Made by a program: the position numbers and the translations under genes. A stretch of 50,169 bases of DNA from an uncultured Pelagibacteraceae bacterium. GTDB lineage: Bacteria > Pseudomonadota > Alphaproteobacteria > Pelagibacterales > Pelagibacteraceae. Below, in pieces: positions 1 through 50,169 of the stretch. The DNA lies in NCBI GenBank assembly GCA_913050185.1, contig CAJXBA010000007.1:1-50169 (forward strand), in the 5' to 3' direction. Each line of letters starts with the position of its first letter. Positions within the stretch are counted from its first letter, which is position 1. The notes below the pieces were generated by a model. That model saw nothing but the letters and a program-made list of their open reading frames with translations, was not told the DNA's origin and did not search any database.

Positions 1-204
1 GAAAAATCAAAAAGAAATCCTTGGAAAGCTAACTCGTTAGAATGGCAAACACCTATAATGCCTCCAAAACATGGAAACTGGAATGAACTGCCCATGGTCT
101 ATCGTTGGCCGTATGACTTCAGTGTTCCTGGTGCGGATAAGGATTATATTCCACAAAACGTTTCTCCAAGTCAGGTTCGTAAGGCAAGGGCTGAACAAAC
201 ATGA
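1..204 (+). CDS. ctaD: Cytochrome c oxidase subunit I, C-terminal end (partial)
   Basis: Open from the first base with no start, ending at a TGA at 202-204, so only the last 67 codons are present. The visible peptide has the NPW...SLEW...PP..HGNW pattern that closes many heme-copper oxidase subunit I proteins, followed by a tail reading VYRWPYDFSVPGA. Subunit I carries the heme a and heme a3-CuB centres in the inner membrane, but those parts lie outside the window. Subunits III and IV and heme O synthase follow on the same strand with short gaps, which supports the call. The tail differs from the classic alphaproteobacterial aa3 ending, so this may be a second A-type oxidase (CoxN-like). That subtype is inference. 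Confidence 0.8.
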   Translation, partial: EKSKRNPWKANSLEWQTPIMPPKHGNWNELPMVYRWPYDFSVPGADKDYIPQNVSPSQVRKARAEQT

Positions 205-220
205 AGAAAGAAAGAAATAA

Positions 221-925
221 ATGAATCGTGCATTAGGTAATCTTCCAAAAGGCTGGGGTGGCTTCACCCACGACTGGAGCTCAGATCAAAGAGCCTTTAA
301 AGGCATGCCGTGGAATAAAGCTATGATGTGGATTTTTCTACTTAGCGACACTTTCATTTTTATGTGTGTTTTGATTTCTTATATGACGGGTCGTGCATCC
401 ACGGCGGTATCATGGCCGAACCCAAGCGTAGTTTTTGGACTTGAGGTCTTTGGTACAAGCGTACCTCTTCTCCTAATTGCGATTATGACATTTGTTTTGA
501 TTTCAAGTAGTGGAACGATGGCGATTGCTGTGAAATATGGTTATGAAAAAAATCGTAAATTATGTGCAATATTCTTGTTGTTGACTGCTGTATGCGGAGC
601 TACTTTTGTTGGTATGCAAGCATTTGAGTGGACCAAGTTAATTCTACACGAAGGAATTAGACCTTGGGGTAATCCTTTTGGAGCAGAACAATTTGGCGCT
701 TTCTTTTTTATGATCACTGGTTTTCATGGAACTCACGTTACGATTGGGGTGATTTTTCTACTCATTATGGCTAGAAAAACATGGCGAGGAGATTTTGATA
801 CAGGACGAAAAGGGTTTTTCACTAGCGTAACATCTAACTACCGTGCAATTGAAATTATGGGACTATACTGGCATTTTGTGGATCTTGTTTGGGTCTTTAT
901 TTTTGCATTTTTTTATTTATGGTGA
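221..925 (+). CDS. ctaE: Cytochrome c oxidase subunit III
   Basis: A 234-residue integral membrane protein with about five hydrophobic helices (roughly 36-56, 78-98, 115-135, 155-185, 214-234). The end YWHFVDLVWVFIFAFFYLW is the hallmark of heme-copper oxidase subunit III, and FFMITGFHGTHVTIG is the matching internal helix. Subunit III has no redox centre; it stabilises subunit I and its proton uptake. The ATG at 221 follows a purine-rich GAAAGAAAG stretch 16 bases after the subunit I stop. The protein is shorter than the usual 265-295 residue alphaproteobacterial aa3 subunit III and nearer the CyoC/caa3 size. Base composition here is clearly richer in G+C than in most of the window. Confidence 0.92.
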   Translation: MNRALGNLPKGWGGFTHDWSSDQRAFKGMPWNKAMMWIFLLSDTFIFMCVLISYMTGRASTAVSWPNPSVVFGLEVFGTSVPLLLIAIMTFVLISSSGTMAIAVKYGYEKNRKLCAIFLLLTAVCGATFVGMQAFEWTKLILHEGIRPWGNPFGAEQFGAFFFMITGFHGTHVTIGVIFLLIMARKTWRGDFDTGRKGFFTSVTSNYRAIEIMGLYWHFVDLVWVFIFAFFYLW

Positions 926-930
926 GGAGG
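925..930 (+). promoter_or_regulatory. Strong Shine-Dalgarno site for the subunit IV gene
   Basis: AGGAGG lies nine bases before the ATG at 940 and immediately follows the subunit III stop. Full-consensus sites are rare in this window; atpE has another (AAAGGAGGAAAAT before its ATG). Confidence 0.7.
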
Positions 931-939
931 AGATAAACA

Positions 940-1263
940 ATGTCACAATATAAAACACAAACACATAAGATTGGCGTCTACTTATGGATCTGGGCGCTGT
1001 TGTTTGTTTTTAGCTTTTTTTCCTACATGGTGGATTATCTAAATTTTGAAGGTTTGTTAAGATGGACTCTGATTTTGGTATTTATGGTTTCAAAAGCAGC
1101 GTTGATAGTGGCAGTGTTTATGCACCTGTTCTGGGAACGTTATGCAATTGTTAACGTTCTTTTATGGCCAATGACTCTTATGTTACTTTTTGTTGGGATA
1201 ATGGCTGCGGAATCAGAATATACTCTATTCACGCGACTATTTTATTTTGTGGCAGGAAGTTAA
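940..1263 (+). CDS. Cytochrome c oxidase subunit IV, prokaryotic type
   Basis: A 107-residue protein with three hydrophobic helices (about 16-34, 43-66, 73-90). The order, size and the motif VSKAALIVAVFMHLFWER match the prokaryotic COX4/CyoD-like family (COX4_pro), a small accessory subunit of caa3- and bo3-type oxidases. Its position between subunit III and ctaB is normal for such operons. The ATG is fixed by the strong ribosome site at 925-930. It has no catalytic residues; the family is thought to help assemble or stabilise the CuB site of subunit I. Confidence 0.85.
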   Translation: MSQYKTQTHKIGVYLWIWALLFVFSFFSYMVDYLNFEGLLRWTLILVFMVSKAALIVAVFMHLFWERYAIVNVLLWPMTLMLLFVGIMAAESEYTLFTRLFYFVAGS

Positions 1264-1294
1264 AAGTTAGTTTAAATAAACCTTTAATAGCTAA

Positions 1295-2200
1295 ATGGTT
1301 AGCGTTAAATCAAAATCACTGCGGTTAAATTTCTTTGATTATCTTAAGGCTTTGTTTAATTTAATGAAGCCTCGGGTGATGTCATTGGTAATTTTCACTT
1401 GTGCAGTGGGATTGTTGATCGCGCCCGTTAAAGTAAATTTTTGGGACGCAGTTTTGTCTCTTGCGGCAGTCGCTTTGGGCTCTGGTGCCGCTGGGGCGCT
1501 GAACATGTGGTACGAGGCTGATTTAGATTCATTAATGGCTAGAACGTGCCTAAGGCCAATCCCAACAGGAAAAGTGACAAAAAATCAGGCACTCGTTTTA
1601 GGAGTTCTGTCGTCAATAATTTCGGTCATTGCGCTTTACTTTTTTTCAAATTTAATGGCAGCAGCAATATTAGCAATTACAATTTTATTTTATGTTTTTA
1701 TTTACACAATTTGGCTCAAAAGAAAAACTTCACAGAATATTGTTATTGGAGGAATTTCTGGTGCTTTACCTCCTGTAATTGGTTGGGCCATAGCCACAAA
1801 TGGTATTACACTCGAACCAATTATTTTATTTTTTATTATATTTATATGGACACCATCCCACTTTTGGGCGTTGAGTTTATATAGATTCGAAGATTATAAA
1901 AAAGCTAAAATTCCAATGCTACCTGTAACATCTGGTATTAGAGCCACAAAGTTAAATATATTTATTTATGCTATAATTTTGTTTCCAATTGCCATATTAC
2001 CATTTTTTTTAAATTTTTCTGGATTAACTTATTTAATATTTTCATCTGGGTTTAGCGGTTATTATCTGCTCATTTCTTACAAATTGTTTAAAGAGAAAAA
2101 CACAATTACAGAAAAAAAATTGGCAACTAAACTATTTACTTATTCTATATTATATCTCTTTATGATTTTCACTTCTATTTTAATAGATGCAATTATATAA
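1295..2200 (+). CDS. ctaB: Protoheme IX farnesyltransferase (heme O synthase)
   Basis: A 301-residue UbiA-superfamily prenyltransferase with about seven to nine hydrophobic helices. It adds a farnesyl group to heme b to make heme O, the precursor of the oxidase heme a. The first Asp-rich site is visible (N70, D76, D78, followed by MARTCLRPIPTGK) and the second as YRFEDYKKAKIPMLP near 202-216. It is the last recognisable gene of the oxidase cluster, 31 bases after subunit IV. Base composition changes inside the gene: 60-base blocks before about 1650 are 40-63% G+C by hand count, and most later blocks are 20-30%. The reading frame is intact across this change. Confidence 0.95.
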   Translation: MVSVKSKSLRLNFFDYLKALFNLMKPRVMSLVIFTCAVGLLIAPVKVNFWDAVLSLAAVALGSGAAGALNMWYEADLDSLMARTCLRPIPTGKVTKNQALVLGVLSSIISVIALYFFSNLMAAAILAITILFYVFIYTIWLKRKTSQNIVIGGISGALPPVIGWAIATNGITLEPIILFFIIFIWTPSHFWALSLYRFEDYKKAKIPMLPVTSGIRATKLNIFIYAIILFPIAILPFFLNFSGLTYLIFSSGFSGYYLLISYKLFKEKNTITEKKLATKLFTYSILYLFMIFTSILIDAII

Positions 2201-2304
2201 ATTGTTGCGATTTACTACGGCGGTTGCGAAGTGACAAAAGATATTAAAGAGGCTACAATACTTTTTTTGATTACGAAGAATATAAGCAAAAGAAAGGCTA
2301 AAAG

Positions 2305-2475
2305 ATGGTTTTGCAGACTTTGACATTTCGACCCGATATGCTAGTTTCTATGTGTGCTGTTTGTGTTTCTGACAGATCTGGAGGCAGAATAGCTCTCGTT
2401 ATTATTGTATCGACTTTGATTCTTTTAGCTGTTGCTAATTGGGCTAGGAAGAAATATTTCACCAATAAAAAATAA
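2305..2475 (+). CDS. Possible small single-pass membrane protein (56 aa)
   Basis: An ATG-started frame of 56 codons ending at TAA 2473-2475. Residues about 29-44 (ALVIIVSTLILLAVAN) form one hydrophobic segment followed by a basic tail (WARKKYFTNKK), so the C-terminus would face the cytoplasm. Two cysteines sit close together in CAVC near residue 17. No family is recognised. It is the only reasonable reading of the 358 bases between ctaB and thrC and is co-directional with both, so it could be a small oxidase accessory protein. It could equally be a chance frame: the ribosome site is weak and there is no homology to judge by. Confidence 0.35.
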   Translation: MVLQTLTFRPDMLVSMCAVCVSDRSGGRIALVIIVSTLILLAVANWARKKYFTNKK

Positions 2476-2505
2476 ATTTATCAGAAAAAATAATTTTTTT
2501 ACATT

Positions 2506-2545
2506 TATTGGCATGGAATTGTAGTGGCCAATATCACAATTCTGT
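2506..2545 (+). promoter_or_regulatory. Interleaved inverted repeats in the thrC leader
   Basis: TATTGGC (2506-2512) pairs perfectly with GCCAATA (2527-2533). GAATTGT (2516-2522) pairs perfectly with ACAATTC (2536-2542), extendable to 2513-2545 with two wobble pairs and one A-T pair. The arms interleave, so in RNA they give either a tight pseudoknot or two mutually exclusive hairpins. The element ends 13 bases before the thrC ATG. It has no U-run, so it is not an intrinsic terminator. It could be an RNA switch, a translational operator, or a DNA operator (TTGGC-N14-GCCAA). No known riboswitch consensus was recognised. Confidence 0.4.
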
Positions 2546-2558
2546 ATTAAAAAAAGAC

Positions 2559-3938
2559 ATGGAATACATCAGCACTAGAAATACACAAGAGATTTTTTCT
2601 TTCAAAAGTGTTTTTTTAAACGGCCTAGCTTCCGATGGTGGTTTATATATTCCAAAGCAAATACCATTATATTCTAATCAAGATTTAGAAAAACTAAGAA
2701 ATTTTTCTTACAAAGAGCTTGCAGCTGAAATTATTTCAGATTTTTGCACAGGAGAATTCAGTGAATTTGAAATTAAAACAATAGTTGAAAAATCCTATAA
2801 AGATTTTAGAGTTAAAGACGTAGTTACAGTAAATAAATTTGGAAAAATAAATTTATTGGAATTATTTCATGGACCAACTTTGGCGTTCAAGGATATTGCT
2901 ATGCAGGCGATTGGCAATATGTATGAAAATATTTTAGAGAAAAGTAAGTTAAAAGTTAATGTAGTTGTGGCGACCTCGGGAGATACTGGGGCGGCTGCTA
3001 TCAGCGCCATAAAAAATAGAAAAAATATGAAAATTTTTGTTTTACATCCCGAAAACAAAATATCCGATGTTCAGCGAAAGTTTATGACAACTGTTGAAGC
3101 GAGAAACGTGTTTAATATAGGATTAGCAGGAAATTTTGATGATTGTCAAAACATTGTCAAATCAATGTTTGCAGATAATGACTTCAGGAATTTAATTAAT
3201 ATATCAGGAGTTAATTCAATAAATTGGGCGCGAATTATTTTTCAAATTGTTTATTATTTCTTTTGTTATTTTAAAATTACCAAATCTAATGAAAGAATAA
3301 ATTTTTCCGTTCCCACAGGAAATTTTGGAGATATTTACGCAGGTTATGTTGCAAAAAAAATGGGACTTCCTATTAACAAATTAATTATTGCGACAAACAA
3401 AAATGATATTTTGAAAAGAGTCATGGAAACCGGATGCTATAAACCCTCGGAGGTTAAGTATACTATATCTCCTAGTATGGATATTCAGGTTGCTAGTAAT
3501 TTTGAAAGATTAATTTTTAATATTACTGCCTGCGATTCTAAAAAAACATTAAAATTAATGAATGACTTGAATGAGTCAGGGGAATTTCAGTTAGCGAAAG
3601 AAGAATTGCAAAAAATTAGAAATAGTTTTCTTTCCGAGAGTCTATCAGATGAGGTGACTAAATCAGTCATAAGCGAAATGTATAAAAACTATGGGGTGTT
3701 AGTTGATCCACATACGGCTGTAGGAATTGGTGTAACTAAAAAAATTTCTCCAGAAGAGAATACTGTTGTTTTATCTACAGCTCATCCTTCAAAATTTCCC
3801 GATGTTGTTATGAAGGCAACAGGCATAAAGCCAGAATTGCCTGAAAATTTGAAAAGCATATTAGTTAAAAAAGAAAAATATGACAGATTGCCCAAAGATT
3901 TTGAAAAAGTAAAAAAATATATCCGAGAGAGAAAATGA
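2559..3938 (+). CDS. thrC: Threonine synthase
   Basis: A 459-residue PLP enzyme (fold type II) that converts O-phosphohomoserine to threonine. HGPTLAFKDIAMQ holds the PLP lysine, ATSGDTGAAA is the phosphate-binding segment, and FSVPTGNFGDIYAGY is conserved in the family. The start is placed at the ATG at 2559 because the protein then begins MEYISTRNT, like other ThrC proteins. The frame stays open upstream to an ATG at 2508, but that start would run through the inverted repeats and add 17 unrelated residues. The stop is immediately followed by the peroxiredoxin ATG (TGAATG). The homoserine kinase gene thrB lies about 0.9 kb beyond the stop on the other strand. Confidence 0.95.
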   Translation: MEYISTRNTQEIFSFKSVFLNGLASDGGLYIPKQIPLYSNQDLEKLRNFSYKELAAEIISDFCTGEFSEFEIKTIVEKSYKDFRVKDVVTVNKFGKINLLELFHGPTLAFKDIAMQAIGNMYENILEKSKLKVNVVVATSGDTGAAAISAIKNRKNMKIFVLHPENKISDVQRKFMTTVEARNVFNIGLAGNFDDCQNIVKSMFADNDFRNLINISGVNSINWARIIFQIVYYFFCYFKITKSNERINFSVPTGNFGDIYAGYVAKKMGLPINKLIIATNKNDILKRVMETGCYKPSEVKYTISPSMDIQVASNFERLIFNITACDSKKTLKLMNDLNESGEFQLAKEELQKIRNSFLSESLSDEVTKSVISEMYKNYGVLVDPHTAVGIGVTKKISPEENTVVLSTAHPSKFPDVVMKATGIKPELPENLKSILVKKEKYDRLPKDFEKVKKYIRERK

Positions 3939-4421
3939 ATGAGAATCAAAGAAGGAGAAAAAATTCCAAATAGCAAAGTATTTGTTTTATCTAAGGAAGG
4001 TCCCGAAGAGGTATCCTTGGGAGATTTTATTGGAGAAGACAAAGTAATTTTATTTGGTTTACCAGGTGCATTTACTCCAACTTGTTCTGTAAAACATCTT
4101 CCAAGTTTTGTTAATTCTATGGATAAAGTTAAAAAAAAGGGAATTACAAAAGTTATTTGTATCTCAATTAATGATCCATACGTAATGGATGCTTGGGGAA
4201 AGAGTTATAATGCATTGGGAAAAATAACAATGGTGGGAGATTCAAGAGGAGAATTTACCAAGAGCATTGGTGCAGAAATTGATTTAAAATTTGCTAAAGG
4301 CTTGGGAATTCGTTCAGGGAGGTACACAATGCTGATAGATGGTGGTGTTTTAAAAAAAGTTGTTGAAGAAGTTGGCAAATGCGAAACTACCACTGCCGAA
4401 AACTTTTTAGATCAGATTTAA
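3939..4421 (+). CDS. Peroxiredoxin, Prx5 type
   Basis: A 160-residue thioredoxin-fold peroxidase that reduces hydrogen peroxide or alkyl hydroperoxides. PGAFTPTCS contains the peroxidatic cysteine C49 in the Prx5/AhpE-like context, and GDSRGEFTKSIGAE is the usual second block. A further cysteine (KCETTTAEN) near the C-terminus could act as resolving partner; this is unverified. The ATG directly abuts the thrC stop, so the two genes are translationally coupled. Its end overlaps the convergent rnhA end by four bases. In this family the reductant is usually glutaredoxin/glutathione or thioredoxin; a thioredoxin reductase gene lies at 41949-42893. Confidence 0.92.
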   Translation: MRIKEGEKIPNSKVFVLSKEGPEEVSLGDFIGEDKVILFGLPGAFTPTCSVKHLPSFVNSMDKVKKKGITKVICISINDPYVMDAWGKSYNALGKITMVGDSRGEFTKSIGAEIDLKFAKGLGIRSGRYTMLIDGGVLKKVVEEVGKCETTTAENFLDQI

Positions 4422-4864
4422 ATGGGAGTTGCTTTTTTTGCCAGTTCGTCAGCCAAGTCATTCATTTGATCTTTGGAATGGCCCTTTATCCATTTCCATT
4501 CTATCTGATTAGATTTTACAAGAACTTTAAGTTTTTTCCAAAGATCAATATTTTTTATACTTTTTTTATCTGCTGTTTTCCAACCATTCTTTTCCCACAC
4601 ATTTATCCAAACAGTAATTCCTTCTTTTACATAAGTTGAGTCGGTATAAATTATTATTTGTTTTAATGTAGATTTTTTGCCTTCTGGCTCAGCACAATAT
4701 TCTAGAGCTTTGATTGCGGCTGTTAATTCCATTCGATTATTAGTTGTTAATTTTTCGCCACCAAATATTTCTTTTTTGTTGTTTCCGCTTAATATAATTG
4801 CTGCCCAGCCTCCGGGCCCCGGATTGCCAATGCAAGCACCATCCGTGTAAATTTTAATTCTCAT
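4418..4864 (-). CDS. rnhA: Ribonuclease HI
   Basis: A 148-residue RNase H-fold nuclease that cuts the RNA strand of RNA-DNA hybrids (R-loops, Okazaki primers). The four acidic metal ligands are visible: D8 (IYTDGAC), E46 (RMELTAA), D75 (YTDSTYV) and D139 (ADELA), with the catalytic loop histidine in KGHS near 129. Length is typical for the bacterial enzyme. It is the last gene of the ispH-thrB-rnhA unit, starting two bases after the thrB stop, an order common in Alphaproteobacteria. RNase HII (rnhB) is encoded about 11 kb away in the same window. Confidence 0.96.
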   Translation of the reverse strand: MRIKIYTDGACIGNPGPGGWAAIILSGNNKKEIFGGEKLTTNNRMELTAAIKALEYCAEPEGKKSTLKQIIIYTDSTYVKEGITVWINVWEKNGWKTADKKSIKNIDLWKKLKVLVKSNQIEWKWIKGHSKDQMNDLADELAKKATPI

Positions 4865-4866
4865 AA

Positions 4867-5835
4867 TTAAAAAAAATAATCTTCATAATTTGTTACACTA
4901 TTGTGAAATTCTAGTCTTTTCAAATATTCCATCGGATCTTTTATTTTTACTATAGCTCCTTCGGTTAAATTTAAATAATCAAAAACTCTCGTTAATAAAA
5001 ATCTCATAGCCGCACCTTGGCATAATATTTTTAAAGATTTTTTTTCTTCTTCGGATAACTCTCTGATTTGAGAATATCCATCTATGAATTTTTTTGCTTT
5101 TGTTACATTAAAGCTCAGGTTTTCTTTATAACCTTCAAAGCACAAGGCATTTAAACATATTGCTATTTCAAAGGCATAGAAATCATTACAAGAAAAGTAA
5201 AAGTCGATGATACCAGATAGTTTGTTATTTTTGAAAAAAATATTATCGGAAAATAAATCTGCGTGAATTATTCCTGATGGAATATTTTTAGGCCAATGAT
5301 TTTCAATTTCATCTAAATTTTTTTCAATTATTTTTATCAAGTTAGGATGAATTTTTGTACAATCTTTTTCAACATTCTTATATAGTTTCCTCCAAGAATT
5401 GACAGAAAGCACATTTTTTCTTTTTCCAGTTAGTTTTTTTGTTATTATGTGTAATTTTGCCGTATAAATTCCTATCTCATGACAATTAATTGGGCTCAAA
5501 TTTTTTTTTGCAGAACCGTTCAGAAAAGATACTACGGCAGCCTTTTTATTAGATATTTCAGTTATATAATTTCCATTTCGATTGATAATTGGCTCAGGAG
5601 ATGGAAAACTTTCATCAAAAATATTTCTCATTAATCCCATAAAAAAAGGAAGATCCCTTTCTTCGATTCTTTTTTCATATACCGTAAGAATAAATTTACC
5701 CTTTTCTGTGTGGATAAAATAATTAGTATTCTCTATTCCTTCCTTTATTCCTTTGTAATTCAAGAGTTTACCTAAATTATATTTTGAAAAAAAATCTTTT
5801 AGATTATTTTCAGACAGTTTTGTATAGACAGCCAT
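4867..5835 (-). CDS. thrB: Homoserine kinase, ThrB2 (aminoglycoside-phosphotransferase fold)
   Basis: A 322-residue kinase of the APH/choline kinase fold, the form of homoserine kinase used by many Alphaproteobacteria instead of the GHMP type. It phosphorylates homoserine for threonine synthase. The Brenner-type catalytic loop HADLFSDN is at 191-198 and the metal-binding DFYFS follows near 211. EGIENTNYFIHTEKGKF is the usual N-terminal nucleotide-binding block. It sits between ispH and rnhA with gaps of two to three bases, so the three are cotranscribed. The adjacent ThrC supports a threonine role over other APH-fold kinases. Confidence 0.93.
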   Translation of the reverse strand: MAVYTKLSENNLKDFFSKYNLGKLLNYKGIKEGIENTNYFIHTEKGKFILTVYEKRIEERDLPFFMGLMRNIFDESFPSPEPIINRNGNYITEISNKKAAVVSFLNGSAKKNLSPINCHEIGIYTAKLHIITKKLTGKRKNVLSVNSWRKLYKNVEKDCTKIHPNLIKIIEKNLDEIENHWPKNIPSGIIHADLFSDNIFFKNNKLSGIIDFYFSCNDFYAFEIAICLNALCFEGYKENLSFNVTKAKKFIDGYSQIRELSEEEKKSLKILCQGAAMRFLLTRVFDYLNLTEGAIVKIKDPMEYLKRLEFHNSVTNYEDYFF

Positions 5836-5838
5836 TTG

Positions 5839-6780
5839 TTAATTTAAAATTTTTGGAAGTTTAAACGACACTTTTTCTTTTGCCACCTCAATTTCTTTTA
5901 ATTCCACTTGAGCTTTTTTTTTTATCTCGTCAATTAAATCAAATACCAATTTTTCCGGAGCAGATGCACCTGAAGAAATTCCTATATTTCTGTACTTTCC
6001 AATATCACTTATTTTATATTCTTTTTTTGAATCGATTAAAGAAGTATTTTTACAACCAAATCTTTTTGCGACCTCTACAAGCCTCAAGGAATTAGATGAA
6101 TTCTTACTTCCTATGACAAACATAATATCACACAAAGGTGCGATTTTCTTTACGGCTAGTTGTCTATTAGTGGTTGCATAACAAATGTCTTCTCTAATTG
6201 GCCCCCTGATATTAGGAAATTTTTTTTTTAATATTTTTATTATTTCTGCAGTGTCGTCAATAGATAGAGTAGTTTGTGTTATATAAGCCAACTCTTTTTC
6301 ATATTGATTGTTGTATGATTCTGCATCATTAGCTGTTTCTATCAGGTGAATAGATTCATTAGATAATTGTCCTATTGTACCTATAACTTCCGGATGATTA
6401 GCATGTCCTATAAGCAATATTTTAAAACCATTTTTGTTAAACTGTTTCGCTTCTCTATGTACTTTGGAAACGAGAGGGCAAATTGCATCTATGAAAAAAA
6501 TTTTTTTTATTTTTGCTGAATCTGGTACGGATTTAGGAACCCCATGAGCCGAAAAAATAACTGGCCGACTCTTATTCTTTATTTCATCCAATTCTTCGAT
6601 AAAAATCACTCCTTGATCTTTTAGATTTTTTACAACTTGTTTATTGTGAACGATTTCATGTCTTACATAAACTGGAGAACCATATTTTATAATTGTTTTT
6701 TTTACTATTTCTATTGCCCTGTCTACTCCGGCACAAAAACCTCTTGGAGACGCTAAATGAATGGTAATTTTATTAATCAT
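5839..6780 (-). CDS. ispH: 4-hydroxy-3-methylbut-2-enyl diphosphate reductase
   Basis: A 313-residue Fe-S enzyme that makes IPP and DMAPP in the last step of the MEP isoprenoid pathway. The three cluster cysteines are visible: C16 (PRGFCAGVDRA), C101 (AICPLVSKVHREA) and C200 (DICYATTNRQ). The HPEVIGT segment near 129-135 holds the conserved glutamate. It heads the ispH-thrB-rnhA unit. The 83-base divergent gap to the CDGSH gene is extremely AT-rich and must hold promoters for both directions. The MEP pathway is represented again by ispE at 18473-19336. Confidence 0.96.
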   Translation of the reverse strand: MINKITIHLASPRGFCAGVDRAIEIVKKTIIKYGSPVYVRHEIVHNKQVVKNLKDQGVIFIEELDEIKNKSRPVIFSAHGVPKSVPDSAKIKKIFFIDAICPLVSKVHREAKQFNKNGFKILLIGHANHPEVIGTIGQLSNESIHLIETANDAESYNNQYEKELAYITQTTLSIDDTAEIIKILKKKFPNIRGPIREDICYATTNRQLAVKKIAPLCDIMFVIGSKNSSNSLRLVEVAKRFGCKNTSLIDSKKEYKISDIGKYRNIGISSGASAPEKLVFDLIDEIKKKAQVELKEIEVAKEKVSFKLPKILN

Positions 6781-6863
6781 AATTTTTTTAAGCGTTATTT
6801 ATATCTTTTTTTATCAACTTTTTTATTTATTTTTTTTAATATATATATACTTATTACAGTCTT

Positions 6864-7106
6864 ATGGAAAATTCTCGTGTGCAACAAAAGTCTTCATATA
6901 AAGTTAAGGTTGAAAAAGGAAAAACCTATTTCTTGTGCACATGTGGTTTGTCTCAGAAACAACCTTTCTGTGATGGCGCTCATAAAAAGGTTGGGCAAGT
7001 AAAATCATTGAAATATGTTGCTACAGAAAGTAAAGAAGTATTTTTTTGCGGATGCAAAAAAACACAAAGCCAACCGTTGTGCGATGGTTCGCATTCTAAA
7101 CTCTAG
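6864..7106 (+). CDS. Double CDGSH iron-sulfur domain protein
   Basis: An 80-residue protein made almost entirely of two CDGSH zinc-finger-like Fe-S motifs. Motif 1 has C25, C27, C36 and H40 (CTCGLSQKQPFCDGAH). Motif 2 has C62, C64, C73 and H77 (CGCKKTQSQPLCDGSH). Each three-Cys one-His set is expected to bind a labile 2Fe-2S cluster, as in mitoNEET-family proteins. There is no membrane helix, so it is probably soluble. The ATG at 6864 is preferred because it begins the family-like MENSRVQQKSSYKVKVEKG. The gene is divergent from ispH and overlaps the convergent atpF end by 11 bases. Its physiological role is not established; redox sensing or cluster transfer is proposed for relatives. Confidence 0.9.
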   Translation: MENSRVQQKSSYKVKVEKGKTYFLCTCGLSQKQPFCDGAHKKVGQVKSLKYVATESKEVFFCGCKKTQSQPLCDGSHSKL

Positions 7107-7593
7107 TTTGTTTTAAAGAAATTTTGGTTTGTTCTAAGCTTTTAGTATAAAGATTTTCTAGTTTATTTTTGTCAATCGAATTTTTTATCAATTTTTCTAC
7201 AGATTCGATGGCAATCTTCACAGATACATTTTTAATATCTTTTAATGCATTTTTTTTCATTTGGGCGATTTTTTGTTCAACATTTTTCTTTTTCTCCTCA
7301 ATCGTTTGGTGAAATTTTTTTGTTTTTTCTATAATAGCTTTTTCACTTTCTTTTTTGGCAGCATCAATAATTTCTTCAGTTTCTTTTTTAGATTTATCAA
7401 TTTTATTTTCATAATTACTTAGCAACTTTTTGGCTTCATCTTTTAATTTCTCTGCATTATTTAGTTCTTTTTTAATTTCATCAATTTTTTCAATCAATAA
7501 ATTATTTATTTTTTGAGGAATTTTAAAATAGATTAAAGTCCCACAGAAAATAAAAAAAGAAATTGCTACCCAAAAGGTTGCGTCTATAGTCAT
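7096..7593 (-). CDS. atpF: ATP synthase F0 subunit b
   Basis: A 165-residue peripheral stalk subunit with one N-terminal membrane helix (about 6-24, FWVAISFFIFCGTLIYF) followed by a long charged coiled coil rich in Lys and Glu. It is the last of the five F0 genes and overlaps the b' stop by four bases (ATGA). The b rather than b' assignment rests on order: in Alphaproteobacteria the gene directly after atpE is usually b'. The F1 genes (delta, alpha, gamma, beta, epsilon) are not in the window, the normal split arrangement for Alphaproteobacteria. Confidence 0.9.
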   Translation of the reverse strand: MTIDATFWVAISFFIFCGTLIYFKIPQKINNLLIEKIDEIKKELNNAEKLKDEAKKLLSNYENKIDKSKKETEEIIDAAKKESEKAIIEKTKKFHQTIEEKKKNVEQKIAQMKKNALKDIKNVSVKIAIESVEKLIKNSIDKNKLENLYTKSLEQTKISLKQTRV

Positions 7594-8171
7594 AAACGTT
7601 GTGCCTCTTTTTTGGTAACATCTCCTACAATTGCAGAAACATTACTCTTGTTAACTTCTGTTCCAAGAATCTGTTTTATTATTTCTGAAGAAATTTCTAC
7701 TGCAATTTTATTAATATTGGAAATTGATGTTTTCTTTAAACTCTCGATTTCTTTTTCGACAGCAATTAACTCATTTTCAATTACCTCATTAAATTTTTGT
7801 TTTTTGTTATTAATGTCTTGTTCCAATTTTTTTTTATTATTCTCAACTATCTTTTTTGCCTCTTTTTTTGTGGCTTCAATTATTTTGTTATACTCATCGA
7901 GTTTTTTTTGAGCATTTTCCTTAAATTTTTCAGTTTCATTTAAGTCATTTATTACCCTCAACTTTCTATTTTCAATATTGTTGGTAATTTTGGGTAAAAA
8001 TATTTTCCAAATAATTAAGTACAGACTAGAAAAAATTAATATTAACCAAAATATTTGAGCTGTCCAAAACTCAGTATTAAGTTGGGGCATGCCACTCTCA
8101 GCACTCGAAGCCAAGTTTATATCAAAAAAAAGGACCAATGCTAAGCACAAGGCAAAACAAAAATTTTTCAT
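7590..8171 (-). CDS. atpG: ATP synthase F0 subunit b'
   Basis: A 193-residue stalk subunit. It starts with a signal-peptide-like segment (residues 1-24, charged start, hydrophobic CFALCLALVLFF, then ASSA before ES). Then comes the typical b' start MPQLNTEFWTAQIFWL, one membrane helix (about 38-58), and a long coiled coil. The frame could also begin at the internal Met28, but the ATG at 8171 lies 18 bases after the atpE stop. A cleaved leader would still place the N-terminus outside, as b-type subunits require. The b' form is typical of photosynthetic bacteria and Alphaproteobacteria. The symbol for this subunit varies between databases (atpG, atpX or atpF2). Confidence 0.9.
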   Translation of the reverse strand: MKNFCFALCLALVLFFDINLASSAESGMPQLNTEFWTAQIFWLILIFSSLYLIIWKIFLPKITNNIENRKLRVINDLNETEKFKENAQKKLDEYNKIIEATKKEAKKIVENNKKKLEQDINNKKQKFNEVIENELIAVEKEIESLKKTSISNINKIAVEISSEIIKQILGTEVNKSNVSAIVGDVTKKEAQRL

Positions 8172-8189
8172 GATAAAAATTTTATTTAA

Positions 8190-8417
8190 TTAAAACGCGA
8201 ATAAAATTATTAATGCAACCACAAGTCCAAATAAACCGGTAGCTTCGGCCAAAGCAAAACCCAAAAGCAAATTTGGAAACTGTTTTTGTGCTGCAGATGG
8301 GTTTCTCATCGCACCAGACAAATAGTTTCCAAAAATAATCCCGATACCAACACCAGCACCAGCCAAGGCTATAGCCGCAAGGCCTGCTCCTATCATTTTA
8401 GCTGCTTCTAACTCCAT
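8190..8417 (-). CDS. atpE: ATP synthase F0 subunit c
   Basis: A 75-residue hairpin of two membrane helices forming the rotor ring. The glycine-rich first helix (GAGLAAIALAGAGVGIGIIFG) and the polar loop RNP at 38-40 are standard. The proton-carrying acid is E58 in ALAEATGLFGLV. The sodium-binding set (Gln in helix 1 with Glu-Ser-Thr in helix 2) is not seen, so proton coupling is expected. An AAAGGAGGAAAAT ribosome site before the ATG is one of the strongest in the window, fitting the high copy number of subunit c. Confidence 0.97.
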   Translation of the reverse strand: MELEAAKMIGAGLAAIALAGAGVGIGIIFGNYLSGAMRNPSAAQKQFPNLLLGFALAEATGLFGLVVALIILFAF

Positions 8418-8431
8418 ATTTTCCTCCTTTA

Positions 8432-9166
8432 TTAATGGTGTAAATTTAATGCATCATTTAAATAAATGCATGTTAAAATTGCAAAAACATAAGCTTGAAG
8501 AAAGGCGACCAGTATTTCAAGGCCTGTTAATGCAACGGAAAAACCAAGCGGCAGCCATCCGCCAAGCAATCCCAAACTTATCACAAACCCGCCAAACACT
8601 TTTAACATAGTATGACCAGCCATCATGTTTGCAAACAGTCTAACTGATAGGCTAACGGGTCTGCTTAAATAAGATATAATTTCAATAACTACAATTAAGG
8701 GTAAAAGTATTATTGGAACTCCTTTGGGTACAAAAAGCTCAAGATATTTAATACCGTGCCTTAAGAATCCAATTACCGTAACTCCAATAAAAATTGTTGC
8801 CGCAAGCGTAAATGTAACAATGATATGGCTAGTTACCGTAAATGAATAAGGTAGCATTCCAATCATATTGCAAAACAGCACGAACATAAACAAAGTGAAA
8901 ATAAACGGGAAAAATACTTTTGCATTATTTCCCGTCGTATCATTTATCATTTTAGCAACAAAAGTATAAGTCATTTCTGTTACCAACTGTATTTTGGAAG
9001 GTACCAAAGATTTTTTTTTAGCCCCAAGAAATAATAAAAACGAGATTATTACAGCGCTTACTAACATAAAGAGGCTGGCATTTGTAAACGAAAGGTTAAG
9101 CACACCTAAACTTATGTCGGGGCCTATGCTGTAAACCTCGAATTGGTGCATTGGATTTGTTGCCAT
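8432..9166 (-). CDS. atpB: ATP synthase F0 subunit a
   Basis: A 244-residue polytopic membrane protein that forms the proton half-channels against the c-ring. The essential arginine is visible in PVSLSVRLFANMMAGH, followed by the conserved FLQAYVFAILTCIYLNDAL near the C-terminus. The N-terminal MHQFEVYSIGP is the normal alphaproteobacterial start. A GCAGGAGA ribosome site precedes the ATG. It is separated from atpI by 11 bases and from atpE by 14, so the F0 genes are cotranscribed. Confidence 0.97.
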   Translation of the reverse strand: MATNPMHQFEVYSIGPDISLGVLNLSFTNASLFMLVSAVIISFLLFLGAKKKSLVPSKIQLVTEMTYTFVAKMINDTTGNNAKVFFPFIFTLFMFVLFCNMIGMLPYSFTVTSHIIVTFTLAATIFIGVTVIGFLRHGIKYLELFVPKGVPIILLPLIVVIEIISYLSRPVSLSVRLFANMMAGHTMLKVFGGFVISLGLLGGWLPLGFSVALTGLEILVAFLQAYVFAILTCIYLNDALNLHH

Positions 9167-9177
9167 TTTTTCTCCTG

Positions 9178-9468
9178 CTATTTTTTCAAATTTCTATGCA
9201 TGTTTTTTGCGGACCTTATTACATTTAATATTCCAGCAGCAACACCCATAAAAAAAAAACAAATTATTAACCAAGGTTTAGTATCAAACCAATTGTCTAA
9301 AATATACCCCAATGTTGTTCCAACTACTACAGACGCTACCAATTCGGTGCTTATTTTAAATGCTTTACCCAGGGATGTGACATTTGCGCTATCATCTTTT
9401 ATTAGATTTTTTTTAATTTTTTTTTTTGCAATCTCTAAGCGAGCTGATATTTTCTTAAAATCTTCCAT
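9178..9468 (-). CDS. atpI: ATP synthase assembly protein AtpI
   Basis: A 96-residue protein with a basic N-terminus and two membrane helices (about 39-58 and 66-84). It matches the AtpI/Atp1 family, with STELVASVVVGTTLGYILDNWF and the GVAAGILNVIR helix. AtpI assists c-ring assembly or magnesium supply but is not part of the final enzyme. It opens the F0 gene set, only 15 bases after the smc stop, so transcription probably continues from smc. Confidence 0.88.
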   Translation of the reverse strand: MEDFKKISARLEIAKKKIKKNLIKDDSANVTSLGKAFKISTELVASVVVGTTLGYILDNWFDTKPWLIICFFFMGVAAGILNVIRSAKNMHRNLKK

Positions 9469-9483
9469 TATTTTTTATGATCA

Positions 9484-12060
9484 TCAGGCAACCAATTCCT
9501 CAGCCCTTTCTAGATCAACAGAAACAAGTTGACTAATTCCTTTTTCCGGCATTGTTACACCGTACAATCTTTCCATTCTAGACATGGTAAGAGCATGATG
9601 TGTGATTATTATGAATTTGGTCTCTGTAATCTTTGTCAGTTCATCTAGCAAAGAGCAAAATCTTGTTACATTGGCATCATCTAGTGGCGCGTCCACTTCG
9701 TCCAAAATGCAAATTGGAGCAGGGCTGGTTAAGAAAACAGCAAATATTAGAGACAAAGCTGTTAAAGCTTGTTCTCCTCCCGATAAAAGAGTAATCGACT
9801 GTAGCCTTTTACCTGGTGGACTTACTAGCATTTCTAAACCAGCCTCTAGAGGATCCTCAGCATCAACAAATTCTAGTTTTGCATTACCTCCATTAAAAAG
9901 TTTTGTGTACACTTCATTGAATTTTCTATTAACCTTATCGAAAGCTTCCAAAAGTCTTTCCCTGCCTTTTTGATTAAGTTCATTTATACTAGATCGAAGT
10001 TTAGTTATTGCCAAAATCAGATCCTCTCTATCCTTTTCCATTTTATTAATTGATGTTTTGTATTGTTCAGTTTCCTCATCTGCCCTTAAATTTACTGATC
10101 CTAAACGCTCTCTTTCGTTCTTTTTGGCATCCAATTTATCTTCTTGCTCTATGGCATTTGGAAGAGTTTTAAGATCTTTTAAATCTGAATTGATTAACAG
10201 GTCTTTCTCGTTAATGTCCAATTCGCTTTCTATTCTTCCGATTAAATCTTTTTTTCTATTTTCGAGTCCTTCTAAAGTTGCACCAGATCTTGCCTTGCTT
10301 TCTCTGGCTAACATCATTTTTTCTTCAACTAATTTTAGCTGTCTATTTGTTTCTTGGTTTTTTATTTCCGCTTGCGCTAGTTGTTTTGATAGATTTTGTT
10401 TTTCATTTTCTGTTGTAGAGGTATTTTGCATTAATTGACCTTTTTTTATTGCCGTCGTTTCAGGTAGTTTAATAATATTTTCTAATTCTGATTTTATTTT
10501 TTTGTCTCTGCCAATTAGTTCTTCTATCATTTTTTCTGAATTAAATTTCAAATTTTTCCAATTTTGGATTTCAATATCAATATTTTTTATTCTTTCTTGT
10601 CTTCTGATAGTTTCCGTTTGAATAGATTGATGCTTGCTTAAAGTCGAGGCATACTTTTCTTGCGCTAATTTAATTTTATTTGTCAGTTTCGTAATATCGT
10701 CTGAAGAATCTTGTTTTATTTCAGTTTCAATTCTCTCTTTCTCATCTCTAACAGAGTGAATAATATTGTTGATTTTATATAGGGCTTTATTATTTTCATT
10801 ATTCTCCAGGTATACTTTTGCACTTTCTAGATTTTCGTTAATATTTATTAAAAAATTCTTAAATTCTTTATTTAGGTTATTTTGTGATAATTTTTTTGAT
10901 ATTTTTTCAAGTTCATCTTGTTCGTCTTTTAATTTCTCAGTGGCAATTTGTAGATCAGATTGTGTTTGTTTTTCTAAATCGTAATATTTTTTTTCCGTAT
11001 TAAATAAACTATTTTTTTCTTCATTTAATCTTTTTTCATTTGACTGAGCGTCAGAGACTATATTTTTCTCTCTCTCAATATCAGTTCGCATCGTATTTTC
11101 AGACTTTAAAAGTCTGTCTTTTTCTGATTTTGCTCTTTTTTCCTCCTCTTCTAAATTTTGAAATTCTAAATTTAACCTTTGTAATTTTGATAATATTTCT
11201 ATGTTTTCGTCACGCAATGGTTTTAGCTTAATATTTTCTTCCTTTAGTAAATTATTGTTATGATTTATTTCGATAGTAAGTCCGCTTATTTCATCGTCAG
11301 ATTCACTTGCAATTTCCTTGCTCACATTTATTTCTTTTTCAATTTCAGTCATTTTGAGGTAAAAAAGCCCAGCCTCAATTTTTTTTATTTCTTCAGAAAT
11401 CAATTTATATTTTGAAGCTTCTTGAGCTTGTTTTTTCAAATTTTCTAACTGTTTTTCTTGCTGTTTTTTTAAATCATTAGCTCTTTTTAAATTATTTTCT
11501 GCCGAATTAAGTCTCAATTCAGATTCGTGTCGCCTAGCATGTATACCCGAAATACCAGCGGCTTCTTCCAAAATTGCTCTTCGATCTGTTAGTTTTGCTG
11601 TTACTAACACGCCAATTTTTCCCTGACTTATCATTGAGGGGGAGTGGGCTCCAGTAGATAAATCAGCAAAAAAAGTTTGCACATCTCTTGCACGCATTTC
11701 TTTGCCATTAATGAAATATCTTGAGCCTTTTTCTTTTTGTATTCTTCTTTTTATATTTATTATATCTAATTCTTTGAATTGAATTGGACCACTCTTATCC
11801 GAATTACCTAACGTTAAAGAGACTTCAGCAATATTTTTTGAAGTTCTATTAGCTGTGCCAGAAAATATTACGTCTTCCATTCCGGTTCCTCGCATGCTTT
11901 TTGCAGAGGTTTCTCCCATACACCACCTTATAGCTTCCACAATATTTGATTTACCGCATCCATTGGGACCAACTATTCCTGTCAAACCTTTTTCAATAGC
12001 AAAGGAAGTTTTATCAACAAAAGATTTAAAACCAATTAATTCAAGTTTTTTAAATTCCAT
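9484..12060 (-). CDS. smc: Chromosome segregation protein SMC, short form lacking a visible hinge
   Basis: An 858-residue SMC ATPase involved in chromosome condensation and segregation. Head motifs are complete: Walker A GPNGCGKSN (31-39), Q-loop ISQGK (144-148), signature LSGGEQALTALS (759-770), Walker B ICILDEVDAPLDD (783-795), and the H-loop histidines in ITHHALT (819-825). Between the heads lie two coiled coils of about 200-300 residues each. Usual bacterial SMC is 1150-1200 residues with a globular, glycine-rich hinge in the middle. Here the middle (about 395-445) is a short helical asparagine- and lysine-rich stretch, and no hinge pattern is seen. No scpA or scpB is in the window. It starts three bases after the dsbA-like stop. 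Confidence 0.93.
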   Translation of the reverse strand: MEFKKLELIGFKSFVDKTSFAIEKGLTGIVGPNGCGKSNIVEAIRWCMGETSAKSMRGTGMEDVIFSGTANRTSKNIAEVSLTLGNSDKSGPIQFKELDIINIKRRIQKEKGSRYFINGKEMRARDVQTFFADLSTGAHSPSMISQGKIGVLVTAKLTDRRAILEEAAGISGIHARRHESELRLNSAENNLKRANDLKKQQEKQLENLKKQAQEASKYKLISEEIKKIEAGLFYLKMTEIEKEINVSKEIASESDDEISGLTIEINHNNNLLKEENIKLKPLRDENIEILSKLQRLNLEFQNLEEEEKRAKSEKDRLLKSENTMRTDIEREKNIVSDAQSNEKRLNEEKNSLFNTEKKYYDLEKQTQSDLQIATEKLKDEQDELEKISKKLSQNNLNKEFKNFLININENLESAKVYLENNENNKALYKINNIIHSVRDEKERIETEIKQDSSDDITKLTNKIKLAQEKYASTLSKHQSIQTETIRRQERIKNIDIEIQNWKNLKFNSEKMIEELIGRDKKIKSELENIIKLPETTAIKKGQLMQNTSTTENEKQNLSKQLAQAEIKNQETNRQLKLVEEKMMLARESKARSGATLEGLENRKKDLIGRIESELDINEKDLLINSDLKDLKTLPNAIEQEDKLDAKKNERERLGSVNLRADEETEQYKTSINKMEKDREDLILAITKLRSSINELNQKGRERLLEAFDKVNRKFNEVYTKLFNGGNAKLEFVDAEDPLEAGLEMLVSPPGKRLQSITLLSGGEQALTALSLIFAVFLTSPAPICILDEVDAPLDDANVTRFCSLLDELTKITETKFIIITHHALTMSRMERLYGVTMPEKGISQLVSVDLERAEELVA

Positions 12061-12063
12061 ATA

Positions 12064-12687
12064 CTAAATAAGCTTTTCTATTTTTTTCTTTATACCCTCA
12101 AAACTAGCAGAACCTTTAAATTTTTTCTCGTTAATTATGATCGTTGGTGTTGAATTTACTGAATATTTTTGGTGCGCAGCTATTCGACCATTTAGTATTT
12201 TGTCGCTAACAACTTCGTTATTTATACATTTATCAAACTGTGCAGAAGTTATCCCCAAATTTTTTACAATTTTTTTTAGATTCTCATTGATTTCATTTGT
12301 ATTCGAACCTGTTGTCCATTTTTCTTGATTTTTATAGATAATATCTAAAAATTTTATTTGTTCATTTTTATCTAAACAGTGTAATAATTTTGATGCATCA
12401 AATGCTGACTGATCCAGAGGAAAGTCAATAAAAATTAATTGTACTTTTCCCGATTCTACATAATTTTTTTTTATTTTTGGAATAACGTTTATATGAAAAT
12501 ATGCACAATGTGGGCAAGTTAAAGATGAAAAAATCTTAATTTTAACTGGCGCATTGTTAGGTCCAAGAACTACTAAATCGTCCAATTTTTTTTTATCATC
12601 AGCATAAGATTTTAATGAAATAATTAAACAAACAAAAAGAATATTAAGTAACAAAAATAAATTGGATTTTAAGCTGCATCTAATCAT
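12064..12687 (-). CDS. DsbA-family thiol:disulfide oxidoreductase
   Basis: A 207-residue periplasmic thioredoxin-fold protein. Residues 1-29 form a signal peptide (basic start, LFLLLNILFVCLIISL, then SYA). The active site is C58-P-H-C61 (SLTCPHCAYFH), the classic DsbA redox pair, and the cis-proline loop is STPTIII near 175. It resembles the DsbA/BdbD (thioredoxin_4) group rather than E. coli DsbA in detail. It probably forms disulfides in exported proteins, for example during cytochrome maturation. It overlaps the dciA stop by eight bases and lies three bases before smc, an order common in Alphaproteobacteria. Confidence 0.9.
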   Translation of the reverse strand: MIRCSLKSNLFLLLNILFVCLIISLKSYADDKKKLDDLVVLGPNNAPVKIKIFSSLTCPHCAYFHINVIPKIKKNYVESGKVQLIFIDFPLDQSAFDASKLLHCLDKNEQIKFLDIIYKNQEKWTTGSNTNEINENLKKIVKNLGITSAQFDKCINNEVVSDKILNGRIAAHQKYSVNSTPTIIINEKKFKGSASFEGIKKKIEKLI

Positions 12688-13162
12688 TTTTTATTATATT
12701 AAAAAGCTGTGAAAGAGAATTTCTAATGTTTTCACTTTTTATTTCGTTTATTTTTTTTCCAAAATTTTTTTTAAATTTGCCCATAATATTTTTATTTTTT
12801 GCTATTTTGCTTTCAGAGTTGATAGCTTGCAATCTTATTTTGTCTATTAATCGGTAGCCAAAATAACTATTTATTTTATTAATAATTTCTTTTTTCGAAT
12901 ACTCCACGGTTAATTCATCACCTCTTTTAACAGCTAGAAACAAAGTTCCATTTATATTCTTATTTGTTATTTTTATCGATTTTGGATATGAGCAACTGGA
13001 AATGTTCTTTCCTACCAACATATTCCATTTGCTAACTATTTCAGAATAATTATAGCCACTTTTTTTAAGAATGCCTTTAATTCCACGTGGCAAAGTTTGT
13101 CCGAAGGGTCTTAAACCTTGAACGTAGGTTTTGTATTCTTTATTATTTTGTTTGCGATGCAT
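12680..13162 (-). CDS. dciA: DUF721/DciA-family protein
   Basis: A 160-residue protein. The N-terminal half (about 14-105) matches the DUF721 domain, with RPFGQTLPRGIKGIL, a conserved tryptophan in SEIVSKWNMLVGK, and the LFLAVKRGDELTVEYSKKEI strand-helix block. DUF721 proteins in bacteria without DnaC are DciA, which helps load the replicative helicase DnaB. That role is family knowledge; the C-terminal half here is basic and unassigned. The only possible start is the ATG at 13162, inside an ATGCAT palindrome it shares with the mutY start, so the two 5' ends overlap by six bases. Confidence 0.82.
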   Translation of the reverse strand: MHRKQNNKEYKTYVQGLRPFGQTLPRGIKGILKKSGYNYSEIVSKWNMLVGKNISSCSYPKSIKITNKNINGTLFLAVKRGDELTVEYSKKEIINKINSYFGYRLIDKIRLQAINSESKIAKNKNIMGKFKKNFGKKINEIKSENIRNSLSQLFNIIKND

Positions 13163-14128
13163 ATAAATAATGGGAATTTATCAAAAAAAATTCTTTCATG
13201 GTATGATAATAACAAACGCATACTACCTTGGCGATTAAGTCAAAAGTCTAAAAAGAACCATTATTATAGAATTTTAAGTGAATTTATGCTTCAACAAACA
13301 CAAGTCAAAACAGTAATTCCATATTTTAATAATTTTGTAAAAAAAATTTCAAATTTGAAAGCTCTTTCTAATAGTCGTGAAAAAACAGTATTAAAACTTT
13401 GGGAAGGATTAGGTTATTATACAAGAGTAAAAAATTTACACAAAACCTCTAAAATATTAATTAAAAAATATAACGGTCAAATTCCCAAAAGTTTTGTAAA
13501 ATTAAAAGAATTACCAGGGATAGGAGATTATACAGCGAATATACTTTTGGCTCTAATTTACAATCAGTCACGTGTTGCACTTGATGGTAATGTCAAAAGA
13601 GTCTTATCTAGGTTAGATAATATAAATACGAAGGGTACGGTAAATTCATTTAAAACTAAAAGGAACGGGGATTTAGCGGAAGCCCTCATAGAATTTGGTG
13701 CTTTAATATGCAAACCAAAAGATCCAAGATGCCACGAATGTAAAATTAAAAAAATGTGTGCATATTTTACATCGAAATCAAAAGTTAAATTCAAAAGAAA
13801 AACAAAAATTCAATCAAAAAATTATGATATTTTTTGTTACCTGAAAAAAAATAACAAACAAATAGCATTAACTAAAAATAATGATTTAGGTTTTTTAAAA
13901 AAATTCAATTTACCAAAAATTGAAAAGACTTCTAAAAGAAATAAAAGTTGGAAATTTTTATGTAATTATAAAAATTCTATATCTAATAAAAAATTAAACA
14001 TTAATTTATATTATAAATTTTCTTTAAAAAAACCTTCAGAGTATAACTGGTATTCTTTGAATCAAAATAAAGAAATTATTCCATCATTTACTAAAAAAAT
14101 TTTTAAACAAATTTTACATTTGTATTAA
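13157..14128 (+). CDS. mutY: Adenine DNA glycosylase MutY
   Basis: A 323-residue base-excision enzyme that removes adenine opposite 8-oxoguanine. The catalytic glutamate region is SEFMLQQTQVKTVIPYF. The helix-hairpin-helix and catalytic aspartate are in LPGIGDYTANILLAL...ALDGNVKRVLSR. The 4Fe-4S loop is C-x6-C-x2-C-x5-C in CKPKDPRCHECKIKKMC. The C-terminal MutT-like domain is present but diverged and lysine-rich. The start is set at the ATG at 13157. An earlier in-frame ATG at 13118 would add an implausible hydrophobic MNVGFVFFIILFA and run deep into dciA. No ribosome site is evident at either overlapping start. Confidence 0.94.
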   Translation: MHINNGNLSKKILSWYDNNKRILPWRLSQKSKKNHYYRILSEFMLQQTQVKTVIPYFNNFVKKISNLKALSNSREKTVLKLWEGLGYYTRVKNLHKTSKILIKKYNGQIPKSFVKLKELPGIGDYTANILLALIYNQSRVALDGNVKRVLSRLDNINTKGTVNSFKTKRNGDLAEALIEFGALICKPKDPRCHECKIKKMCAYFTSKSKVKFKRKTKIQSKNYDIFCYLKKNNKQIALTKNNDLGFLKKFNLPKIEKTSKRNKSWKFLCNYKNSISNKKLNINLYYKFSLKKPSEYNWYSLNQNKEIIPSFTKKIFKQILHLY

Positions 14129-14266
14129 TGAAAAAAAGATAGTTATTATCGGCTCGGTTATAGCAGAACTTACTTTGGGTTTCATATTTCTAATCCATTT
14201 TTTGTTTGAAAAAAGATCCTCTGGCGTGTCATCAACAAGCTTTTTTATTTTTGGATTTAAATCCAT
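14114..14266 (-). CDS. Small unidentified protein downstream of ccrM (50 aa)
   Basis: A 50-codon ATG-started frame beginning nine bases after the ccrM stop and ending 15 bases inside the 3' end of mutY on the opposite strand. The peptide starts MDLNPKIKKLVDDTPEDLF, is soluble and charged in its first 30 residues, and has a weakly hydrophobic end (PIITIFFSLIQM). No family is recognised. The tight spacing suggests translational coupling to ccrM. It fills the whole mutY-ccrM gap, which would otherwise be unusually long for this chromosome. A chance frame cannot be excluded. Confidence 0.5.
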   Translation of the reverse strand: MDLNPKIKKLVDDTPEDLFSNKKWIRNMKPKVSSAITEPIITIFFSLIQM

Positions 14267-14275
14267 AAAATTTTC

Positions 14276-15346
14276 TTATATATTTTTTGATAAAAACTTT
14301 TGTCTAAGATTATCTATTGGAACTATTGAACCGCCAACATTACAATACCAGTAGGTCCAACCGTTATAACTTTCAGTTCCCATTATTTTAGCTGCAACTT
14401 TATGTATAGAACCTGCAGACTCTTTATGTTTAATACTGCCATCTACCATGATTTTTGCATTAATTTTTTTCTTTTGATCGAAAATATTAGTTCCTGGCTT
14501 TATTATTCCTAATTCAACCAAAGATCCAAAAGGTACTCTTGGTTTAGATTTATTATTTTCTAGAGTATCTAAGTAGCTTTCCTCAATAACTTTAGCTTTA
14601 TTAATTCTTTCATCTGCTGCTTTAAAATATTTTTTTTCTTTTTCTATTCCGAAATATTTTCTACCTAATTTTTTTGCTACGACCGCAGTAGTTCCAGTAC
14701 CTAAAAATGGATCTAAAATAGCATTATCTTTATTTGTTGTTGCTAAAATAATCCTATGTAAAAGCGCCTCCGGCTTTTGAGTAGAATGGACTTTTTTTCC
14801 ATTTTTTTTTAGTCTTTCTTTTCCATTGCATATAGGAAATGTCCAATCAGAACGTATTTGCAAATCATCGTTTAAGCACTTAAGGGATTGATAGTTAAAA
14901 GTATATTTTGATTTTTTGCTTTTAGATGCCCATATTAAAGTTTCATGAGCATTAGTAAATCTTGTTCCTTTAAAGTTTGGCATTGGATTATTTTTTCTCC
15001 AAATAACATCATTAAGTATCCAATAACCAGCATTTTGAATATGATAACCTATACGAAAAATATTGTGATAAGTTCCGATTAGCCAAATTGAACCATCATC
15101 TTTTAGAACTCTTTTACATTCATTCAACCATTCTATGCAAAACTTGTCGTAGTCGGCAAAACTTTTAAATTGATCCCACTTATCACTAACTCCATTTACT
15201 TTGCTATCATCTGGTCTCTTCAGTTTTTTTCCTATTTGTAAATTGTAAGGAGGATCAGCAAAAACCAAATCAAAAGTATTGTTTGGAATTGTTTTTAATA
15301 TTTCTAATGAATTGCCATTAATAATTTTATTTAAAAATTTAGACAT
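14276..15346 (-). CDS. ccrM: Cell-cycle DNA adenine methyltransferase, CcrM type (GANTC)
   Basis: A 356-residue beta-class N6-adenine methyltransferase. DPPY is at 31-34 and the SAM-binding DPFLGTGTT at 212-220. The C-terminal region from about 268 (KPRVPFGSLVELGIIKPG) is the extra domain that marks CcrM orthologues, which methylate the adenine in GANTC. The length is close to the 358 residues of Caulobacter CcrM. The frame extends to a TTG at 15358, but the ATG at 15346 (MSKFLNKIINGNSLEIL) is preferred because it fits the family and the promoter upstream. No matching restriction gene is nearby, so it is a solitary epigenetic regulator. Four GANTC sites lie just upstream. Confidence 0.95.
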   Translation of the reverse strand: MSKFLNKIINGNSLEILKTIPNNTFDLVFADPPYNLQIGKKLKRPDDSKVNGVSDKWDQFKSFADYDKFCIEWLNECKRVLKDDGSIWLIGTYHNIFRIGYHIQNAGYWILNDVIWRKNNPMPNFKGTRFTNAHETLIWASKSKKSKYTFNYQSLKCLNDDLQIRSDWTFPICNGKERLKKNGKKVHSTQKPEALLHRIILATTNKDNAILDPFLGTGTTAVVAKKLGRKYFGIEKEKKYFKAADERINKAKVIEESYLDTLENNKSKPRVPFGSLVELGIIKPGTNIFDQKKKINAKIMVDGSIKHKESAGSIHKVAAKIMGTESYNGWTYWYCNVGGSIVPIDNLRQKFLSKNI

Positions 15347-15351
15347 ATTCA

Positions 15352-15422
15352 GATTCAACTTTACGTTGAATTAGACTCTAAATTAATGAATCAGTCAAAC
15401 GTTGGTTTGAAAAAAATGAATC
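15352..15422. promoter_or_regulatory. Cluster of four GANTC methylation sites upstream of ccrM
   Basis: GANTC occurs at 15352-15356, 15374-15378, 15388-15392 and 15418-15422, four sites in 71 bases. From base composition roughly one per 350 bases would be expected. One site overlaps the -10 box, one lies at the -35 end of the spacer, one is in the leader and one is at the rnhB stop. A 7-base inverted repeat (ATTCAAC at 15353-15359, GTTGAAT at 15365-15371) overlaps the leader and the -10 box. The sites are the substrate of the gene they precede, which suggests feedback control. Confidence 0.7.
15370..15398 (-). promoter_or_regulatory. Predicted ccrM promoter
   Basis: Read on the minus strand, TTGACT (15393-15398, five of six matches to TTGACA) is followed after exactly 17 bases by TCTAAT (15370-15375, five of six matches to TATAAT). 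Expected transcription start is near 15363, giving a leader of about 17 bases to the ATG at 15346. The spacer begins with GATTC, and GAGTC runs into the first two bases of the -10 box. Confidence 0.6.
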
Positions 15423-16016
15423 TTATTGTGTTTCATGCGCCGCAGGACTCAAGATGTTGTGTACCGGTTTAAATTTTTTTCTATGATGCTTTGTAATTCC
15501 ATATTTTTTCAGTCCGCACAAATGATCAGCTGTGCCGTATCCAAAATTTTTATGCCAGTTATAATTTGGATATTTTTTCGATAATTTAATCATAAATAAA
15601 TCTCTCGATGCTTTTGCTACAATTGAAGCTGCGGCGATTGAAGTTATTTTTTCATCACCTTTAATAATAGTTTTGTATTTTATTTTAATTTCTTTGGGGG
15701 CAAACAATCCATCTATGTATGCTACCGAAGGCTTAAACTTTAATTTATTCAAAGCTCTTTTCATCGACAAAAGGGAGGCATTTAAAATATTAATTTTATT
15801 TATTTCATTAACACTTGCTGTTCCAATAGCATATATTGAATTTTTTTTTATATAATTGGCAATCAAAATTCTTTTTTTAAAAGGAATTTTTTTTGAATCT
15901 CTAATATCTTTTTTGTTAATATTTTTATTTAAAATTACAGCTGCAGCAAACACTGGTCCAGCCAAAGATCCTCTGCCCACCTCATCAACGCCAGCTATTT
16001 TATTTTTTTTGAACAA
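15423..16016 (-). CDS. rnhB: Ribonuclease HII
   Basis: A 197-residue RNase H2 that cuts at ribonucleotides embedded in DNA. The catalytic acids begin in AGVDEVGRGSLAGPV (D11, E12), with further blocks YIDGLFAP and KASRDLFM that include the third and fourth acids, and the substrate-sensing YNWHKNFGYGT. Length matches the family. It lies five bases after udg and 77 bases before the ccrM ATG. RNase HI is encoded in the same window, so both ribonucleotide-processing routes are present. Confidence 0.96.
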   Translation of the reverse strand: MFKKNKIAGVDEVGRGSLAGPVFAAAVILNKNINKKDIRDSKKIPFKKRILIANYIKKNSIYAIGTASVNEINKINILNASLLSMKRALNKLKFKPSVAYIDGLFAPKEIKIKYKTIIKGDEKITSIAAASIVAKASRDLFMIKLSKKYPNYNWHKNFGYGTADHLCGLKKYGITKHHRKKFKPVHNILSPAAHETQ

Positions 16017-16021
16017 TAATT

Positions 16022-16729
16022 TTATATTCTCAGACTCTTTAATTTATCTCTTACCATTTTTAGATCTATCCAGGCCATCTTTTTTTGATCTGGTTGTCGT
16101 AATAGAAATGCTGGATGAAATGAAGCTATTGTCCAAGGCCTAATAGAACCAACATCTTTTTGAATCCATTTACCCCTAGCTTTTGAAATAACTTCATTAT
16201 TTCCAATTAAAGTGTTTAGTGCTGTGCTTCCCAACAATATTAAGATTTTGGGATTTATTATTTCAATGTGACTTTTAAGAAAAGGCAGGTACCTTGCAAT
16301 TTCCATCTCTGTTGGACGTCTATTTGATGGTGGTCTATAATTTACAACGTTTGATATATAAACTTTTGTTCTATTTAATTGGATTGATTCTAACATTTTA
16401 TCCAACAATTGTCCTGCACGACCCACAAAAGGTATTCCTTTGGCATCTTCTTGTGCTCCAGGCCCTTCACCTACAATCATTATTTTTGCATCAATATTAC
16501 CATCTCCAAAGACCAGATTAGTAGCACTTTTTTTTAATTGGCAATTTTTAATTAACTGAATATTTTTTTTAAGTTTTTCTAGTTTTTGAAATTTCGTTCC
16601 TTTATAAGAAGCAGCCACAATATTATTCAGGTTTCTTTTTTGAGGTGTATTACTTAATAAAAGATTGCTATTAATTAAATTATAGTATTCGATAAGATCA
16701 ATTAGTTTTTGATTTAAATTTTTTTTCAT
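16022..16729 (-). CDS. Uracil-DNA glycosylase, family 4-like
   Basis: A 235-residue glycosylase that removes uracil from DNA. GEGPGAQEDAKGIPFVGRAG is the family motif 1, NVVNYRPPSNRRPT the middle block, and ASFHPAFLLRQP the second active-site motif with its histidine. Classical family 4 enzymes have four 4Fe-4S cysteines. Here only the first-region cysteine (KNCQLKK) remains, and the RPP block and the following helix (EIARYLPFL) have no cysteine, so the cluster is probably absent. Alphaproteobacterial members already show partial loss, so this is a further step in the same direction. It shares a unit with rnhB and probably ccrM, near mutY. Confidence 0.9.
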   Translation of the reverse strand: MKKNLNQKLIDLIEYYNLINSNLLLSNTPQKRNLNNIVAASYKGTKFQKLEKLKKNIQLIKNCQLKKSATNLVFGDGNIDAKIMIVGEGPGAQEDAKGIPFVGRAGQLLDKMLESIQLNRTKVYISNVVNYRPPSNRRPTEMEIARYLPFLKSHIEIINPKILILLGSTALNTLIGNNEVISKARGKWIQKDVGSIRPWTIASFHPAFLLRQPDQKKMAWIDLKMVRDKLKSLRI

Positions 16730-16744
16730 TTTATAAGGTACAAT

Positions 16745-18463
16745 ATGAAATATTTTATTAAAAAGATTTATTTAATCTTATTTTTCATAACAGCCTTATT
16801 ATATAATACTGAAAGTTTTAGTAAAAATGTTAAATTTAAATATTCTCAGGGCGACATATCGAATTATTTTTCAGGCATTGTATCTATAAATCAGAATTAT
16901 ACTACCACAGGTTTCAAATATTTAAATAAAGTTCGATTTTTGAAGAATAGTCATTACAATTTTAATGTACAATTTATTCGTACTCTTATACTGCTTGAAA
17001 AATTTGAAAAAGCATTCGCTTTTTCAAAAAATATATGGAAAGAAGACGAGCTATTTTTTGAAGCCGATTTATTATTAGGCTTAGATTATTTCATAAAAGA
17101 AAATTATCTAAAAGCGGAAAAACACTTTGAGAGATTGAATAACATCAGTCAATCAAATCTGTTTTTTAAAGATTTTTTGGGAAATATTTTGATATCTTGG
17201 GTTAAAGCATCCGAAAATAATATTAATGATAGCTTTGAGTTTTTAGATAAAATTCCAGATCATTATGATAGTTTAAAGCAAATACAAAATGCTTTTTTAC
17301 ATTGCCATTTCGATACATCAAAGACCGAAGTAGCTTTTGAAAAGTTGATCGATAATCCAAAAACTCGTTTTTCAAGATATAATTTCTTCTTGGCGAACTA
17401 TTTTATATCAAAAAATCAAAATATAGCTGGAAAAATACTAATTAGCAAAAGCAGAGATGCATATAATTCAAATTTACTTATCAAACAGGCTGAAAATTTT
17501 GTTCTAAATGGAAAAAATAACAATATAACAAATTTTTTTGATTGTAAAAATCCAAACGATGTAATTGCTGAGATTTTTTATGTGATAGCTAACTTATATT
17601 CCACTCAGGAAAATTATCAATTATCGAATTTTTATTTAAAAATTTCTCTTTTTCTCAATAATAAGTTTACACCCAACAAGACTCTTTTAGCAGAAAACTT
17701 TTATAATCAAAAAAAATACGAACTCTCAAAAAGAATATATAATTTACTTGAATCAATCGGTCCAGTTTATGGCTGGTATGGCGTAATTAATCGGGCAATA
17801 ATTTTATCTGAGACTGAAAGCAAGAGGCAGGCAGCATTAAGTTTAGAAAAAGAATTTAACTTATTATCGAATCCTAATTTTGAACATTATTATGAGTTAG
17901 CAAATTTTTATAAAGATAACGAATATTATAAAAAATCAATAAAATATTATTCTCTAGCCTTGGAAAGTATAAACCAGGACCATCCTTTACTTCCAAAAAT
18001 TTTGGATAGAAGAGGTACAAGTTATGAGAGATTGGGAGAGTGGAATAAGGCAGAAAAAGATCTTTTGAAATCTCTAGAAATATTACCAGATCAACCACAT
18101 GTATTAAATTATTTGGCTTATTCGTGGGTTGAAAAAGAAAATAACATCGAAAAAGCTTTGGAGATGCTTGAAAAAGCTACTAAGTTAAGAAAAAATGATG
18201 GATACATCATAGATTCACTTGGATGGGCCAATTACGCGAACAAAAATTATGTTGACGCAGAAAAATTCTTGCAAAGAGCCGTTGAATTAATGCCAATAGA
18301 TCCAATTATTAATGATCATTATGCGGATGTTCTGTGGATGCTAAACAAAAATATACAAGCAAGATATTTTTGGAAGTACGTTTTGAGCTTAGATGAAGCT
18401 GAACAAGAATTAAAAGATAATATAAGTAAGAAATTAATTTATGGTATTATAAAAAAATTATAA
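16745..18463 (+). CDS. Exported tetratricopeptide-repeat protein
   Basis: A 572-residue protein with an N-terminal signal peptide (KKIYLILFFITALLYN, about 5-20, then TESFS), so it is exported or outer-membrane linked. Most of the rest is alpha-helical repeats. Clear TPR units lie near the C-terminus (RRGTSYERLGEWNKAEKDLL, then units with YSWVEKENNIEKALEML and LGWANYANKNYVDAEKFL). The specific role is unknown; TPRs mediate protein-protein contacts. A TPR gene directly upstream of ispE is a recurrent alphaproteobacterial arrangement, and here the gap is only nine bases. It is divergent from udg with a 15-base gap. Confidence 0.85.
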   Translation: MKYFIKKIYLILFFITALLYNTESFSKNVKFKYSQGDISNYFSGIVSINQNYTTTGFKYLNKVRFLKNSHYNFNVQFIRTLILLEKFEKAFAFSKNIWKEDELFFEADLLLGLDYFIKENYLKAEKHFERLNNISQSNLFFKDFLGNILISWVKASENNINDSFEFLDKIPDHYDSLKQIQNAFLHCHFDTSKTEVAFEKLIDNPKTRFSRYNFFLANYFISKNQNIAGKILISKSRDAYNSNLLIKQAENFVLNGKNNNITNFFDCKNPNDVIAEIFYVIANLYSTQENYQLSNFYLKISLFLNNKFTPNKTLLAENFYNQKKYELSKRIYNLLESIGPVYGWYGVINRAIILSETESKRQAALSLEKEFNLLSNPNFEHYYELANFYKDNEYYKKSIKYYSLALESINQDHPLLPKILDRRGTSYERLGEWNKAEKDLLKSLEILPDQPHVLNYLAYSWVEKENNIEKALEMLEKATKLRKNDGYIIDSLGWANYANKNYVDAEKFLQRAVELMPIDPIINDHYADVLWMLNKNIQARYFWKYVLSLDEAEQELKDNISKKLIYGIIKKL

Positions 18464-18472
18464 TTTAACCTT

Positions 18473-19336
18473 GTGAAAAAATTTAGAATAAAATCTTTTT
18501 GCAAAATTAATTTAACACTAAAAGTTTTTAAAAGATTTAAAACCAATTATCATAATATTGAATCTTTAATAACTTTTTGCAATTTATACGACGTAATCAC
18601 GGTAAGAAAAATCAAGGGTTTAAGTGATAAAATAAAATTTTCTGGAAAATTTAAAAATAAGATCAATAAAAAATCAAATACGATAACCAAAGTTTTGCAC
18701 TTATTAAGAGAAAGGAATTTTTTCAAAGACCAGGCATTTAAGATAGATATACAAAAAAATATACCTCACGGCTCAGGTTTAGGTGGAGGCTCATCAAACG
18801 CAGCTAGTTTATTGAACTTTTTTAATTCAAAAATGGATTTAAAAATAAACAAAACTCTTCTAAACAAAATAGCACGTCAAATCGGTTTTGACGTACCTAT
18901 TAACTTAGAAAAGAAAAACACTTTGTTAACTAATAAGGAAGGTAAAATTTTAAGACTCAATAATAAATTTCGATTGAATATTTTAATTGTTTATCCCAAT
19001 ATAATTTGTTCAACAAGAAAAATATTTACAAGAAATAAAAAATTTACTCTTTCAAAATCTCAATCAAATTATTATACAAAAAATAAAAAAAAATTAATTA
19101 ATTTTCTAAAAAAAGAAAGAAATGATCTTGAAGAAATTGTCGTAAAGTTTTATCCTAAAGTTGGCAAGATTATAGATTTTATAAGATTACAAAACGATTG
19201 TTACTTCTCGAGAATCACTGGATCAGGATCGGCTTGCATAGGAATATTTTCCAATCAGAAATCTGCAGTTTCTGCTAAAAAGTTGATTAGATCAAAATTT
19301 CCAAACCATTGGTGTTTTGTATCAAAAACTATATAA
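18473..19336 (+). CDS. ispE: 4-diphosphocytidyl-2-C-methyl-D-erythritol kinase
   Basis: A 287-residue GHMP kinase that phosphorylates CDP-methylerythritol in the MEP isoprenoid pathway. The catalytic lysine is K11 (FCKINLTLKV). The ATP-binding glycine-rich loop is PHGSGLGGGSSNAA at 98-111, the catalytic aspartate follows in GFDVPINL, and TGSGSACIGIF is the third motif. Translation begins at a GTG at 18473; no ATG gives a full domain. The gene is strongly lysine- and asparagine-rich, typical of AT-driven drift. It follows the TPR gene by nine bases and is followed by tRNA-Gln. Confidence 0.95.
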   Translation: MKKFRIKSFCKINLTLKVFKRFKTNYHNIESLITFCNLYDVITVRKIKGLSDKIKFSGKFKNKINKKSNTITKVLHLLRERNFFKDQAFKIDIQKNIPHGSGLGGGSSNAASLLNFFNSKMDLKINKTLLNKIARQIGFDVPINLEKKNTLLTNKEGKILRLNNKFRLNILIVYPNIICSTRKIFTRNKKFTLSKSQSNYYTKNKKKLINFLKKERNDLEEIVVKFYPKVGKIIDFIRLQNDCYFSRITGSGSACIGIFSNQKSAVSAKKLIRSKFPNHWCFVSKTI

Positions 19337-19373
19337 GTTTAATCATATGTGATATATCTCAGTGCTATATTTT

Positions 19374-19447
19374 TGGGGCGTAGCCAAGCGGTAAGGCAGT
19401 GGTTTTTGGTACCACCATCCTAGGTTCGAATCCTAGCGCCCCAGCCA
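19374..19447 (+). tRNA. tRNA-Gln (anticodon TTG), CCA encoded
   Basis: A complete 74-base cloverleaf. The 7-bp acceptor stem is TGGGGCG with CGCCCCA. The D-arm is GCC-AAGCGGTAA-GGC, the anticodon arm GTGGT-TTTTGGT-ACCAC with anticodon TTG, and the T-arm CTAGG-TTCGAAT-CCTAG, followed by GCCA. The U1-A72 first pair is the glutamine identity feature known from E. coli. The 3' CCA is encoded in DNA. It lies 37 bases after ispE, with no convincing own promoter, and its last base is four bases before the cca start codon, so it is probably cut out of a polycistronic transcript. Confidence 0.97.
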
Positions 19448-19451
19448 AAAA

Positions 19452-20735
19452 ATGTTTAAAAAATTAAAAAAAATTATATCAAAAACTGATAGATCTCTTT
19501 TTAAAAAGTTTGGGTCGGATAAAAGTCTTAAATTATTAGAAAACATGACGGAGGCTCGAACAATTTTTTCTTATCTTAATGAAATTGGAGAAGAGAGCAA
19601 AGTTAGATTTGTGGGTGGATGTGTGAGGAAGTCACTTTGTGGAGAGTACATCGATGATATTGATTTGGCAACTTCTCTTGAACCGAATGAGGTAAAAAAA
19701 AAACTTGACAAAAATGATGTTAAAGTTATGGACACTGGAATCTCTTATGGAACAGTAACGGCAATTGTAAATAAAAAAAAATTTGAAATTACAACTTTAA
19801 GGAAGGATGTTTCAACAGACGGAAGACATGCTAGAGTAGAATTTACTAGAAATTGGGAGCAGGATGCCTCTCGAAGAGATTTTACAATAAATGCAATATA
19901 TGCAGATTTGGACGGTCGAATTCTTGACCCTCTAAATGGAGTATTGGATTTACAAAATGGCAGGATAAATTTTATTGGTTCTCCCGAGGAAAGAATACAA
20001 GAAGATTATTTACGTATCTTACGATACTTTAGATTTTTTGCACAGTATAGTAAAACAAATTGTGACCAAAATACTATTCAATCTATTAAGAAGAATATTG
20101 ATGGAATAAATAAAATTTCTAAAGAAAGAATCTTCGATGAATTAAAAAAAATTTTGTCATTAAAAAATGTTTATAATTTATTTAAAAACAATCAATCAAA
20201 AGAAATCATTTTAAATATATTTCCTGAATTCAAATATCCAGAAAGATTAGATAAGATTAGTAATTTAGATCAAAATCTAAGAGAGAAATATGATAATTTT
20301 TTGATTTTAGCATTGCTCTTGGTAGATCAATCTAATAATCATGAATATTTTTGCCATAAATATAAAACGTCAAAGAGTATTGAAAATAGACTTAATAATA
20401 TTTCGAAGAATTTAGAAAATCTTAAGAATAAGCAATTTTATTCAGAAGAAAATATTAAAAAATTAATATATTTATCAGATAAGTATTACGTGAGAGATCT
20501 GTTACTTTTTTCAATATGCATAAATAGCAAGATTAAAACTTTAAATGTTGAGAGATTAATAGATTATGCTGAAGTTTGTAAAATACCGAAATTTCCTATT
20601 TCTGGAGATTATTTAAAGAAACACGGATATGAATCCGGGGCAAAACTTGGCAAAGTTCTCAAATCGCTAGAAGAGAAATGGATTGCAGAAAATTTCAATC
20701 TTGATGAAAAAGTTTTAAAAAAAATAATTAAATAA
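19452..20735 (+). CDS. cca: CCA tRNA nucleotidyltransferase
   Basis: A 427-residue class II nucleotidyltransferase of the poly(A) polymerase/CCA enzyme family, which adds or repairs the 3' CCA of tRNAs. The head has VRFVGGCVRKSL (51-62), catalytic D69-I-D71 (YIDDIDLATS), and the flexible-loop region ISYGTVTAIV. The template-reading block is QDASRRDFTINAIY near 133-147, followed by helical neck and body. The ATG at 19452 gives a 31-residue basic N-terminal extension. An internal ATG at 19545 (MTEARTIFSYL) would also give a complete enzyme and lies further from the tRNA. The alternative poly(A) polymerase call is less likely given the CCA-type RRDFTINA block. Confidence 0.9.
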   Translation: MFKKLKKIISKTDRSLFKKFGSDKSLKLLENMTEARTIFSYLNEIGEESKVRFVGGCVRKSLCGEYIDDIDLATSLEPNEVKKKLDKNDVKVMDTGISYGTVTAIVNKKKFEITTLRKDVSTDGRHARVEFTRNWEQDASRRDFTINAIYADLDGRILDPLNGVLDLQNGRINFIGSPEERIQEDYLRILRYFRFFAQYSKTNCDQNTIQSIKKNIDGINKISKERIFDELKKILSLKNVYNLFKNNQSKEIILNIFPEFKYPERLDKISNLDQNLREKYDNFLILALLLVDQSNNHEYFCHKYKTSKSIENRLNNISKNLENLKNKQFYSEENIKKLIYLSDKYYVRDLLLFSICINSKIKTLNVERLIDYAEVCKIPKFPISGDYLKKHGYESGAKLGKVLKSLEEKWIAENFNLDEKVLKKIIK

Positions 20736-20747
20736 AACTAATTAAAG

Positions 20748-21224
20748 TTAAATATATTCAACTTCCAGTATTTCAAAATTTTTTTCACCAGCTGGTGTTG
20801 TGACTGTTATTGTTTCTTTTTTCTTTCTTCCTATCAAAGACTTGCCAATTGGAGATCTAAAATAAATGTAATTTTTAGTGATGTCAGCTTCATCTTTGCC
20901 GACTATTTTATAAGTTTTTTTGATATTAATTTCTAAATCAATTAAATGAACCGTTGAACCAAATATTACATTATCTTTTTTTTCTAGTTTTGTTACATCA
21001 ATAATATTTGCTCTAGCTATTAAATCATTTATTTCATTTATTCTGCTCTCAACTTTTGATTGTTCTTCTTTTGCAGCGTGATATTCCGCATTTTCTTTTA
21101 AATCACCATGTCCTCTAGCCTCTGCAATTGCCTCAACTATTTTGGGTCGTTTAATATTTTTTAATTCTTCTAACTCTTTTTTTAATTTTTCAAGTCCTTG
21201 AAATGTTATTGGTTCTTTTTCCAT
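20748..21224 (-). CDS. greA: Transcription elongation factor GreA
   Basis: A 158-residue factor that enters the RNA polymerase secondary channel and triggers cleavage of backtracked RNA. The N-terminal coiled coil carries the tip acids in ARGHGDLKENAEYHAAKEEQ. The C-terminal FKBP-like domain ends with the conserved SPIGKSLIGRKKKETITVTTPAGEKNFEI. Length is standard. It follows hemF by four bases in the trmL-hemF-greA unit and converges on cca with a 12-base gap. Confidence 0.97.
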   Translation of the reverse strand: MEKEPITFQGLEKLKKELEELKNIKRPKIVEAIAEARGHGDLKENAEYHAAKEEQSKVESRINEINDLIARANIIDVTKLEKKDNVIFGSTVHLIDLEINIKKTYKIVGKDEADITKNYIYFRSPIGKSLIGRKKKETITVTTPAGEKNFEILEVEYI

Positions 21225-21228
21225 AAAA

Positions 21229-22038
21229 TTATTTCCACTTTGCTGTTGGTGGCATAGACATTAATATAGCTTCTGGATAACCCCCGCTGTTTAAACCAAA
21301 TTTTGTGCCTCGATCATATAATAGATTAAACTCAACATATCTTCCTCGTTTCAATAATTGAATTTTTTTTTCTTTTTGTGTCCATTTTAAAAGCATTTTC
21401 TTTCTCATGATTTTTTTAACAAGATAAACAAAAGTAATACCTACATCTTTAATAAATGCAAAATCTTTTTTCCAATTATTCATTTTATAATCAAAAAAGA
21501 TACCGCCTACACCACGAGCTTCCTTTCTATGAGGAAGATAAAAATATTCATCACACCATTTTTTATATTTTGGATAATATTTTTTATTGTGAAGATTGCA
21601 CATTTTTTTTATCGTGCTATGAAAATATTTTTTTTCTTTATTATCGGTAAGACAAGGCGTCACATCCATGCCACCTCCAAACCAATTTTTTTGTGTACAG
21701 ATAAATCTAGTGTTGAAATGCATAGCAGGAACCTTAGGATTATTAGGATGAAATACCACCGAAACACCCGAAGACCAAAAATTAGTACTACTCTTTGTCC
21801 CTGGAATTGTTTTTGCAAATTCCTTAGGGAATTTGCCCGTTACATTTGAAAAAGCAACACCTCCTTTTTCAATTACTTTACCTTTTATAGTTCTATATTC
21901 ACCGTGTTTCCATTTGTTCTTTTTAAATTTTATATTGGAACCATACTCTTTTTCTAATTGTTCAACACTATCACAAATTAAATTTTGTAATTCAACAAAC
22001 CATTCTTTTGTTAATTTTTGTTTTTTTTCTATTTTCAT
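21229..22038 (-). CDS. hemF: Oxygen-dependent coproporphyrinogen III oxidase
   Basis: A 269-residue aerobic heme-synthesis enzyme that oxidatively decarboxylates coproporphyrinogen III to protoporphyrinogen IX. Family blocks are SVVFHPNNPKVPAMHFNTRF, the GGGMDVTPCL loop, EARGVGGIFFDY, and the C-terminal RGRYVEFNLLYDRGTKFGL followed by SGGYPEAILMSMPP. It is slightly shorter than the usual 280-305 residues but has all core blocks. It shares a unit with trmL and greA. Oxygen dependence fits an aerobic marine life and the oxidase genes here. Confidence 0.96.
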   Translation of the reverse strand: MKIEKKQKLTKEWFVELQNLICDSVEQLEKEYGSNIKFKKNKWKHGEYRTIKGKVIEKGGVAFSNVTGKFPKEFAKTIPGTKSSTNFWSSGVSVVFHPNNPKVPAMHFNTRFICTQKNWFGGGMDVTPCLTDNKEKKYFHSTIKKMCNLHNKKYYPKYKKWCDEYFYLPHRKEARGVGGIFFDYKMNNWKKDFAFIKDVGITFVYLVKKIMRKKMLLKWTQKEKKIQLLKRGRYVEFNLLYDRGTKFGLNSGGYPEAILMSMPPTAKWK

Positions 22039-22042
22039 ATTT

Positions 22043-22492
22043 TTATAAATTAGAATTTTGTCTTAAAGCTTCTGATAAAGTTATGGCCACAGCCATTCCA
22101 ACGTTAAGCGATCTTGCATTTCTTTTTAAAGGTATCTTTAATTTTTGATAACAATTATTATGTACTATTTTCGGAACACCCTGGCTTTCTCTACCAAAAA
22201 GAATTGTGTCTTTTAGATTAAATTTAAAATTATTATAATTTTTTTTTGCCTTAGTGGTCATAAGTACAACTCTTGAATTTTTCTTCCTAATTAAAAATTT
22301 TTCATACGAACTGTAAATTATTATTTTACTTTTATCTAAATAATCCATAGCAACTCTTTTTAATTTTTTATCATCAATATGAAAACCACAAGGTTCGATT
22401 ATTTCAAGAGTTGTATCAAAACATGAGCATAGGCGAATTATAGCAGCAGTATTTTGAGGTATATCAGGTTGATATAAAGCAATATTAAACAT
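22043..22492 (-). CDS. trmL: tRNA (cytidine(34)-2'-O)-methyltransferase TrmL
   Basis: A 149-residue SPOUT methyltransferase with the short single-domain build of TrmL/YibK. The start FNIALYQPDIPQNTAAIIRLC matches the family's N-terminal block. DTILFGRESQGVPKIV is motif 2, and IPLKRNARSLNVGMAVAITLSEALRQ forms the trefoil-knot SAM site. TrmL methylates the wobble base of certain leucine tRNAs. It heads the unit with hemF and greA. The 99-base divergent gap to petA is AT-rich and must carry both promoters. Confidence 0.93.
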   Translation of the reverse strand: MFNIALYQPDIPQNTAAIIRLCSCFDTTLEIIEPCGFHIDDKKLKRVAMDYLDKSKIIIYSSYEKFLIRKKNSRVVLMTTKAKKNYNNFKFNLKDTILFGRESQGVPKIVHNNCYQKLKIPLKRNARSLNVGMAVAITLSEALRQNSNL

Positions 22493-22591
22493 TGTTTATT
22501 CGTGTGTTAATTTATGTGTCATTCTGACCCTAGCAAATTTATATTAATTGTAATTAATTCATAATATATATTAAATAGAAAATTCGAATCT

Positions 22592-23104
22592 ATGAGCAAT
22601 GAAATTAAGTCAAAAAGAAGAGATTTTCTCTTTACGGCTACCTATACAATAGGTGCCGTTGGAGTGGGCGCGGCTATTTGGCCTTTAGTAGATCAAATGA
22701 ATCCTGATTCTTCTGTAAAAGCTTTATCAACTACAGAAGTTGATGTTAGCAGTGTCGAACCGGGAAAAACTATAACAGTATTATGGAGAGGGAAACCAAT
22801 ATTTATTAGAAGAAGAACTAAAAGTGAAATTGATGAAGCGGCAGCAGTCAATTTGAAAGATTTAAAAGATCCAGAAAAAGATTCGGATAGAGCTAAAAAT
22901 CCAGAATGGCTAGTAATGGTTGGCGTTTGCACTCACCTTGGTTGCGTTCCTTTGGGAGACAGGGGAGATTATAAAGCATGGTTCTGTCCTTGCCATGGTT
23001 CACATTATGATACATCAGGCAGAATTAGAAAAGGTCCCGCTCCAACAAATTTAGAAATACCTAAATATGAATTTGTTGACAACAAAACAATTAAAATAGG
23101 TTAA
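22592..23104 (+). CDS. petA: Cytochrome bc1 Rieske iron-sulfur subunit
   Basis: A 170-residue subunit that takes electrons from ubiquinol and passes them to cytochrome c1. A twin-arginine signal anchor is visible ([23 protein letters not shown]). The 2Fe-2S ligands are C113 and H115 (CTHLGC) and C132 and H135 (CPCHGSH), with C118 and C134 forming the stabilising disulfide. It is first in the petABC operon, with a seven-base gap to the petB ATG. A GAATC methylation-type site lies at 22586-22590, one base before the start codon. Confidence 0.97.
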
Positions 23105-23111
23105 ATTGATT

Positions 23112-24398
23112 ATGAGTGAAGATAAATACGTTCCAGAATCAAAACTAGCGCAGTGGTTTGATAGTCGCTTGCCACTGTTAACGCTCTCACATCATTTAAG
23201 AGGATATCCAACACCTAAAAACCTAAATTACTGGTGGACTTTTGGTGGCATATTAACTTTTTTTCTAATTGTTCAGATTGTAACAGGAATAATTCTTGCT
23301 ATGCATTATGTTGCTCATGTAGATCTTGCCTTCAATAGCATTGAACACATAATGAGAAATGTAAATTATGGATGGCTCATCAGATATGTTCATGCAAACG
23401 GATCCTCGATGTTTTTTTTAGCTGTTTATATTCATATTTTTAGAGGTCTGTATTACGGATCGCATAAACCTCCAAGAGAAATGATTTGGATTACAGGGTT
23501 AATAATTTATTTGCTCATGATGGCAACAGCATTTATGGGATATACTTTGCCATGGGGCCAAATGAGTTTTTGGGCCGCTACGGTTGTTTCAAATCTATTT
23601 GGTGCCATCCCTTTAATTGGAGAAAATATTACAGCATGGCTGTGGGGCGGTTATTCACTAGACAATCCGACATTAAATAGGTTTTATAGCTTACATTACC
23701 TGTTTCCATTTTTGATTTTTGCCTTAGTTATATTGCACATTTGGGCGTTACATGTTCCTGGAAATAATAATCCCATTGGCATTGATGTTAAAAAAAATAG
23801 CAAAGAGACTATGTCTTTTCATCCGTACATGGTTATGAAAGATCTTTTAGCCATGCTTGTATTTATATTAATTTTTTTTGGATTTGTATTTTATGCTCCA
23901 AATTTTTTGGGACATCCTGATAACTATATCCCGGCTAATCCACTGGTTACTCCCGAACATATAGTTCCTGAATGGTATTTGTTGCCCTTCTATGCAATTT
24001 TAAGAGCTATACCAAGTAAATTGGGAGGAGTAATTTTTATGTTTGCATCAATTTTTATTTTAATATTGTTGCCCTGGTTAGATAGCTCAAAAGTTAGATC
24101 AGCGGCATTTAGGCCTCTTTATAAAAAATTTTATTGGGTACTAGTAGCTATGGTAATTTTACTAGGTTACTTAGGTGCAAAACCGCCTGAAGGAATTTAT
24201 GTAATTTTAGCGAGGATCGCTACCACTTATTATTTCATTCATTTTTTAATTATTCTTCCAGTATTAGGTCGTTATGAAAAAACAGATCCATTGCCCACGA
24301 GCATTTTTGATCCTGTTCTTGATGAACCGAACATTGTAGATAAATTTAAAAAAACAGCAGGAGAATATGAAGGAGAAAAAGTTGATACGTTTAAATAA
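23112..24398 (+). CDS. petB: Cytochrome b of the bc1 complex
   Basis: A 428-residue cytochrome b with eight predicted membrane helices, two b-type hemes and both quinone sites. Heme histidines sit in the helix 2 and helix 4 pairs (HYVAHV/RYVHANG and [20 protein letters not shown]). The Qo motif appears as PEWY ([17 protein letters not shown]). The ATG at 23112 is preferred over a TTG six bases earlier. The last 16 residues, [16 protein letters not shown], form a polar tail that is echoed at the end of cytochrome c1. The 3' end overlaps petC by 32 bases. Confidence 0.97.
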
Positions 24399-25257
24399 TT
24401 TATTGCTTAAAATATTTTTTATAGCATTTATGACCGCAATTAGTAATTCATCCTATTCTGACGAGGGGAAAATAGAACTCATAAAAAACGATTGGAGTTT
24501 TAAAGGTATTATTGGCACTTTTGATAGAAACTCCTTGCAAAGAGGTTACCGGGTCTATCAAGAAGTTTGTTCGGGATGTCATTCCATCCAACATTTAAGT
24601 TATAGAAATTTATCAGAAAAGGGAGGTCCTGAATTTACTTTGGATGAAGCTAAAGCAATAGCTGAGCAATTTGAAATTACAGATGGACCTAATGATGAAG
24701 GAGAAATGTTTACAAGATCAAGGAGATTATCGGATAAATTTGCTAGTCCCTTTCCAAACGTTCAGGCAGCAACAATTGCTAATGGTGGAGCTTATCCTCC
24801 AGATATGTCGGTGCTTGTAAAAGCAAGAAAGGGAGGAGCAGACTATATTTATTCGTTACTGCTAGGATATGAAGAACCTCCAGCAGGATACGAACTAGAT
24901 GAGGGTATTTATTACAACAAATACATGCCAGGACAAAAAATAATGATGTCCAAACCTTTATTTGAGGGAAGCGTAGAGTATTCAGATGGTACTCAAGCAA
25001 CAGAGGAACAGTTAGCAAAAGACGTTACAACTTTTTTGGTTTGGGCAGCAGAACCACATCTTGAAGCAAGTCACAAAATGGGCTTTAAAGTCTTCCTATA
25101 CCTAATTATTCTTTTAACATTAGTTTATTTAAGTAAACAAAAAGTTTGGTCGCGTCCTGATTTAAAAGAAGATTCGAACCAAAAAGAAGAAACTTTTGAT
25201 AAAGTTGAAAGAGCCGCGACCGAATACGAAGGGGAAGATCCCAAAACTTTTAGATGA
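24367..25257 (+). CDS. petC: Cytochrome c1 of the bc1 complex
   Basis: A 296-residue membrane-anchored c-type cytochrome. It has a signal peptide ([20 protein letters not shown]), a heme c site C68-S-G-C71-H72, a methionine-containing [13 protein letters not shown] block with the likely axial Met, and a C-terminal anchor helix (about 238-257). The chosen ATG lies inside petB, behind an AGGAG site whose bases also encode petB residues. The final 16 residues, [16 protein letters not shown], closely resemble the petB tail although the codons differ. It ends seven bases before the convergent ychF end. Confidence 0.96.
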
Positions 25258-25264
25258 TTTAAAG

Positions 25265-26338
25265 TTAGGCTCCTGTTCTGAAAAACATTACATCCCCATC
25301 TTTTACAATATAATCTTTACTTTCAAGTCTCAATTTTCCGGCATTTCTACATTCATTAAAACCTTTATATTTTATAAAGTCTTCGTGGGACACAGTTTCT
25401 GCTCTGATGAATTTTTTTTTAAAATCTGAATGGATTATACCAGCCGCCTCAACAGCTTTAGAGTTTTTTTCAATTGTCCAAGCCCTAGTTTCTTTTGGAG
25501 TTGAAGAAAAAAATGTGTTAAGTCCAAGAATATTATAACCAGTTTTGATTAAGTTGTTTAGGCCGGTATTTTTTATTCCAGATTCAAACATAAAATCTTC
25601 CCTGTCTTTTGTTTGTAAGTTCATAATTTGATCTTCTATATCAGCGCAAACTATAATTATATTTTCATTTAGTAGTTTTTTTTTACATGCATCTGAATAT
25701 TTATTACCTTCTGGTAAACTTTTTTCATCAACATTACATACAATTATTCTCGGTTTAAGTGATAAAAGGGATGACTTTTGGATTAAATTTTTGCTAATTT
25801 TTTTTTTTAATACATCTGGATTTTTTCCATCATTTATTAATTTCTGACATTCTTCTAAAAAGTTTAGTTCATTCTTTTCAAATTTTTTTTTGTTACTTTT
25901 TTCTAATTTTTTTTGAAGAGATTCTAAATCAGATAATAAAATTTCAGTTTCAATAATTTCAATATCTCTTATTGGATCAACATTTTTATTTACATTTTGG
26001 ATTTTATCAGAATCAAAACATCGAGTTAAGTGAATAATGGTATCAACTTCCCTAACATGAGAAAGAAATTTATTTCCCAATCCTTCGCCTTTGGATGCTC
26101 CTTTGACGAGACCAGCAATATCAACAAATGTAATTGCTGCACTAATTGTTTTTAGAGATTTCGATATTATAGATATTTTCTTTAATCTTTCATCTGGAAC
26201 TAAAACTACTCCAATATTTGGATCAATTGTACAAAATGGAAAATTTTCAGCTTGAGCTTTTTTTGATGCGGTCAGGGCATTAAATAATGTCGATTTCCCA
26301 ACATTGGGCAATCCCACTATCCCGCACTTAAAACCCAT
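25265..26338 (-). CDS. ychF: Ribosome-associated P-loop ATPase/GTPase YchF (OLA1)
   Basis: A 357-residue Obg-related NTPase. G1 is GLPNVGKSTLFNAL near residue 8, G3 is DIAGLVKGASKGEGLGN, a coiled insertion lies near 130-190, and the C-terminal TGS-like domain ends in KDYIVKDGDVMFFRTGA. YchF binds ATP more readily than GTP because its G4 motif is altered. It interacts with ribosomes and stress responses, but its exact job is unsettled. It starts two bases after the pth stop, the common prs-rplY-pth-ychF order. Confidence 0.96.
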   Translation of the reverse strand: MGFKCGIVGLPNVGKSTLFNALTASKKAQAENFPFCTIDPNIGVVLVPDERLKKISIISKSLKTISAAITFVDIAGLVKGASKGEGLGNKFLSHVREVDTIIHLTRCFDSDKIQNVNKNVDPIRDIEIIETEILLSDLESLQKKLEKSNKKKFEKNELNFLEECQKLINDGKNPDVLKKKISKNLIQKSSLLSLKPRIIVCNVDEKSLPEGNKYSDACKKKLLNENIIIVCADIEDQIMNLQTKDREDFMFESGIKNTGLNNLIKTGYNILGLNTFFSSTPKETRAWTIEKNSKAVEAAGIIHSDFKKKFIRAETVSHEDFIKYKGFNECRNAGKLRLESKDYIVKDGDVMFFRTGA

Positions 26339-26340
26339 TA

Positions 26341-26901
26341 TTATTTTTGGTTAACTTTGCTAGAAAAAAGGTCTAAATCTTTTTTTATTAATATTGGTAG
26401 CGATTCAATTATATTTGCGGTTACTTCTTCAACGCATTGTTTTTCATCGCTGGAAAAATTGTCTAGAACATGTTCAACACCAGTCGAATTATTTATAGGA
26501 CGACCTATGCCAATTCTTATTCTTGAGTACTGTTTTCCAATATTTTTATCTATAGATTCTATTCCATTATGTCCCGCGTCGCCTCCACCAAATTTCACTT
26601 TGACTTTACCAATGTCGATATCCATATCATCATGAAACACGAAAACATCCTTTGCTTCTATTTTAAAATATTCTAATAGTTCTTTGATGCATATTCCGGA
26701 ACTGTTCATAAATGTAAGAGGTTTTATTGCATAAACTTTTTGATCGTTGATCATTCCTGTTGTTAACAAGCCTTTAAATTTTGGTTTTTGTTTAGATAGT
26801 TTGAATTTTGTGTTAATAGCGTCAATTGCCAAAAAACCTACATTGTGACGATTGTTGGTATTATTTGGATTTGGATTTCCCAGACCAACAAAAAGTAGCA
26901 T
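26341..26901 (-). CDS. pth: Peptidyl-tRNA hydrolase
   Basis: A 186-residue esterase that frees tRNA from peptidyl-tRNAs dropped by ribosomes. The N-terminal VGLGNPNPNNTNNRHNVGF contains the catalytic histidine. KPLTFMNSSG and FVFHDDMDIDIGKVKVKFGGGDAGHNG carry the conserved Asn, Asp and His positions. It sits between rplY and ychF with gaps of 20 and two bases and is probably cotranscribed with them. Confidence 0.97.
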   Translation of the reverse strand: MLLFVGLGNPNPNNTNNRHNVGFLAIDAINTKFKLSKQKPKFKGLLTTGMINDQKVYAIKPLTFMNSSGICIKELLEYFKIEAKDVFVFHDDMDIDIGKVKVKFGGGDAGHNGIESIDKNIGKQYSRIRIGIGRPINNSTGVEHVLDNFSSDEKQCVEEVTANIIESLPILIKKDLDLFSSKVNQK

Positions 26902-26921
26902 AATTGACAGACTATCCTATA

Positions 26922-27653
26922 TTATTTTTTTTTAGTTTCTTTTTCTTTAGTTGCGGGTTTAGCTTTATCGTCTGAAGGTTTAGCAGTTTTATCTTTGCCT
27001 TCATCTGTTACCGGAGCTTCCTCAGCTCCTTCAACTCCTTCAACAGGAACCTCTCCTTCAGCTACAGCTTCTTCAGTTTTTTCTTGTTCAACTAAGATTG
27101 TTGGAGACGCAACAGTAGCAATTACAAAATCTCTATCAGTTATTGTTGGGGTAACGTTTTCCGGTAATTTAACCGATGATATTTTAAGGCTAGCATTTAT
27201 TTCAGTTTTGTCTAGGTCAACAACTATTTCATTTGGAATATTTTCGGCAGGACATTTTAATTCTACTTTTCTTCTTACAGTATTTAACACTCCCCCTTTT
27301 TTTAATCCAGGCGATTTATCATGATTAATAAATTTGACAGGTATCTCCAAAACTAGTGTAGAATCTTTTGCGATTCTCATAAAATCAATATGAATTGGTT
27401 CATCGGACACAGGGTCGTAAGCTATATCTCTCGGCAATACTTTTTCTAAATTACCATCTATATCTAAGTCCACAACTTTGGAAGTAAATGTTTCTGTTTT
27501 TATAACGTCTCGAAGATGTAATTTTTTTAGACTTATTCTGATATTATTTTTTTCCCCTCCATACAATATGGCAGGTACAAAACCATCGGTTCGTAATTTG
27601 TTAATTTGTCCAGTAGATGCGGTTGTTCTTTTTGTTGCTTTTAAAATATTCAT
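26922..27653 (-). CDS. rplY: Large ribosomal subunit protein bL25, long Ctc form
   Basis: A 243-residue 5S rRNA-binding ribosomal protein of the Ctc type, which adds a beta-rich TL5 domain to the short L25 domain. Conserved blocks are GQINKLRTDGFVPAILYG near residue 17, VLPRDIAYDPVSDEPIHIDFMRI, and the second domain GVLNTVRRKVELKCPA. The last 55 residues are low complexity: first acidic (EEAVAEGEVPVEGVEGAEE), then lysine-rich (KAKPATKEKETKKK). This tail is likely disordered. It follows prs by 49 bases, a common pairing. Confidence 0.95.
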   Translation of the reverse strand: MNILKATKRTTASTGQINKLRTDGFVPAILYGGEKNNIRISLKKLHLRDVIKTETFTSKVVDLDIDGNLEKVLPRDIAYDPVSDEPIHIDFMRIAKDSTLVLEIPVKFINHDKSPGLKKGGVLNTVRRKVELKCPAENIPNEIVVDLDKTEINASLKISSVKLPENVTPTITDRDFVIATVASPTILVEQEKTEEAVAEGEVPVEGVEGAEEAPVTDEGKDKTAKPSDDKAKPATKEKETKKK

Positions 27654-27702
27654 AAATTGAAATGGTGTTTTTATATTATGTTAGGAAAAAAAACAAGTAA
27701 AA

Positions 27703-28635
27703 TTAATTAAAAAGATCAGAAACTGAAGTGGAGTTTGCGATTCTTTTAATTGCCTCTGAAATCATTGAAGCAAGTGAAATTATTTCAATTTTTTTGTGTT
27801 TATTAATTTTTTTTGTATTGTCGATTGTATCTGTCGTAATTAGTTTCTTGATTTGAGATTTTTCTATTTTATTCACTGCTTCACCACTCAATACTGCGTG
27901 AGTAATATAGACATAAACATCTTTTGCTCCTTTTTCTTTTAGAGCCTTCGCTGCGTTCACAATAGTTCCTCCTGAATCTATTATGTCATCTACAATTACA
28001 CAGTTTTTATTTGTTACATTTCCAACGATATTCATTACTTCAGATTTTCCTGGTGCCGGTCTTCTCTTATCTATTATAGCGATGCTTGAATTTATTCTTC
28101 TACTTAGTGCTCTTGTTCTCTCGACGCCCCCAACATCAGGCGAAACACAAATTAAATTATTTAGTTTCATTTTTTTTTTAATGTGTCTAGCAAAAATGGG
28201 TGTAGCGAATAAGTTATCTACCGGAATATCAAAGAAACCCTGAATTTGGCCAGCGTGTAAATCAACACTTAAAATTCTGTTCGCTCCAGCACTTGTTATT
28301 AGATTTGAAACTAATTTTGCTGATATTGCGGTTCTTGGCACTACTTTTCTATCTTGTCTTGCGTATCCGAAATAGGGAATGACTGCAGTAATATTTTTTG
28401 CGGAGGATCTTCTCAAAGCATCAATGCAAATTAAAAGTTCCATCAAATTATCATTGGCAGGATTAGATGTTGATTGGACCACAAATATACTATTGCCTCT
28501 AATATTTTCATTAATTTCCATATAGACTTCACCATCGGCAAATCTTTTAATGTTTGAATTGACCAATTTTAATTTGAGTTGTCTTGCTATGTCTTTGCAC
28601 AGTTTTAAATTACTTGTACCAGCAAGAACTTTCAT
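27703..28635 (-). CDS. prs: Ribose-phosphate pyrophosphokinase
   Basis: A 310-residue PRPP synthetase, which makes the activated ribose for purines, pyrimidines, histidine and NAD. The catalytic flexible loop region is PYFGYARQDRK, the ribose-5-phosphate loop is CVIVDDIIDSGGTIVNAA (PRPP signature), and DLHAGQIQGFF is the metal site. Length matches class I enzymes. It heads the prs-rplY-pth-ychF unit. A good promoter-like pair lies so close (28647-28674) that the mRNA would have only about five bases of leader. Confidence 0.97.
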   Translation of the reverse strand: MKVLAGTSNLKLCKDIARQLKLKLVNSNIKRFADGEVYMEINENIRGNSIFVVQSTSNPANDNLMELLICIDALRRSSAKNITAVIPYFGYARQDRKVVPRTAISAKLVSNLITSAGANRILSVDLHAGQIQGFFDIPVDNLFATPIFARHIKKKMKLNNLICVSPDVGGVERTRALSRRINSSIAIIDKRRPAPGKSEVMNIVGNVTNKNCVIVDDIIDSGGTIVNAAKALKEKGAKDVYVYITHAVLSGEAVNKIEKSQIKKLITTDTIDNTKKINKHKKIEIISLASMISEAIKRIANSTSVSDLFN

Positions 28636-28646
28636 AAGATAACTTG

Positions 28647-28674
28647 TTTATACAACTTTAATTTTACTTTTCAA
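28647..28674 (-). promoter_or_regulatory. Predicted prs promoter
   Basis: On the minus strand TTGAAA (28669-28674) and TATAAA (28647-28652) are separated by 16 bases, each with five of six consensus matches. The expected start, near 28640, is about five bases before the prs ATG at 28635, which implies a nearly leaderless transcript. Confidence 0.45.
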
Positions 28675-28691
28675 ATTAATTAAACATTTAA

Positions 28692-29453
28692 TTAAGTCAT
28701 TAATATGACAGAAATGCATCTACCATAATCTTGTTCTTTGTTAAGACAAGATCTTCTATGGCTAAAAAAAAATTCTTTTTCCAAAAAAGTGTTCATTGCT
28801 ATATTTTCTATATTTTTAATATTTGAATTGTGTATTTCATTGTTTATAAATCTCCTTAAGTCAAAAACATATCTTTCATCTGAAATTTTATTAAAAAACT
28901 CTGCATATTTTGAGTTTCTATCTACAAACCTTTTATAAAAATCAGTTTTTACTTCATAACTTTCCTTTTCAATACAAGGCCCAACTACTGCGATCAAATT
29001 CTCAATTTTAGAATTTAACTCTTTAAATTTTATAATGGTATTATTAATAATTCCATTTAAAGCACCTTTCCAACCAGAATGAATACATCCAATAATTTCT
29101 TTTTGAGGATCATATAATAGGATAGGAGCACAATCTGCCGCAAGTATTCCGATTCCAATATTTTTTATTTTCGTTACTATAGCATCACCGGGTAATTTAT
29201 TTTTTACCGAACTTTCATTTTCAAAATAGACAACTTCATTGCTGTGAGTTTGATTCAAAGTTATTAATGATTCATCTTTACAGCCAATTTTTTGACTTAC
29301 AAAATTTAGATTCTTTAGGACATTTTCTTTTTTATCACCAGATCCCAATCCGCAATTTAGGCTTGCGTAACAACCTTTCGAAAAACCATTTTTTCTCGAA
29401 AAAAAACAATGCTTTAATTTTTTAAATTTTTGTAATTTCTTTGAAAAAAACAT
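28692..29453 (-). CDS. pgeF: Purine nucleoside phosphorylase / peptidoglycan editing factor (YfiH/PgeF laccase-domain family)
   Basis: A 253-residue member of the YfiH/multicopper-laccase-domain family. Zinc-binding positions are visible as TLNQTHSNEVV, ILAADCAPILLYD and IGCIHSGWKGAL, with GPCIEKESYEV and the C-terminal SHRRSCLNKEQDYGR. Family members act on purine nucleosides (human FAMIN is a relative), and the E. coli protein removes wrongly placed residues from peptidoglycan precursors; which applies here is not clear. The ATG at 29453 is chosen over a TTG six bases earlier that would overlap midA. It is last in the lgt-midA-pgeF unit. Confidence 0.92.
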   Translation of the reverse strand: MFFSKKLQKFKKLKHCFFSRKNGFSKGCYASLNCGLGSGDKKENVLKNLNFVSQKIGCKDESLITLNQTHSNEVVYFENESSVKNKLPGDAIVTKIKNIGIGILAADCAPILLYDPQKEIIGCIHSGWKGALNGIINNTIIKFKELNSKIENLIAVVGPCIEKESYEVKTDFYKRFVDRNSKYAEFFNKISDERYVFDLRRFINNEIHNSNIKNIENIAMNTFLEKEFFFSHRRSCLNKEQDYGRCISVILMT

Positions 29454-29455
29454 GA

Positions 29456-30520
29456 TCAAAAACCTAAAGAAAATTTTCCATCTTTTTTTTGGGCAAATAA
29501 AACTTTAAAAAGACCCCCCATTTCTTTGTAGTTTATTAGTCTTTTTAATCTGTAAAACATGTTGGCTTTTTCTGTAAACGTCATTTTTTTAGATAATATA
29601 TTTGCTCTTTCTATTATGCCAATTTTTTTCAAAAATTCATTTTGAGTAGTAATTTTTTTTACGTTTAATTTATTTTCCTTCAATATTTCATAAAACAATC
29701 GAAAATTTATATGCGATGTAATATCTGAATGCCCGGGGTTAATAAGAGGATTTATGTACTTATGTTTTTTTACTGATTGCAAAGTATTTTGATTTTTTTT
29801 TGATATATAACCATAGTCAAAAGTTAATAATCCACCACCAAGTTTGTTGATTTTTTTTGCAATAGATTTAAGAAAATTTAACGCGGTAATAGGATATTCA
29901 ATAATATTGCCAACGGAAATTAAATTTAAATTTTGTATCTGTTTTATTAAATTATTGTTTGCCTTTTTATATAAAAACTTTATTTTCTTATGATCTTTTG
30001 ATAAGCCAACAAACTTTTCGAAAAATAATTTTTTCTTTTTATATATTTGCTTAATAGGTAGTCCGTCAAAAAATTCATTTCCCAGAAATATTGCTGGTCC
30101 TAATTTTACTTCATTTATTTTTTTTATCCACTTAACTTTTTTATTATCTATTTTTGATTTTTGAATTTTTTTTAGCTTACCGCTTATTTCTAATAGATTT
30201 ATTTCTAGGGAGTTATAAAAATCTTCAAATTGCATAAATGTTTTTAATAAATCTCTACATAAAGTGCCATCACCCGGCCCAAGTTCAACTAATAAAATTT
30301 TTTTTGGCTTGCCTAAATGCTCCCAGAGGGAAATACACCATATTGCTATCATTTCGCCAAAAAGATTTGAAATTAAAGGTGAGGTAATAAAATCACCTTT
30401 TTTTCCAATAGGATTTTTTTTCATATAATAACCAAATTCTTTGTCATAAAGAGAAATATTAATGAATTGATCCAAAGGAATAGTTTTTTTTTCTTTTAAG
30501 ATATTAATTATTTTGTTCAT
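29456..30520 (-). CDS. midA: Class I SAM-dependent methyltransferase, MidA/NDUFAF7 family
   Basis: A 354-residue protein of the DUF185 family. KGDFITSPLISNLFGEMIA is the conserved N-terminal block, LLVELGPGDGTLCRDLL the SAM-binding motif I, and FLGNEFFDGLPIKQI the next block. GGGLLTFDYGY and NPGHSDITSHINF complete the family pattern. The mitochondrial homologue NDUFAF7 methylates an arginine of complex I subunit NDUFS2; a similar role for bacterial complex I is inference. It overlaps lgt by 17 bases and precedes pgeF, the usual lgt-midA-pgeF alphaproteobacterial order. Confidence 0.93.
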   Translation of the reverse strand: MNKIINILKEKKTIPLDQFINISLYDKEFGYYMKKNPIGKKGDFITSPLISNLFGEMIAIWCISLWEHLGKPKKILLVELGPGDGTLCRDLLKTFMQFEDFYNSLEINLLEISGKLKKIQKSKIDNKKVKWIKKINEVKLGPAIFLGNEFFDGLPIKQIYKKKKLFFEKFVGLSKDHKKIKFLYKKANNNLIKQIQNLNLISVGNIIEYPITALNFLKSIAKKINKLGGGLLTFDYGYISKKNQNTLQSVKKHKYINPLINPGHSDITSHINFRLFYEILKENKLNVKKITTQNEFLKKIGIIERANILSKKMTFTEKANMFYRLKRLINYKEMGGLFKVLFAQKKDGKFSLGF

Positions 30521-31310
30521 TACTCTTGATAAAAAGGATTATTACACAACCACCCAGAAAGGTTAGAAGACTTAGGATAGTACCCATAGAAAAATAGTTA
30601 AACAAGTAACCCAGTTGTTCATCTGGTTCTCTAAAATATTCTCCAATTATTCTAGCTATTGAATATAAGATTAAAAAAAACCCCGAAACATATCCTGGTT
30701 TCAAAAGCAATTGTTTTTTTATGGCCAACAAATTTATTATGATGAAAAGAATAATTCCCTCTAATATGGCTTCATAAATTTGCGAAGGATGCCTTGAAAT
30801 ATTGTCTGCATTTGGAAAAAGCACAGCCCAAGGAAGTGTGGAAACTTTTCCATAAAGCTCACCATTTATAAAATTTGCCATTCTTCCAAGAAAAATCCCA
30901 ATTGGTGCAACACACGCAATAATATCACTTAGGTTGAAAAAATTAACTCTTCTTATTTCAGAGAAAATAATTATTGAAACTATTACTCCTAACAAACCTC
31001 CATGAAAAGACATTCCGCCTTGCCAAATTTTTAAAATATCAATGAGATTTTTACTGTAAAACCCTAGATTATAAATAATTACATAACCTAATCGTCCTCC
31101 TATAATAATTCCTAATACCAAATAAATTATTAGATCATCAAAGACTTCTTTTTTTACCAACTTCAAGTTGTGTTTGATGGATATTTTTTTGATTATTTTT
31201 ACGGCATAGATCCAACCTAAAATTATTCCAAGAATATAGGCTAAGGAGTACCATCTAATTTGAAAAAAGCCTAAATCTATAAATACTGGATCAAAATTGT
31301 GGACTATCAT
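30504..31310 (-). CDS. lgt: Prolipoprotein diacylglyceryl transferase
   Basis: A 268-residue inner-membrane enzyme with about seven helices. It transfers diacylglycerol to the lipobox cysteine of prolipoproteins. Conserved parts are GGRLGYVIIYN, the arginine/glycine-rich GRMANFINGELYGK signature, PRHPSQIYE-like SRHPSQIYEAILEG, and REPDEQLGY near the end. It heads the lgt-midA-pgeF unit. The 60-base divergent gap to ubiK is almost pure A+T. Confidence 0.97.
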   Translation of the reverse strand: MIVHNFDPVFIDLGFFQIRWYSLAYILGIILGWIYAVKIIKKISIKHNLKLVKKEVFDDLIIYLVLGIIIGGRLGYVIIYNLGFYSKNLIDILKIWQGGMSFHGGLLGVIVSIIIFSEIRRVNFFNLSDIIACVAPIGIFLGRMANFINGELYGKVSTLPWAVLFPNADNISRHPSQIYEAILEGIILFIIINLLAIKKQLLLKPGYVSGFFLILYSIARIIGEYFREPDEQLGYLFNYFSMGTILSLLTFLGGCVIILFIKSNEQNN

Positions 31311-31370
31311 TTGTAAAAAAAGATTTATTTAACAATCAATTTAAAATAACTTAAAGATATTTAATAATAT

Positions 31371-31607
31371 ATGGAAAAATATAACAAGATACTAAAAAAT
31401 TTAACGGAATTAGTGGAAAAAGGTTTTTTCACTTCAAGAGATTTGAAAAAGACAGTAGAGGAGAGCATTAAATTTAAATTAGAGAGTATTACTAATAAAC
31501 TAAACCTCGTCTCCAGAGAAGAATTTGAAGTACAAAAAAAAGTGATCCAAAAATTACAAAAAGAATTAAATAAGCTAAAAACTAAAAAGAAAAAGAAAAA
31601 TGGCTAA
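31371..31607 (+). CDS. ubiK: Ubiquinone biosynthesis accessory factor UbiK family (BMFP)
   Basis: A 78-residue small helical protein. The pattern of an N-terminal amphipathic helix, then LDLVTREEFEVQ-like KLNLVSREEFEVQKKVIQKLQKEL coiled coil and a lysine-rich end, matches the UbiK/YqiC (membrane fusogenic, DUF526) family. UbiK assists the late ubiquinone-synthesis complex in E. coli. The match is by short pattern only, but size and context are right. Its last four bases overlap the convergent histidine kinase end. Confidence 0.8.
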   Translation: MEKYNKILKNLTELVEKGFFTSRDLKKTVEESIKFKLESITNKLNLVSREEFEVQKKVIQKLQKELNKLKTKKKKKNG

Positions 31608-32917
31608 TACGGTAAGGAAATTATTACCCTAAGACCGTTTAAAGAACTTTTTTCTAGAGAAATATTTCCCCCGTGTGAACGAATGATATCGTTAGCAATT
31701 GACAAACCCAATCCGACCCCCAATTTATTTTGACCTCGACTTTTGTCAATTCTATAAAAATGTTTTAATACATTTTGGTATTCACTTTCATGGATGCCGG
31801 GTCCATCATCATCAATCAGTATCAATATATTATTCATCATTTTTTTTGTAAAAATTTCAGTTGTTTTTCCATAGGCTAACGCGTTGTCTATTAAATTAGC
31901 TAAACATCTTTTTATTGAACCTGGGCGAATGTTAATTTTCGGACATTCTTCGAGAAATAATTTAATTTGTTTTTCTTCGTATTTTTTTGTTACATCTCTG
32001 ATTAGATGACTGATATTCATTAATTCTGTTTTTTCATTTTTTTGATAACGAGAAAATTCTAGATACTCGTTGAGCATTCGCTCCATTTCTTTGATATCTT
32101 CACCCATTTTTTTTGCTAAGTCTTGTTGTTTTAACATGGCTAATTGTAGTTTTAGTCGTGTCAATGGGGTTCTTAAATCATGACTTATTCCAGACAACAT
32201 TTCTGACCTTTGGTTTAGGTGAACTGTGATTCTCTTTCTCATTCTGTCGAATTCATAACCGGCTTGTCTTATCTCTAATGCACCAGATGGCCAAAATCCC
32301 CTAGTTGATTCTCCTTTGCCAAATTTCTTAGCTGCTTTTGCTAAATTTACAATAGGTCGAGTTTGATTTTTCAAAAAAATTATAGCAATGAGTATTAGTA
32401 AAAGACCAGGCAAAGTTATCCATAGTGCAAAGATTCGTGCTGATGAAGGTGCAATTTTATATTTAGGGAAAAATACTTGCAGTATTTCATTTTTATATTT
32501 GATTCTCAAATCTACCAGTTCTTTATATGTTGTTGTATCAAACCAATATGAATTTTGAAAAATTGGTTTTAATTCACGTCTTAAACTTCTGTCCATTGGA
32601 CTGAACCATCTTTCTGTTTTTCTTTTGGGTAAAATTTCATTTTTTTTTAACATGACAACAAAATCGAAATTTTTATTATATAAATCAATGACGGCTTGTT
32701 GGTTAATTTCTTGTTGGAAAAGATCAAACATAGTCTGAACTTCACTAGTTAGAGATCGAGTCATTCCTTTATTTGCTTTTATCCAAAGACTGTCGAAGAA
32801 AACGATTGTAATAATTATTTGTAACAAAATTATTGGGGCCGCTACTATTATTAGCGATCTATAGAAAAGTCTTTTTGGTAAAATTCTTTTGAAAAATTTA
32901 TTCAATCCATAAAACAT
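31604..32917 (-). CDS. Sensor histidine kinase, EnvZ-like
   Basis: A 437-residue membrane sensor kinase. TM1 is about 19-41 and TM2 about 162-183, enclosing a periplasmic domain of about 120 residues. HAMP follows (184-236), then the DHp domain with phospho-acceptor H246 in GISHDLRTPLTR, an N-box LANLIDNALAYGK, DDDGPGI and GLGLSIANDI. The ATG at 32917 is preferred; a longer frame to 32971 would add 18 residues inside the regulator gene and before the natural start MFYGLNKFFKR. It is the last gene of a MarR-regulator-kinase unit. The signal sensed is unknown. Confidence 0.93.
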   Translation of the reverse strand: MFYGLNKFFKRILPKRLFYRSLIIVAAPIILLQIIITIVFFDSLWIKANKGMTRSLTSEVQTMFDLFQQEINQQAVIDLYNKNFDFVVMLKKNEILPKRKTERWFSPMDRSLRRELKPIFQNSYWFDTTTYKELVDLRIKYKNEILQVFFPKYKIAPSSARIFALWITLPGLLLILIAIIFLKNQTRPIVNLAKAAKKFGKGESTRGFWPSGALEIRQAGYEFDRMRKRITVHLNQRSEMLSGISHDLRTPLTRLKLQLAMLKQQDLAKKMGEDIKEMERMLNEYLEFSRYQKNEKTELMNISHLIRDVTKKYEEKQIKLFLEECPKINIRPGSIKRCLANLIDNALAYGKTTEIFTKKMMNNILILIDDDGPGIHESEYQNVLKHFYRIDKSRGQNKLGVGLGLSIANDIIRSHGGNISLEKSSLNGLRVIISLPY

Positions 32918-33575
32918 AACCGGACCCCCTGATCGTTTGCAAATATTTTGGATTTTTTGGTTGAGACTCAATTTTTTGTCTTAGTCTTGTGATCATTACA
33001 TCTATGGTTCGCTCTTTTGAAATTTTAATAATTTTGCCAATTTCCTCTCTAGAAAAAATTCTTCCTGGAGATCCGAGCATCTTTTCCAAAATTTTTTTTT
33101 CCTGAGGATTTATTTTTATAGTTTCATTATTTCTTTTAACATTTAATTTTTTTAAATTAACTAATGTATTGCCGACATATACTTCTTCCGGTATTTCAAA
33201 CATTTTTGTTTTACTCAAAATATTTTTTATCCTCAACAGAAGTTCCTTTGGTTCAAAAGGTTTTCCAAGGTAATCATCGGCCCCCAATTCCAATCCTTTG
33301 ATTCTATCTTGAATTTCTCCTTTTGCGGTCAAAAGAATTATTGGCGTCGAATTATTTTTTTTTAAATATTTTGTTAAAGATAAACCACTTTCTCCTGGCA
33401 TCATAATGTCTAATACAAGTATGTCAAATTTTATAATTTCTATTTTTTTTTTAGCTTCAACCACATCTTTTGCTGTTGTAACTAAAAAGTGATTTTCTTC
33501 GAGATATTGTTTTACCAATTCTCTAATTCTATCATCATCATCGACAACTAGTATATGAAAAACATTTTTATTCAT
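32898..33575 (-). CDS. petR: OmpR-family response regulator (PetR-like)
   Basis: A 225-residue two-domain regulator. The receiver has acids D11-D14, phospho-acceptor D56 (LVLDIMMPGESG), and the conserved T/K sites (ILLTAKG, GKPFEPKELLLRI). The C-terminal winged-helix DNA-binding domain contains SREEIGKIIKISKERTIDVMITRLRQKIE and ends GSGYVLWIE. It overlaps the MarR stop by eight bases and the kinase start by 20. A MarR gene plus OmpR-type regulator is the petP-petR arrangement known from Rhodobacter, where it is next to the bc1 operon. Here petABC is 8 kb away, so the pet role is inference. Confidence 0.88.
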   Translation of the reverse strand: MNKNVFHILVVDDDDRIRELVKQYLEENHFLVTTAKDVVEAKKKIEIIKFDILVLDIMMPGESGLSLTKYLKKNNSTPIILLTAKGEIQDRIKGLELGADDYLGKPFEPKELLLRIKNILSKTKMFEIPEEVYVGNTLVNLKKLNVKRNNETIKINPQEKKILEKMLGSPGRIFSREEIGKIIKISKERTIDVMITRLRQKIESQPKNPKYLQTIRGSGYVLWIE

Positions 33576-34005
33576 TGATGATTTTACTCAAAACATTTTT
33601 AAACTTAAGCACCGAATCTGAGTCTAGATTTTTAAGGGCATTATGAATTCTTTTTTTTTGTTCTAAAAAAATTTCATTAAAAAGTTTTTTCCCTTTTTCG
33701 TTTAAAAAGATATGCCTTTGTCTTGAATCTATTTCTCCTTTTTTTACTATAATGGATTTATTTTTGATTAGGTCTCTTAAAACTCTATTCAAGCTTTGTT
33801 TAGTAATTTTTAGCTTATTTAAAAGACCCGAAATGGTTATTCCTTCATATCTTTCAATTAAGTGTATTGCTCTATGATGAGCTGTTCCGAAAGAATATTT
33901 CTTCAAAATTTTTTTTGGATCTGAATAAGTTTCCCTATAGGCATAAAAAATTTGCTCTATGAAATCTTTTATGTGGTCATCTTTTAAATATAACAAGTTT
34001 TTCAT
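33568..34005 (-). CDS. MarR-family transcription regulator (PetP-like)
   Basis: A 145-residue winged-helix regulator with a basic recognition helix region (TISGLLNKLKITKQSLNRVLRDLIKNKSI) and the wing (KKGEIDSRQRHIFLNEKGKKLF). The DxR motif of MarR wings appears as DSRQR. Its ATG is at 34005, transcribed divergently from ilvE across a 91-base gap that holds an inverted repeat suitable for a MarR dimer. It is first in the unit with the response regulator and kinase, and so resembles PetP of Rhodobacter. Ligand and targets are not known. Confidence 0.88.
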   Translation of the reverse strand: MKNLLYLKDDHIKDFIEQIFYAYRETYSDPKKILKKYSFGTAHHRAIHLIERYEGITISGLLNKLKITKQSLNRVLRDLIKNKSIIVKKGEIDSRQRHIFLNEKGKKLFNEIFLEQKKRIHNALKNLDSDSVLKFKNVLSKIINE

Positions 34006-34027
34006 AATCTATTTTGGGTCAGTTATA

Positions 34028-34056
34028 TTGACATATCTAACTAAGATAGATACTTT
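34028..34056 (+). promoter_or_regulatory. Possible ilvE promoter with an inverted repeat in the spacer
   Basis: TTGACA (34028-34033, full -35 consensus) is followed after 17 bases by the weak -10 TACTTT (34051-34056). The spacer starts with TATCT-AACTA-AGATA (34034-34048), a 5-base-arm inverted repeat. It could be an operator for the divergent MarR gene product. The weak -10 would suit a regulated promoter. Repeats this short are common by chance in AT-rich DNA. Confidence 0.35.
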
Positions 34057-34096
34057 TTTGCACAGAATAAATCAATTAAGATTAATAGATTTTTTT

Positions 34097-34984
34097 ATGG
34101 AACCAATACCTTTTGATAAAAGATCGGGAAAAATTTGGTTTAATGGAGAACCAGTAAATTGGAATGATGTAAAAATTCATGTTTTAAGTCATGGCTTACA
34201 CTATGCCAGCTGTGTTTTTGAAGGCGAAAGAGTTTATGATGGCGAGATATTTAAACTCGAGGAACATACAGAAAGATTGTTTCACTCAGCTTCCAGACTA
34301 GATTTTAGAATTTCATACAATCAAGAGTTAATAAACAAAGCTTGTAAAGAAATTGTTACAATTCAGAAAGTTAAAAATGGATATGTTAGACCAGTAGCTT
34401 GGAGAGGAAGCGAAATGATGGCAATTTCAGCTCAGCAAACAAAAATTCATGTAGCTATTGCTGCCTGGGAGTGGGGATCATATTTCGATCCTAATCTTAA
34501 ACTTAGGGGAATAAAATTAAATATTTCTAAGTGGAAAAGACCAGCACCAGATACAATTCCTTGGGATACTAAATCCTCAGGATTATATATGATTTGCACA
34601 CTGTCTAAACATGAGGCAGAAAGAAAAGGTTTTACCGATTCATTGATGCTTGATCATCAAGGTAATATAGCAGAAACGACAGGTGCAAATATTTTCTTCA
34701 AGAATAATGACAATGAATTGCATACACCAATTCCAGATTCTTTTTTAAATGGAATAACCAGAAGGTGTGTTATTGAAATCGCTAAATCAAAAAATATTAA
34801 AATTATAGAAAGAAAGATTAAACCTGATGAGTTGTCAAAATTTAGAGGCTGCTTTTTAACTGGTACTGCAACTGAAGTTACACCCGTTTCACAAATTAAT
34901 AATTATAAGTTTGAAGTCTGTAATGTAATAAAAGATTTGTCTGAAAGTTACCAAGCTTTAGTAAGAAAAAAGCCTGCCGCCTAA
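34097..34984 (+). CDS. ilvE: Branched-chain amino acid aminotransferase
   Basis: A 295-residue fold-type IV PLP enzyme that does the last step of valine, leucine and isoleucine synthesis. The PLP lysine is K159 (PWDTKSSGLYM). Other blocks are GLHYASCVFEGERVYDG, RPVAWRGSE, and ETTGANIFF followed by FLTGTATEVTPV. The start is set at 34097 (MEPIPFDKRSGKIWFNGE). The frame is open further upstream to 33959, but that would run through the promoter region and the MarR gene. The gene is divergent from the MarR-regulator-kinase unit. Confidence 0.95.
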   Translation: MEPIPFDKRSGKIWFNGEPVNWNDVKIHVLSHGLHYASCVFEGERVYDGEIFKLEEHTERLFHSASRLDFRISYNQELINKACKEIVTIQKVKNGYVRPVAWRGSEMMAISAQQTKIHVAIAAWEWGSYFDPNLKLRGIKLNISKWKRPAPDTIPWDTKSSGLYMICTLSKHEAERKGFTDSLMLDHQGNIAETTGANIFFKNNDNELHTPIPDSFLNGITRRCVIEIAKSKNIKIIERKIKPDELSKFRGCFLTGTATEVTPVSQINNYKFEVCNVIKDLSESYQALVRKKPAA

Positions 34985-34995
34985 CAGTTCTAATT

Positions 34996-35565
34996 TTAAT
35001 CGATAGCATGGCCTATTCCTTTTTTTACGTAATCATAGCCAGTGTAAAGTGTAAGGAAAGCGGACATCCATAATAAAAAAATCCCAATTGAATGGGCATT
35101 ATAATCTTCAAAATTAACAAGCTTATTTCCGCTTTCTCCCGTAAGCAAAATTGCAATTGCACACATCTGTAAAAACGTTTTAAATTTGGCTAAACTACTT
35201 ACCGGCATGCTAACTTGAACTTTAGCTAAATATTCTCTTAATCCCGAAATCAATATTTCTCTTATTAAAATAATTATGGCAGCAATTACCTCGTAATTCA
35301 TTATAGTTCCATTCATCACCAAGAGAATCAAGGCAGTGGCAACAATAATTTTATCAGCAATGGGGTCTAAAAGCTCTCCTAGTTTTGATTCCTCTTTATA
35401 AAGTCTGGCTAATAAACCGTCCAAAAAATCCGTAAAACTTGCCAATAAAAATATAAAAAAAGGTATCCAATCACCTAAAGCTCCAGGTAAATAAAAAGTT
35501 AATATGAAAATTGGAACTAAAATGATTCTTCCGATTGTTAAAATATTTGGTATTTTTAATCTCAT
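34996..35565 (-). CDS. pgsA: CDP-diacylglycerol-glycerol-3-phosphate 3-phosphatidyltransferase
   Basis: A 189-residue membrane enzyme that makes phosphatidylglycerophosphate for phosphatidylglycerol and cardiolipin. The CDP-alcohol phosphotransferase motif D-x2-D-G-x2-A-R-x8-G-x3-D-x3-D is complete (D46, D49, G50, A53, R54, G63, D67, D71). About five hydrophobic helices are seen. It is nine bases after the uvrC stop; uvrC-pgsA adjacency is widespread in Proteobacteria. Confidence 0.95.
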   Translation of the reverse strand: MRLKIPNILTIGRIILVPIFILTFYLPGALGDWIPFFIFLLASFTDFLDGLLARLYKEESKLGELLDPIADKIIVATALILLVMNGTIMNYEVIAAIIILIREILISGLREYLAKVQVSMPVSSLAKFKTFLQMCAIAILLTGESGNKLVNFEDYNAHSIGIFLLWMSAFLTLYTGYDYVKKGIGHAID

Positions 35566-35574
35566 ATATTTTTT

Positions 35575-37416
35575 CTAGCTATGAAAAAAATCATGTATTT
35601 TTTTTGCCACAGAAGTTTCTATACCTTCTATCCTTTTTAAATCATCAAAACTAGCTGATTCAACAGCCTTAGCAGATCCAAAATAATTTAACAAAGCTCT
35701 TTTTCTTGTTCTACCAATTCCATTTATTTGATCTAACAAAGATTTTGTTAAATTTTTGTTTCTTTTCATTCTGTGGCTACTTACAGCAAACCTATGAGAC
35801 TCATCTCTCAGTCTTTGGAGAAAAAATAGCAAAGGTTCTCTTTTACTTAATTTAATAGCACTAGTTTTATGAAAAAAGGTTTCATCACCCTTATTTCTGT
35901 TTTTTCCTTTTGCAATAGCTATTATAGGAATGTCATGAAAACCAAGTTCATCTAATATTTTTCTTCCCACTGAATATTGGCCCTTGCCACCATCAATAAT
36001 TACCAAGTCAGGAATTACGACATCCGTCTGTTTTTTACTTTTAATAATTTTTGAAAATCTTCTTTCAAAGACCTCTTTTAGCATTCCATAATCGTCTCCA
36101 GCATTTAGTTCTTTATTTTTAATATTGAATTTTCTGTATTGCTTTTTAATAAAGCCTTCCGATCCGAATGTAATTAATGCGCCAATGGAATTGGTTCCCT
36201 GAATATGACTGTTGTCAAACACTTCGATTGTTCTTGGTGAGATATCTAGTTTAAATTTATCAGCAATTTTATTTAAAAGTTTATTATTGGTTTCTGATTC
36301 AAAAATTTTTCTGATTAAAGCTTCTTTTGCATTTTTTTCAGCCATCATAGATAATTTTAAAGCACTTCCTTTTGTAGGAATTTTTATAGATATAAATTTT
36401 TCTTCTTTTTTTCCCAGAGCAAATTTAATTAAGTTTAAATCTTTAATTTCTTTGTTGATTAGAATTTCAGAAGGTACATTTTTATTTTCATAAAATTGAA
36501 CAATGAATGAAGCCAAAACCTCTTCTGCAGTATGAGATTTATCGTGGAAAGGAAAATAAGATTGATTACCCCAATTTTGTTTAGATCTGTAAAAAAATAC
36601 CTGAACGCAACTTTTTTCGGCTTCTTGCGCAATGGAAATAACATCAGCATTATCAAGATTTGCAGAACTTATACTTTGTGAAGATTGAATTTGAGCTAGT
36701 GCTTTTATTCTATCTCTTAAAATGGCAGCTTTTTCATAATCCATTTTTTCACTACTTTTTTCCATTTCCACCGATAGTTTTTTTTGAATATTTTTTGATT
36801 TTCCAGAAAGAAATAATATCGTGTCCGATACAAGTTTAGAGTACTCAGTTTTACTTAAGTAATTTACACAAGGCGCTGAACATCTTTTAATTTGATAAAG
36901 AATGCAGGGTCTGTCTCTATTTTTAAAAACGGAGTCATTGCATACTCTTAACAAAAATACCTTTTGTAAAATTTTTATAGTCCAATTAGCAGATCCAGCA
37001 GAGGCAAACGGGCCAAAATAATAACCATTTTTATTTTTCTTCCCTCTATGTTTGGACAATTGAGGCCAGTCACAATCTTTTTCTATAATAATGTAAGGAA
37101 AAGATTTGTCATCTCTCAGGAGGATATTAAATTTAGGTTTAAATTTTTTAATAAGATTTGCTTCTAAAAGCAAAGCTTCGGCTTCGCTATCCGTTGTTAC
37201 TATTTCTAAATTGTTTGTTAAAGCTAACATTCTTTCCGTACGCATAGGATGTTTTCTGTCTAGGACATAGCTTTTTAATCGATTTGGAAGATTTTTAGCT
37301 TTACCGACATAGAGCACTTGATCTTTTTTATCAAGCATTCTGTACACCCCAGGACTGTTAGAAACTAAAGGTATTTTTTTTCTAATTAATTCTTTTCCAA
37401 AATCAAGATTCCTCAT
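35575..37416 (-). CDS. uvrC: Excinuclease ABC subunit C
   Basis: A 613-residue nuclease of nucleotide excision repair. The N-terminal GIY-YIG domain is seen as [21 protein letters not shown] (about 23-43). A cysteine-bearing segment with [16 protein letters not shown] follows, then a UVR motif around [20 protein letters not shown]. The RNase H-like nuclease domain begins [12 protein letters not shown] and holds VIIDGGKGQ, and the C-terminal helix-hairpin-helix pair is [18 protein letters not shown]. It overlaps the folB-like stop by 14 bases. Its partner uvrB lies about 1.1 kb upstream in the same direction. Confidence 0.97.
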
Positions 37417-37831
37417 AATCTTTTCTTGTTTTAAAAACTTCTACTCCAACCGATTTAGCATTCTTGATTGCTTCAGGTTTTTCTATTTTAATTGTTACTG
37501 AGTTTATTCTTTTATCTTCAAATATTTCTTTAAAAGAATCTTCGACTAAACTTTCTAGAAAATTATATTTCTTATTCTTTGCTAAATTTTCTAATTTATT
37601 TGCAATTTTTTCGTAGTCTACTATACTTTTTATGTCTTTTTCATTGGGAGTGGTACTTTGATTAACATCCAAAGCTATATTGAATTTTATTTTTTGTTTT
37701 TTTATTTTTTCATGTTCGTGAATACCTATTATTTCTTCTATAATAAAATCTTTAATAAATACGGTTCTTTTAATTGAACTTTTGCTTTTTGCAGGTTTTA
37801 ATTCTAAAATTTTAAAATTATTCTTTTTCAT
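37403..37831 (-). CDS. folB: Dihydroneopterin aldolase-like protein (FolB family)
   Basis: A 142-residue protein of the FolB/FolX T-fold. [21 protein letters not shown] corresponds to the family's first strand-helix block, [16 protein letters not shown] to the second, and [14 protein letters not shown] to the third with its conserved glutamate, followed by a strand ending [12 protein letters not shown]. Dihydroneopterin aldolase makes the pterin precursor of folate. It is more diverged than typical FolB, but the order of conserved blocks is right. The ATG at 37831 is preferred over a frame extension to 37867. It overlaps the SDR gene stop by 14 bases, linking the two. Confidence 0.82.
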
Positions 37832-38567
37832 TTTTCTTATTCCACGATAAATTTTGACCACTATCAACAGCTATAATTTGACCTGTAACAGAATTATTAT
37901 TGATCAAAAATTCAACGGTATCACAAATATCTTCTAATCGGACTGATTTTTTAAGAAGTGTGGATTTGACTTGATTATTAAAATGCTTATCCGTTTGTCT
38001 TTTACTTTTTATTATCGGACCTGGTGCAATAGCATTAACCTTTATATTTGGTTCTAATCGCATTGCCATGGTTTCCGTTAAAGTTTGTAGACCACTTTTG
38101 CTAATCGTATATGACATAAAAAAAGGAGTAAGATTAAATATTTTTTGATCAATAATATTGATTATATTGGATACAGTTTTTTTTGGAGCTTGTTTTGCAA
38201 ATTTCTTAGTCAGAATAGCAGGTGCAAGAAGATTAATATTTAAATGATCGTTCCAACTTTTAGTTGTGAAATTAGCAATATCATCTTTTTCAAATAACGC
38301 AGCATTGTTTATGAGACAATCAATAGTACCAAGTTTCTTTTTTGCTAAGTTTACGATTTTTTCAACTTGTTTTGGATCTTTTAGATCAGCTTTGATCAAA
38401 GCTACTTTTACCCAGTTTTGTTCTATGATTTTTTTTAATTCTTTAGCTTTTGATGATGATTTAAAATAATGGAGAGCAATATTCCATCCTCTTTCAGCAA
38501 AATGTAGAGCTATAGCTTTACCCACTCTTGTTGCTGCACCGGTAATTAATAAATTTTTATTTTTCAT
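37818..38567 (-). CDS. Short-chain dehydrogenase, possible pterin/folate reductase (FolM/PTR1-like)
   Basis: A 249-residue SDR. The nucleotide loop is [12 protein letters not shown], with arginine in place of the middle glycine, as in PTR1 and FolM (TGxxxRxG), which suggests [15 protein letters not shown] and the catalytic YTISKSG are present. The usual catalytic serine position reads IIDQK, with aspartate, again as in PTR1/FolM. Its stop overlaps the folB-like gene, supporting a role in reducing dihydropterin or dihydrofolate. That role is inference; other SDR substrates are possible. It overlaps uvrB by four bases. Confidence 0.85.
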
Positions 38568-40714
38568 CTTTTTTTTCTTGGTTGTGTCCCAGGTTTATCT
38601 TGGGTTGACCTTCCTTCAGGATAAATTTTATTTTGAAGTTTAGATTGCCTTATTTTTGGGTTAATTCCGATCTCTAATTCGCTTGCTTCTAATTTTCTAA
38701 TTTCATCTCTAATTTTAGCGGCTTCTTCAAATTCGAGATTTTCAGCAGCTTCTTTCATTTTTTTCTTAAGAGACTTTAAATGCTTCTTTAAGTTGTGACC
38801 TATGGATATATCAACGTCAATTTTTGAGTAATCTTTTTCGTAAATACTTTCTAAAACATCCGTTATTCCTTTTTTAACTGATGTTGCGCTAATATTATTT
38901 TTTTTGTTATAGGTTAATTGTATTTTTCTTCTTCTATTTGTTTCTTCAATTGCCTTTTCAATGCTTTTAGTTTTTTTATCTGCATACAAGATCACTTTTC
39001 CTTCAATATTTCTTGCAGCTCTTCCTATTGTTTGAATTAAAGATCTTTCAGATCTTAGAAAACCTTCTTTGTCAGCATCTAGGATTGCAACCAAAGCACA
39101 CTCGGGAATATCTAGACCTTCCCTTAATAAATTGATTCCTACGAGAACATCAAAAACACCCATTCTTAAATCTCTCATAATTTCAATTCTTTCAAGGGTA
39201 TCTATGTCAGAATGCATATATCTAACTTTCACTCCATTTTCATGAAGGTATTCAGTTAAATCTTCTGCCATTTTTTTTGTTAAAGTTGTCACCAGTGATC
39301 TAAAATTTTTTTTGGTAACTTCTTTACATTCTGCCAAAAGATCATCCACCTGATTATTTGCTGGTCTGATTTGAACCTCGGGATCGCATAGGCCAGTGGG
39401 CCTTATAACTTGATCAACGAATTCTCCCGATGTTTGTTGAAGCTCCCATGGACCTGGAGTTGCGGAGACAAAAATAGTTTGTGTTCTCATGGCATCCCAT
39501 TCTTGGAATTTCAGCGGGCGGTTATCTACGCAGGAAGGCAATCTAAAACCATATTCAGACAAAGTTTTTTTTCTTGTGTGATCACCTTTGTACATTCCAT
39601 TTAATTGAGGAACTGTTACATGACATTCATCTACAAAAATTAGAGTATTATCCGGAAAATATTCAAAAAGGGTAGGAGGTGGCTCTCCAGGCTTTCTTCC
39701 GGTTAAAAATCTAGAATAATTTTCTATTCCAGCGCAAGTACCCGTGGCTTCTATCATTTCTAAATCAAAGTTGGTTCTTTCCTTTAATCTTTGGGCTTCC
39801 AAAAGTTTATTTTCTGACTTGTGTTTCTCTAATGTTATTTCTAATTCTTTTTTGATTTCCTTAATTGCTTGTTCGATAGTAGGTCTTGGAGTTATGTAAT
39901 GACTATTGGCATATAATTTAACCAAATTTATATCATTTGTTTTACTTCCCGTAAGAGGATCAAACTCCGCTATATTTTCTATTTTGTTTCCAAAAAGAGA
40001 AATTCTCCAAGCTCGATCTTCTAAATGGGAAGGAAAAATTTCTAAATTGTCCCCCCTAACCCTAAAAGTGCCTCGATAAAAATTTTGATCATTTCTTTTG
40101 TACTGAAGATTAACTAAAGTTTTTATAATTTGTTCACGATTATGTTCGTGACCTTTTTTTAAGCCCAAAGTCATTTTACTGTAAGATTCCACAGAACCTA
40201 AGCCATAAATACAAGAAACACTTGCAACTATTATAACATCGTCTCTTTCAAGAAGAGACCTCGTTGCTGAATGTCTCATTCGATCAATCTGCTCATTAAT
40301 TGATGCTTCTTTTTCTATGTATGTATCAGATTTCGGCACATAGGCTTCAGGCGTGTAATAATCATAGTAGGATACAAAATATTCCACAGCATTATTAGGA
40401 AAAAAAGTTTTCATTTCACCATACAACTGGGCAGCTAAAGTTTTATTTGGAGCAAGTATTAGAGCTGGTCTATTTAAAGCTTCAATTATTTTTGCCATTG
40501 AGAAAGTCTTACCTGAACCTGTAACGCCCAATAAAACTTGGTCATTTTTTTTGTTTTTTATTCCTGAAACAAGCTTTTTTATGGCTTTCGGTTGATCTCC
40601 AGCAGGTTTAAAATCGCTAACAGTGGATAGTTTAATTCCGCCTTCTAACTTTTTTCCAAATAAAAAATCTTTACTGATTGGATCAGATGATTTTTCTTGA
40701 TATGTATTTTGCAT
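38564..40714 (-). CDS. uvrB: Excinuclease ABC subunit B
   Basis: A 716-residue damage-verifying helicase-like subunit of nucleotide excision repair. Walker A is [13 protein letters not shown] (about 64-76). The beta-hairpin region follows ([20 protein letters not shown]), then DEC-type Walker [13 protein letters not shown], motif VI region TIGRAARN, and a C-terminal UVR motif [19 protein letters not shown] that binds UvrC. The ATG at 40714 is chosen; a longer TTG start at 40747 would overlap the aspartate aminotransferase start. It heads the uvrB-SDR-folB-uvrC-pgsA unit. The divergent gap to the aminotransferase is only 32 bases. Confidence 0.97.
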
Positions 40715-40746
40715 AATTACTAATAATTTTTTATATATTAAAATCA

Positions 40747-41946
40747 ATGAGCATAGTTTCCAACTCTTTAAAAAGAATTAAGCCATCCCCTACCTTGGCA
40801 GTCACGCAAAAGGCCAGAGAATTAAAGGCTGCGGGCAAGGATGTAATTGGACTTGGTGCCGGTGAGCCGGATTTTGACACACCTAATAATGTTAAAAATG
40901 CTGCAATTGATGCAATTAATAGGGGAGACACAAAATACACGGCTGTTGATGGCACTCCAGCTTTGAAAAAAGCAATAGTAAATAAATTTAAAAGAGAAAA
41001 TAATTTAGATTATTTGCCAGAACAAATTTCAGTAGGCGCAGGTGGAAAACAAATTATTTTTAATGCTATCTTGGCAACAGTAAATCCTGGAGATGAAGTT
41101 ATTATTCCGGCTCCTTACTGGGTTTCCTATCCAGATATAGTTCTTTTGGCTGATGGCAAACCAAGAATAGTTAAATGTTCAGAAGAAAATAAATTTAAAA
41201 TTACACCCGAGGAATTAAAAAAAAATATTAATAATAAAACTAAATGGATAATAATAAATTCCCCATCAAATCCGACTGGATCTTGTTATACGAAGCAAGA
41301 ACTCGAAGCCTTAGGAGAAGTATTAAAGGAAAATAAAAATGTGTTTATTTTAAGCGACGATATTTACGAACATCTTATATATGGTGATTTTAAATTTTTT
41401 ACTATTGCTCAAATCAAAGAATTAAAAGATAGAACTCTTACAATGAATGGTGTCAGTAAATCTTATGCTATGACGGGTTGGAGGATAGGATATGGAGCTG
41501 GAATTACTGAAATAATAAAAGCGATGGCAAAATTACAATCTCAATCAACAACAAATCCATCATCCATAAGTCAAGCAGCAGCCATTGAAGCTCTGAATGG
41601 CACCCAAGATTTTATTTTAAAAAGAAACCAGTCTTTTAAAGAAAGAAGAGATTTTGTAGTAGAAGCATTAAATAAAATTGATGGCCTTTCTTGTTTGAAA
41701 CCTAATGGTGCTTTTTATGCGTTTCCTAATTGTTCAAGATTTTTTAATAAAAAAGACAAAACAGGGAAAAAAATTAAGAACGATTCAGACTTTGTTAGCG
41801 CTCTCTTAGAAACTTATCAAGTTGCTGTAGTACAGGGCTCCGCTTTTGGCTTGGAAGGATATTTTAGAATATCTTACGCAACTTCAATGGATAATCTTAA
41901 AAAAGCTTTGAATAGAATTTCTAACTTTTGCAAAAGTTTGGCTTAA
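40747..41946 (+). CDS. aspC: Aspartate aminotransferase, class I
   Basis: A 399-residue fold-type I PLP aminotransferase interconverting aspartate/2-oxoglutarate and oxaloacetate/glutamate. [12 protein letters not shown] is the N-terminal block of the Ib (AspAT) subgroup, SPSNPTG and [11 protein letters not shown] are cofactor-binding segments, and [16 protein letters not shown] includes the PLP lysine. The C-terminal arginine block is [12 protein letters not shown]. The subgroup often also accepts prephenate or aromatic amino acids. It starts with a 32-base gap from divergent uvrB and converges on trxB with two bases between stops. Confidence 0.93.
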
Positions 41947-41948
41947 TT

Positions 41949-42893
41949 TTATTTTGAAAGAAATTTTTCAGCCTCAAGTGCTGACATACAACCCATACCC
42001 GCGGCTGTTATTGCTTGTCTAAAAATTTTATCTTTGACGTCTCCCGCGGCAAACACTCCAGGTATATTTGTTTCTGTAGAATCTGGTTTTGTGATTAAAT
42101 ATCCTTCTTTATCCATATCTAGCTGCCCTTTAAATAAAGATGTGGCAGGATCATGCCCGATCGCTATGAACAAGCCATGAACATTGATTTGTGTAATTTT
42201 CTTTGTTTTTACATTTTTAATTTTAATTCCTGTAACTCCTTTTGGTTTTTCATTTCCCAACACTTCTTCCAGGATTGATTCCCAAATAATTTCAATTTTT
42301 TTGTTTTCCATTAATTTTTTTTGTAGAATTTTTTCAGCACGCAGCTTATCTCTTCTGTGAACAAGTGTTACTTTAGTTGCAAATTTTGTTAAAAAAATTG
42401 CTTCTTCTACTGCGGCATTACCTCCACCAATAACAGCGACTTCTTTATCTTTGAAAAAGAAACCATCACATGTAGCACACCCTGAAACACCAAATCCTCT
42501 GTAGTTCTGTTCGGATTTTAAATTCAACCATCTTGCTTGAGCGCCAGTTGAAATTATTATTGAATCAGCTGTGTATTCCTGTCCACCATCGCCTATAGCT
42601 TTAAATGGTCTTTTATTTAAATCTACTTTTTTTATGTGGTCTTGAATCATTTCAGTTCCGACCGCTTTAGTCTGTTCTTCCATTTGCTCCATTAGCCAAG
42701 GACCTTGTACGACATCAGAATATCCAGGGTAATTTTGAACATCCGTAGTTGTTGTCATTTGTCCTCCAGGTTCAGAACCATATATTAATATTGGTTTAAG
42801 CATGGCTCTAGCTGTATAAATTGCTGCGGTATATCCTGCTGGGCCAGATCCTATAATTAATACTTTCGAATGTTTTCTTGAGTTATTCTTCAT
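41949..42893 (-). CDS. trxB: Thioredoxin reductase
   Basis: A 314-residue FAD/NADPH flavoprotein that reduces thioredoxin. The FAD Rossmann motif is IIGSGPAGYTAAIY near residue 13, the redox pair CATC is near 138-141 (GVSGCATCDGFFFK), NADPH binding is IGGGNAAVEEA, and the C-terminal FAD block is GVFAAGDVKDKIFRQAITAAGMGCMSALEAE. Length is standard for the low-molecular-weight type. It is 58 bases after guaC in the same direction and may share its transcript. Confidence 0.97.
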   Translation of the reverse strand: MKNNSRKHSKVLIIGSGPAGYTAAIYTARAMLKPILIYGSEPGGQMTTTTDVQNYPGYSDVVQGPWLMEQMEEQTKAVGTEMIQDHIKKVDLNKRPFKAIGDGGQEYTADSIIISTGAQARWLNLKSEQNYRGFGVSGCATCDGFFFKDKEVAVIGGGNAAVEEAIFLTKFATKVTLVHRRDKLRAEKILQKKLMENKKIEIIWESILEEVLGNEKPKGVTGIKIKNVKTKKITQINVHGLFIAIGHDPATSLFKGQLDMDKEGYLITKPDSTETNIPGVFAAGDVKDKIFRQAITAAGMGCMSALEAEKFLSK

Positions 42894-42951
42894 ACTTGAA
42901 GTACATATGGGTGCTTTTAATTAAATTTAAAGTTTTCAACAAATTTTAATT

Positions 42952-43983
42952 TTATTCGAAAGAATCGTTGTATTGTTGGTTAACCCTTACAAAAGTTGTA
43001 CACTTGCTTAATTGTTTAAGAGATGGAGCTCCTACATAAGTACAACTACTTCTAAGACCTCCTAATACATTTAATACCGTATCTCTAATTTTTCCACGAT
43101 ATTTTAATTGAACTTTTTTTCCTTCACTACTTCTATAATCAGAAAGACCACCGTAATGCTTATCAATTGCTGTGTCAGAACTAGATCCATAAAATTCTAT
43201 AAATTGTAAACCATTTTTTTTAATTTTTTTCCCGCCACCTTCTACATGTCCGGCAAACATTCCACCTAACATTACAAAATCTCCCCCCCCACCAAATGCT
43301 TTTGCTACATCGCCTGGGCATGTACAACCGCCGTCTGCAATAATGTGCGCACCTAGACCATGCGCAGCATCGGCACATTCAATAACCGCGCTTAGTTGAG
43401 GGTAACCGACTCCTGTTTGAATACGTGTTGTACATACACTTCCTGGACCTATTCCTACTTTAACTATGTCTGCGCCATTCATAACCAGTTCTTGAGTCAT
43501 ATCAGCTGTAACCACATTTCCTGCAATTATAGTTTTGGTAGGATATTTTTCTCTAACTGAACCAACAAATTTACTAAAATGATCAGAGTAACCATTAGCA
43601 ATATCAATACATATAAATTCAAAAAAACTGCATTCTTTCAAAATAGCATTAAGTCTTTTATAGTCTTCACTGCTTGTGCCCGTACTAAGAATAAGATGAG
43701 GATATATTTGTTTAATTGCTGAACTGCGTTTAATTGTTTTAATATCATGCTGTTTAGTCAAACATGTCATTATTTTAAATTTTGCTAAATTTTTTGCAAT
43801 CTCAATTTCTCCGACACCATCCATATTAGCGGCCATAATTGGAATTCCTGACCACTGATGATTGCTATGCTTAAATTTATAGGTACGTTTAAGCTCTACT
43901 TCTTTGCGACTTGATAATGTACTGCGTTTAGGCCGAAAAAGTACATCGGCGTAATCCAGCTTGATATCTTCTTCAATTCGCAT
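42952..43983 (-). CDS. guaC: GMP reductase
   Basis: A 343-residue TIM-barrel oxidoreductase converting GMP to IMP with NADPH. It matches E. coli GuaC almost block for block: the start [51 protein letters not shown] with the catalytic cysteine near 183, and [17 protein letters not shown]. There is no CBS insert, which separates it from IMP dehydrogenase. It salvages guanine nucleotides. The gene is not universal in Alphaproteobacteria, so its presence in a streamlined genome is notable. Its leader contains a CCTCC-type stretch with no good ribosome site beside the ATG. Confidence 0.93.
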
Positions 43984-44079
43984 ATTTCCATAGAGGAGGT
44001 ATAAAGGTTTATTATTTTAAAGAAAAGCTATTTATTATATGTGGATAAACAAAATATAGAAATATATATATAGGTATTT

Positions 44080-45027
44080 ATGGGAAAGCTAAAAGCCTTA
44101 CTTCTAAGCGAAGGAATGCATGGGATGATTAGCCAAGTAGAAGGAATGGCAAAAGCTTTGAATGTCTCATACAGTCACAAAATTGTAAGATTAAAATTTC
44201 TGTGGAATTTAATACCTCCCAAATTTACTCCAATTTCGGAAATAATAATGAAAGATAAAATACATTTATTTGAAAACGAAACTCCTGATCTAATTATTTC
44301 TTGCGGAAGAAAGAGTGTGGTTCCATCTATACTTCTTAGGAAAAAATACCCAAAAGTATTTACCATTCATATACAAAACCCCAAAGTAAACTTTAAAAAT
44401 TTTAACGTTATTATTGCACCTGAGCATGATAATTTGATTGGAGACAATGTATATAATTCTAAAGGAGCTATTCATTATATAACTGATATTGAAATTGATA
44501 ATGCAAAAAATTATTTGGGAAATAAAGTTAACAATCAAAAGGTAGTTTCTTTAATATTGGGAGGACCAAATAAATATTATAGTTTCGATGAAGATCAATT
44601 AATTAAAGTATTTAATGAAGTAAAATCGAATTTTATTTCAAAAGGTTATAAAGCAATAGTAATTCCATCAATGAGAACACCTAAAGCTATTATTAATTTA
44701 GCACTCAAGGAGTTTAGTGAATGTGGCCATGTTGTAAATTCAGTAGATAAGCAAGCTTATTTATCTGCCTATGGATTGGCAACTCACGTAGTTGTAACGT
44801 GTGATTCAACGTCAATGATTTCAGAGGCTGCCACATCCGGCAAACCTATATTTGTTGCTCATATGAAAACGAAAAGAAATAATTATAGATTCAAAAAATT
44901 CTTTAAATTATTTAAAGAAATGGGGATTACTAGAGATCTAGGAGAAAAAATTGAAAGTTGGACTTATAACAGACACAACGAAGCAGAAAGAATAGCAAGT
45001 ATAATAAAAAAAAAGATAAAAAACTAA
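44080..45027 (+). CDS. ELM1/DUF1022-family protein (GT-B fold)
   Basis: A 315-residue protein matching the ELM1 (mitochondrial fission ELM1) family: LLLSEGMHGMISQVEGMAKAL at the start, PDLIISCGRKSVVPSILLRK, FTIHIQNPKVNFKNFNVIIAPEHD, LILGGPNKYY, and VVVTCDSTSMISEAATSGKPIFV near the end. The last block resembles the donor-site motif of GT-B glycosyltransferases such as MurG. The Arabidopsis relative recruits a fission dynamin; the bacterial function is unestablished. The gene is divergent from guaC with 96 AT-rich bases between, and lies four bases before the oxygenase-like gene, so the two are coupled. Confidence 0.87.
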   Translation: MGKLKALLLSEGMHGMISQVEGMAKALNVSYSHKIVRLKFLWNLIPPKFTPISEIIMKDKIHLFENETPDLIISCGRKSVVPSILLRKKYPKVFTIHIQNPKVNFKNFNVIIAPEHDNLIGDNVYNSKGAIHYITDIEIDNAKNYLGNKVNNQKVVSLILGGPNKYYSFDEDQLIKVFNEVKSNFISKGYKAIVIPSMRTPKAIINLALKEFSECGHVVNSVDKQAYLSAYGLATHVVVTCDSTSMISEAATSGKPIFVAHMKTKRNNYRFKKFFKLFKEMGITRDLGEKIESWTYNRHNEAERIASIIKKKIKN

Positions 45028-45031
45028 AATT

Positions 45032-45694
45032 ATGGAATTTTTAAATTCTTTAAAACTAAGGTTAAAGCATTACAGCTCTCCTTTTGATCATTGGGAATAT
45101 AACAAGCCTTTAACTAAAGGGGCCATTGAAGAAATTTCTAAAACCGAAATTATAGATTTGAACAAAATGAATATTAATTATGATGGAACTAGAGCTATTG
45201 ATGGAGGGGAAGGTAAATTCAGAGAAGGAATATCAAGTGGTGGAAAAGCAATAAAATTTAGATGTTTTGTTAACAAAGAAAATTCAAAAGATTTTCCAAA
45301 TTTAACTAATTTGATATCAGAAATTAGATCAAAAAATACTTATGGTTATATAAGCGAAATAATTAAAAAAAATCTCTCAGATTCATATGTTAGACTTGAA
45401 GTTATATGTGATCGCCAAGGATTTTGGTTGAAACCTCATTGTGATATTAAAGAAAAATTGATATCCAGCCTTGTGTTTATAAATCCATTCAATGAATCAG
45501 AAAATTTAGGAACTGATTTATATGACGAGAAATTAAACATAGTCAAAACACTACCTTACAAAGATAATTATGGATATTTTTTTACCAGTAGTTCCAAAAC
45601 TTGGCATGGGATGAAAAAAAAAGAAATTAAAAAAGAAAGAAGATGCTTACAAATAAATTATGTAACTTTTAAAACTGATTGGCCAGTTGATTAG
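45032..45694 (+). CDS. 2-oxoglutarate/Fe(II) oxygenase-like protein
   Basis: A 220-residue protein with the layout of a small 2OG-Fe(II) dioxygenase: H136-x-D138 (FWLKPHCDIKEK), a distal histidine H192 (SKTWHGMKKK), and an arginine at 203/204 (ERRCLQINY) fit to bind the 2-oxoglutarate carboxylate. The N-terminal 100 residues are diverged and give no substrate clue. The gene starts four bases after the ELM1-family stop, so they probably act in one process, perhaps modification of a surface sugar or lipid; that is speculation. It converges on carB with 12 bases between stops. Confidence 0.75.
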   Translation: MEFLNSLKLRLKHYSSPFDHWEYNKPLTKGAIEEISKTEIIDLNKMNINYDGTRAIDGGEGKFREGISSGGKAIKFRCFVNKENSKDFPNLTNLISEIRSKNTYGYISEIIKKNLSDSYVRLEVICDRQGFWLKPHCDIKEKLISSLVFINPFNESENLGTDLYDEKLNIVKTLPYKDNYGYFFTSSSKTWHGMKKKEIKKERRCLQINYVTFKTDWPVD

Positions 45695-45706
45695 CCATTG
45701 GTTTAA

Positions 45707-48700
45707 TTAATGAAAGATATTTTGGATTGCTTCAACATTCATTTTTTTTGATTTAAGAGATTTAATACCTTCCAAACAAGCATAAGCAGTAGACATATTT
45801 GTACAATATGGAACTTTATTAATTAGCGTTGCTCTCCTTAAAGAAGTTGAATCTTGAACACGATAAGCGTGCTTTCCACCACCAGTATTGATTACCAAGG
45901 CAATTTTTTTTGCATTTAACACATCAACAATATGAGGAGAGCCTCCACTTACTTTATTTACTTTTTTACATTTGATACCATTTTTTTCTATTGCATTTGC
46001 GGTACCTTCGGTAGCACACAATGTAAAATTTAATTCAACTAATTTTTTTGCTAGATTTATGCCTTCATTTTTATGTTTATCTTTTAAAGAAATAAATGCC
46101 AAACCTTTTGTTGGCAATGAATTTCCAGCAGCAATTTGACTTTTAGCAAAAGCAAGACCAAAATCTTTATCTATTCCCATTACCTCTCCCGTAGATTTCA
46201 TTTCAGGACCTAGCAACACATCAACGTTTGGAAATTTATTAAATGGAAAAACTGCTTCTTTCACAGCAAACATATTCTTGTTTTTGTTTATTAAATTAAA
46301 TTTTGATAATTTTTCTCCTACCATAACCCTTGAAGCAATTTTAGCTAAAGGAATTCCTTTAGCTTTTGAAACAAAGGGAACAGTTCTGCTGGCTCTAGGG
46401 TTAACTTCGATCACATAAATTTCGTCATTTTTGATAGCATACTGCACATTCATAAAACCTTTCACTTTTAGTGCTAATGCTAATTTTTTTGTTTGATTTT
46501 TAATTTCGACTATTAATTTTTCCTTAATAGCTACCGGAGGCAGACAACATGCAGAGTCACCCGAATGAATACCAGCTTCCTCAATGTGTTGCATTATCCC
46601 GGCAACAAATACTTCACTACCATCAGAAATGGCGTCAACATCAACCTCCATTGCATTATTAATAAATTTATCAATTAATATTGGGTTGTCTTCTGCGGCC
46701 TTAAAAGCTTCTTCCACAAAATTTTTAAGTTGATTTTTTTCATGAACTATTTCCATTGCTCTACCTCCCAAAACATATGAAGGACGAACAATTAAAGGAA
46801 GACCAATTCTTTCAGCAATTTTAATTGCTTGATTATTAGATTTTGCAATTCCACTATCCGCTTGTTTTAATTTTAATTTAATTAGGAGTTTTCTAAATCT
46901 GTCTCTATCTTCAGCAAGATCAATTGAATGATATTGAGTTCCTATAATAGGTAGTGAATTTTTATAAAGAAATTTTGCCAATTTAATAGGTGTTTGTCCG
47001 CCAAATTGAGCAATTATACCTATTAAATTACCTTTAGATTTTTCTTTTAAAATTATGTTATGAACATACTCTTCTATTAAAGGCTCAAAGTATAATCTGT
47101 CACTTGTGTCATAATCAGTGGAAACGGTCTCAGGATTACAGTTAATCATTATTGTTTCATATCCTGCTTCCTTTAAGGAAAAACTTGCTTGACAACAGCA
47201 GTAATCAAACTCTATACCCTGTCCAATTCTATTAGGTCCACCTCCCAAAATAATTACTTTCTTTTTAGAAGATGGATTCGCTTCACATTCTGTATTTAAC
47301 ATCAAATTTCTTTGATATGTTGAATACATATAAGGTGTAAAAGATTTAAATTCGGCAGCACACGTATCTACTTTCTTGAATACTGGCAAAACTTTTAAAG
47401 CCAATCTTTTCCTTCTAACAATTTTTTCTTCTAATCCAGATAATTGAGATAATTTTTTATCTGAAAATCCTATTGATTTAATTCTATTAAATTCAATAAA
47501 GTTTTTAGGTAAACCTTTTTTGGTTATCTGTTTTTCTGCTTCTACAATTTCTTTAATTTGTTCCAAAAACCAAGGATCTATCTTTGATAATTTGTATATT
47601 TTAGTTAACTTAATTTTTTTGCGTATTGCTTCAGCAATTAATAAAATTTTATTTGGAATATTTGTCTTTAATTTTTTTTCAATTTCTTTCTTACTTAAAT
47701 TAAAAATTCTATCTAAACCTGAAAAACCAATTTCTAAAGATACTAATGATTTTTGAAGAGATTCCTTAAAGTTTCTACCAATGGCCATAGCTTCCCCAAC
47801 AGATTTCATTGAAGTTCCTAATATTGCGGGAGAATTAGAAAATTTTTCAAAAGTAAACCTTGGAACTTTGGTAACTACATAGTCTATCGTTGGTTCAAAG
47901 GATGCTGGAGTAACTTTAGTAATTTCATTTTTTAGTTCATCAAGCGTGTAACCAATAGCTAGTTTTGCTGCTACTTTTGCTATTGGAAAACCAGTTGCCT
48001 TAGATGCAAGTGCCGATGATCTGGAAACTCTAGGATTCATTTCTATGATAACCATTCTTCCATTTTTTGGATTTATTGCGAATTGAACATTAGATCCACC
48101 AGTTTCTACTCCAATTTTTCTAAGACATGCAATCGAAGCATTTCTCATAATTTGAAACTCTTTATCTGTAAGTGTTAAGGCAGGCGCTATAGTGATAGAA
48201 TCTCCGGTATGAGTTCCCATAGGATCTATATTTTCTATGGAACATATAATGATACAGTTATCTTTTTTGTCTCTTACAACCTCCATTTCAAATTCTTTCC
48301 AACCTTCTAGGCATTCTTCTACTAAGACTTGATTTGCGGGTGACGTATCGAGACCTTCTTTCACAATTTTGAAAAATTGTTTTTTACTTTTTGCAATACC
48401 GCCCCCGAGACCGCCAAGTGTAAAAGCAGGCCTAATAATTGCAGGTAATCCTATTTTTTTTAAACATTTTTTAGCTTGTTTGATGTTATTAATTATTTCT
48501 GATTTTGGGAGATTTAACCCAATATCTGTCATGCTTTTTCTAAATTTTTTTCTATCTTCTGCGTTAGAGATTGCTTTTGAGTTTGCGCCAATTAGCTCAA
48601 TTTTATATTTTCTTAGCAGTCCTGTTTTTTCAGCTTCAATTGCCAAATTCAATGCAGTTTGGCCACCCATAGTTGGTAAAATTGCATCCGGTTTTTCTTC

Positions 48701-48937
48701 TATTAATATTTTTTCTAAAATTTCAATTGTTATTGGTTCAATGTAAGTTTTATCTGCAATATCCGGATCGGTCATAATTGTTGCAGGATTTGAATTTATT
48801 AAAATTACTTTGTAACCCTCTTCTTTCAAAGCCTTACAAGCTTGAGTACCAGAGTAATCAAATTCACAAGCCTGGCCAATAATTATCGGACCCGCTCCTA
48901 CTATCAAAATCTTTTTAATGTCTTTTCTTTTTGGCAT
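45707..48937 (-). CDS. carB: Carbamoyl-phosphate synthase large subunit
   Basis: A 1076-residue enzyme with two ATP-grasp halves. The first starts [22 protein letters not shown] and has [30 protein letters not shown] and [23 protein letters not shown]. The second starts [21 protein letters not shown] and has [13 protein letters not shown] and [17 protein letters not shown]. The C-terminal MGS-like allosteric domain begins about residue 935 ([12 protein letters not shown]). It makes carbamoyl phosphate from bicarbonate, ATP and glutamine-derived ammonia for arginine and pyrimidines. The ATG at 48937 overlaps the carA stop by 23 bases. Confidence 0.98.
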
Positions 48938-50126
48938 TTTTTATTATTTCATTAATAAATTGTTTGAATAAGTAGTGACTGTCTTGCGGACCTGGACTTG
49001 ACTCAGGATGATACTGAACTGAAAAAACTGGTCTATTTTTTAATTTTATTCCCTCTATACAGTTATCGAACAAAGACTTATGAGTTAACTCAACATTTTT
49101 TGGTAAACTTTCCTTAATAATTTCAAATCCATGGTTTTGGCTTGTTATTTCAACTTTATTATTAATTAGATTTTTTACCGGATGATTTGCACCTCTATGA
49201 CCCAGTTTCATTTTTTTTGTTTTTGCTTTAAGTGCTAAGGCTAACAATTGATGTCCGAGACATATTCCAAATATTGGAATATTTATTTTTATTAATTTTT
49301 GAATTATATCTATTGCATAATCTCCAGTTGCCGCAGGATCACCAGGGCCGTTTGATAAAAAAATTCCGTCAGGTTTTAATTTAATAATTTCTTTAACTTG
49401 AAGATTGCAAGGAACAACAATTACTTCACAATTAAAGTTAGAAAAATATCTTAAAATATTTTTTTTAATTCCGTAGTCAATAGCAATAATTTTGTGTGTT
49501 TTTTTTTTGTTTTTTTTAAAACCTTTTCCCTTTTTCCAAGTTCTAAATCCTTGCCAAGTATATTTTTTTTTAGTACTAACTATTTTTGCCAAATCAAGAT
49601 TATTTAATCCTGACCATTTAGCTGATAAATTTATAAGTTTTTTTATATTAAATTTTCCATTTTTAATGTGTGAAATGGTTCCTTTCGGAGCACCTTTATC
49701 TCTTATAAAGTTTGTTAAACTTCTAGTATCAAGACCAGTAATACCTACTATTTTATTTTTTTTTAACCAGTTATCTAAATGTTTTAATGCTCTATAGTTT
49801 GATGGGTTTGAAATTTCAGAATTAAAAATTACTCCTCTGGTCCAAATTTTATCAGATTCATGATCATCATTATTTGCTCCAACATTTCCAATATGTGGAA
49901 AGGTGAAATTAATTATTTGTCCTGCATAAGAAGGATCGGAAATTATTTCTTGGTAACCTGTTATTGAAGTGTTGAAACATATTTCACCTGTCGCAACACC
50001 TTCGAAACCAAAGCCATATCCCTGGAAAAAAGATCCATTCTCTAAAACCAAAACGCCTGTGGGATTAATCTTTTTAAGATTATGTTTTAATATATGGGTT
50101 AAATTTGTTTTTGTTACCAAATACAA
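48915..50126 (-). CDS. carA: Carbamoyl-phosphate synthase small subunit
   Basis: A 403-residue glutamine amidotransferase subunit feeding ammonia to CarB. The N-terminal domain includes [26 protein letters not shown]. The C-terminal class I amidotransferase has [13 protein letters not shown] with its nucleophile cysteine, and YHPESSPGP with catalytic His and Glu. The start is uncertain: the frame has no ATG, only TTG at 50126 and 50120, with an in-frame TAA at 50145-50147. An ATG at 50131 lies in another frame and ends after five codons (MSCIW). A TATAGT -10-like box lies at 50147-50152. Confidence 0.93.
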
Positions 50127-50169
50127 CTCATGAGTTAAAGGCTTTTACTATAAAACATGATTTTGCGCA

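Follow-up and report, generated by a model that had tools for sequence, protein, structure and literature searches.

In Caulobacter, where the timing of CcrM levels has mainly been worked out, the ccrM gene is driven by CtrA. In published models of the Caulobacter gene, the hemimethylated state permits transcription and methylation ends it (PMC2217572, PMC4219702), and methylation control of its promoter has been called most probable (PMC3973325). The Caulobacter ftsZ and mipZ promoters are activated by methylation (PMC3708114), and methylated GANTC at sigma70 promoters is read by GcrA (PMC3667746, PMC7403470). In an alphaproteobacteria-wide survey in 2010, methylation control could not be deduced from counts of GANTC (PMC2877005). 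A survey in 2021 suggested that ccrM belongs to the core targets of GcrA, using motif scores that ignore promoter position; for Ca. P. ubique its evidence of GcrA regulation was slight (PMC7987155). Methylation of GANTC has been documented in other Pelagibacter (PMC9516812), and two papers report that ctrA is missing from Ca. P. ubique or Pelagibacter (PMC7987155, PMC2877005).

We examined the ccrM locus in a 50,169-nt stretch of DNA (the window) from a SAR11 bacterium of the family Pelagibacteraceae, whose genome assembly comprises 1.24 Mb in 87 contigs at 30% GC. Few marine bacteria are as abundant as those of SAR11, which apparently lack CtrA yet keep CcrM, GcrA and methylated GANTC. The ccrM product scored above cut-off for two domains, N6_N4_Mtase (PF01555, 226.7 bits) and a C-terminal RAMA domain (PF18755, 55.2 bits), and matched the NCBIfam CcrM equivalog model over residues 5-350, covering nearly the full model, at 555.7 bits, below the cut-off of 830; the name of that model, DnaMtaseCcrMCaul, suggests that its cut-off was perhaps calibrated on the Caulobacter type. 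We assign the gene to ccrM because of the full-length model match, the presence of both domains and the synteny with rnhB, and its product presumably methylates GANTC in the source organism. The CcrM of the closest named relative, a Pelagibacteraceae metagenome-assembled genome, is 93% identical, and the ATG start is common to the close relatives. The stop codon of rnhB (15423-15425) is separated from ccrM by a gap of 76 bp, and the rnhB C-terminal motif was found upstream of ccrM in 53 of 68 genomes sampled across the class.

The gap contains four GANTC sites, arranged on the minus strand in the order GATTC, TTGACT, GATTC, GAGTC/TCTAAT, inverted repeat, GAATC and ATG (Table 1), with GANTC lying within -40 to +40 of the predicted ccrM transcription start, which falls near 15363. 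On the promoter strand, the sites occur in the contexts TGATTCA, AGAGTCT, TGAATCT and AGATTCA. The initial annotation had placed one GANTC at the -35 end of the spacer, one running into the -10 box, one in the leader and one upstream, and all four are found exactly there. Its description of the promoter as near-consensus was generous: TTGACT-N17-TCTAAT is indeed present, but TCTAAT, while matching the -10 consensus at five of six bases, deviates at position 2 (-11), the base most important for melting.

Table 1. Features of the rnhB-ccrM region, in window coordinates
Feature	Position	Strand	Evidence or conservation
ccrM, adenine-N6 DNA methyltransferase (target GANTC), 356 aa	14279-15346	-	ATG 15344-15346
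GAATC in leader, 5 nt from ATG	15352-15356	-	15/16 close relatives
Inverted repeat ATTCAAC-N5-GTTGAAT in leader, possible operator	15353-15371	-	same spacing in genera g6/g7
-10 element TCTAAT, predicted, 17-bp spacing	15370-15375	-	sequence
GAGTC sharing two bases with -10	15374-15378	-	16/16 close relatives
Spacer, 17 bp, ending in GAG of GAGTC	15376-15392	-	
GATTC directly after -35	15388-15392	-	1/16 close relatives (source genome only)
-35 element TTGACT	15393-15398	-	sequence; TTGAC in 16/16 close relatives
GATTC directly after rnhB stop codon	15418-15422	-	8/16 close relatives, middle base T/C
Fifth GANTC, inside rnhB	15446-15450	-	
rnhB, ribonuclease HII, upstream of ccrM	15423-16016	-	Pfam RNase_HII 139.6 bits

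The window as a whole carries 114 GANTC sites (1 per 440 bp), fewer than the 135 predicted by shuffling. As genome background we used the window together with twenty more stretches, 436 kb in total or about 35% of the genome, in which GANTC density was 2.17/kb in intergenic and 2.05/kb in coding DNA; there is therefore no general intergenic enrichment of GANTC, which rules it out as an explanation of the cluster. At 5.3 GANTC per 100 bp, the rnhB-ccrM gap was the densest of the 172 gaps of at least 20 bp, so that the count by intergenic region puts it far above background, and the earlier claim that four sites in 71 bases are unusual is borne out, as a second such span occurs nowhere in the 436 kb. 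Among 435 genes, ccrM had five GANTC in the 110 bp upstream and the next best gene had two. The combination TTGAC-N13-15-GANTC occurred five times in the 436 kb, with only the ccrM copy outside genes.

We then compared about 130 ccrM upstream regions from SAR11, in which the 16 close relatives are those sharing the architecture of the window. Equal conservation of all four sites is ruled out, since the GATTC at the -35 element is private to the source genome, whereas the GAGTC at the -10 element is invariant in the close relatives. Conservation of site positions, which the initial annotation had named as a check, thus held for the -10 site but failed for the -35 site and in genera g2 and g5, where the core sites have largely been lost; across g2, g4 and g5 a core site was found in only three of seven genomes. 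An equivalent site near the -35, at +8/+9 from TTGAC, is common in other lineages. In genera g6 and g7, GATTC lies at +9 from TTGAC, often with GAATC at +25, and a core site was present in 74 of 75 genomes; all 16 Pelagibacter-type promoters carry a pair of core sites, one at +8/+9 and one at +20, and a second SAR11 family has sites at +8 and +19 (13/13). Site positions therefore move between SAR11 lineages, but in most of them the core promoter still contains methylation sites. Separately, the ccrM -35 is closely preceded by a conserved TTTTCACGTAAAA element in one subgroup (L031, L036, L045, L046 and others), and the -10 is followed by a sequence resembling TCACGTGA in some Pelagibacter-type loci (L074).

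Beyond the order, we sampled 68 ccrM upstream regions, one per alphaproteobacterial family. Over the 150 bp preceding ccrM, GANTC density was 19.1/kb, an approximately 9-fold enrichment, compared with 2.0/kb in the gene start and 2.15/kb further upstream at the same loci, and seven control pentamers of the same form reached 1.9-3.2/kb upstream of ccrM. The sites peaked at fixed offsets from TTGAC, namely +19 (27 genomes), +7 to +10 (36 cases) and -15 (15), with +8 and +19 as the individual peak offsets. Wherever the +19 site occurred (27 genomes), the hexamer at 17-bp spacing was a -10 of the form CAnnnT, which puts A at -11 and T at -7 and takes as its first base the final C of GANTC. At the site near the -35, the middle base varied (C in 12, G in 11, T in 8 and A in 5) while GA-TC remained constant; thus, what is kept is the methylation site and not one fixed sequence. 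The -10 boxes were weak throughout, which could mean either that a co-activator is required or that output is meant to be low. TTGAC lies 35-38 nt from the ATG in 22 of the 46 class promoters that have a core site, as it does in the ccrM promoters of SAR11 genera g6 and g7 (e.g., L089), so that the transcription start is predicted at or next to the ATG; as judged from this spacing, the ccrM mRNA would be leaderless or nearly so in g6/g7 and at those 22 loci. The core arrangement was absent in 22 of the 68 class genomes and in 4 of the 7 genomes of g2, g4 and g5, and is therefore dispensable.

Searching 115 genomes for a strict two-site pattern, TTGAC-N2-4-GANTC-N6-GANTC, yielded 23 matches compared with one for the reversed control. 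Fourteen of the 23 lay directly upstream of ccrM in the correct orientation, and no downstream gene recurred among the other nine. A second two-site match in the source genome (G000:C12) was rejected as a like promoter, being located in FNR-like boxes by a narG-like gene (nitrate reductase alpha subunit, named by eye from the translation); the FNR-like dyads there, TTGATTTGAATCAAG and TTGATTCGATAGAATCAA, lie at L271 1660-1980, that is, at about 31,160-31,480 of G000:C12, and the gene suggests nitrate respiration in low-oxygen water by the source SAR11 bacterium. Elsewhere in the same genome (L183 10740-10970, G000:C17), two GANTC lie 11 bp apart, at -50 and -39 upstream of a gene, with the spacing of the class-wide ccrM pair and TTGAC not in place.

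As judged from these comparisons, the predicted promoter between rnhB and ccrM is a real, strongly conserved regulatory feature. The reading that we favour, with slightly better than even confidence, is that this promoter is replication-coupled, methylation-sensitive and autoregulatory. A sigma70-type promoter of ccrM's own would lie in the gap with CcrM target sites in its core, one over the -10 element and, in many lineages, one near the -35, with extras up- and downstream; its activity would be set by the methylation state of the core sites, which would make ccrM both autoregulated and coupled to replication. Passage of the replication fork would leave the promoter hemimethylated and CcrM would restore full methylation, the promoter being on when unmethylated or hemimethylated and off when fully methylated, after enough CcrM had been made, such that full methylation would lower ccrM transcription and produce a self-limiting pulse. 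On this model, methylation of the -10 site would place methyl groups within the sigma-contacted region, just upstream of the melting point. By analogy, the methylation effect is most likely negative, a sign favoured because Caulobacter ccrM is so modelled and because a purely positive loop cannot restart from unmethylated DNA; since methylation activates some alphaproteobacterial promoters, the sign at ccrM may nonetheless be positive. Transcription presumably starts at the predicted promoter, where methylation, whichever its sign, would act on initiation, and ccrM may also be transcribed by read-through from rnhB.

The strongest competitor, which we consider unlikely though worth weighing seriously, is a positive loop read by GcrA, in which the sigma70 cofactor GcrA would be recruited to methylated GANTC and activate ccrM, offsetting the weak -10 box. 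GcrA is encoded in the source genome (G000:C15:23145-23579; PF07750, 118.4 bits) and was present in 83 of 97 genomes of the order. Placement of sites between -35 and -10, as here, has been linked in Caulobacter to activation at 40-60 min of the cell cycle (PMC4287350), and polymerase is brought to methylated promoters by GcrA (PMC3667746). In addition, ccrM is a predicted core GcrA target outside the Caulobacterales (PMC7987155), and the weakness of the -10 boxes fits as well. Against such a loop, core sites at ccrM were equally frequent in class genomes with GcrA (36/54) and without detectable GcrA (10/14; Fisher p=1.0), in a comparison that counts genomes rather than independent losses and includes some incomplete genomes, and in which a very divergent GcrA could escape detection. 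A broader GcrA profile run on the ten relevant genomes gave nothing credible (one match, E=0.23), and three control genomes were positive. GcrA alone therefore does not explain retention of the sites, and its presence as the cause of retention is not supported. Moreover, none of the four window sites matches the extended motif YGAKTCG proposed for GcrA-activated promoters, in the form quoted in PMC7987155, and the inability of a purely positive loop to restart also weighs against this alternative; the evidence does not establish the ccrM promoter as a GcrA-dependent one. For the direct autoregulation through polymerase contacts that the initial annotation had suggested, the outcome is mixed. 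Most of the conditions proposed to refute it do not hold, and retention in genomes without GcrA favours a direct effect over one through GcrA only, but the -35 site is private, core sites are mostly gone from g2 and g5, and the -10 is weak. Since the genome also encodes GcrA, which is known to read methylated promoters, an effect on the polymerase contacts themselves is a possibility and no more.

A search of 20 SAR11 genomes with the CtrA model NF045991, a Rhodobacter-type model that could miss a divergent CtrA, gave no match above the cut-off of 350 (best 148 bits), and CtrA control of SAR11 ccrM was rejected for want of an above-cut-off CtrA. Across the class, CtrA-like boxes occurred in 4 of 46 promoters with core GANTC and in 6 of 22 without (p=0.07, not significant). 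The best match to the CtrA model in the source genome, at 113 bits (cut-off 350), is an OmpR-type response regulator in the window (32898-33575, minus strand), and a GANTC pair lies 49 and 43 bp upstream of its gene.

An operator origin of the start-codon GANTC appears improbable. Here, the inverted repeat ATTCAAC-N5-GTTGAAT would bind some regulator, and the GANTC would arise from its half-sites, as happens in the source genome at an FNR-like dyad elsewhere that creates GANTC likewise; the repeat is kept, its spacing unchanged, in g1 and g6/g7. However, the conserved GAGTC at the -10 lies outside the repeat, no such repeat is evident in g3, in f2 or among the class genomes, where core GANTC nonetheless occurs, and the free middle base at the site near the -35 is left unexplained. 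That the cluster has no regulatory role, being a chance or composition-driven grouping by an ordinary weak promoter, is very improbable: the private GATTC and the losses in g2 and g5 point that way, but density, position and class-wide conservation are far above the matched controls.

The favoured autoregulatory reading has a more far-reaching form, which we offer tentatively and regard as rather doubtful. The ccrM promoter would be ancestral to the class, with GANTC fused to the -10 element (GANTC then ANNNT), and RNA polymerase itself would read adenine methylation at about -15/-13, giving feedback independent of GcrA or CtrA that would be the main control of ccrM in streamlined SAR11 and in GcrA-less lineages. 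A -10 contact that is also a CcrM site, kept across the class and in genomes without GcrA, would make a simple self-limiting circuit, and the arrangement offers a short signature for finding ccrM promoters and for dating the addition of CtrA control. The literature that we searched, with most subscription papers outside its reach, contained no account of the fixed geometry, of the class-wide overlap of GANTC and -10, or of retention in GcrA-less genomes.

Compared with known systems, the locus resembles the Caulobacter ccrM promoter in having GANTC in the promoter region, for which shut-off by methylation has been modelled (PMC2217572, PMC4219702, PMC3973325). It differs in that the Caulobacter promoter is CtrA-activated, whereas the 20 SAR11 genomes have no above-cut-off CtrA, and in that the SAR11 site overlaps the -10 itself, a contrast in which the Caulobacter side is taken from description only. 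With the GcrA-CcrM promoters (mipZ, podJ, pleC and ctrA P1) it shares GANTC in or near the core and a GcrA encoded in the same genome, but at ccrM the retention of sites across families is independent of GcrA, and the YGAKTCG motif, as quoted, is unmatched. The predicted GcrA regulon (PMC7987155) had already flagged GANTC upstream of ccrM in many alphaproteobacterial orders, but attributed these sites to GcrA and ignored their positions; beyond that survey, the fixed offsets, the overlap with the -10, the conservation in SAR11 and the retention without GcrA appear to be new.
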